Shown here one piece after another: positions 1 to 35,878 of a stretch of 35,878 nucleotides of DNA. The DNA lies in the NCBI GenBank assembly GCA_028227525.1, contig JAOJAE010000011.1, positions 1-35,878 on the forward strand. The letters are read 5' to 3'. Each line of letters starts with the position of its first letter. Position 1 is the first letter of the stretch. The notes under the pieces were generated by a model. The model saw nothing but the letters and a program-made list of their open reading frames with translations. It had not been told where the DNA came from and searched no databases. Origin of the DNA: Candidatus Pelagibacter sp. (GTDB taxonomy: Bacteria; Pseudomonadota; Alphaproteobacteria; Pelagibacterales; Pelagibacteraceae). The translations under genes were made by a program, and so were the position numbers.

Positions 1-273
1 TAAAAATTTTTTAGTTTTTTTATTTGGTTTACTAAAGATATTAGCTTTTAAAGAACAAACTTTATATTTCGGAAAATGTTTATCTATGTAATTTTTATTT
101 TGAATATATCCAATATAATTATCAAATGATGATTTGATCTTAATCCATTCTTTATTTTTAGATAATATTTTAAATTTTTCTCCATAAATTATTTGAGATG
201 TGACTTCAGAATTTTTTGAAGCTTTTTTATAGATATTAGAAAATTGTTTTTTAAAAAAAAAATTATTTTTCAC
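1..273 (-). CDS. NlpC/P60-family peptidase, N-terminal SH3 part (truncated by window edge)
   Basis: Only the first 91 codons are present; the frame is open to base 1. The start is a GTG at 273, inside the last codons of ampG, and no other start lies upstream before the conserved part. Residues about 18-60 (from NSEVTSQIIYGEKF to DNYIGYIQ) have the SH3-like pattern seen at the N terminus of alphaproteobacterial C40 (NlpC/P60) cell-wall hydrolases, where the motif YGE..KIL...EW.KI....D.YIGY is typical. The catalytic Cys/His domain would lie beyond the window, so hydrolase activity is inferred. The family cleaves peptide stems of peptidoglycan, which fits its position directly behind the muropeptide permease ampG. 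A run of ten A/T bases (253-262) near the start is a possible slippage site. No convincing Shine-Dalgarno was seen. Confidence 0.7.
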   Translation of the reverse strand, partial: MKNNFFFKKQFSNIYKKASKNSEVTSQIIYGEKFKILSKNKEWIKIKSSFDNYIGYIQNKNYIDKHFPKYKVCSLKANIFSKPNKKTKKFL

Positions 274-1639
274 TTAATTTTAATTTATCTTTAATAATCC
301 ATAAACAAATTAAAGAAGGGATGACCATTATTGCTGTTAAAATAAAGAATGTACCCCAGTCTCCATTTAGCCAATCAACTAATGCCCCAGATGAAGATGC
401 AAGCGTAGTTCTTCCAGCAGTTCCTATTGATGCTAGTAGAGCATATTGAGTAGCTGTATAAGTCCTATCAACAAGTAAAGAAATAAATGCCACAAATGCA
501 ACCGTTGCAAAAGCTGCCGCTATATCATCAAAAATAACTGCAACTGCGAATAACCATTCTGACTTTCCACTCCATGCTAATGCTGAAAATAATAAATTAG
601 TAGAAGCCATTAAAATACCTGCAAGAAACATTGCTTTTAAAACCCCTGATCTAATTACAAATAGACCACCAAGTAACGTAAAAATAACTGTTGTTATCCA
701 GCCTAATGTTTTTGAATAAATTGCAATATCACCCTTAGAAAAACCTATTTCTTTATAAAAGACTATGGACATACGACCTAGAAATGCTTCACCTATCTTA
801 AATAAAAACACAAAACCTAAAATACCTAATGCAATGGAAAATCCATTTTTTTTAAAAAAACTTATTACAGGGCCACCCAGTGTGCCACTTATCCAAGCGA
901 TCATATTTGTTATAAAATTTTGTGATCCAAGTTTACTTTGAATTAATTGATCAGTTTTTTTTTGATTAACTTTTCTAGAAGTTGAATTTGTTTCATGGAC
1001 AAACATTAACCCAATATTCATTAAAATTACCACAATACCCAAAATTAAAAATGTTGATTGCCAGTAATTAACTATGCCAATGTTTTGAAAGTATTCTGCT
1101 GTAAATAAAGCTATTACACCACCTAATTTATATCCACTCCACCAACCAACAACTGCCATCGCAGCACCTGCGGCCATTGATTTACCCTCATGTTCACCAA
1201 TTTGTTCGATTCTTAAAGCATCTACAGTTATATCTTGTGTTGCTGATGCAATTGCAATGATTAAGCCAATTGTAATTAATAGAGCAAGATTCTCTGTCGG
1301 GTTTATTAAACTCCATATAACTAAACAGATTAAAATTGCAGTTTGCATTAACACTATCCATCCACGTCTATGCCCAAGTTTTTTTGTGAGATAAGGAATT
1401 TGAAGTCTATCGACAAGAGGTGCCCATAGATAATTAAAAGCGTATACTCCAAATATTAATCCTGCCCATCCAATAGTTGATCTACTTAATCCTTCTTCCT
1501 TAAGCCATAAACTCAAACTGCTACCTATTAAAACCCAGGGAAAACCAGAGATAGCTCCAAGTAACAATATCCTTACCATTCTTCTGTCAAAATAAACTGA
1601 AAAGGTTTCTGATAAAGATTGTTTTTTTATTTCAAGCAT
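263..1639 (-). CDS. ampG: AmpG-like muropeptide permease (MFS)
   Basis: A 458-residue major-facilitator membrane protein with about 12-14 hydrophobic segments. Its N terminus matches AmpG: LLLGAISGFPWVLIGSSLS in TM1, GLSRSTIGWAGL, then LWAPLVDR and LGHRRGWI in the TM2-TM3 loop. AmpG imports anhydromuropeptides released during cell-wall turnover. The frame can be extended to a TTG at 1654, but a GGAG Shine-Dalgarno (1649-1652 on the complementary strand) sits 9 nt before the ATG at 1639, so the shorter form is preferred. This start lies 2 nt after the trkH stop, suggesting co-transcription and coupling. Downstream, its end overlaps the NlpC/P60 gene by 11 nt, giving a transport-plus-hydrolase pair. 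A related MFS sugar or siderophore carrier is less likely. Confidence 0.85.
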   Translation of the reverse strand: MLEIKKQSLSETFSVYFDRRMVRILLLGAISGFPWVLIGSSLSLWLKEEGLSRSTIGWAGLIFGVYAFNYLWAPLVDRLQIPYLTKKLGHRRGWIVLMQTAILICLVIWSLINPTENLALLITIGLIIAIASATQDITVDALRIEQIGEHEGKSMAAGAAMAVVGWWSGYKLGGVIALFTAEYFQNIGIVNYWQSTFLILGIVVILMNIGLMFVHETNSTSRKVNQKKTDQLIQSKLGSQNFITNMIAWISGTLGGPVISFFKKNGFSIALGILGFVFLFKIGEAFLGRMSIVFYKEIGFSKGDIAIYSKTLGWITTVIFTLLGGLFVIRSGVLKAMFLAGILMASTNLLFSALAWSGKSEWLFAVAVIFDDIAAAFATVAFVAFISLLVDRTYTATQYALLASIGTAGRTTLASSSGALVDWLNGDWGTFFILTAIMVIPSLICLWIIKDKLKLSEK

Positions 1640-1641
1640 TT

Positions 1642-3081
1642 TTAGTTTCTCCAAAAAGATGGTAGAAATAATACTAATATTGCAAATAGCTCAAGTCTAC
1701 CTAAAATCATACCAATTGTTAAAATCCATTTAGAAATATCAGGTAAAGAGGAAAAATCTCCATTGGGACCTATTATTGGCCCTAATCCTGGTCCAACGTT
1801 GGAAATTGATGTTGCGGCTCCTGAAATTGCAGTAATAAAATCTAGACCAGTCAGAGATAATAATGCTGCAAGCACAAAGAAGATTACAAAGTAAAAATAA
1901 ATAAAAGAAATTATTGATGCTATAAATTTGTCATCAACTGAATTTTGATCATATTTAATAACAAAAACACCTTTTGGATAAATAATTTTTTTAATTTGAA
2001 TTGATATAAATGAATATAAAATTTGAATTCTAAAAATTTTAATACCACAAGTAGTTGATCCAGCACACCCACCTATAAACATTAGTGCTAAAAATAGAGT
2101 GATTGGAAAGCTACCCCAACTATCATATTCAGAATTTACATATCCAGTTCCTGTTAATATAGAAATACTATTAAAAAATACTGACCTTAAATTAAAATTC
2201 TCATAATTACTTAATAACAAGTATATCGATAATAAAAAAATTGCTGTGATAATAATTTTAAAAAATGTTTTAATTTGTACATCTGTTAAAAAAATTTTTT
2301 TATTTCCATTTATAAATTTAATGTAAGCGATAAATGGTACACTTCCTAAAATTATGAATATCATTGAAGCTATTTCTATTGGAATACTATTGAAATAACC
2401 AATAGATTGATTGTAATTTGAAAAACCACCTGTAGCAATTGTAGTCATTGAGTGTGTTAAGCTGTCAAACTTACTCATTCCAAATAACCAATATGTGATT
2501 CCACACATTATAGTTAAGCCTGAGTAAATATAGATTAATCTTAAAGCTATCTCTTTAGATTTTGGAAGTATTTTTTCAGAAGAATCATTACTTGAAATTT
2601 TGAATAATTGCATTCCACCAACGTTCATTATTGGCATCAAAGTGATTGCCATTACAATAATACCAATACCACCTAGCCATTGTAGTATCGCTCTCCATAA
2701 TAAAATTCCTTTTGGTGTAAATTCTAGATTTGAAATAATTGTTGAACCAGTAGTCGTTATTCCAGACATACTCTCAAAAAATGCATCGGTCACTGAAAGT
2801 TCTATTGTTGAAAATATAAATGGTAAAGATCCAAAAATTGCTATGCTCAGCCACGAAAGTGCAGTGAGTAAAAAGGCTTGCTGTAAATTTAATTTTTTAT
2901 CGTGATCTAGGTTTGATAAAAAAAATAGAGTTCCAAAAACGATTGTAATAATTGATGCACCAAAAAATGAGGAGTCTATTTCAGAATAAGCAAATTGAGC
3001 AATAATAGGTATGAACATGGATACCCCCAGAATTATTTGCAAAATTCCTAGTGTAAAAAAAACAGTTTTATAATTAGACAT
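1642..3081 (-). CDS. trkH: Trk-type potassium transporter membrane subunit TrkH
   Basis: A 479-residue K+ channel-like transporter of the TrkH/KtrB superfamily, built from four M1-P-M2 repeats. The four selectivity-filter loops are visible in order: ITTTGSTI, IATGGFSN, LTGTGYVN and ISNVGPGLG, each carrying the key glycine. TrkH normally works with the cytoplasmic NAD-binding TrkA gate subunit, which is not in this window. The hydrophobic N terminus (TLGILQIILGVSMFIP) is as expected for the family, and length is normal (about 480). The ATG at 3081 has no Shine-Dalgarno; a candidate promoter (-10 at 3091-3096) lies so close that the mRNA would be almost leaderless. It is the first gene of the minus-strand trkH-ampG-nlpC run and diverges from lysK. 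Confidence 0.93.
   Translation of the reverse strand: MSNYKTVFFTLGILQIILGVSMFIPIIAQFAYSEIDSSFFGASIITIVFGTLFFLSNLDHDKKLNLQQAFLLTALSWLSIAIFGSLPFIFSTIELSVTDAFFESMSGITTTGSTIISNLEFTPKGILLWRAILQWLGGIGIIVMAITLMPIMNVGGMQLFKISSNDSSEKILPKSKEIALRLIYIYSGLTIMCGITYWLFGMSKFDSLTHSMTTIATGGFSNYNQSIGYFNSIPIEIASMIFIILGSVPFIAYIKFINGNKKIFLTDVQIKTFFKIIITAIFLLSIYLLLSNYENFNLRSVFFNSISILTGTGYVNSEYDSWGSFPITLFLALMFIGGCAGSTTCGIKIFRIQILYSFISIQIKKIIYPKGVFVIKYDQNSVDDKFIASIISFIYFYFVIFFVLAALLSLTGLDFITAISGAATSISNVGPGLGPIIGPNGDFSSLPDISKWILTIGMILGRLELFAILVLFLPSFWRN
1649..1652 (-). promoter_or_regulatory. Shine-Dalgarno that fixes the ampG start
   Basis: The complementary strand reads GGAG with a 9-nt gap to the ATG at 1639. It lies inside the end of trkH and inside the would-be TTG-initiated extension of ampG, which argues for the ATG as the true start. 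Confidence 0.55.
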
Positions 3082-3090
3082 TTTGAAAGA

Positions 3091-3118
3091 ACATTATTTT
3101 ATGGTAAATAAATTTCAA
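3091..3118 (-). promoter_or_regulatory. Candidate sigma-70 promoter for trkH
   Basis: On the complementary strand a TTGAAA (3113-3118) is followed after 16 nt by TAATGT (3091-3096). The predicted transcription start, about 7 nt further, falls within a few bases of the trkH ATG at 3081. It was read by eye in AT-rich DNA, so a chance match is possible. Confidence 0.4.
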
Positions 3119-3170
3119 CTCTATAAGAATTAGTAAAACCACTGATTTAAGATTATTAGAAGCATAATTC

Positions 3171-4733
3171 ATGATTAAAAAAGAAAATTTAGATAAAACT
3201 AGTGCTTGGCCTTTTGTTGAAGCAAAAAAATTACTTAGAGAGAGAAAATCATTTATAGAAAAAAAAGGTAAGATTACGCTTCAGACAGGTTATGGCCCTA
3301 GTGGACTTCCCCATATAGGAACATTCGGAGAAGTTGCAAGAACTTCGATGATGGTAAATGCCTTAAAGCAGTTGTCTGATTTTCCCACTGAAATAATAAC
3401 ATTTTCTGATGATATGGATGGTTTACGAAAGGTACCTGACAACGTTCCTAATCAAGAATTATTAAAAGAAAATCTTCATAAACCATTAACCCAAGTTCCC
3501 GATCCATTTAAAAAATTTAGTAGTTTTGGTGAGCATAATAATGAAATGTTAAAGAAATTTTTAGATAGTTTTAAATTTAATTATAATTTTCAAAGTTCTA
3601 CTACTCTTTATAAAAGTGGTTTTTTTAATCCAACACTTAAAATTATTTTAGAAAATTATGAGGGAATTATGAATATTATTATTCCTACGCTAGGTAAGGA
3701 GCGTCAACAAACTTATAGTCCTTTTTTGCCTATTTGTCCTGAGACCGGGCATGTTTTAGAGATTCCTGTAATCGAAATTGATAAAGAAAAATCAAATATT
3801 ATTTTTGATAATAAAGGAAAAAAATTAGAGACAAGTATTTTAGATGGAAATTGTAAATTACAATGGAAAGTTGATTGGGCCATGAGATGGTACGCTTTAG
3901 ATATAGACTTTGAGATGTATGGAAAAGATTTGATTGAAAGTGCAATTTTGTCTACAAAAATAATAAATTTATTAGGAAAGAAAAACCCATCTGGCTTTGC
4001 ATATGAGCTATTTTTAGACGAAAAAGGTGAAAAAATTTCTAAATCAAAAGGGAATGGAATAACAATTGACCAATGGTTGGAATATGCGTCACCAGAAAGC
4101 TTATCTCTGTACATGTATCAAAATCCAAAAAGAGCTAAAAAACTATATAAAGAAATAGTTCCAAAAGCTGTTGATGAATATTTAGATTGTATTGAAAAGT
4201 CAAAAAAACAAAATGAACTACAATTACTTATGAATCCTGTGTGGCATGTTCATAATGGCAATATCCCAGAAGAAGAAATGATTATGACATTTTCCATGTT
4301 GCTAAATTTAGTTGAAACCAGTAATGCCGATAATAAGGATTTGTTGTGGAAGTTTGTTAAGAAATATAAACCAGATATTTCTGAAACAAATTTTCCAATT
4401 TTTGATGCCTTAGTTGGATATGCGATTAAATATTTCAATGATGTAATTAAAGCTCAGAAAAAATATAAAACACCAAATGAATCAGAAAAAAAAGCTCTTG
4501 AGGCTTTGGTGAAAACCCTAGAAAAGTGTACAGATGAAATGTCGCCAGAAGATATTCAAACTTTGATTTATTCAACTGGAAAAGAAAATGGTTATGCGGA
4601 CAATTTAAGAGATTGGTTTAAATTAATATATGAGGTAGTTTTTGGAGATGAAAATGGACCTCGGATGGGATTTTTTATAAGCTTTTTTGGTGTAAAAGAA
4701 ACAACCGAGCTATTAATGAATAAACTAAAATAA
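3171..4733 (+). CDS. lysK: Class I lysyl-tRNA synthetase
   Basis: A 520-residue class I LysRS, which charges tRNA-Lys with lysine in the cytoplasm. Class I signatures are clear: the HIGH-type motif HIGT at residues 48-51 within GPSGLPHIGTFGE, and the KMSKS-type loop KISKSKGN at 288-295. The C-terminal half is helical, as in the archaeal-type enzyme. Most bacteria use the unrelated class II LysS; class I is characteristic of archaea, spirochaetes and alphaproteobacteria, so this gene supports the taxonomic call. It starts with ATG at 3171 after an 89-bp divergent spacer from trkH. Its stop overlaps the pyrD start by one base (TAATG), so the two are probably translationally coupled. Nothing suggests truncation. 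Confidence 0.96.
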   Translation: MIKKENLDKTSAWPFVEAKKLLRERKSFIEKKGKITLQTGYGPSGLPHIGTFGEVARTSMMVNALKQLSDFPTEIITFSDDMDGLRKVPDNVPNQELLKENLHKPLTQVPDPFKKFSSFGEHNNEMLKKFLDSFKFNYNFQSSTTLYKSGFFNPTLKIILENYEGIMNIIIPTLGKERQQTYSPFLPICPETGHVLEIPVIEIDKEKSNIIFDNKGKKLETSILDGNCKLQWKVDWAMRWYALDIDFEMYGKDLIESAILSTKIINLLGKKNPSGFAYELFLDEKGEKISKSKGNGITIDQWLEYASPESLSLYMYQNPKRAKKLYKEIVPKAVDEYLDCIEKSKKQNELQLLMNPVWHVHNGNIPEEEMIMTFSMLLNLVETSNADNKDLLWKFVKKYKPDISETNFPIFDALVGYAIKYFNDVIKAQKKYKTPNESEKKALEALVKTLEKCTDEMSPEDIQTLIYSTGKENGYADNLRDWFKLIYEVVFGDENGPRMGFFISFFGVKETTELLMNKLK

Positions 4734-5785
4734 TGTTTTCTAAACTAAGACCACTAATATTTAAGGTAGATCCAGAAAAAGCACATACATTAGCAATAAA
4801 GTCATTAAAATTTAATTTAATTCCAAATGTATTTGATGAAAATAAAAACGACTCTATTTTTCAAACAAAAATTTTTAATAAAGTTCTTGATAACCCAATT
4901 GGAATGGCAGCTGGATTTGATAAAAATGCAGAAGTGTATAACGCATTATTTAAATTAGGATTTGGATTTGTTGAAGTTGGAACAATAACTCCTTTGAAAC
5001 AATATGGTAATCCTAAACCTAGGGTGTTTAGGCTAGTAGAGGATGAAGCATTAATTAATAGATTAGGTTTTAATAATCATGGAGCTGAAATTGTCAAAGA
5101 CCGTATCAAGCGTAATAAAAAGTTAGGATTACTAGGTATTAATATTGGTCCTAATAAAGATACTAGCGATAGATTGAATGATTATTTAATTGGATTAAAA
5201 ACTTTTCATGAAGAGGCTGACTATATAACAATCAATATTTCATCACCAAACACTGAAAATTTAAGAAATTTTCATGAAGGTGGTAAATTACAAGATTTAC
5301 TCAAATCAGTTATTACAGAAAAAAAAAATTTAAATTCAAATATTCCTATTGCTGTTAAAGTGTCACCAGACATCAGTGAAGATCAGGTAAATCAAATCAC
5401 TGAAATTCTATTAGAAAATGAAATAAATGTAGTAATCATTTCAAATACATCAGATGCCACAAGAGATAAACTTAGCAACATTCAAAGACACCAAAAAGGA
5501 GGTTTGTCTGGAAAACCAATTGAGGAAAAATCAAATATTTTGATAAATAAATTTTATAAATTATTAAAAGGTAAAATTAAAATAATAGGTGTCGGTGGAG
5601 TTGACTCTGGTCAAGCGGCTTATGATAAATTTATAGCTGGAGCAGATTTTGTTCAACTCTATACAGGAATGGTTTTCAAAGGCCCTAATATTGCAGGAAT
5701 TATTAAAAAGGACCTTAAAGAATTATTAATTAGAGATGGTGTTAAAAATTATACTGAAATTGTAGGAAATAAAACTCTAACTTAA
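4733..5785 (+). CDS. pyrD: Dihydroorotate dehydrogenase, quinone-linked (class 2)
   Basis: A 350-residue flavoprotein that oxidises dihydroorotate to orotate in pyrimidine synthesis and passes electrons to the quinone pool at the inner membrane. Family hallmarks are [12 protein letters not shown] (residues 54-65), [17 protein letters not shown] (81-97) and [11 protein letters not shown] (108-118). INISSPNT (168-174) contains the serine base typical of class 2; class 1 enzymes use cysteine. IAVKVSPD carries a flavin-site lysine, and the C-terminal half has VVIISNTSD and GVGGVDSG for the FMN phosphate. The N-terminal 40 residues form the membrane-associating helix region of class 2. The ATG shares its A with the lysK stop. 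A promoter for the next gene, rpmB, lies just behind the stop. Confidence 0.97.
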
Positions 5786-5796
5786 ATGTAATAAAC

Positions 5797-5825
5797 TTGA
5801 CGCTTTCAATATCTCCCCTTATATA
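5797..5825 (+). promoter_or_regulatory. Strong sigma-70 type promoter for rpmB
   Basis: TTGACG (5797-5802), a 17-nt spacer, then TATATA (5820-5825). The expected transcription start is near 5832, only about 6 nt ahead of the rpmB ATG at 5838, and there is no Shine-Dalgarno between them. The mRNA would be nearly leaderless. Confidence 0.7.
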
Positions 5826-5837
5826 GGCACTATTATT

Positions 5838-6149
5838 ATGTCAAAAAAATGTGAATTAACCGGAAAAATCCCAATGAAGGGTCATAATGTTAGTCATGCT
5901 AACAACAAGACTAAAAGAAGATTTTTACCAAATTTAAAAAAAGTTAAATTCACAAGTGAATTAATGAAGAGAAGTTTAAAATTAACAGTGAGTAATTCTG
6001 GAGTTAGATCAGTTGATAAAAAAGGTAGCTTTGATGAATTTCTTAAGGCTGTTAAAAATAAGAATTTATCACCCAGACTAAAGAAATTGAAAAAAGGTAT
6101 TTTAATAAAATCTCCCTTTAAGAAAAAGCCTGTAGCTAAATCAGCTTAA
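5838..6149 (+). CDS. rpmB: 50S ribosomal protein L28
   Basis: A 103-residue basic protein of the large ribosomal subunit. The opening [20 protein letters not shown] and following [12 protein letters not shown] are the L28 signature, with the conserved CELTGK and KT.RRFLPNL blocks. It is slightly longer than the usual 78-98 residues and ends in a lysine-rich tail ([15 protein letters not shown]), as in other alphaproteobacteria. It has its own promoter-like sequence immediately upstream and no Shine-Dalgarno. Its stop overlaps the start of the queuosine-precursor transporter by one base (TAATG), so the transporter is probably co-translated with this highly expressed gene. Confidence 0.97.
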
Positions 6150-6697
6150 TGAGTAAACTTTTTATTACCCTGTCAATTTTGATGGGAGTAGTTGTTTTAT
6201 CCTCTAATTATCTTGTACAATTCCCGATCAATTATTATGGATTAAGTGAAATTCTCACTTATGGAGCCTTTAGTTATCCAGTAGCTTTTTTGATTACAGA
6301 TTTAGCAAATAGATTTTACGGTAAATTTGTAGCTAGAAAAATTGTCTATTTTGGATTTTTTATAGGGATTATTTTTACTCTTTTATTTTCAACTGATTTT
6401 GCAGATTTAATTTCTGTAAGAATTGCAATTGGATCAGGAGTTGCTTTTATTACAGCGCAACTATTAGATATTCAAATTTTTGATCGTCTAAGAAAAAAAG
6501 AGTGGTTTATAGCACCTTTAACTTCATCTTTTATTGGTTCAACAATTGATACTTTTTTATTTTTTTCTATTGCATTTTACGCAACAGGAGTTCCTTGGAT
6601 TACATTGTCATTAGGTGATTTAGCTATAAAATTATTTGTATCCTTAGTAATGTTGATACCATTCAAAATTTTACTTAAAATCAGTAAGCCAATTTAA
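6149..6697 (+). CDS. yhhQ: Queuosine precursor transporter (VUT/YhhQ family)
   Basis: A 182-residue inner-membrane protein with about six hydrophobic segments. The N-terminal motif SNYLVQFPINYYGLSEILT followed by GAFSYPVAFLITDLANRFYG matches the YhhQ/VUT family, whose E. coli member imports the queuosine precursors preQ0 and preQ1 for tRNA modification. Later family-typical segments are the amphipathic FDRLRKKEWFIAPL and the FIGSTIDTFLFF helix. Length is normal. It overlaps the rpmB stop by one base and ends 2 nt before the converging speB gene. The substrate is inferred from the family; other family members have been linked to other vitamin-like compounds. Confidence 0.87.
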   Translation: MSKLFITLSILMGVVVLSSNYLVQFPINYYGLSEILTYGAFSYPVAFLITDLANRFYGKFVARKIVYFGFFIGIIFTLLFSTDFADLISVRIAIGSGVAFITAQLLDIQIFDRLRKKEWFIAPLTSSFIGSTIDTFLFFSIAFYATGVPWITLSLGDLAIKLFVSLVMLIPFKILLKISKPI

Positions 6698-6699
6698 AT

Positions 6700-7575
6700 T
6701 TAATACAAAAACTTATAAGATAAAATTTTGTAAGCTAGCTTGGCTACAAGAAAGTTATATGAGTTAAAACCTTTTATTGGAGATAATTCATTGATATCTG
6801 CACCAACAATTTTTGAATTTTTTGCTGCAATTCGAATAATGTTTAAAGTTTCATCCCACAGAAGTCCACCTGGTTCAGGAGTTCCAGTTGCAGGCATGAT
6901 ACTTGAGTCCAACCCATCAACATCAAATGTTAGATAAACCGTTTTGTTCTTTATTAATTTCTTAAATTTATTAAGATTCCATTTGCTCTTATCTTTTGCC
7001 CAAAAAATATTAATTCTAGATGAGTTTTTTTTTAAAAATGGGATCTCACTTTCAGATATATTTCTTATACCAAAAGAAATTAGAGAAACATTTGGGAAAT
7101 CCAAACATCTTTTTATTGCCGAAGCATGTGAAAATTTTTCTCCATTATAGCTTTCTCGCAAATCTGCGTGAGCATCAAAGTGTAGAAGACAAATATCTTT
7201 GTATTTTTTTACAAAAGGAGCAATACATCCAGGTGTGATTGAGTGCTCACCACCGAAGGTCATAGGAAAAAGTTTTTTTTCTAAAATTTCTTCATTGATT
7301 TTAGACATTTTAGATAGTGCCTTTTTAATATTTTTATCAATCTTGAATGGTTTTAAAGTTTTGATACCTATTTTTTTGTATGGTTCACAATTTAATTCTT
7401 CATCATAAAGCTCTACTTGATGTGAAGCTTTAATTATTTCTTTAGGTCCATTTCTTGTTCCTCCACCATAACTGACTGTTTTTTCTAAGCCAAAAGGAAC
7501 TATCACAACTTTTTCTTTAAAATTAACCTTATTATCAATTCCAAGAAATCCATTTTTATTTGAAAGATATTTCAA
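6700..7575 (-). CDS. speB: Agmatinase / arginase-family ureohydrolase
   Basis: A 291-residue binuclear manganese ureohydrolase. All metal ligands are visible: H111 in FGGEHS, D134, H136 and D138 in HFDAHAD, and D218 and D220 in FDVDGLD; PATGTPEPGGL (228-238) is also conserved. The family releases urea from agmatine (giving putrescine) or from arginine and related guanidino compounds. It is the last gene of a polyamine operon, 3 nt after the DHS-like gene. The only start that retains the whole domain is a TTG at 7575: an in-frame stop lies two codons upstream, and the first internal ATG is far inside. No arginine decarboxylase is adjacent, so agmatinase is the best family call but the true substrate is open. 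It converges on the transporter at 6697. Confidence 0.88.
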   Translation of the reverse strand: MKYLSNKNGFLGIDNKVNFKEKVVIVPFGLEKTVSYGGGTRNGPKEIIKASHQVELYDEELNCEPYKKIGIKTLKPFKIDKNIKKALSKMSKINEEILEKKLFPMTFGGEHSITPGCIAPFVKKYKDICLLHFDAHADLRESYNGEKFSHASAIKRCLDFPNVSLISFGIRNISESEIPFLKKNSSRINIFWAKDKSKWNLNKFKKLIKNKTVYLTFDVDGLDSSIMPATGTPEPGGLLWDETLNIIRIAAKNSKIVGADINELSPIKGFNSYNFLVAKLAYKILSYKFLY

Positions 7576-7578
7576 TTT

Positions 7579-8622
7579 TTACTCAAAAATTTTGGTGAAG
7601 TTTTTTCTATCTCTATTTTTCCACTCAGCTCTATGATAAGCGTCACTTGCGATCAAAGGTAAAACACTTGTTGCCTCTGCAAATACCATTTGCTCTTTTG
7701 TAATATCTACCTTACCCCAAGAGCTTGCTTCTTTTAAAGTTGAACTACTACATGCACCATCTCTTGAGTCAGCCACAGTAATTTGCACAGCATATTTATG
7801 CATATCAACTTCTTTACCTAATAGTTCAGCACAAATTACAGTATCCTGTATAAAATTTTTTGGCACACCCCCACCAATCATAAATAAACCTGAGCCTTTA
7901 GATCTAATTTTTATTTCTGTCAGCTCCCTGAATTCTCTTACAGAGTCTATTGTCATGTGTTGTTTTGGATTTTTTTCTTGATGAATCACTAAACCAAATC
8001 CTGCACTTGAGTCTGTAAAAGCTGGACAAAAAATTGGTACATTATTATCAAAAGCTGTTTCAATTAAAGAATCTTTCTTTTTTGAGTTTTTCTTTAAATA
8101 TTTTCCCATTTCATAAATAAACTCTCTAGAGGTGTAACTTCTTGGTTCCAAAGTATCGGCAATTTCACATATAATTTTATCACACATCTGAAGCTCCTCT
8201 TCATCAATGTAAGTATCATATATTCTATCTATATAATTATTTCTCAGTTCAGTATCATCTTGAAATTGTGAGCCTTGATAATGTTTAAATCCTAGTGCCT
8301 CAAAAAAATCCATATCTACAATAGAAGCTCCAGTTGCAACAATTGCATCAACCATATTGTATTTAACAAGATCTTTATAAATATTCATACATCCAGCGGC
8401 TGATGTAGAGCCTGCTAATGTTAAGAATATTGTACAATCTTTATCTTTCAGCATATCATTAAAAATATTTGCAGCATTTGCTGTTTCTCTTGAAACAAAA
8501 GACATTTTTTCCATTGAAGAGATTATCTTTCGAGAGTCAAAAGATGTAATATCAATATGTTCTACTGGATTTTTTAAAAAGTCTTTTTTACTATTATGAC
8601 CTGGGTTTTTATGATCTGACAT
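7579..8622 (-). CDS. Deoxyhypusine-synthase-like protein (probable homospermidine/spermidine synthesis)
   Basis: A 347-residue member of the deoxyhypusine synthase family. LTLAGSTSAAG (68-78), VATGASIVDMDFFEALG (95-111) and IGGGVPKNF (249-257) are NAD- and substrate-site blocks. The catalytic lysine of the family is present as K304 in EASSWGKV. In eukaryotes this enzyme modifies eIF5A; bacteria have no eIF5A, and studied bacterial homologues transfer the aminobutyl group of spermidine to small amines such as putrescine, making homospermidine. That activity is inferred here from family and context. The gene sits between ornithine decarboxylase, whose stop it overlaps by one base, and the agmatinase-type gene. 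Length is close to the eukaryotic enzyme; no gap or truncation is apparent. Confidence 0.88.
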   Translation of the reverse strand: MSDHKNPGHNSKKDFLKNPVEHIDITSFDSRKIISSMEKMSFVSRETANAANIFNDMLKDKDCTIFLTLAGSTSAAGCMNIYKDLVKYNMVDAIVATGASIVDMDFFEALGFKHYQGSQFQDDTELRNNYIDRIYDTYIDEEELQMCDKIICEIADTLEPRSYTSREFIYEMGKYLKKNSKKKDSLIETAFDNNVPIFCPAFTDSSAGFGLVIHQEKNPKQHMTIDSVREFRELTEIKIRSKGSGLFMIGGGVPKNFIQDTVICAELLGKEVDMHKYAVQITVADSRDGACSSSTLKEASSWGKVDITKEQMVFAEATSVLPLIASDAYHRAEWKNRDRKNFTKIFE

Positions 8623-9806
8623 TAAGCGACTAAAGTAGCTTTGTTAATGTCTTTGTCATACATTGTCATGATCGGTTTATCCTCAACTTCATAGACTTCA
8701 TCTGAGTAATAACCATTAAATTGAGTTCTAAATGTTAATCCATAAGAACCAAGCTGACCTAACTCAATATAATCATTTTCTTTAATATTATTTGGAAGTA
8801 AAAAAGGACCTTTCATATAATCCATACTATCGCAAGTTGGACCATAAAAATCAAAAGCAGTTAATTTCTTTGATATAATTTTATTAGAATTTTCTTTAAT
8901 CATTTTAGATGGAAAGACGATATTAGGTGTGCCAGCATCAAAAAGTGTTCCGTATGTCCCATCATTTATATAAAGTTTCTGTTTTTTTCTTAAATTTACT
9001 CTAACAATAGTAGATCCACTTTCAGCAACTAATGCTCTTCCAGGTTCACAAATAATTTCAGGTAACTTTTCAAGTTTTAAATTTTCTAACCCTTTTTTTA
9101 TTTCATTAAAATAATTATCCATTGATTGAGGTATTAAGTCAGGATAAATTGTTGGAAATCCTCCACCAACATTAATGTAATCAGGTAATATTTTTGTCTT
9201 TTTGATTATATTTCCGATTTCATTAATACCCTTTGAGTAGGAGATTGGATGCATACATTGAGAACCAACATGAAAACTTAGCCCAATTTTTTTTGCATGT
9301 TGTTTTACAAGTCTTAATAATCCAGCCGCCTCTGAATTTAATGCGCCAAATTTTTTTGATAAATCTATTTCAGCATGTTCATTTGAAACTGCTACTCTTA
9401 CAAATAATTCTAAGTCTTTAGCATTATTAGTGCTCTTAATTATTTTGATTAATTCATCTTTAGTGTCTAGTGAGAAGGTTTTAACTCCATAATTAAAATA
9501 AGCTTCTTTAATACTTTCTCTACTTTTAACCGTATGCATGTATGAACACTTTGCTGTTTGGCTAAAATTTCTAATGCTTTTAATTTCTTCTACGGAAGCA
9601 ACATCAAATTGCTTTACACCACTGTCTATAATTGTTTCAATTACACTAGGATGCGGGTTGGTTTTAACAGCGTATAGAATTTTACCTGGAAAATTTTTAG
9701 TAAAATATTGGACTGCAGATTGAATAGAATTCTTTCTGATGCAATATACCGGCTTTTCAGGTTTCAGTTGATTTATTATTTCTTCAACTGATTTAAATTT
9801 TTGCAT
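8622..9806 (-). CDS. odc: Ornithine/diaminopimelate-type decarboxylase (fold III ODC)
   Basis: A 394-residue PLP enzyme of the alanine-racemase-fold decarboxylases, predicted to make putrescine from ornithine. Features in order: AVKTN with PLP lysine K48; DVASVEEI (68-75); SFHVGSQ (177-183); the glycine-rich phosphate loop NVGGGFP (212-218); EPGRALV (254-260); and YGPTCDSMD (321-329), with the ODC-type catalytic cysteine C325 and D326 plus substrate residue D329. The C terminus has GQLGSYGLTFRTQFNGY. Lysine decarboxylation is possible in this family. It is the first gene of the polyamine operon and has an unusually strong GGAGG Shine-Dalgarno 7 nt before the ATG. The 147-bp spacer shared with divergent regA holds candidate leader structure. 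Confidence 0.92.
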   Translation of the reverse strand: MQKFKSVEEIINQLKPEKPVYCIRKNSIQSAVQYFTKNFPGKILYAVKTNPHPSVIETIIDSGVKQFDVASVEEIKSIRNFSQTAKCSYMHTVKSRESIKEAYFNYGVKTFSLDTKDELIKIIKSTNNAKDLELFVRVAVSNEHAEIDLSKKFGALNSEAAGLLRLVKQHAKKIGLSFHVGSQCMHPISYSKGINEIGNIIKKTKILPDYINVGGGFPTIYPDLIPQSMDNYFNEIKKGLENLKLEKLPEIICEPGRALVAESGSTIVRVNLRKKQKLYINDGTYGTLFDAGTPNIVFPSKMIKENSNKIISKKLTAFDFYGPTCDSMDYMKGPFLLPNNIKENDYIELGQLGSYGLTFRTQFNGYYSDEVYEVEDKPIMTMYDKDINKATLVA

Positions 9807-9887
9807 TTAAAATGCCTCCAAAAAAAAATTTAATAAAAAAAAGCTTTTTATCTCTAAAAAACTTTAAAATTTCCTCCTATTAAGCTT
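9803..9887 (-). promoter_or_regulatory. Leader of the polyamine operon: strong RBS, start-codon hairpin, second AGGAGG
   Basis: Read on the complementary strand. GGAGG (9815-9819) lies 7 nt before the ATG. GCATT-TTA-AATGC (9803-9815) is an inverted repeat that places the AUG in a short stem. A second AGGAGG (9873-9878) has no start codon at a usable distance. Two AAGCTT palindromes (9841-9846 and 9882-9887) bracket it and could pair with each other, followed by long U-rich runs. Function is not shown; regulation by polyamines would be the obvious guess. Confidence 0.35.
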
Positions 9888-9919
9888 ATAGATTAATAAT
9901 GTAAAGCAAATAATAGGTC

Positions 9920-9949
9920 TTGAATTATTTGAGCTAGTAACCATATCTA
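9920..9949 (+). promoter_or_regulatory. Weak candidate promoter for regA
   Basis: TTGAAT (9920-9925), an 18-nt spacer and TATCTA (9944-9949). The -10 ends 4 nt before the regA ATG at 9954, so transcription would start at or just inside the coding sequence. The match is poor and may be chance. Confidence 0.25.
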
Positions 9950-9953
9950 TAAA

Positions 9954-10517
9954 ATGAAAGAACAAGTAATCCTGAAAAATATTAATGATTTTGATAATAA
10001 ATCTCTACTTATAGTTGACGACGACAATCCCTTTAGAGAGAGATTAGCTAGAGCTATGGAAAAAAAAGGATTTGAAGTTGTTCAAGCAGAAAGTGTGCAA
10101 AAAGGTATAGAATCAGTTAAAGCAAAAAAGCCAGGTTTTGCTGTGGTAGACTTAAGACTTGGAGATGGTAACGGACTAGAGGTTGTAAAACAAATTCAAA
10201 GTACAAATAGTGAGAGCAGAATAATTATGCTTACAGGATATGGAAATATTCCAACGGCAGTTGCAGCTATCAAAGAGGGTGCAATAGATTATCTTGCAAA
10301 GCCAGCAGATGCAGAAGATGTAGAAAAAGCTTTACTTGCAGATCCTAGTAAAAGAGCTGCTCCTCCTGAGAATCCGATGTCAGCAGATAGAGTTAAGTGG
10401 GAGCACATACATAGAGTATTTGAGCTATGTAACAGAAATGTATCTGAAACGGCTAGAAGATTGAAAATGCATAGAAGAACTCTTCAAAGAATTCTTTCTA
10501 AAAGATCACCTAGATAA
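9954..10517 (+). CDS. regA: RegA/ActR/PrrA-type response regulator
   Basis: A 187-residue two-component regulator. The receiver domain (residues 15-130) shows the acidic pair D22/D23, phosphoacceptor D66 in VVDLRLGDGNG, T94 in MLTGYG and K116 in LAKPADA. A short proline-containing linker (PPENPMS) leads to a Fis-type helix-turn-helix (about 140-187) ending RRLKMHRRTLQRILSKRSPR. This architecture, with the nearly invariant C-terminal helix, is diagnostic of RegA/ActR/PrrA, which responds to redox through the membrane kinase RegB and controls energy-metabolism genes in alphaproteobacteria. No regB is in the window. It is divergent from the polyamine operon, and its end overlaps the bioY end by 8 bp. 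Confidence 0.95.
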   Translation: MKEQVILKNINDFDNKSLLIVDDDNPFRERLARAMEKKGFEVVQAESVQKGIESVKAKKPGFAVVDLRLGDGNGLEVVKQIQSTNSESRIIMLTGYGNIPTAVAAIKEGAIDYLAKPADAEDVEKALLADPSKRAAPPENPMSADRVKWEHIHRVFELCNRNVSETARRLKMHRRTLQRILSKRSPR

Positions 10518-11061
10518 AATTTCTAATTTTTAAAATTTTTTTTATTAATAAAGCCAAGAGTACAACTTTAAATACTTCAGCTAATAAAAAAGGTTTAGCT
10601 CCTAAGGCAAAAATAGGCTTATCCCAGCCAATTAGAGTTCCAAGCCATAATAATCCGAGCAAATAGATAGTTGAAGTTGCAATTGTAAGTTTTGCTAAAA
10701 CTAGTAAAAAGTTATCTTTGCTACTGATCTTTGATGCTAAATAGCTTGCAGTCAGAAAGCCAATTAAATATCCCATTGTAGGACCAGTAAAGTAAATTAA
10801 TCCAACACCTTTTTCAGGAGAATTAGAGAAAACAGGCAATCCAGCAATTCCTTCTAGCAAATATAGCCCAACACTTGCTAACCCAACTTTATAACCAAGA
10901 CTTACTCCTAAAAACAAAACTACAAAGGTTTGCATTGTCATTGGCACTGGATAAAAAGGAATCTTAATTTTAGCAGATATAGTTAAAGCTAAAGATCCAA
11001 GTATTATTGCAAACAATGACTTTACTAATCTAGTTTGAGATATGTTTTTAGTAAGATCCAT
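10510..11061 (-). CDS. bioY: Biotin transporter BioY (ECF substrate-binding component)
   Basis: A 183-residue integral membrane protein with about six helices. BioY hallmarks are IPFYPVPMTMQTFVVLFLG (33-51), the small-residue-rich GYKVGLASVGLYLLEGIAGLP, and FTGPTMGYLIGFLTAS. BioY captures biotin, either alone or with the ECF energising unit BioM/BioN, which is absent here. This fits a biotin-scavenging lifestyle, although biotin genes elsewhere cannot be judged. The ATG at 11061 diverges from polA across a spacer containing an AT-rich palindrome (11082-11096). I found no recognisable BioR operator there. Confidence 0.93.
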   Translation of the reverse strand: MDLTKNISQTRLVKSLFAIILGSLALTISAKIKIPFYPVPMTMQTFVVLFLGVSLGYKVGLASVGLYLLEGIAGLPVFSNSPEKGVGLIYFTGPTMGYLIGFLTASYLASKISSKDNFLLVLAKLTIATSTIYLLGLLWLGTLIGWDKPIFALGAKPFLLAEVFKVVLLALLIKKILKIRNFI

Positions 11062-11176
11062 ATGGTGAATGATACTATTAAAGATTAAAATAATCTAGAT
11101 ATAATTATCATTGTTAAGAAAAGTAAATTTTTTATATACAGATTTTATAACCACTGTAATATTTAATGATATTCTA

Positions 11177-13951
11177 ATGGATAAGATTAAAAAAACAGAT
11201 CATTTTTACCTTATAGATGGCTCAGGATATATTTTTAGAGCTTATTATGCATTGCCACCACTTACTAGAAAAAGTGATGGATTGCCAACTGGTGCAGTTA
11301 GTGGTTTTTGCAGTATGCTTTTCAAACTTCTTGAAGACTCTAAGTCAGATCAAAACCTACAAAAACCTACACATTTTGCCGTAATTTTTGACTCAGCAAG
11401 AAAAACATTTAGGAATGATATTTACAGTGATTATAAGGCTAATCGGTCAGAAGCTCCTGATGATTTAGCTCCTCAATTTGAATATATACGAAAATCTGTT
11501 CTAGCTTTTAACCTTCCTTCAGTTGATTTACCTAATTATGAAGCTGATGATTTAATAGCAACTTATGTTGAAAAAATATTAAAGGTAGGTGCTAAGGTTA
11601 CAATTGTTTCATCAGATAAAGACTTAATGCAGCTTTATAAAAAGGGTGTTCGTATTTTTGACCCTATGAAAAATAAATTTATTTCAGATGAAGATATTTT
11701 TACTAAGTTTGGAGTAGATGCTTCTAAGGTAATAGATGTTCAATCTCTTGCTGGTGATAGCAGCGATAATGTTCCAGGAGTTCCAGGCATAGGAGTTAAA
11801 ACTGCAGCTGAATTAATTAATAAATATGGAACTTTAGAAAAACTTTTAAAGTCAGCTGATGAAATAAAGCAAAATAAAAGAAGAGAAACTTTAATAGAAA
11901 ACAAAGATAAAGCATTGATTAGTAAACAGCTCGTAACTTTAATGAAGGATGCTCCAACTAATAGAGAGTTAAGTGAGTTTAAACTAAAAGATATTGATAA
12001 AGATAAACTTTATGCCTTTTTAAGAGAAATGGAATTTAATCGATTACTAAGTTCTGTTATTTCTGCTTATGGCGAACCAGAATTATCAGGCTCGATTGAT
12101 GAAAAAAAAATTAAAGAAAAGCAACAAGCAATCAGCAAAAAAAATTATCACTTAATTACAAATCTTGATCAAATAGATGAATGGATAAAAGAAGCTGAAG
12201 AAGTAGGAGAGGTTGCTGTAGATACAGAAACTAACTCTTTAGATGCGCATCAAGCAGACTTAATTGGTGTTTCTCTAAGTTCAAAAATTGGTAAAGCTTG
12301 CTATATACCAATTGGGCATAAATCTTCAAAGTGCCTAAAAAAGGATGATGTTATAAAAAAACTAAAACCTTTATTAGAGGATCCAAGCGTTAAAAAAATA
12401 GGTCAAAATATAAAATTTGATTTTATTGTTTTATATAAACATGGAATAACAATCTCATCAATGGAAGACACAATGCTCATGTCTTATGTTTTAGATGCTG
12501 GAAAAAATAGACATAATATGGATACATTGTCAGAAATTCATTTAGGCCACAAAACAATTTCTTTTAAAGAAATTGTAGGAACGGGAAAAAAAGAAATAAA
12601 TTTCAGTGAAGTTGAAGTTGATAAAGCTAAAGACTATGCGGCTGAAGATGCTGACATAACTTTTAGACTATATAAAAAATTTATTAAGAATTTAAAACTA
12701 GAAAAAATGGTTAATATTTATGAAATATTTGAAAAACCACTAATTAAGATACTTGCTTTCATGGAAATGGAAGGGATCGAAGTCGATAGTAAATTTTTAA
12801 AATCTCTCTCTTTAAAGTTTGAAAAAAAAATTAAAAATCTTGAAAAAGAAGTTTTTAAAATTTCTAAAAAGGAATTTAATATTGCTTCACCTAAGCAATT
12901 AGGTGAAATAATTTATAATGATCTTAAGATTGCAGGTTTAAAAAAAACTAAAAAGGGGAGTTTTGCAACTAGTGCAAGTGTTTTAGAGGATTTAGCTTTT
13001 AAAGGTCATAAGTTTCCCCAATTAATCTTAGATTGGAGGCAAGTTTCAAAATTAAAAAATACTTATTCTGACTCCTTACCTGAACACATAAACCCAACAA
13101 CAAAGAGAGTTCATACTTCTTTTTTATTAGCAGCAACAACAACTGGTAGATTGGCATCTAGTGATCCAAATTTACAAAACATACCTATTAAATCAGAAGA
13201 TGGAAAAGATATTAGAAAAGCTTTTTCTGCAAAAAAAGACCATTTATTAATTTCAGCAGATTACAACCAAATTGAAATGAGAATTTTAGCAGACCTTGCA
13301 GATGTTAAAGAGCTTAAAAAAGCTTTTAAAAATAATGAGGATATTCACTCATTAACAGCTAGTCAGATTTTCAATATTGATATTAAAAAAATAAATCAAG
13401 ATCATCGAAGAAAAGCTAAAGCTATAAATTTTGGAATTATTTATGGAATTTCACAGTATGGTTTGGCAAAACAGATTAATGTTTCAAATTATGAAGCAGA
13501 AGAATTTTTAAATGCATATTTTGCAAAATTTCCTGAAATAAAAGTTTATATGGATAGTACAATTAGTTTTTGTAGAAAAAGTGGTTATGTAAATAATATT
13601 TTTGGAAGAAGATCTCATTTTAATGGAATTAATGATAAAAATTTTAATGTTAGAAACTTTCAAGAAAGGGCTGCAATTAATGCGCCTATACAAGGATCGG
13701 CATCAGAAATTATGCGATTAGCAATGATAAGATTAGATAAACAATTGTTAGAACAAAAAAATAATAAATCTAAAATGCTTTTGCAAATTCATGATGAATT
13801 AATATTTGAAGTGCCAAAAAAAGATGAAAAAATAATGGTTAAATTGATCAAAGAAGAAATGACCAGTGTTGCACAAAGCGATTATCATTCATTTTCAACT
13901 CCACTAACTGTTGATGTTAATGTTGGAGAAAATTGGGGAATGCTTCACTAA
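11177..13951 (+). CDS. polA: DNA polymerase I
   Basis: A 924-residue enzyme with three domains. A 5'-3' exonuclease (about 8-300) carries YLIDGSGYIFRAYYA and YEADDLIATY, with SLAGDSSDNVPGVPGIG as metal and HhH motifs. A 3'-5' proofreading domain has its DEDD residues intact: D349 and E351 in AVDTETNSLD, D in QNIKFDF, and YAAEDAD. The polymerase has motif A LISADYNQIEMR (D695), the O-helix RRKAKAINFGIIYG and motif C QIHDELIF (about 870-877). It repairs DNA and removes RNA primers. The frame extends upstream to a TTG at 11111, but those 22 residues are hydrophobic and unlike the family, whereas MDKIKKTDHFYLIDGSG from the ATG at 11177 aligns well. A weak promoter-like pair (TTGTTA 11111, TATACA 11135) lies upstream. 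Confidence 0.97.
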   Translation: MDKIKKTDHFYLIDGSGYIFRAYYALPPLTRKSDGLPTGAVSGFCSMLFKLLEDSKSDQNLQKPTHFAVIFDSARKTFRNDIYSDYKANRSEAPDDLAPQFEYIRKSVLAFNLPSVDLPNYEADDLIATYVEKILKVGAKVTIVSSDKDLMQLYKKGVRIFDPMKNKFISDEDIFTKFGVDASKVIDVQSLAGDSSDNVPGVPGIGVKTAAELINKYGTLEKLLKSADEIKQNKRRETLIENKDKALISKQLVTLMKDAPTNRELSEFKLKDIDKDKLYAFLREMEFNRLLSSVISAYGEPELSGSIDEKKIKEKQQAISKKNYHLITNLDQIDEWIKEAEEVGEVAVDTETNSLDAHQADLIGVSLSSKIGKACYIPIGHKSSKCLKKDDVIKKLKPLLEDPSVKKIGQNIKFDFIVLYKHGITISSMEDTMLMSYVLDAGKNRHNMDTLSEIHLGHKTISFKEIVGTGKKEINFSEVEVDKAKDYAAEDADITFRLYKKFIKNLKLEKMVNIYEIFEKPLIKILAFMEMEGIEVDSKFLKSLSLKFEKKIKNLEKEVFKISKKEFNIASPKQLGEIIYNDLKIAGLKKTKKGSFATSASVLEDLAFKGHKFPQLILDWRQVSKLKNTYSDSLPEHINPTTKRVHTSFLLAATTTGRLASSDPNLQNIPIKSEDGKDIRKAFSAKKDHLLISADYNQIEMRILADLADVKELKKAFKNNEDIHSLTASQIFNIDIKKINQDHRRKAKAINFGIIYGISQYGLAKQINVSNYEAEEFLNAYFAKFPEIKVYMDSTISFCRKSGYVNNIFGRRSHFNGINDKNFNVRNFQERAAINAPIQGSASEIMRLAMIRLDKQLLEQKNNKSKMLLQIHDELIFEVPKKDEKIMVKLIKEEMTSVAQSDYHSFSTPLTVDVNVGENWGMLH

Positions 13952-14000
13952 TTTTATTAAATTGCCCAATTTAGAACAATTTAGTATTTTTAAATAAGAT

Positions 14001-14708
14001 ATGCACAAACAAACCATAGCTTTAATCGATGATGATAGAAATATTCTCACTAGTTTGAGTATAGCTCTAGAAAAAGAAGGTTTTAAAGTTCAAACATATA
14101 TAGATGGAGAGAGTGCGTTGATTGGTCTAACTAGAACACCCCCAGATCTAGCAGTGATAGATATAAAAATGCCAAAAATGGATGGGGAGGAATTGCTAAA
14201 AAAACTTAGAAAAAAAACATCATTACCAGTAATTTTTTTGACATCAAAAGATGATGAAATTGATGAACTGCTTGGATTAAAATTAGGAGCTGATGATTTT
14301 GTAAAAAAATCTGGTGGCTTTTCAATAAAAGTTTTAATTGAAAGAATTAGAGTTCAGCTAAGAAAAAAAGACTCTAATAACATTTTAGAAGAAAATAAAA
14401 GTTTAATTGCTCATGGAAAGCTAAAGTTAGATCCATCTCAACTCGAATGTGAGTGGAATAACAAACAGCTACCAGATAAATTGACTACAACCGAATTTTT
14501 AATTGTTAAAGAGTTGGCAAAAAGACCTGGAATAATTAAAGAACGAGCACAATTAATGGATATTGCTTACAGAGAAGATACAGATATCGAAGATAGAACT
14601 ATCGATAGTCATGTTAAAAGAATTCGTAAAAAATTCAAAAAAGTAGACCCTGATTTTTCAGCTATTGAAACTAGATATGGTAGTGGATATAGATGGAATG
14701 TTAGTTAA
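14001..14708 (+). CDS. chvI: ChvI-type response regulator (OmpR family)
   Basis: A 235-residue transcription factor. The receiver domain begins [20 protein letters not shown], a stretch very close to rhizobial ChvI. It has phosphoacceptor D54 in [12 protein letters not shown]81 in [16 protein letters not shown] and K103. The C-terminal OmpR-type winged helix (about 130-235) ends with [12 protein letters not shown] and [10 protein letters not shown]. ChvI with kinase ChvG/ExoS controls envelope and acid responses in alphaproteobacteria. An oddity is that the usual K-P-F-S loop after the switch lysine reads K103-S-G-G-F-S: the proline is replaced and two residues are added. It is followed by chvG with a one-base TAATG overlap. 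Confidence 0.93.
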
Positions 14709-16255
14709 TGTTTAATAAATACTTAAAAAGCCTATCTATATTAAAAAAATTTTTATTCATAAATTTTATAATTTTTACAATAATTAGTTTATTTACTTTT
14801 ATTTATTTGAGTAATGTTCAACCTAATTTAATAAAAAAGAAATCTGTCAAACACATTAATGTTATAGATAATACAATTAATACCCTCATAAGATTAGATA
14901 TAAAATTTGCTGATGATGATATTAGAAAGTTTTTATTTTCAACTCGATTTATTTTTCAAAACCTAGATAGAGTAATATTTTTTGATAATGATTTTAATCT
15001 TATAGGAGATACAGATACCTTAGATCTTGATCCAAGATCTTTTTCTACAAGATTAGATGATATTGAATTTGAAAGTTTAAATGAAAGTAAAAATCTAAAT
15101 AAAAATAAAAATAAGAATATTAATTTAGCTGAAAATAAAATTTTATCTTTCAAAAAAATTTTAAAAGATTATTCAAGCTCGAACACTTATGGAAATTCTT
15201 ATACTTTTTTACAAGAAGATCTTAATCAATTTAGATTAATTACAATTAAGAATGTAATTAAAGATAATTTGAATGTTGGATATCTTGCAATTGAAGAAAA
15301 TGCTAATGATATTAAAACAGCGACTGATGAGAGAAAAGCTTTTGTCCTCAGAACAGCAATCGCTGTGGGTTTTGTAATTTTAATTTTTTCTTTTGTTTTA
15401 AGCAGGTATTTTATTAAACCAATCCAAAATCTTGTAAGTTATACAAAAGTTATTAAAGAAAAAAGTCAAACCAAAACAAATATTGATAGTCTTAAAAGTC
15501 GTAATGATGAATTGGGACTTTTATCAAATTCATTAGATGACATGACAATCGAACTTCAAAAAAGAGTTGCTCATGCTGAAAATTTTTCAACAGATCTAGT
15601 TCATGAAATAAGAAATCCACTGGCATCTCTTAAAAGTGCTTCAGAGATATTACAAGACACTAATAGCTCAGAACAAAGATTAAAGTTATTAAATATTCTT
15701 AGTCACGATGTTTTGAGAATTGAAAGATTAATAACTGATTATTCTCAGATGCTTAAAGATGAAGTTGCTCTTAGTAAAGAAAAGATGAAAAATATTAATA
15801 TAGAACCAATCATCCAATCTGTTGTAGATGATTATAATAATATCCAAACAGTTAAAAAAAATATTAAAATCCACTACGAAAATGATGGTAATAAAAAATA
15901 TATTATTAATGGTATAGAAAATAGAATTGAGCAAATAATTGCAAATTTATTAGATAATTCAATTTCATTTAGCAAAGAGGGACAAAATATTTTTGTAAAT
16001 ATATCAAATTCTTTAGATAGAAAGATCATTGTTAAAATTACTGATGAAGGTCAAGGATTTAAAGAGAATGATACATCAAAAATATTCAAAAGATTTTATA
16101 GTAATAGGCCTGATAAGTTTGGAGAGCATTCGGGCCTTGGTTTAAATATTGTTAAAAATTTAGTTGATCTTCATGATGGACAAATTTTAGCATCTAATCG
16201 ATTAGATACGGATGGTGCAATGGTAGAAATAAAGTTTCCAAGCGTACAATCTTAA
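14708..16255 (+). CDS. chvG: ChvG-type sensor histidine kinase
   Basis: A 515-residue membrane kinase paired with ChvI. It has TM1 at about 13-35, a periplasmic sensor of about 170 residues, TM2 at about 210-232 (LRTAIAVGFVILIFSFVLS), and a HAMP linker through RYFIKPIQNL. The dimerisation H-box LVHEIRNPLASLKSASEIL carries phospho-accepting H299. An ATPase domain follows with N-box NRIEQIIANLLDNS, G1 DEGQGF and G2 SGLGLNIVKNLVDLHDG. ChvG senses envelope or acid conditions in relatives. The periplasmic part contains an Asn/Lys-rich low-complexity stretch (NLNKNKNKNINL). In many alphaproteobacteria hprK and PTS genes follow chvG; here ahcY follows directly. Confidence 0.93.
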   Translation: MFNKYLKSLSILKKFLFINFIIFTIISLFTFIYLSNVQPNLIKKKSVKHINVIDNTINTLIRLDIKFADDDIRKFLFSTRFIFQNLDRVIFFDNDFNLIGDTDTLDLDPRSFSTRLDDIEFESLNESKNLNKNKNKNINLAENKILSFKKILKDYSSSNTYGNSYTFLQEDLNQFRLITIKNVIKDNLNVGYLAIEENANDIKTATDERKAFVLRTAIAVGFVILIFSFVLSRYFIKPIQNLVSYTKVIKEKSQTKTNIDSLKSRNDELGLLSNSLDDMTIELQKRVAHAENFSTDLVHEIRNPLASLKSASEILQDTNSSEQRLKLLNILSHDVLRIERLITDYSQMLKDEVALSKEKMKNINIEPIIQSVVDDYNNIQTVKKNIKIHYENDGNKKYIINGIENRIEQIIANLLDNSISFSKEGQNIFVNISNSLDRKIIVKITDEGQGFKENDTSKIFKRFYSNRPDKFGEHSGLGLNIVKNLVDLHDGQILASNRLDTDGAMVEIKFPSVQS

Positions 16256-16256
16256 C

Positions 16257-16284
16257 TTGATTAATTGATTGTTAACGGTATAAA
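16257..16284 (+). promoter_or_regulatory. Candidate promoter for ahcY
   Basis: TTGATT (16257-16262), a 16-nt spacer and TATAAA (16279-16284), directly after the chvG stop. The predicted start (about 16290-16293) coincides with the ahcY ATG at 16293, giving a leaderless or nearly leaderless transcript. No Shine-Dalgarno is present. Confidence 0.5.
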
Positions 16285-16292
16285 ACTCACCC

Positions 16293-17579
16293 ATGGAAGA
16301 TTTTAAAGTAAAAGACATATCAGAAGCTGAATTTGGCAGAAAAGAGATCTCAATAGCTGAAAGCGAAATGCCAGGACTAATGGCTCTTAGAGAAGAGTAT
16401 TCAGGAACTAAACCTTTAAAAGGAGCAAGAATTATTGGATGTTTACACATGACTATTCAAACAGCAGTGTTAATTGAGACATTGGTTGAATTAGGCGCTG
16501 AAGTAAGATGGTCTTCATGTAATATTTTTTCTACACAGGATCATGCAGCTGCTGCAATTGCAAAAGCTGGAATACCTGTTTATGCATGGAAGGGTGAGAC
16601 CGAAGAGGAATATCTTTGGTGCATTAAACAAACTATTGTTGGTAAACCAGATTGGAAACCAAATATGCTTTTAGATGATGGCGGTGATTTAACTGCAATT
16701 ATGCATAATGAATATAAAGATTTAATGAAAGATATTAAAGGAGTTTCAGAGGAAACTACTACTGGAATAAAAGCTTTAAACAAAATGGAAAAAGATAATT
16801 CTCTTTTGGTGCCTGCAATCAATGTTAATGACTCAGTTACTAAATCAAAATTTGATAATTTATATGGTTGTAGAGAAAGTTTAGTTGATGGAATTAGAAG
16901 AGCAACAGATGTTATGATGTCAGGAAAAATTGCAATTGTAGCTGGTTTTGGAGATGTGGGCAAAGGAAGTGCAGCATCATTAAGACAAAGTGGAGCAAGA
17001 GTTTTGGTTACTGAAGCAGATCCAATTTGTGCATTACAGGCTGCAATGGAAGGTTATGAAGTTGTTTTAATGGAAGAAGCTATTAGTAGAGCAGATATAG
17101 TTGTAACAGCTACAGGTAATAAAGATATTGTTACCGCCGATCATATGAGAGACATGAAAGATAGAGCAATTTTATGTAATATTGGTCACTTTGATAATGA
17201 AATTCAAGTTGAAGCTTTAAAAAATTATAAATGGAGTGAAGTTAAACCACAAGTTCACGAAATTGAATTACCAAGTAAAAAAAGAATTATCCTTTTAGCT
17301 GAGGGCAGATTGGTAAATTTAGGGTGTGCAACTGGACACCCGAGTTTCGTAATGAGTGCTTCATTTACAAACCAAGTGATTGCTCAGATAGAACTTTGGA
17401 ATAATTTCAAAAACTATGAAAATAAAGTTTACGTACTACCAAAACATTTAGATGAAAAAGTAGCAACTCTTCATTTGAAGAAAGTAGGTGCCAAACTTAC
17501 TAAATTATCTAAAGAACAAGCCGACTATATAAGTGTTGGAACCGAGGGTCCATTCAAACCAGATGCCTATCGCTATTAA
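16293..17579 (+). CDS. ahcY: S-adenosylhomocysteine hydrolase
   Basis: A 428-residue NAD-dependent enzyme that splits S-adenosylhomocysteine into adenosine and homocysteine, removing the inhibitory by-product of methyltransferases such as Cfa in this window. Motifs are [51 protein letters not shown], the Rossmann loop [10 protein letters not shown], and the C terminus LTKEQADYI-like [22 protein letters not shown]. Many alphaproteobacterial AhcY proteins are about 466 residues because of an insertion between the DDGGD and SEETTTG motifs; here that interval is short (about 25 residues), giving the compact form. It sits downstream of chvG with its own promoter-like sequence, and its last 17 bases overlap tsaE. 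Confidence 0.97.
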
Positions 17580-18018
17580 AAATAGCATAATAGATATATC
17601 TTCAGAAGAGACGACCAGAGAATTAGCTAAAGAGCTTTCAAATTATCTAAAAGGTGGTGAAATAATTTTTTTATATGGAGAAATGGGAGTAGGAAAAACT
17701 ACTTTTGTAAAATATTTGATAAATCAATTTCAAATAAAAAAAAATATACAGGCTACAGAGGTAACAAGCCCAACATTTAACTTACTTAATGAGTATGAGG
17801 TAAATGATTTGGTAATTAAACATTATGACCTGTTTAGATTAAAAGATGAGTCTGAAATTACTAATTTAGACTTATTTGAATATAATAAAAATATAATAAC
17901 TTTGATAGAGTGGCCTCAATTAATTAATAAGAAAAACTTAAAGAAGACTATAGATTTGATATTTAATTATGAAAATGAATTAAATAATAGATCTGTTAAA
18001 ATTGATGGTTTAGATTAA
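17563..18018 (+). CDS. tsaE: tRNA threonylcarbamoyladenosine biosynthesis ATPase TsaE
   Basis: A 151-residue small P-loop protein needed, with TsaB/TsaD/TsaC, for the t6A modification at position 37 of ANN-decoding tRNAs. The Walker A motif GEMGVGKTT is at 39-47. [12 protein letters not shown] and [10 protein letters not shown] follow, then LIEWPQ near the end, all family-typical. The frame is open upstream to a TTG at 17533, but the ATG at 17563 matches the family length (about 150) and overlaps ahcY by 17 nt. It begins a tight tsaE-amgK-murU run, a gene order conserved in alphaproteobacteria. Confidence 0.93.
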
Positions 18019-18027
18019 TCTTTTACT

Positions 18028-18990
18028 ATGAAACTTTCGAAAGATTATAAGGAAATTAAAGGAGATGCATCTTTTAGAAAATTTTATAGAAATACCAAAA
18101 AGAATTCAATTATAGTATTTGCTAATATTGAAAAGATTAAAAATTTATTAATTTATGACTCGGTTAATAAAATCTTAATTAAAAACAATATAATTGCCCC
18201 CAAATTATTAAGTCAAAGTTATAAAAAAAATTATATTGAGATACAAGATTTAGGAAACAAAACAATTTATCAAATTTTTACAAATAATAAAAAAAACTAT
18301 TATTTGATATTAAAAAAGGTAATTAATGTTTTGAATAAAATTCAAAGAATAAAAGATAAAAAAATCAAAAATTTCAAAAATCAATTTTACAAGCTTAAAG
18401 ATTATAAAAACAGGATTTTGCTAAATGAAACAAAGTTATTTAGTGATTGGTATGTTCCAAAAAAATTAAATAAAAAAAATATTAAAATATTTAATTATAA
18501 ATTTCATAAAGAGATAAAGTTTTTATTATTAAAACTAAATTTTAGAAATGATACTTTTGTTCATAGAGATTTTCATGTTTCAAATTTAATCATTAATTCA
18601 AAAAATCAAATTGGATTAATTGATAATCAAGATGCTCTTATTGGAAACAAAGCCTATGATTTAGCTTCCTTAATAGATGATGTTAGATATAAAACATCTA
18701 ATTCTTTAAAAGATAAAGTTTATAGCTATTACTTAAAAACTAATAAAAAAATTGATAGAAAAAAATTTAAAAATGATTTTGATATTTTATCAGTTCTTAG
18801 AAACTTAAAGATTATTGGTATATTCATGAGACTAGCTGAAAGAGATAAGAAAAAAAAATACTTAAAGCTTATCCCGTATGCATGGAAGATGATTGATTAT
18901 AGAATGAGTAAAAACAAAGAATTATATAATTTGAAGTTGTTATTAGCATCTGGTTTTCCTAAATTTATAACTAAGTTAGATGAAAATTAA
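18028..18990 (+). CDS. amgK: AmgK-type amino-sugar kinase (APH family)
   Basis: A 320-residue aminoglycoside-phosphotransferase-fold kinase. GDASFRKFYR (12-21) forms the nucleotide loop, the catalytic loop is VHRDFHVSNLII (178-189), and the metal site is LIDNQDALIGNKAYDLASL (197-215). The DxQDALxGxxxYDLASL pattern is that of AmgK, which phosphorylates N-acetylmuramate and N-acetylglucosamine at C1 in the anabolic cell-wall recycling route. The next gene is a MurU-like nucleotidyltransferase, overlapping by 11 nt, which supports that assignment over antibiotic resistance. It is unusually lysine/asparagine-rich (for example KKLNKKNIKIFNYKF), reflecting the strong AT bias. Confidence 0.82.
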   Translation: MKLSKDYKEIKGDASFRKFYRNTKKNSIIVFANIEKIKNLLIYDSVNKILIKNNIIAPKLLSQSYKKNYIEIQDLGNKTIYQIFTNNKKNYYLILKKVINVLNKIQRIKDKKIKNFKNQFYKLKDYKNRILLNETKLFSDWYVPKKLNKKNIKIFNYKFHKEIKFLLLKLNFRNDTFVHRDFHVSNLIINSKNQIGLIDNQDALIGNKAYDLASLIDDVRYKTSNSLKDKVYSYYLKTNKKIDRKKFKNDFDILSVLRNLKIIGIFMRLAERDKKKKYLKLIPYAWKMIDYRMSKNKELYNLKLLLASGFPKFITKLDEN

Positions 18991-19669
18991 TACAGCTCTA
19001 ATTTTGTGTGCAGGGTTTGGAAAAAGATTAAATCCATTAACGCTAAATACCCCAAAACCATTGATTGAACTGAACAATGTTTCAGTGCTTGAAACTTGCA
19101 TTAATTTAATTGAAAGTTTGGATATAAAAGAGATTTTTATTAATACTTTTTATTTAAAAGATCAAATTCGTAGTTTTATAAATAAAAAAAACTTTAAAAC
19201 TAAAATATCAATTATTGAGGACGGTAAAAATATTCTTGATACAGGGGGCGGTATAAAAAATATGTTAAACCATACAAAAGAAGATGATGTTTTAATATTC
19301 AATCCAGATACAATTTGGAAAAAAGATTATTCTAAAGAAATTATTGAGATGGAAAAATTATATTTTTCCAAACAATTAAAAAACATACTTTTACTTGTTA
19401 ACAAAGAATTAAGTTTTGATAAAAATTTAAATGGTGATTTTGATATTCAAGATAATTTAATTATAAAAAATAATAATAGAAAATTTATTTATACAGGTTG
19501 TCAAATATTAAATAAAAAACTGGTTTCTGTTTATGAAACTGAAAAATTTTCAATAAACAATTTGTGGAATAATTTAATTGAGAAAAAAGAGTTATATGGC
19601 TTCGAAACTAATAATGATTTTTATCACTTAACAGATCTTAAAACTTTTAAAAAACTACAAGATCTTTAG
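18980..19669 (+). CDS. murU: MurU-like N-acetylmuramate-1-phosphate uridylyltransferase
   Basis: A 229-residue sugar-1-phosphate nucleotidyltransferase. The N-terminal signature LILCAGFGKRLNPLTLNTPKPLIEL (residues about 7-31) contains the GxG-x-R and TPKPL motifs. IIEDGKNILDTGGGIKNM and the metal aspartate of FNPDTIW follow. In the AmgK/MurU pathway it makes UDP-MurNAc from recycled MurNAc-1-phosphate. Mannose-1-phosphate guanylyltransferase is the usual database label for this family, so the substrate call rests on pairing with amgK. The first glycine of the usual LAAGxGxR motif context is preceded by Cys instead of Ala. It overlaps amgK by 11 nt and the end of gpmA by 23 bp. Confidence 0.78.
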   Translation: MKINTALILCAGFGKRLNPLTLNTPKPLIELNNVSVLETCINLIESLDIKEIFINTFYLKDQIRSFINKKNFKTKISIIEDGKNILDTGGGIKNMLNHTKEDDVLIFNPDTIWKKDYSKEIIEMEKLYFSKQLKNILLLVNKELSFDKNLNGDFDIQDNLIIKNNNRKFIYTGCQILNKKLVSVYETEKFSINNLWNNLIEKKELYGFETNNDFYHLTDLKTFKKLQDL

Positions 19670-20360
19670 CTCTTTCAATATCTAAGTATTTACAATCAGT
19701 AATTTTCTTATTTTCATCTAAATTGATTAATAACGGATTTCCAGTTGGAATTTCTAATTTTGATATTTGATTTTCATCTAATTTAAATAAATATTTACAT
19801 AATGCTCTAATTGAATTTCCATGTGCTGAAATTAAAATATTATTTTTTGAAATCTTATTTTCAATCTCTTGCTTGTAAAACTCTAATACTCTTTCATAAG
19901 TATCTTTAAGAGACTCTGTGTCTGGAATTTTATTAGTTGGTATTTCTTTATAGGTTTCAATATTTATTGGATGATAAGAATTATTTTTATCTAATGGATC
20001 TGGTCTCAAATCCCATGAACGTCTAAACTGATGAACTTTTTCTTCACCAAGTTTTATTTTCATTTCATCTTTATTTAAACCTGTAAGCGCCCCATAATGT
20101 CTTTCGTTTAATTGCCAAGCTTCATTTGAAATTTTTATATCCTGTAATATTTCTTTTATTAATTTTAAGGTATTTTTTGCCCTTAATTGGAAAGATGAAT
20201 AAAAAATATCAATATTGATATTTTGTGATTTAATTAGATTGCCAGCTTTTTTGGCTTCTAATTTACCATTTTCAGTTAAATCTACATCAACCCAGCCTGT
20301 AAATTTTTTCTCAAGGTTCCATACACTTTGACCATGTCTAACTAAAATTAAATAACTCAT
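19647..20360 (-). CDS. gpmA: 2,3-bisphosphoglycerate-dependent phosphoglycerate mutase
   Basis: A 237-residue glycolytic enzyme interconverting 3- and 2-phosphoglycerate. The phosphohistidine motif LVRHGQSVWNLEKKFTGW (residues 6-23; H9) is followed by DVDLTENG. NERHYGALTGLNK is the GpmA-specific segment, WDLRPDPL continues the substrate site, and the second catalytic histidine is in SAHGNSIRAL. Length is normal for the dimeric/tetrameric bacterial form. The ATG at 20360 diverges from the transglycosylase gene over 49 bp; the 3' end overlaps murU on the opposite strand. Confidence 0.96.
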   Translation of the reverse strand: MSYLILVRHGQSVWNLEKKFTGWVDVDLTENGKLEAKKAGNLIKSQNINIDIFYSSFQLRAKNTLKLIKEILQDIKISNEAWQLNERHYGALTGLNKDEMKIKLGEEKVHQFRRSWDLRPDPLDKNNSYHPINIETYKEIPTNKIPDTESLKDTYERVLEFYKQEIENKISKNNILISAHGNSIRALCKYLFKLDENQISKLEIPTGNPLLINLDENKKITDCKYLDIERAKDLVVF

Positions 20361-20409
20361 TTGTTAATCTTTTAAATTAATTTATAAAATATGACTACTA
20401 ATTAAATAT

Positions 20410-21009
20410 ATGAAAATTTTCAGAATTAATTCATTACTAATAATAATATTTTTTATTTCAGCTTGTTCTTCGATACCGTCAAACACATCAAATAGTTGTT
20501 CAATATTCAATGAAAGATATTTGTGGTTTAAACATGCAAATAAATCTGAAAAAAAATGGGGCACACCTGTTTACTTACAGCTTGCTATTATAAAAATGGA
20601 ATCAGATTTTGATTGGCTTGCAAAACCTCCAAGACAAAAACTTTTTAAAGTAATTCCTTACAAAAGACCATCAAGTTCATTTGGGTATTCTCAAGCTGTG
20701 AATGGAACTTGGGAACAATATAAAAAAGAGACAGGAAATAAGCTCGCAGTTAGAAATAGGTTTAAGGATAGTGTTGATTTCATTGGGTGGTATACTAATA
20801 AATCGAGTGCTATTTTAAAAATACCTAAAAATGATGCTTTTAAACAATATGTTGCTTATCACGAAGGGTGGGGAGGGTTTAAAAATTATAAAGATAATAA
20901 AAAAATAATTAACTTGGCAAAAAAAGTTGAGAAACAATCAAATATTTATAAAAAACAGCTTTCAAAATGTGGTAGCTCGCTAACCACTAACAAATATATT
21001 ATTTTTTAG
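20410..21009 (+). CDS. Lipoprotein with lytic-transglycosylase-like (SLT) domain
   Basis: A 199-residue exported lipoprotein. Signal helix LLIIIFFISAC ends in a lipobox with C19 as the acylated residue. The mature part contains SEKKWGTPVYLQLAIIKMESDFD, whose glutamate E64 is in the place of the SLT catalytic acid. PYKRPSSSFGYSQAVNGTWEQYKK (the S-x-GxxQ segment) and VDFIGWYTNKSS follow, a pattern found in a family of proteobacterial SLT-domain lipoproteins. It probably cleaves peptidoglycan glycan strands at the outer or inner membrane, producing the anhydro-muropeptides that AmpG imports. Activity is inferred. Its end overlaps the RND pump gene by 11 bp tail to tail. Confidence 0.8.
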   Translation: MKIFRINSLLIIIFFISACSSIPSNTSNSCSIFNERYLWFKHANKSEKKWGTPVYLQLAIIKMESDFDWLAKPPRQKLFKVIPYKRPSSSFGYSQAVNGTWEQYKKETGNKLAVRNRFKDSVDFIGWYTNKSSAILKIPKNDAFKQYVAYHEGWGGFKNYKDNKKIINLAKKVEKQSNIYKKQLSKCGSSLTTNKYIIF

Positions 21010-24000
21010 ATAGTTCTTTTTCTAACTCTAAATCAACGGAGTCTATTCTCTTGGTATTTTTGGCAAGCGCTAAGTACATTGTTGGTGTTACATATAGTGT
21101 AAAGAAAGTAGAAATTATCATACCTCCAAGAATAGTTGCTCCAACAGCCAGTCTAGATGCTTCCCCTGCTCCTGGTCCAATATTTCCAATTACTAAAGGC
21201 ATCATTGCTATCATGGTACTTATAGATGTCATCATAATTGGTCTAAATCTTAAGCTACATGCTTCTTTTACAGAACTTACCAAATCTTTACCGGTCGTTC
21301 TTATTTGATTAGCATAATCTACAATTAAAATGCTATTTTTAGTTGATATCCCGATTAAAATTACAAGGGCAATTTGAGAAAAAATATTTATTGAGCTATT
21401 TAAAAATAAAATAAACACTAAACCACCAAAAACAGCCAATGGCACAGTAAGCATAATTATAAATGGGTGTACAAAAGAGTTAAATGTTGCAGCCATTACT
21501 AGATATGCTGTGAGCAAACCGAGTGCAAAAATTATATAAAGTTCATTAGTAGTTTCTTTGACTTCTTCAGACTCGCCTTTCCAAGTAATTTGGTTTGTAG
21601 GCGCAACCTCTGCCATAATATTTTCTAAATATTCAATTGCTTCAAATAATGAGTAATTCGGATTTACATTTGCTGATATTGTTACAGCTCTTTGTCTATC
21701 ATATCTTGATAGTACTTTTGCAGAACCTTCTTCTTTTAAATTAACTAAGTTTGAAAGTGAGATTAATTCTCCAGTTATGCTAGATCTTACAAATAGTTTG
21801 CTCAAACTATCTTTATCTTTTCTATCAACAAGATATTGTTGAAGTATAATTGGATATTCTTTTCCTAGTTTATTAAATGTGGTAACTCTTTTACCACCAT
21901 ATAAGGTCTCCAATGTTTGACCAATAGATCTAGTTGATATTCCTAAATCTTTAGCTTTATTTTTATTTATAACTAATTTTACTTCTGGTTTATTTCTATT
22001 AAAATCTGACTCAATTCTTGATAATCCTCTATTTCTTCTAAGTTTACTTATAACTTCTTTTTGAATGTCTTCTAATTCTTCGTAGGTACTTCCTAAAATT
22101 ACCATTTGGACCGGTTTATTATAATTAGAAACTCGTATTCCTTGAGGTGAAATTGGAAAAGCTAGAGTTTGAGGTACAGTTACTATCTTGCCTATAGCTT
22201 GTCTCATGATTGTCATAGCGTCTTCGTCTCTTTTTTTCCAATCATCTAGTAAAGCAATTATTATAAAACTATTAAATGAATTTGCAGAACTTCCAAATCC
22301 CGGAACTCTCATGATAAACCTATTGTAAGGACTGTCCTCGGCCTGTAGTAAAGGAAGCAATCTCTTTTCTACATCTTGAGCCTTTTGTTGGGTATAATCA
22401 AACGAACTTCCTTCATCTGTAAAACCAATAACTAAATAAACACCCCTATCTTCTTTTGGAAGCAGTTCTTTGGGAGTGTACATAAATAATGCAACCGATC
22501 CAGCTATGATCAAAAAAATAAAAGTTATTACTGTTTTCTTTTTATAAATCCAAAAGTCCAATGTTTCTTTATAAAAATTAGAAAATCCTTGAAAAAAATT
22601 ATTAAATTTTTTTACAAAAAACCCATTGCTTGATTCTTTTTTCAAAAATTTACTTGCTAGCATTGGTGATAAAGTTAATGCAACGAACGAGGATACGACA
22701 ATGGAAAAAGATAGAGCTATAGCAGTTTCTCTAAATAAAGTTCCAGAAATTCCTTTTATAAAAATTAACGGAATAAAAACAGCAAGTAAAATTAAAGTTG
22801 TAGCAATAATTGCAAAGGTAATTTGTTTTGAACCATTGTAAGCAGCAAGTAATGGGTTTTCTCCATTTTCTATTCTTCTATAAATTGCATCAGTCATGAT
22901 AACCGAGTCATCAGTTATAATTCCAATTGCTAGTATAAAACTAAGTAAAACAAAAATATTAATAGAAAGATCAAATAAATAAATTCCAAGAAATGATGCA
23001 ATTAAACTAACAGGTAAAGCAACTGCAGGAACTATCACAGCTTTAATATTACCCAAAAATAAATAAATTATTACTACAACTAAAACAAATGCAATTGCTA
23101 AAGTTTTGTAAACTTCTTCAATAGCAGCTTTAACATATGTGGCTCTATTAAATGAAACTTCTAACTTAAGACCATCTGGCAAAGTTTTTCTTACTTCAAT
23201 AATTTTTTTTTGAATTTCCTTTGATAACTCAACTGTAGAGGCACCACTTTTTGCATAAATTCCAATACCAACTGTTTTTTGATTTAAATTATTTTTACTT
23301 TGAGCTTTAAATAAAGTTTTTTCAGAAACAGGACCTAATTCTACATTTGCAACATCTGATAATCTTACAATTTTATCTTTTGTTCTTTTAATAGGTAAAA
23401 ATTTTAATTCATCGATATTCGTGTAAGACTTATCTAAATTGATTGTTAAATCTATATTTTCTGCTTCTAAAGTTCCAGCAGGTAGACTTATATTTTCATT
23501 TCTTAGTGCATTTTCTACTTCCTGAATAGTCATATCATTTGCAGCTAATTTAATAGGATCAATCCAAACTCTAACACTAAGCTCTCTAAGACCTCCTAGT
23601 AGAATTCTTCCCACATTTTTTACACTTGAGAAAGCATCTATCAAATATCTATCTGCATAATCACCAAGTTCTAAATCTGACCAGGTTGATGATGAAACAG
23701 ACAACCACATTGTTGTTGTAAAACCAGCTGCTTGTTTTAAGATTTGTGGTGCATCTGCTTCAGAGGGCAGATTATCAACAACTCTTGCAACTCTTTCTCT
23801 TATATCGTTTGCAGCATCATCAAGTTCAATGTCAGTATCAAACTCAATGTTAATACTACTTCTTCCGTTTTCTGACTTAGAGTCAATATTCTTTATTCCT
23901 TCCGCTCCACCAATAACATCTTCAATAACTTGAGTTATTTCTTGATCTACAATTGGAGCTGAAGCAGATTTATAATTAACTTTAACTTGTACTACAGGTG

Positions 24001-24127
24001 GCTGTAAACCATCAGGCAATTCCCTAACTGGTAGTTCAGAATAAACGAATAAACCAAATACTATAAGTATTAAAGATAGAACCCAAGCTACAACAGGTCG
24101 TTTTATGCTTACCTCAGTAATGTACAT
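20999..24127 (-). CDS. RND-family efflux transporter, inner-membrane pump (HAE1-like)
   Basis: A 1042-residue proton-driven efflux pump of AcrB type. The N terminus IKRPVVAWVLSLILIVFGL is TM1, and VREIPDG-like VRELPDGLQPP follows. Two large periplasmic loops separate TM1-2 and TM7-8. TM4 contains the proton-relay acidic pair in IGIITDDSVIMTDAI, and TM10 has the conserved lysine in ISTKNSILIVDYAN. PALALPVSL-like VPAVALPVSLIASF and VPLAVFGGL are typical helices. It exports hydrophobic compounds with a periplasmic adaptor, encoded 4 nt upstream, and an outer-membrane channel that is not in this window. The substrate cannot be told from sequence. Confidence 0.93.
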   Translation of the reverse strand: MYITEVSIKRPVVAWVLSLILIVFGLFVYSELPVRELPDGLQPPVVQVKVNYKSASAPIVDQEITQVIEDVIGGAEGIKNIDSKSENGRSSINIEFDTDIELDDAANDIRERVARVVDNLPSEADAPQILKQAAGFTTTMWLSVSSSTWSDLELGDYADRYLIDAFSSVKNVGRILLGGLRELSVRVWIDPIKLAANDMTIQEVENALRNENISLPAGTLEAENIDLTINLDKSYTNIDELKFLPIKRTKDKIVRLSDVANVELGPVSEKTLFKAQSKNNLNQKTVGIGIYAKSGASTVELSKEIQKKIIEVRKTLPDGLKLEVSFNRATYVKAAIEEVYKTLAIAFVLVVVIIYLFLGNIKAVIVPAVALPVSLIASFLGIYLFDLSINIFVLLSFILAIGIITDDSVIMTDAIYRRIENGENPLLAAYNGSKQITFAIIATTLILLAVFIPLIFIKGISGTLFRETAIALSFSIVVSSFVALTLSPMLASKFLKKESSNGFFVKKFNNFFQGFSNFYKETLDFWIYKKKTVITFIFLIIAGSVALFMYTPKELLPKEDRGVYLVIGFTDEGSSFDYTQQKAQDVEKRLLPLLQAEDSPYNRFIMRVPGFGSSANSFNSFIIIALLDDWKKRDEDAMTIMRQAIGKIVTVPQTLAFPISPQGIRVSNYNKPVQMVILGSTYEELEDIQKEVISKLRRNRGLSRIESDFNRNKPEVKLVINKNKAKDLGISTRSIGQTLETLYGGKRVTTFNKLGKEYPIILQQYLVDRKDKDSLSKLFVRSSITGELISLSNLVNLKEEGSAKVLSRYDRQRAVTISANVNPNYSLFEAIEYLENIMAEVAPTNQITWKGESEEVKETTNELYIIFALGLLTAYLVMAATFNSFVHPFIIMLTVPLAVFGGLVFILFLNSSINIFSQIALVILIGISTKNSILIVDYANQIRTTGKDLVSSVKEACSLRFRPIMMTSISTMIAMMPLVIGNIGPGAGEASRLAVGATILGGMIISTFFTLYVTPTMYLALAKNTKRIDSVDLELEKELSKK

Positions 24128-24131
24128 TTAT

Positions 24132-25127
24132 TTATTTTTTCTCTGTCTCAGATTTTTTAAATGGGTTTAATTTTTTTAACCAATCAAATTTATCTTTTTT
24201 CGGTTCATCACTTTTAGGTTTGGCTTTTTTCCCCCAGCTTGATGATTTTTGTTTTGAGCCATATTTAATTGGTTTAATCTTTCCATTAGGTCTTGTTTTT
24301 TTTAGACCTTCAGCAACTACCGTGTCACCATCTTCAAGACCAGATTTGATTTCTACAATTCCTTTTTTTCTTAAGCCAATTTCTACTGGTACCTTTTTCA
24401 CCGTATTTTCTTTGTCTACTTTATATACATAAACATTATCACCCTCCATCAGCAAACTAGTATCAAGAATACTTAATGAGTTTCTCTCATTATAATTGAT
24501 AGAGATTTCTAATAACGATCCAGATAAAAGTTCATAGTTAGGGTTATCAAGTTTAATTCTTACTGGTAGAGATCTTTTATTTGTGTCAATCCTGCTTGCT
24601 GTAGATTCTACTGTTCCAGAGTATTTTTTAAGAGCATTTCCCGAAAATTTTATATTTACGTTTTGACCTTTTTTTACGTAAGGTGCAAAAGTTTCAGGTA
24701 TATCAACATCAACAAATAGAACCGAAGTATCTTCTAAATTTAATATAATTGAACTTTTTGATACATCTATATCGTTAGAAAAATCTCTTTTACCAATAAT
24801 ACCATCAAAAGGAGTAGTTAGATTTCTATTCTTTAATTTTGCAATTACATCTCCTTTTTTTACTTTTGTGTTAAATTTAATTGGTTCTAAAATTTCATAT
24901 TTTTCAATATTAAAGGATTTGATTTGTGCAGGAACCGCAGTACCAAATGTCTCGATAGTATTTTGAAATAATTTTTGCTCAACTACTTGAACAATTATTC
25001 CTGGAGGAGGTCTTTTGCTAAATTTTTTTTTGAAATGATTTCCAATCATTGTTCTAGCAATAATTACTGCTGCAATGATAAAAAAGAAGATTAATACTAT
25101 CGATATAATTTTTGTTGATCTTTTCAT
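24132..25127 (-). CDS. RND efflux periplasmic adaptor, apparently lacking the alpha-hairpin
   Basis: A 331-residue membrane-fusion protein with an N-terminal anchor helix (residues 5-28). A lipoyl-like domain is at about 70-115, a beta-barrel at 125-210 and a membrane-proximal domain at 215-285. The two lipoyl half-motifs VKKGDVIAKL (89-98) and LTTPFDGIIGKR (103-114) are separated by only about four residues. Typical adaptors have a coiled-coil hairpin of 60 or more residues there, which contacts the outer-membrane channel. The C terminus carries an extra lysine-rich tail (about 288-331, with KKAKPKSDEPKKDKFDW). It is encoded just before the pump and 3 nt after sseA. Confidence 0.88.
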   Translation of the reverse strand: MKRSTKIISIVLIFFFIIAAVIIARTMIGNHFKKKFSKRPPPGIIVQVVEQKLFQNTIETFGTAVPAQIKSFNIEKYEILEPIKFNTKVKKGDVIAKLKNRNLTTPFDGIIGKRDFSNDIDVSKSSIILNLEDTSVLFVDVDIPETFAPYVKKGQNVNIKFSGNALKKYSGTVESTASRIDTNKRSLPVRIKLDNPNYELLSGSLLEISINYNERNSLSILDTSLLMEGDNVYVYKVDKENTVKKVPVEIGLRKKGIVEIKSGLEDGDTVVAEGLKKTRPNGKIKPIKYGSKQKSSSWGKKAKPKSDEPKKDKFDWLKKLNPFKKSETEKK

Positions 25128-25130
25128 TTT

Positions 25131-25943
25131 TTAAATCTTTCCATACTCTGACCATGAGCCATCGTATATTGTCGGCATATATTTATCATTTATTATTGAA
25201 TATGCTAGAGCCAATACGCTCGCAGTTACCCCTGATCCACATGAAAATACTAGATTTTTACTGTAGTCAAAATTAAGTGACTTAAATCTTTCTGAAATTT
25301 TATCTTTGTTAACAAACGTATGATCATCATTTATTAACTCATTAAAAGGTAAGCAAAAAGAATTTTTAATTGACCCGCTTCTTAAACCTTTTCTTGGTTC
25401 GGCAACTTTACCTTCAAATCTTTCCCTGCTTCTTGCATCAACGACATTAAATTCATTTTTATTTATATTTTCATCTATTTGTTTTTTATTTTTTACAAGT
25501 TCAGCATTTTCCTTACATGAATATACTGAAGTTTTAGTGATAACTTCATTGTTGTTCGTAGTTTTATTTTCATTTTTCCATTTTTTAAATCCTCCATCAA
25601 GAACATGAACAAGTTTAGGATCATGACCAAAATAGATTAAATTATACCAACACCTACAAGAACTTATTACATCAGAATTATCATAAACTACAATTTCATC
25701 TTTATTTTCAATTCCCATATTTTCCATAATTTTTTCCCAAGAGCTAATATCAGTCAGCATGTGAGGTAGGTCTGTATCTATTTTTGAGTTTTTATCTAAA
25801 TCAAAAAAAATTGCATTAGGTATATGTTCTTTATTATATTCTTCACGACCATTTCTATTTGCCAGAGGCATATGCCATGAGCAATCAATAATTTTTACAT
25901 TATTGATATTTTTTTCTAACCAATTTGTATCTACTAAAGACAT
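25131..25943 (-). CDS. sseA: 3-mercaptopyruvate sulfurtransferase (two rhodanese domains)
   Basis: A 270-residue tandem-rhodanese protein. The N-terminal inactive domain (1-125) has WLEKNI and ANRNGREEYNKEHIPNAIFFDLD. The C-terminal catalytic domain (about 150-270) has VDARSRERFEGKVAEPRKGLR-type spacing and the active loop SCGSGVTA, with catalytic C235. CGSGVTA is the loop of mercaptopyruvate sulfurtransferases; thiosulfate sulfurtransferases have CRKGVTA. It transfers sulfur from mercaptopyruvate to thiols or cyanide. It lies one base after msrA, giving a sulfur/redox pair, and is followed by the efflux adaptor 3 nt away. Confidence 0.92.
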   Translation of the reverse strand: MSLVDTNWLEKNINNVKIIDCSWHMPLANRNGREEYNKEHIPNAIFFDLDKNSKIDTDLPHMLTDISSWEKIMENMGIENKDEIVVYDNSDVISSCRCWYNLIYFGHDPKLVHVLDGGFKKWKNENKTTNNNEVITKTSVYSCKENAELVKNKKQIDENINKNEFNVVDARSRERFEGKVAEPRKGLRSGSIKNSFCLPFNELINDDHTFVNKDKISERFKSLNFDYSKNLVFSCGSGVTASVLALAYSIINDKYMPTIYDGSWSEYGKI

Positions 25944-25944
25944 C

Positions 25945-26388
25945 CTATCTTTTTTCTAAATATTTTTGATGATATTCTTCAGCAGGACAATAATTTTTTA
26001 CCAAAGAAGTTTTAGTTACAATTTTTCCTGAAAGTTTAATATTTTCCTCTTTAATTACTTGTTCTGAAATTTCTTTTTGCTGATCATTTAAATAAAAAAT
26101 TTCACTTCTATACTGAGTTCCAAAATCTGGACCCTGAGAATTTAAAGTTGTTGGGTCATGAATTTCAAAAAAAAATTTTAAAATTTTTTCATAAGAAATA
26201 ATTTTTGGATCAAAGTCTAATTTTACGACTTCAGCATGATTTGTAGTTCCAGTACATACTTCTTTATATGTTGTTTCACCACTGTTGCCTCCGCAATAAC
26301 CTACTTCAGTTTTAACAACCCCATCAAGTTTACTAAACTTAATTTCTGGTCCCCAAAAACATCCCAAACCTAAAATTGCTATTTCCAT
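25945..26388 (-). CDS. msrA: Peptide methionine sulfoxide reductase A
   Basis: A 147-residue MsrA, which repairs methionine-S-sulfoxide in oxidised proteins. The active motif GCFWGPE has catalytic C10. VGYCGGN, NHAEVVKLDFDP and FFEIHDPTTLNSQGPDFGTQYRS are all family blocks. It lacks the N-terminal extension of longer MsrA proteins; the GCFWG motif sits at residue 9, as in other short forms. NYCPAEEYHQKY near the C terminus supplies a possible resolving cysteine. The ATG at 26388 diverges from a DMT permease over 34 bp that hold an inverted repeat. It is the first gene of the msrA-sseA-adaptor-pump run. Confidence 0.95.
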   Translation of the reverse strand: MEIAILGLGCFWGPEIKFSKLDGVVKTEVGYCGGNSGETTYKEVCTGTTNHAEVVKLDFDPKIISYEKILKFFFEIHDPTTLNSQGPDFGTQYRSEIFYLNDQQKEISEQVIKEENIKLSGKIVTKTSLVKNYCPAEEYHQKYLEKR

Positions 26389-26393
26389 TGATA

Positions 26394-26419
26394 ATTAACT
26401 TAATTAATTTAAAGTTAAT
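26394..26419. repeat. Inverted repeat in the msrA / DMT-permease divergent spacer
   Basis: ATTAACTT (26394-26401) and AAGTTAAT (26412-26419), perfect 8-bp arms separated by 10 nt of AT-only sequence, fill most of the 34-bp spacer between the two divergent starts. The size and position suit a dimeric repressor, but the high A+T makes chance possible. Confidence 0.35.
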
Positions 26420-26422
26420 CAT

Positions 26423-27304
26423 ATGTTGTCTAAAAATCAATTGGGTTTTTTTTACATGTTCATTTCAGTATGTGCATTTTCATTAATGGATGTCATAGTT
26501 AAGTGGTCTGATGAATATCCAGTAGGAGAAGTGTTATTTTTCAGAGGTTTCTTCGGAATAATACCTCTTTTATTTCTTATACCTAAAGAAAGGTATTTTG
26601 ATTTTTATAAAACTAATCGACCATTGTTACATTTAAAAAGATGCTTAGCTGGTTTGATTGCATTAATATCAATATTTATAGCCTTAAGAAATTTACCTCT
26701 TGCAACAGTCGTTAGTATTTCTTTTGCCGCTCCAATATTTACAACTATTTTTTCAATTTTTTTATTAAATGAGAAAGTTGGATTTTATAGATGGTTAGCA
26801 GTTTTAGTGGGTTTTATTGGGATCATAGTTATTTCAGAACCAGGTTTTAGCTCATTAAATCTTTATTACATATATCCTATTATTTTTTGTTTAGGTTTGT
26901 CGTATGTTGCGATTTCAATTAGAAAATTATCTACAACAGAGCCTGTCTGGCTTATTAGTTTTTTCTTTTCATTCTCTATAATGGTTCTGAGTTTTTTTAC
27001 TTTTTATCAAAATTGGATTGTGCCAAGTTTTAAAGATCTATTATTACTTTCAATGATAGGAATATTGGGAGGTTTAGCGAATTTATGGTTATCTCAATCT
27101 TATAAACTTTCAGAAGTAAGTTTAGTTTCTCCACTAAAGTATTTAGCTTTAATTTTTGCAATAATTTTTGGTTATATAATTTGGGACGAAATACCTACTT
27201 CAAAAACCCTAATAGGAGCTTTGCTGGTAATTTTTTCTTCATTTATAATATTTAAAAGAGAGATGACTTTAAAGAAACGTGTATCGGTTGCAAGACATGA
27301 GTAA
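26423..27304 (+). CDS. DMT-superfamily permease (EamA, two repeats)
   Basis: A 293-residue membrane protein with ten predicted helices in two EamA repeats. Repeat 1 contains SVCAFSLMDVIVKW and VLFFRGFFGIIPL, and PLATVVSISFAAPIFTTIFS closes it. The helix IFLLNEKVGFYRWLAVLVGFIGIIV is the standard EamA end, echoed in repeat 2 by YIIWDEIPTSKTLIGALLVI. The family exports or imports metabolites; close look-alikes include S-adenosylmethionine importers, but the substrate cannot be assigned from sequence. ATG at 26423. Its last 8 bases overlap the start of the following glycosylase gene. Confidence 0.9.
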   Translation: MLSKNQLGFFYMFISVCAFSLMDVIVKWSDEYPVGEVLFFRGFFGIIPLLFLIPKERYFDFYKTNRPLLHLKRCLAGLIALISIFIALRNLPLATVVSISFAAPIFTTIFSIFLLNEKVGFYRWLAVLVGFIGIIVISEPGFSSLNLYYIYPIIFCLGLSYVAISIRKLSTTEPVWLISFFFSFSIMVLSFFTFYQNWIVPSFKDLLLLSMIGILGGLANLWLSQSYKLSEVSLVSPLKYLALIFAIIFGYIIWDEIPTSKTLIGALLVIFSSFIIFKREMTLKKRVSVARHE

Positions 27305-27932
27305 TACGCCCGCATATTGGAATGCAGCAAAAAAATATCTATCTAAAAAAGATAAAGTTATGTCGTCTTTAATTAGCAAATATAAATCTCCATCAGAAAA
27401 AATTTTAACGACTAGAAAAGATGTTTTTTTTTCACTTTGTAAAAGTATTATTGGACAACAAATCAGTGTTGCTGCAGCAAACTCAGTTTTTTTACGATTT
27501 AAAAAAAAATGTAAAAATAAGATTAATGCTAAAACAGTTAACACTTTGTCATTTGCTCAATTAAAATCATGTGGGCTCAGCAAGCTGAAAGTAAAAGGTA
27601 TTCAAAGTTTATCAAAGCAAATTCTTGACAAATCTTTTAATCCAAGAATTATATCTAAAATGTCAGATGAAGATGCAATACTATATCTTTCTCAATTGAG
27701 ACAAATCGGAAGATGGTCAGCTGAAATGATTTTATTGTTTACATATAATCGATCTAATATTTGGCCAGTTCAAGATATAGGTTTATTAAGAGCTATCTCA
27801 AAAAATTATAAAAAAAAATATTTACCACCTGAAAGTTATGTAAATTTATTAAATAAAAGATTTTCACCATATTGTTCTGTCGCAACTTGGTATCTATGGA
27901 GAAGTATAGATCCAGAACCTATTCAGTACTAA
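27297..27932 (+). CDS. DNA-3-methyladenine glycosylase II family (AlkA-like, HhH-GPD)
   Basis: A 211-residue base-excision-repair glycosylase. LCKSIIGQQISVAAANSVF (48-66) is the family helix pair. The helix-hairpin-helix LRQIGRWSAEMILLF (134-148) is followed by the catalytic aspartate D160 in WPVQDIGLLRAI. The C terminus has SVATWYLWRSID. It removes alkylated bases such as 3-methyladenine. It lacks the N-terminal domain of E. coli AlkA, like many bacterial short forms. A GTG at 27279 could add six residues, but the ATG at 27297, inside the end of the DMT gene (ATGAGTAA overlap), is preferred. Its end overlaps the DUF1330 gene by 14 bp. Confidence 0.88.
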   Translation: MSNTPAYWNAAKKYLSKKDKVMSSLISKYKSPSEKILTTRKDVFFSLCKSIIGQQISVAAANSVFLRFKKKCKNKINAKTVNTLSFAQLKSCGLSKLKVKGIQSLSKQILDKSFNPRIISKMSDEDAILYLSQLRQIGRWSAEMILLFTYNRSNIWPVQDIGLLRAISKNYKKKYLPPESYVNLLNKRFSPYCSVATWYLWRSIDPEPIQY

Positions 27933-28215
27933 ATCCTTCTATTACTTGCATATGTCTTACGGTAGTATCTTTTGCAATATCCCATCCAGCTAAATATTCC
28001 TTACTATTATGGCATTCTATAGCTTTTTCATAACTCGGGAACTCCCATACAACTGTTCTAACAAAATCATCACCCTCAAATGTTTTGTGATTTCCACCTC
28101 TTACCAGGGGAACTCCCCCAAAACTTTTGATAATTGGTGTTACTGTTTCTGCATATTTTTTTAAATTATCTTGATTTTCAACTTTGACATATAAACTGAT
28201 CCAATACGCTTTCAT
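27919..28215 (-). CDS. DUF1330 family protein
   Basis: A 98-residue small cytoplasmic protein of the dimeric ferredoxin-like alpha/beta-barrel type. The DUF1330 pattern is MKAYWISLYVKVENQD at the start, then KYAETVTPIIKSFGGVPLVRGG and VWEFPSYEKAIECHNSKEY. No biochemical role is established for the family that I can state with confidence. A GGGAG Shine-Dalgarno lies about 6 nt before the ATG at 28215. It converges on the AlkA-like gene (14-bp overlap) and diverges from the phosphoribosyltransferase. Confidence 0.85.
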   Translation of the reverse strand: MKAYWISLYVKVENQDNLKKYAETVTPIIKSFGGVPLVRGGNHKTFEGDDFVRTVVWEFPSYEKAIECHNSKEYLAGWDIAKDTTVRHMQVIEGFSTE

Positions 28216-28258
28216 TATTTCTCCCTTTTAAAATTTTTTAGTTATGATAGTAAAATTC

Positions 28259-28777
28259 ATGGCTGACAAATTAATTATCACTTTTGATGAGTATAACAAA
28301 ATTGTTGAAAAGTTAGCAATTGAGATTTATGAAAAATATAAACCTACAGTTTTAGTAGGAATAATGAGAGGTGCTGCTCCAATTTTGGACATCCTTTCAA
28401 GAATTTTGAAATTACCGACCGCATATATAGTTATCCAAAGTTACTCTGGAGAGGGCATGGAAGATAAACAAGGCCAACTAATGTTTGCAAGAGAAATTAG
28501 CTCTTTAGCTGAGAGCAAAGACTATAATAAAGTGCTTTTAGTTGATGATCTTTCAGATACAGGGTTAACATTAAACAAAAGTATAGAGTGGTTAAAAAAT
28601 TATGGCCCAACTAAAGATTACATTAAAGAAGTTAAAACAGCTTGTTTGTGGAAAAAGAAATCATCTACTTTTGAGCCAGACTTTTGTCCAATAAGATTAG
28701 ATACAGATCCATGGATCGTGCAACCCACTGAGCACTACGAAGAATTATCTATTGAAGAAATTATTAAGAGAAATTAA
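28259..28777 (+). CDS. Purine-type phosphoribosyltransferase
   Basis: A 172-residue type I PRTase. The PRPP-binding motif is LLVDDLSDTGLT, the N-terminal substrate-side loop is VGIMRGAAPILDILSRIL, and the flexible loop region is SYSGEGMEDKQGQL. CLWKKKSSTFEPDF and TDPWIVQP follow, as in bacterial xanthine/hypoxanthine-guanine PRTases. It would salvage a free purine base to its nucleotide. A second ATG at 28244 in the same frame would add MIVKF; neither has a Shine-Dalgarno, and the inner one is chosen because family members begin close to this point. It faces an NCS2 purine permease across a shared terminator, supporting a salvage role. The exact base is not resolved. Confidence 0.82.
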   Translation: MADKLIITFDEYNKIVEKLAIEIYEKYKPTVLVGIMRGAAPILDILSRILKLPTAYIVIQSYSGEGMEDKQGQLMFAREISSLAESKDYNKVLLVDDLSDTGLTLNKSIEWLKNYGPTKDYIKEVKTACLWKKKSSTFEPDFCPIRLDTDPWIVQPTEHYEELSIEEIIKRN

Positions 28778-28779
28778 TG

Positions 28780-28807
28780 AATAGGGCTAGTTTACACTAG
28801 CCCTATT
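28780..28807. terminator. Bidirectional intrinsic terminator
   Basis: A perfect 11-bp stem: AATAGGGCTAG (28780-28790) pairs with CTAGCCCTATT (28797-28807) around the 6-nt loop TTTACA, followed by a U-rich stretch on the plus side. It starts 2 nt after the PRTase stop and ends 8 nt before the NCS2 stop, so it serves both convergent genes. Confidence 0.85.
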
Positions 28808-28815
28808 AAATATTT

Positions 28816-30126
28816 TTAAGCAACTGCAAAACTAATAACACTTAGTATTGCAATAACAAATATCGCTGGTGAAGTTGTTGAGAACTTACCAGTAAATATT
28901 TTAATTAAAGCATAAGATACAAATGCTAAAGCAATACCATTACTAATACTGTAGGTTAAAGGCATTGCAATCATAGCTAAAATTGCTGGAGCAGACTCTC
29001 CAATATCGTCCCATTCGATATCAGTAATATTTCTAACAAATAAAACTGAAACAAATAATAAAGCAGCACCATCAATTTGTTTTGGTAAACTAGTTGCTAA
29101 AGGAGCAAAAAATATACATGCTAAAAATAACAATCCAATTACAAGAGAGGTCATTCCTGTTCTACCACCAGCTTTTACACCAGCGCCAGACTCTACATAA
29201 CTTGTAACAGTTGTTGTTCCCATCATTGCACCTGCAACTGTACCGACACTATCAGATAACATAGCTTTATTGATGTCCTGAAGTTTACCCTGTTTATCAA
29301 CTTTACCAGCAACGTTAGCAACTGATGTCAACGTTCCTGCAGTATCAAAAAAGTCGATGAATAATAAAGTAAATATTACGGTAGACATTCCTGCAGTCAT
29401 TGCAGCTGACAAATCAAATTCAAAAAGATAAGTCATTGGTGGAGGCGAACTTACTAGACCATTGAAATTGGCTAACCCTGCAGCCCATGAAATAATACTG
29501 AATACTAAAATTCCAATTATAATATTCCCTTTAATTTTCATTTTTTCCATTACAATGATTGCAATAAATGTTGCACAACCTAATAAAACTATTGGGTTAC
29601 TTAAATCTCCAAGTTTTACTAGTGTAACTGGATCATCAACTACGACTTCCATGATTTGTAATCCAATAATTGCTAAGAATAATCCTATACCGGCTCCAAT
29701 TCCTAGTTTTAGACTTTTTGGAATTGAATTAATTAACCAAGCTCTAATTGGTGTAAGAGATATGATTAAAAACAATACTCCAGCAACTAGTACTGCACCT
29801 AAAGCTTCCTGAGGTGTGTATCCCATACCCGCACAAACTCCAAAAGCAACAAATGCATTAATTCCCATTCCTGGTGCAAGTCCAATTGGCCATGTTTTTC
29901 CATAAAAAGCCATTATAAAACATGCAAGTGCTGTCGCTAATATTGTTGCGGTATATACTGCGCCGAAATCAAAGAAACCTTTTTCGGGTCCGGCAAATTC
30001 TCCCGATAAGATAAATGGATTTAAAAACATTATATAAGCCATAGTTAAGAACGTTGTTGTTCCAGCCACTACTTCTGTTTTAAAATCTGTTTTGTGTTTT
30101 TTATAATTGAAATAATTTTCAAGCAT
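28816..30126 (-). CDS. NCS2-family purine permease (AzgA-like, guanine/hypoxanthine)
   Basis: A 436-residue transporter with about 12-14 helices. AzgA-type motifs are KTEVVAGTTTFLTMAYIMFLNP near the N terminus, WPIGLAPGMGINAFVAF, GAGIGLFLAIIGLQ, and LLFIDFFDTAGTLTSVAN with the conserved acidic pair of the substrate site. TTTVTSYVESGAGVKAGGRTGMTSL continues the family pattern. It imports adenine, guanine or hypoxanthine with protons. The frame runs on to 30168, but AGGAGG ends 4 nt before the ATG at 30126, so the extra 14 residues (which simply translate the Shine-Dalgarno region) are rejected. A 6-bp hairpin overlaps that Shine-Dalgarno. It is convergent with the phosphoribosyltransferase. 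Confidence 0.92.
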   Translation of the reverse strand: MLENYFNYKKHKTDFKTEVVAGTTTFLTMAYIMFLNPFILSGEFAGPEKGFFDFGAVYTATILATALACFIMAFYGKTWPIGLAPGMGINAFVAFGVCAGMGYTPQEALGAVLVAGVLFLIISLTPIRAWLINSIPKSLKLGIGAGIGLFLAIIGLQIMEVVVDDPVTLVKLGDLSNPIVLLGCATFIAIIVMEKMKIKGNIIIGILVFSIISWAAGLANFNGLVSSPPPMTYLFEFDLSAAMTAGMSTVIFTLLFIDFFDTAGTLTSVANVAGKVDKQGKLQDINKAMLSDSVGTVAGAMMGTTTVTSYVESGAGVKAGGRTGMTSLVIGLLFLACIFFAPLATSLPKQIDGAALLFVSVLFVRNITDIEWDDIGESAPAILAMIAMPLTYSISNGIALAFVSYALIKIFTGKFSTTSPAIFVIAILSVISFAVA

Positions 30127-30148
30127 TTGTCCTCCTAATAATGGACAA
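30127..30148 (-). promoter_or_regulatory. Shine-Dalgarno and hairpin at the NCS2 permease start
   Basis: On the complementary strand TTGTCC (30143-30148) can pair with GGACAA (30127-30132) around a 10-nt loop that contains part of AGGAGG. The stem abuts the ATG at 30126. No purine-riboswitch core is recognisable upstream. Confidence 0.4.
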
Positions 30149-30252
30149 TTATTTGATTCTGCCGACAAATACTCTTTAAAACTCAGATTTATTCACAAAT
30201 TTCAACTTAGAAGTTTATATTTATGCCATAATTGAGTTGTTATTATCTATTT

Positions 30253-30558
30253 ATGGGAAAATTAAATTTATTTTTTTTAACATCTATTCTGATTTTAATG
30301 GTCACGGGCTGTCAGACAATTAAAGAAAAGACAGATTCAATTGTTGAAAAAGAAAATGAAAAGTTGAGTAAGTATATTAGTAAACCAGCAAGTGTTTTGC
30401 AAATGGATTTAGGAAAGCCAGACGAAGATTTCAAAAATGCAAAAGGAAATTTTGAATTAATTTATAATACAAAAAAATATGGAATTCCTTGTGAAAGAAG
30501 ATTTGAAATTAATTCTGATAAAATTGTAATTGGATTTGTATCTAACGGCTGTTTTTAA
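30253..30558 (+). CDS. Small lipoprotein, possibly BamE-like
   Basis: A 101-residue lipoprotein. The signal helix LNLFFLTSILILMVTGC ends in the lipobox VTGC, with acylated C20. A charged helical linker (IKEKTDSIVEKENEKLSKYI) follows, then a compact domain with the pattern LGKPDEDFKNAKGNFELIY, PCERRFEI and VIGFVSNGCF. A short G-x-P-D motif followed by a strand with a cysteine pair resembles BamE/SmpA-type small lipoproteins, but the match is weak and the function is unknown. The frame is open to a TTG at 30232; the ATG at 30253 begins the signal peptide properly. It diverges from the NCS2 permease and is followed by a hairpin. Confidence 0.72.
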   Translation: MGKLNLFFLTSILILMVTGCQTIKEKTDSIVEKENEKLSKYISKPASVLQMDLGKPDEDFKNAKGNFELIYNTKKYGIPCERRFEINSDKIVIGFVSNGCF

Positions 30559-30564
30559 TTATAT

Positions 30565-30591
30565 ACTTGCGAGGATAAAATCCCCGCAAGT
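30565..30591. terminator. Hairpin between the lipoprotein and hsp20 (probable bidirectional terminator)
   Basis: ACTTGCGAGGA (30565-30575) and TCCCCGCAAGT (30581-30591) pair with one A-C mismatch around TAAAA. It lies 7 nt after the lipoprotein stop and 10 nt from the hsp20 stop. The U-tracts on either side are weak, which lowers certainty. Confidence 0.65.
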
Positions 30592-30601
30592 AAGGTAAAA
30601 C

Positions 30602-31048
30602 TTATTTAATTTCTATAAGTTTCTTTTTTTTATGTTCTGGAATAATTCTTTCACATGAAATCGTCAATAGACCATCTTTAAGTTCAGCACCATTGACTTT
30701 TACGTCATCAGCAATAGTGAATGATCTTGCAAATTGTCTTTGAGAAATACCTTTGTGAATAATTTCTCCATCAACATTGTCTTCTTCTGATTTATTAACT
30801 AATTTGGTTCTTACTGTTAATAAATTATCTTCAAACTCAACCTCAACATCTTTTTTATTAAAACCGGCTAATGCAACTTCAATAGCATAGTTATCTTTCC
30901 CAGTTTTTCTAATATTGTATGGTGGATAATTTGACTGCATAGTCAAATTTCCATTTCCAAGCATATTTTCAAATTGATCAAACATATCGTCAAAACCAAT
31001 TGAAAAAGGTCTTAGTGAGTTAAAGATAGATAGATCCTTACTTGTCAT
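30602..31048 (-). CDS. ibpA: Small heat-shock protein Hsp20 (IbpA class)
   Basis: A 148-residue ATP-independent holdase chaperone. N-terminal RPFSIGFDDMFDQFE is the class A motif. The alpha-crystallin domain (about 42-132) contains YPPYNIRKTGKDNYAIEVALAG-type spacing, FNKKDVEVEFEDNLLTV and GISQRQFARSFTIADDV, and ends LKDGLLTISCER. The C-terminal tail ends with an I-x-I motif (LIEIK), used in oligomer assembly. It has a good AAGGAG Shine-Dalgarno, a sigma-32-like promoter and a 58-nt leader with two hairpins, the second resembling a ROSE RNA thermometer. It stands alone between a terminator-like hairpin and ptrB. Confidence 0.95.
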   Translation of the reverse strand: MTSKDLSIFNSLRPFSIGFDDMFDQFENMLGNGNLTMQSNYPPYNIRKTGKDNYAIEVALAGFNKKDVEVEFEDNLLTVRTKLVNKSEEDNVDGEIIHKGISQRQFARSFTIADDVKVNGAELKDGLLTISCERIIPEHKKKKLIEIK

Positions 31049-31108
31049 AATATTCTCCTTTTTAGTTAAGCAAGTTTATTTTTTGTAAGCCCCATTAGGC
31101 GACTTACA
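31049..31108 (-). promoter_or_regulatory. hsp20 5' leader, ROSE-like RNA thermometer candidate
   Basis: On the complementary strand, hairpin 1 (31084-31108) pairs TGTAAG with CTTACA and continues through G/C pairs to a TAAT loop. Hairpin 2 (31055-31074) sets CUUGCUU against AAGGAG, with G31071 unpaired opposite the Shine-Dalgarno, around loop AACUAAA. Known ROSE elements upstream of alphaproteobacterial hsp20 genes use a U-U/C-G-C-U stretch with a critical G facing the Shine-Dalgarno. Confidence 0.6.
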
Positions 31109-31113
31109 GTTTT

Positions 31114-31142
31114 TATGTAGGAATTGATTTTAATATTTCAAG
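31114..31142 (-). promoter_or_regulatory. Heat-shock (RpoH/sigma-32) type promoter of hsp20
   Basis: On the complementary strand CTTGAAA (31136-31142), a 14-nt spacer, then CCTACATA (31114-31121). CTTGAA with a C-rich -10 of CCTAT/CCCCAT type at this spacing is the RpoH consensus. The predicted start (about 31107) coincides with the base of the first leader hairpin. Confidence 0.65.
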
Positions 31143-31152
31143 ATTAGTGGTA

Positions 31153-33228
31153 TTAAATTTTTTCTGATATCTTTAAAGCAAATGCATAATCGATTGCAAT
31201 TTCTTCAATAGCCCCATCTCTTCCAGATTTTCCACCATGACCTGCATTCATTTCTGTTTTTAAAAGCAGTAAATTATTATCAGTTTTATATTCTCTTAAT
31301 TTTGCGGTGAATTTTGCTGGTTCATCAAATAAAACTCTATTATCACTTAAACTGGTAGTTATTAATATATGAGGATAATCCATCTTTTTAATATTATTAT
31401 AAGGGGCATAAGAAAATATATAATCAAAATGCTCTTTATTATCTTTAGCATTTCCAAATTCATCAAACTCTCCAACCGTTAAGGGTAGAGAGTGGTCAAG
31501 ATTGGTCGTTAGAGAGTCTACGAATGGCACAGCCATAATTATTCCTAGAAATAATTCTGGAGCTTGATTAACCACTGCACCCATTAATAAACCTCCTGCA
31601 GATCCACCCATACCAATTATTTTTCCCTTAGAAGAATATTTTTGATCAATTAAATATTTTGCAGCATAGATATAGTCTTCAAAGCTATTTTTCTTGTTTG
31701 TAAGTTTTCCCTCTTTCCACCACTTCATCCCTTTTTCCATACCACCTCTAATATGTGCAGTTGCCCAAATGATATCCCGATCAATTAAACTCAATCTTGT
31801 AGATGAAAAATTTGGACTCATAGAACTACCGTATGAACCATATCCATAAAGCAATAAGTTTGCCGAACCATCAATTTTAGTTTTTTTATGTCTGGTAATT
31901 GTTAAGGGTACTAATCTTCCATCATGTGATTTATATTCTATCCTTTCAACAATATAATCATCTGGGTTGTGACCAGATGGTATCTCCTGTTCTTTAACAA
32001 GTTTTTTTGATTTATTATCTAAATTATATAAATAAACTCTTGATGGAGTTTTAGGAGACGAGTAACCAAGATATACTTCGTTAGTATTTCTATCTCTCTG
32101 CACCAAAGAAATACCTGGCACATAAATATTTTCTTCAGAAAATAATAATTCTTCTTCTAATCCTGTTGAAATATTTCTAACAAATAATTTGTCTAATGCA
32201 TTAGAAGTTTCAGATCGAATGATCCAATCGTTTAAAAAAGTTAACCCACCTATCAAAACCTCATCTCTTGAAGGAATAAATGTTTTCCATTCTTGATTAA
32301 TTAGATTGTCAGAAATATCAATTTTAAAATCTTCTGCATCTTTGTTTGTATGATTGTAAAATTTCCCATCCCAAGAACTTACTGAATAAAGAATGCCTTT
32401 TTCTCTTTTCATTATTAACTTAGGAGTAGGATTTTTTTCATCTACTCCAAAATAATATTGCTCGGATGTGTTATGATCAGATGTATTAATAAAATAATAT
32501 TTTTCATCAGAACTTAAACCAATACTAACCGTGAACGCTTCACTTGTTTCATCAAATATTAATTGATCTTGGTCTTTAAAATTTCCAATCTCGTGTCTAT
32601 ATATTTTTCTTGCTCGGTGATTTTCATCAAGTTTAGAATAAAAAATAAATTTATCATCTAAGCTAAATGTTATTCCCCCTGAAGTTTCAGAAATTTCTTT
32701 TGTTATGATCTTATTGTTTTCAATATTTCTTATAAAAATTGTATAATATTCTGAACCTTTAGTATCTAGAGAATATCCTAAATATTTATCATTGTGACTT
32801 ACTTCTAAATCACCAACACCAAAATATTCAACACCTAGAATTTCCTTTTCTTTATCTCCATTCCAAATTTCCTCAACTTCATCTGAATTAATTTTCTTTC
32901 TTAGCTTTATTGAATAATTGCCAGTTTTAGTTGTCTTGGTCCAATATTCATAGGTGTGATCTCTATAAGGCAAAGACTCATCATCTAATTTTATTCTTCC
33001 TTTAATTTCGTCAAATATTTTTTTTTGTAAAGGCTTTGTGTTCTCTAAATGGTGATCAGTATATTTATTTTCTTCTTCTAGATAATTCTTTACTTCAGGT
33101 AAAAGTTTACTCTTATCTCTAAGTACCTCTAAAATATTTTTTTGGTGTATCCAGCTATAATCATCCTGCCATGTAACATCATGACATGATTTTAATTCTG
33201 GTTTTTTTTCAAGATATGGTATTTTCAT
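31153..33228 (-). CDS. ptrB: Oligopeptidase B (S9A prolyl-oligopeptidase family)
   Basis: A 691-residue serine peptidase. An N-terminal beta-propeller (about 60-400) is followed by an alpha/beta-hydrolase domain. YGYGSYG and WATAHIRGGMEKGMKWW are the oxyanion-side motifs, and the nucleophile is S543 in GMGGSAGG. The aspartate lies in LSDNRVLFDEPAK and the histidine in MNAGHGGKSGR. The EFG-type VGEFDEFGN segment and the GEFDE acidic residues match oligopeptidase B, which cuts short peptides after Arg/Lys. No signal peptide is seen, so it is cytoplasmic. ATG at 33228. The neighbouring J-domain gene starts 14 bp away in the opposite direction. Length is typical (about 690). Confidence 0.94.
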   Translation of the reverse strand: MKIPYLEKKPELKSCHDVTWQDDYSWIHQKNILEVLRDKSKLLPEVKNYLEEENKYTDHHLENTKPLQKKIFDEIKGRIKLDDESLPYRDHTYEYWTKTTKTGNYSIKLRKKINSDEVEEIWNGDKEKEILGVEYFGVGDLEVSHNDKYLGYSLDTKGSEYYTIFIRNIENNKIITKEISETSGGITFSLDDKFIFYSKLDENHRARKIYRHEIGNFKDQDQLIFDETSEAFTVSIGLSSDEKYYFINTSDHNTSEQYYFGVDEKNPTPKLIMKREKGILYSVSSWDGKFYNHTNKDAEDFKIDISDNLINQEWKTFIPSRDEVLIGGLTFLNDWIIRSETSNALDKLFVRNISTGLEEELLFSEENIYVPGISLVQRDRNTNEVYLGYSSPKTPSRVYLYNLDNKSKKLVKEQEIPSGHNPDDYIVERIEYKSHDGRLVPLTITRHKKTKIDGSANLLLYGYGSYGSSMSPNFSSTRLSLIDRDIIWATAHIRGGMEKGMKWWKEGKLTNKKNSFEDYIYAAKYLIDQKYSSKGKIIGMGGSAGGLLMGAVVNQAPELFLGIIMAVPFVDSLTTNLDHSLPLTVGEFDEFGNAKDNKEHFDYIFSYAPYNNIKKMDYPHILITTSLSDNRVLFDEPAKFTAKLREYKTDNNLLLLKTEMNAGHGGKSGRDGAIEEIAIDYAFALKISEKI

Positions 33229-33242
33229 TACTAGGGAAATAT

Positions 33243-33746
33243 ATGAATATAATAATTTATACAGTATTAATTTTGGTCGCTTTATATTTTTTATTAAGGT
33301 TTTTTGGGGCTATAAATTCAAAAAAAATATCACAAGGTGTAAGAATATTATTATTTATTGGTTTAATAGCTATCGCAATTTTATTTGCTGTCGCGGGCAA
33401 ATTTTTATTAACTTTACCACTAACAATTGCAAGCTTGGCTTTATTAAAATTAAAAGGTCTTTCTTTTTTTCAATTAATTTCACTATTCCGTTTAATTCAA
33501 ACTCTTAGAAATTCTGGAAGATTTTCATTTAATAATAAAAATGTTTCTAATTCTAATACAATGACTACTTCAGAAGCGTATAAAATATTAAATCTTAATC
33601 CGTCTCAAAAAATCACAAAAGAAGATGTTAATAGGGCATATATTAAAATACAAAAAAAAATTCATCCTGATATTTCACCAGAAACTTCAAGACTTTCATC
33701 TATAGTTAATGAAGCAAAAGAAATTGTTATAAAGGATTTATCTTAA
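33243..33746 (+). CDS. Membrane-anchored J-domain protein
   Basis: A 167-residue protein. Hydrophobic segments lie at about 3-21, 33-53 and 55-70, followed by a short linker and a C-terminal J-like domain (about 107-165): TMTTSEAYKILNLNP, the helix EDVNRAYIKIQKKI and the HPD triad at 141-143, needed to stimulate Hsp70 ATPase. TM segments ahead of a C-terminal J domain are the arrangement of alphaproteobacterial DnaJ-like proteins related to mitochondrial Tim14/Pam18. It may recruit DnaK to the inner membrane; clients are unknown. The frame is open to an ATG at 33186 inside ptrB, but the ATG at 33243, preceded by AGGGA, begins the first helix and is preferred. Confidence 0.8.
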   Translation: MNIIIYTVLILVALYFLLRFFGAINSKKISQGVRILLFIGLIAIAILFAVAGKFLLTLPLTIASLALLKLKGLSFFQLISLFRLIQTLRNSGRFSFNNKNVSNSNTMTTSEAYKILNLNPSQKITKEDVNRAYIKIQKKIHPDISPETSRLSSIVNEAKEIVIKDLS

Positions 33747-33791
33747 TTGATTAGGCCTTTACTAAATCTTTTTTTTATATAAGTTTTATTT

Positions 33792-34676
33792 ATGAGTAAA
33801 ATTAATGGCATATATGCAGCTTCCATGTCTGTTATCAACAATGATTTATCATTAGATGTTAAAAAAACAATTAAACATGCAGAGATGATTATCGATCAAG
33901 GTTGCCATGGTGTTGCAATATTTGGTAGTACAGGTCAAGCTCAGTTAATATCAATTAGCGAGAAAATAAATTTATTTAACCAATTATCTACAAGTAAATA
34001 TAAAGAAAAATATATAATAGGAACTGGTTTAAATTCTTTAAGTGAAACTATAAATTTAATTGGTGTAGCTAGGTCATTGAATTTTAAAAAATTTTTAATC
34101 ATGCCACCAGCATTTTATAAATATTCAGATCATAATGTTATTAGTTTTTATTCAAAAATTATTGATGCATATCCAGAGTGTGAAATAGTACTTTATAATT
34201 TTGAAAAATTATGTGGATACAAGTTTACTGTAGAGTGTGTTCAAGAATTAGTAAAATTATTTCCAGAGCAAATTATTGGCGTTAAAGATAGTTCATACAA
34301 TCTTTTTGAAAATCTAGAAATAGATAATTTTTCAATTTTACCAGGATCAGAGTCTAAATTATTGAAAGGATTAGAACTTGGGTGTTCTGGAATAATTACA
34401 GCAACTTGTAATGTTACATCAGCATTAGCAAGAAAAGTATATGATGATTTTTTTGATAAAAATGAACAAACAGTCAATCAAAAGCTTTGTGATGTCAGAA
34501 ATACATTTGAAAAATATAATCTAATATCTGGACTTCATACTTATTATTCAAAAAATGATTTAATTTATAAGAATGTTTTACCACCATTATCGATTTTAAA
34601 TTCTAAAGAAGAAAAGGAGTTAATTGATAATTTAGAAAAATTAGATTTTTCTACAAAACCAACAATGGCGGCTTGA
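33792..34676 (+). CDS. DapA/NAL-superfamily aldolase or lyase, not DapA itself
   Basis: A 294-residue TIM-barrel class I aldolase-type enzyme. Schiff-base lysine K165 is in IIGVKDSS and general-base tyrosine Y135 in IVLYNFE. The substrate-carboxylate loop reads GSTGQ (45-49), where true dihydrodipicolinate synthase has GTTGE. GTGLNSLSETINLIGVAR and MPPAFYKY are family blocks. The family condenses or cleaves pyruvate-type substrates (dihydrodipicolinate, 2-keto-3-deoxy acids, N-acetylneuraminate); the altered loop and YNF instead of YNVP suggest a different substrate, which I cannot name. Its stop is one base before the cfa start. Confidence 0.82.
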   Translation: MSKINGIYAASMSVINNDLSLDVKKTIKHAEMIIDQGCHGVAIFGSTGQAQLISISEKINLFNQLSTSKYKEKYIIGTGLNSLSETINLIGVARSLNFKKFLIMPPAFYKYSDHNVISFYSKIIDAYPECEIVLYNFEKLCGYKFTVECVQELVKLFPEQIIGVKDSSYNLFENLEIDNFSILPGSESKLLKGLELGCSGIITATCNVTSALARKVYDDFFDKNEQTVNQKLCDVRNTFEKYNLISGLHTYYSKNDLIYKNVLPPLSILNSKEEKELIDNLEKLDFSTKPTMAA

Positions 34677-34677
34677 A

Positions 34678-35868
34678 ATGCAATTAGCTAGATTTCTTAA
34701 TAGTGTGTTTAAGAAAGATGGTTTTATCTTGGAAGATGCCTATTCTAAAAATTATATTATTGGAACACCTAAGAGTGATAAGCCAATTAAGATTAAAATT
34801 TTAAATAAAAAACTTCATTACAAATTATTGTTTCAGCCAGATTTATATTTTGGTGAAGCTTATACTGATGGAGATTTAGTAATTGAAAATGGAAGTTTGA
34901 GTGATTTTTTAGATTTAGCTTTAATGAATTTTGGAAGAAATGACCTTAACTTATTTAGTTATTTAATAAATAGATTAAGAGGATCTTATAGATACTTAAC
35001 TAATTTCAATTTTATTAAAAAATCTAAAATGAATGTATCTCATCATTATGATATTTCAGATGATCTTTATGACTTATTCTTAGACCCTAAAAGACAATAT
35101 TCGTGTGCATATTTCAAAAATAAAAACGATACACTTGAAGAGGCTCAAAATAATAAAATTCAGCATATAATCAAAAAATTAAATATAAAGCCTAATCAGA
35201 AAGTTTTAGATATTGGCTGTGGTTGGGGGTCCTTAGCTATTGATATAGCTCAAACTGCCAATTGTGAGGTTACAGGAATAACATTGTCTGAAAATCAATT
35301 TAATTATTGTAATAAGAAAGCAAAAGAACTTAATTTAGAAAACCAGCTTACATTTAAATTGGTAGATTACCGACAGCTTAACGAAAAATTTGACAGAATT
35401 GTAAGTGTTGGAATGTTTGAACATGTTGGTAGAAAATTTTATAAGAAATTTTTCAAGCAAATTGATAATTTATTGAGTGATGATGGGGTATCCTTGGTTC
35501 ACACAATAGGCTCAGTAAATCCACCTAGAGACCCTCATCCATGGATAACCAAATATATTTTTCCTGGTGGTTATACTCCAAGTTTGAGTGAAGTAACTAC
35601 ACCTATTGAAAAAGCTGGGTTAATTGTCTCTGACATTGAGGTCTTAAGACTTCATTATTCACATACATTAAGACATTGGAAAGAAAACTGCATTAACAAT
35701 AAAGAAAAAATTATTGAAATGTTTGATGAAAAGTTTTTTAGAATGTGGGAATTTTATTTAGCTGGATGTGAAATGGCATTTAAGTGGGGCGACCAGGTTG
35801 TATATCAGTTTCAACTTACAAAAAATTATACCTCAACCCCAGTAACAAGAGACTATATTTATCAATAA
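34678..35868 (+). CDS. cfa: Cyclopropane-fatty-acyl-phospholipid synthase
   Basis: A 396-residue SAM-dependent enzyme that adds a methylene bridge to double bonds of membrane phospholipid acyl chains. HHYDISDDLYDLFLD (122-136) and QYSCAYF (140-146) with the family cysteine C143 come first. The SAM loop LDIGCGWGSLA (177-187) follows, then GITLSENQFNY and VSVGMFEHVG. The C terminus has YIFPGGYTPS, LRHWKENC and WEFYLAGCEMAFKWG. Length is close to E. coli Cfa (382). The product S-adenosylhomocysteine would be cleared by AhcY. Related methyltransferases that only methylate lipids exist, but the cysteine-containing motif and length favour Cfa. It starts one base after the aldolase gene and ends 10 bp before the window edge. 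Confidence 0.92.
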   Translation: MQLARFLNSVFKKDGFILEDAYSKNYIIGTPKSDKPIKIKILNKKLHYKLLFQPDLYFGEAYTDGDLVIENGSLSDFLDLALMNFGRNDLNLFSYLINRLRGSYRYLTNFNFIKKSKMNVSHHYDISDDLYDLFLDPKRQYSCAYFKNKNDTLEEAQNNKIQHIIKKLNIKPNQKVLDIGCGWGSLAIDIAQTANCEVTGITLSENQFNYCNKKAKELNLENQLTFKLVDYRQLNEKFDRIVSVGMFEHVGRKFYKKFFKQIDNLLSDDGVSLVHTIGSVNPPRDPHPWITKYIFPGGYTPSLSEVTTPIEKAGLIVSDIEVLRLHYSHTLRHWKENCINNKEKIIEMFDEKFFRMWEFYLAGCEMAFKWGDQVVYQFQLTKNYTSTPVTRDYIYQ

Positions 35869-35878
35869 TTTATTGATA

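Follow-up and report, generated by a model that had tools for sequence, protein, structure and literature searches.

The hsp20 mRNA of SAR11 bacteria very probably carries a ROSE-type RNA thermometer that is reduced to two hairpins in approximately 58 nt. Comparison of leaders and genomes lends good support to this reading, in which the element would be new as a variant and not as a kind. The window, by which we mean the whole 35,878-nucleotide stretch of Candidatus Pelagibacter sp. DNA that was analysed, contains hsp20 on the minus strand, separated by a 104 bp gap from an S9 peptidase gene (31153-33228, minus strand). Counted from the expected transcription start (31108-31106) to the AUG, the leader is 58-60 nt long. 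The landmarks that an earlier note had read from this DNA, namely promoter-like elements, hairpin 1, a CUUGCUU strand with a bulged G and an AAGGAG Shine-Dalgarno (SD) sequence, are all present upstream of hsp20 on the minus strand (Table 1). As listed, a J-domain-like open reading frame recognized by eye (33186-33746, plus strand) shares 43 bases with the start of the S9 peptidase gene, probably owing to a start that was called too early.

Table 1. Features of the hsp20 locus in the window, and genes that follow the newly fetched loci matched by model R1 (see text).
Feature	Position	Strand	Basis
hsp20, small heat-shock protein of 148 aa	30602-31048	-	Pfam HSP20 PF00011, E 2.8e-16
hsp20 codons 2-4, ACA AGT AAG; AAGTAAG (31043-31037) can pair with CUUGCUU	31037-31045	-	nucleotide-level invariance
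hsp20 start codon, ATG	31048	-	sequence reading
Shine-Dalgarno sequence AAGGAG, 3' arm of SD hairpin	31055-31060	-	invariant in alignment A2 (56 leaders)
Loop of SD hairpin, AACTAAA in the window	31061-31067	-	3-7 nt in the two-hairpin leaders listed; length and bases vary, arms fixed
Anti-SD strand CUUGCUU; ROSE core UUGCU at 31073-31069, bulged G at 31071	31068-31074	-	conservation of U(U/C)GCU
Hairpin 1, GTAAGTC[G]CC-TAAT-GGGGCTTAC; bulged G at 31100	31084-31108	-	core pattern, covariation and ROSE hairpin I layout
Predicted transcription start, foot of hairpin 1	31106-31108	-	inferred from spacing to the -10-like element
Sigma-32 (RpoH)-like promoter: CTTGAAA 31142-31136, N14 31135-31122, CCTACATA 31121-31114	31114-31142	-	sequence reading; type inferred
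R1 loci before Hsp20: L180-L186, L188, L190, L195, L202, L204			tblastn; five of the twelve were tested by Pfam and confirmed
R1 loci before DnaK: L191, L194, L200, L203			Pfam (L191); reading frame (L194, L200, L203)
R1 loci before other heat-shock genes: L192 (sigma factor resembling RpoH), L199 (GroES)			
R1 loci without a heat-shock gene: L187, L189, L193, L196, L197, L198, L201			

We compared 167 hsp20 leaders of the SAR11 order, comprising the window, 80 loci and 86 of 90 further loci, among which 137 distinct 80-nt leaders occur. The 80 loci are the best 80 of 563. The 90 loci were drawn from the 342 genomes with hsp20 (55 of 397 were without it), 60 of them being picked for divergence, and the two sets come partly from the same genomes (for example, L001 and L083). 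Four of the 170 fetched loci (L122, L139, L140 and L154) were without a start and were left out. Two leader architectures were found: two hairpins in 151 leaders, including that of the window (group A), and three hairpins in 15 full leaders (group B, L123-L138 without L126).

A U(U/C)GCU strand lies ahead of an AGGA-type SD in 166 of the 167 leaders, and the single exception, L126, is a contig that ends 18 nt before the gene. Within this core, the G is invariant and the only change is U to C at position 2, where either base is able to pair with a G of the SD. The earlier note had staked its reading on conservation of the UUGCU strand and the bulged G across relatives, and both are conserved in these 166 leaders, with the U/C position alone varying. 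The strict pattern T[TC]GCT-N0-9-AGGAG-N3-9-ATG was found at 164 hsp20 sites versus none of 221 other AGGAG-N3-9-ATG sites in the same loci, many of which are orthologous and thus not independent. Likewise, a bulged-G hairpin of at least 6 pairs over the SD is possible in all 120 distinct group A leaders versus 28 of 170 control sites; the loop is 10 nt or shorter in 4 of these 28 as listed.

Because the looser pattern TTGCT-N1-9-AGGAG-N3-9-ATG recurs 1-7 times per genome (its reversed form 0-1 times; 20 whole genomes), one leader alone is weak evidence. These recurrences, and a single-sequence fold of the window that is unremarkable (z of -1.04 and -1.34; minimum-energy fold without the SD hairpin), are what would be expected of an ordinary leader in which UUGCU falls near the SD by chance in AT-rich sequence. 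We consider this explanation highly improbable, given that the strand recurs throughout the sample and is invariant across proteins down to ~40% identity to that of the window. Moreover, R1, a model built from group A hsp20 leaders, finds hsp20 leaders in genomes outside its building set.

The SD hairpin usually takes the form CUU[G]CUU/AAGGAG, with CUC[G]CUU in 3 leaders. In 23 leaders, CCUU[G]CU or UCUU[G]CU faces AGGAGG, such that the inner U-A pair is gone and an outer C-G or U-G pair is added; ACUUGCUU leaders keep the inner U-A. The last hairpin of group B is mostly UUUAAUC[G]CUU(AAG)GAGGAUUAAA. Other lineages have a longer outer stem with matched changes on the two arms (AUCUU/GAGAU, AACUU/GAGUU, UUUAAUC/GAUUAAA and AAUUAAC/GUUAAUU), which were found by a search that maximizes pairing around a G and hence gives a table biased to pairing, though U(U/C)GCU was not imposed. 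MAFFT places the CCUUGCU and UCUUGCU rows one base out of register, so the SD hairpin was counted by scripts. The covariation that the earlier note had looked for in the CUUGCUU/AAGGAG stem was borne out across lineages, by these matched changes, and is nearly absent within the order: no pair of the SD helix shows a both-sided change in group A alignment A2. For the three-hairpin group, RNAalifold predicted the bulged-G SD hairpin unaided, with pairs that hardly vary; on alignment A1, in which part of the SD strand is one base out of register, it predicted hairpin 1 alone. In fourU thermometers, four uridines pair with the AGGA of the SD. This class was ruled out, the strand here being CUUGCUU.

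Hairpin 1 provides the covariation that the SD helix largely lacks within the order. Its core was detected with a loose pattern in all 151 two-hairpin leaders. In alignment A2, which holds 56 diverse group A leaders, the main helix is 96.9% paired and 5 of its 8 pairs show both-sided changes. The covariation score of the whole structure was reached in 0 of 500 shuffles and the number of both-sided pairs in 8 of 500, and every slid version scored lower. RNAalifold recovers hairpin 1 from group A leaders unaided. Alignment A4, also used for a covariation test, kept 5 weak matches (E >0.1), two of which lie in the three-hairpin hsp20 leaders L131 and L127.

Given that hairpin 1 is the sole strongly covarying part within two-hairpin leaders and that its head is very conserved, it could be argued that this hairpin alone matters, as a 5' stabilizer or a protein site, and that UUGCU is kept for some other role, for instance contact with a partner RNA or protein. 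PMC3669281 suggests that a 5' hairpin can be stabilizing. We judge this account unlikely, since the position of UUGCU, the unpaired G, the pairing register and the freedom of loop length are all in keeping with an SD hairpin, and in other lineages the changes in the outer stem track the SD side.

The region upstream of hairpin 1 is similarly constrained. TTGAA is present in 163 of 167 leaders and CTTGAA in 151, and a loose -35/-10 pattern was found in 152. In 141 of 151 group A leaders, TTGAA lies 36-39 nt from the hairpin core; of the others, 3 are without TTGAA and 7 have a more distant match. The bases between the -10 element and the hairpin vary across leaders, whereas the distance is nearly fixed. 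The sigma-32 promoter consensus served to type the promoter, and rpoH (TIGR02392) was above cut-off in 19 of 20 SAR11-order genomes searched. The near-fixed spacing fits transcription by RpoH from the foot of hairpin 1, with the promoter type and start both predicted. Among the same 20 genomes, three with a three-hairpin hsp20 leader (G007, G009 and G015) have a second RpoH-like match of 289-296 bits, below the cut-off of 323, beside one above it; the second match is absent in the other 17.

Folded alone, the SD hairpin of the window is predicted to have an energy of -2.7 kcal/mol at 15 °C and +0.3 kcal/mol at 37 °C, crossing zero near 35 °C. In a hand-picked set of nine hairpins, the zero-energy temperatures of the eight other forms are 42-62 °C, all above that of the window. 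At 37 °C, three other two-hairpin forms of the SAR11 order have energies of -0.6 to -2.8 kcal/mol, a three-hairpin form -4.0 kcal/mol and L208, a match to the Rfam ROSE family RF00435, -5.9 kcal/mol. The low predicted melting temperature of the window's SD hairpin would suit a cold-water cell. In the full-context partition function of the window, the probability that the SD is paired goes from 0.28 at 5 °C to 0.22 at 45 °C, which amounts to no switch. The mean for 56 leaders falls from 0.62 at 5 °C to 0.47 at 37 °C. The SD of L112 is almost free across the whole temperature range (probability paired 0.01-0.04), and the anti-SD strand is predicted to pair with the start-codon region throughout. 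The window's energies argue against a simple melting switch, but call for caution since the model counts the unpaired G as an ordinary bulge. Overall, the proposal of the earlier note that this leader is a ROSE-like thermometer draws its support from comparison, while standard energies predict no melting switch from the window's own sequence.

At the start of the reading frame lies a possible second partner for the anti-SD strand. Codons 2-4 are ACA AGT AAG in all 116 distinct genes of the main clade (those whose protein starts MTSK), and of 27 comparable codons the other 24 are all conserved at 94% or less. Lys4 is AAG in 141 of 141 cases; elsewhere in the same genes, AAG accounts for 443 of 2113 Lys codons. 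The window's anti-SD strand is predicted to form a duplex of -7.3 kcal/mol with AAGUAAG, which runs from the end of codon 2 through codon 4, versus -4.6 kcal/mol with the SD. For CCUUGCU leaders this role falls to AGUAAGG (codons 3 to 5), with energies of -9.4 versus -4.1 kcal/mol. Synonymous recodings that pair equally well make up 2-6% in the 12 rows listed out of 17 MTSK rows. This pairing may represent a second off-state, or the first codons may be under a separate constraint.

The codon invariance, the duplex energies, the scarcity of equivalent recodings and the window's partition function favour a switch with three strands, in which the main-clade CUUGCUU would pair mainly with AAGUAAG (AGUAAGG in CCUUGCU leaders), the SD and AUG would be held in the loop, and SD pairing would be a minor or intermediate state. 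This possibility, which overlaps the ROSE-type explanation and is not exclusive of it, is one that we hold only tentatively. Beyond MTSK genes, the codon pairing reaches -7.7 kcal/mol in L111, is weaker in the other two-hairpin rows (-3.2 to -4.8 kcal/mol) and hardly or not at all forms in L121 and the three-hairpin rows (-1.8 to 0.1 kcal/mol); such a switch is therefore not general in the order, whereas U(U/C)GCU persists. In addition, SD pairing dominates the partition function of L116 and L156 (and that of L150 at low temperature), no covariation was detected between the anti-SD strand and the codons, and pairing with the codons would engage the G, leaving its bulging against the SD unexplained. 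Conceivably, the main-clade UUGCUU strand can either cover the SD or clamp the beginning of the coding frame, which would make the element a cold-tuned thermometer in which codons 2-5 are the competitor and a weak SD helix is set against a stronger codon helix.

To place the element among known families, the earlier note had proposed a scan with the Rfam ROSE covariance models; these returned no match in the window or in 18 relatives scanned, up to E 10. A match to the preQ1-II riboswitch (RF01054; 16.3 bits against a cut-off of 47, E 4.1) and other low-scoring Rfam matches in the window and relatives were taken as chance. A 2005 survey reportedly covered ROSE elements in alpha- and gammaproteobacteria. 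Of 142 alphaproteobacterial genomes, 0 have a match above the cut-off that Rfam sets for RF00435, and 21 have a sub-threshold match at E<=0.1. Twelve sub-threshold loci were fetched: 10 have Hsp20, which in 9 starts at the match. When R1 was run unfiltered on these 12 loci, it gave 4 matches at E<=1 (0.084-0.91), all beginning no more than 4 nt from the 5' end of the ROSE match; one of the four loci, L213, is without Hsp20 by profile. ROSE hairpin I in the Rfam consensus and SAR11 hairpin 1 both have an unpaired G, CC/GG and a four-base loop; the former has six further pairs and the latter seven. Because the layout is shared and the R1 matches align with ROSE 5' ends, we take the two hairpins to be homologous rather than merely analogous.

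Searching 385 genomes across the Alphaproteobacteria with R1 yielded a match at E<=0.1 in 48. Thirty loci were returned, 5 from genomes met in the search of the order and 25 (L180-L204) from others, some of which may belong to the same order. Eighteen of these 25 precede heat-shock genes (12 Hsp20, 4 DnaK, 1 RpoH-like sigma factor and 1 GroES) and 7 precede none such (Table 1); among the first 11 (L180-L190), 9 precede Hsp20. Weak R1 matches before genes resembling a TRAP-type binding protein (L205) and the ATP synthase c subunit (L206) look like chance. An element general to dnaK leaders was ruled out: in 30 such leaders, taken from 47 genomes with dnaK above cut-off, U(U/C)GCU lies in the last 45 nt in 3 and a bulged-G SD hairpin (at least 6 pairs) is possible in 2. 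R1 matched 3 of these 30 loci at E<=1, one of them clearly (L244, 0.0025). A dnaK thermometer is nonetheless possible in some lineages, as leaders of L191, L194, L200, L203 and L244 are matched by R1.

Several individual loci have related structures. A long bulged-G hairpin that spans the SD, UAAUUU[G]CCU...AGGAGAUUA, is common to the dnaK leaders L191 (1501-1563) and L244. L192 (1501-1567, minus strand) has a hairpin with a GCC-UAAUG-GG head before the sigma factor gene resembling rpoH. At L187 (1501-1540), a hairpin with GGTCGCCTAATGGGGCC, as in SAR11 hairpin 1, is followed by a T run like that of an intrinsic terminator, upstream of an ABC ATPase-like gene. L171 (G331:C4) has TTGCTC-N-AAAGGAG before a gene resembling an amino-acid ABC binding protein, and similar strings occur in G001:C6 and G004:C5. 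ROSE-like thermometers before ABC transporter genes are described in the part of PMC11342760 consulted.

In a tree of 41 Hsp20 rows, 22 two-hairpin rows (16 from the order plus six newly found) fall on one side of a branch with 100/98 support, and all 16 three-hairpin rows fall on the other together with three two-hairpin rows (L184, L195 and L204). The hairpin labels were assigned by eye, the root is the midpoint, and the tree carries a warning on long branches that meet. The simplest history would be that the middle hairpin was lost in the ancestor of the two-hairpin Hsp20 group and a few times elsewhere. These results suggest that ROSE extends further across the Alphaproteobacteria than the Rfam cut-off reveals and is reducible to its first and last hairpins.

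We propose that RpoH transcribes hsp20 in response to protein misfolding. At normal sea temperature, UUGCU would keep the SD in an imperfect helix and translation would be low; warming would open this weak helix and allow the 30S subunit to bind. Hairpin 1 would remain intact, shielding the 5' end and assisting the folding of the sensor hairpin. The middle hairpin of longer ROSE elements is missing here. SAR11 bacteria rank among the most abundant cells on Earth and possess few regulators. If the proposal is true, chaperone translation in these cells would be set by sea temperature itself, and the melting point of the thermometer sequence could be compared across warm- and cold-water lineages.

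The element has the sequence features of the ROSE-like class: it lies in the 5' UTR of a small heat-shock gene, with the SD in the 3' hairpin and a U(U/C)GCU strand that should pair imperfectly with it, the G being bulged. This motif has been published with the U/C variation (PMC3669281, PMC11342760), and PMC11342760 gives the definition by bulged G and U(U/C)GCU together with mutants of ROSE-like thermometers, as far as the parts of these sources consulted go. No SAR11 hsp20 thermometer is reported in the parts of the open literature searched, including PMC2704228, PMC6429828, PMC11109978 and PMC2864753; PMC6429828 and PMC11109978 count one and two thermometer candidates, respectively, in passages where the genes are not named.

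With ROSE as represented by RF00435, the SAR11 element shares the gene, the place, the U(U/C)GCU strand with a G bulged against the SD, and the layout of hairpin I. It differs in being AT-rich, in having a short SD stem without a long outer helix, in its lack of an Rfam match and in its two hairpins. Classical ROSE has three to four (excerpt of PMC3669281), and because of this difference in number we do not file the SAR11 element as classical ROSE. The three-hairpin hsp20 leaders of the same order share the core strand, as UCGCU, with a G bulged against the SD, and differ by a middle hairpin and the longer outer stem UUUAAUC/GAUUAAA. The earlier note's suggestion that this may be one of the smallest ROSE-type elements is fair, yet it is no record by much: ROSE of Pseudomonas putida ibpA has two hairpins in 62 nt (PMC3669281, in the part consulted), and the Synechocystis hsp17 thermometer is a single hairpin (PMC4477652, likewise). 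The latter is, as here, a very small thermometer before a small heat-shock gene, but with one hairpin and no U(U/C)GCU motif noted in that excerpt. The Pseudomonas ibpA thermometers come closest in organization, in that two hairpins, a ~60-nt 5' UTR, a stable hairpin I, a U(U/C)GCU sensor and sigma-32 transcription are described for them in the same part of PMC3669281, a likeness drawn from published descriptions. Their sensor core is flanked by G-C pairs and has energies of -4.1 to -7.6 kcal/mol in that account, whereas the sensor hairpin of the window, at the +0.3 kcal/mol given above for 37 °C, is predicted to be weaker.
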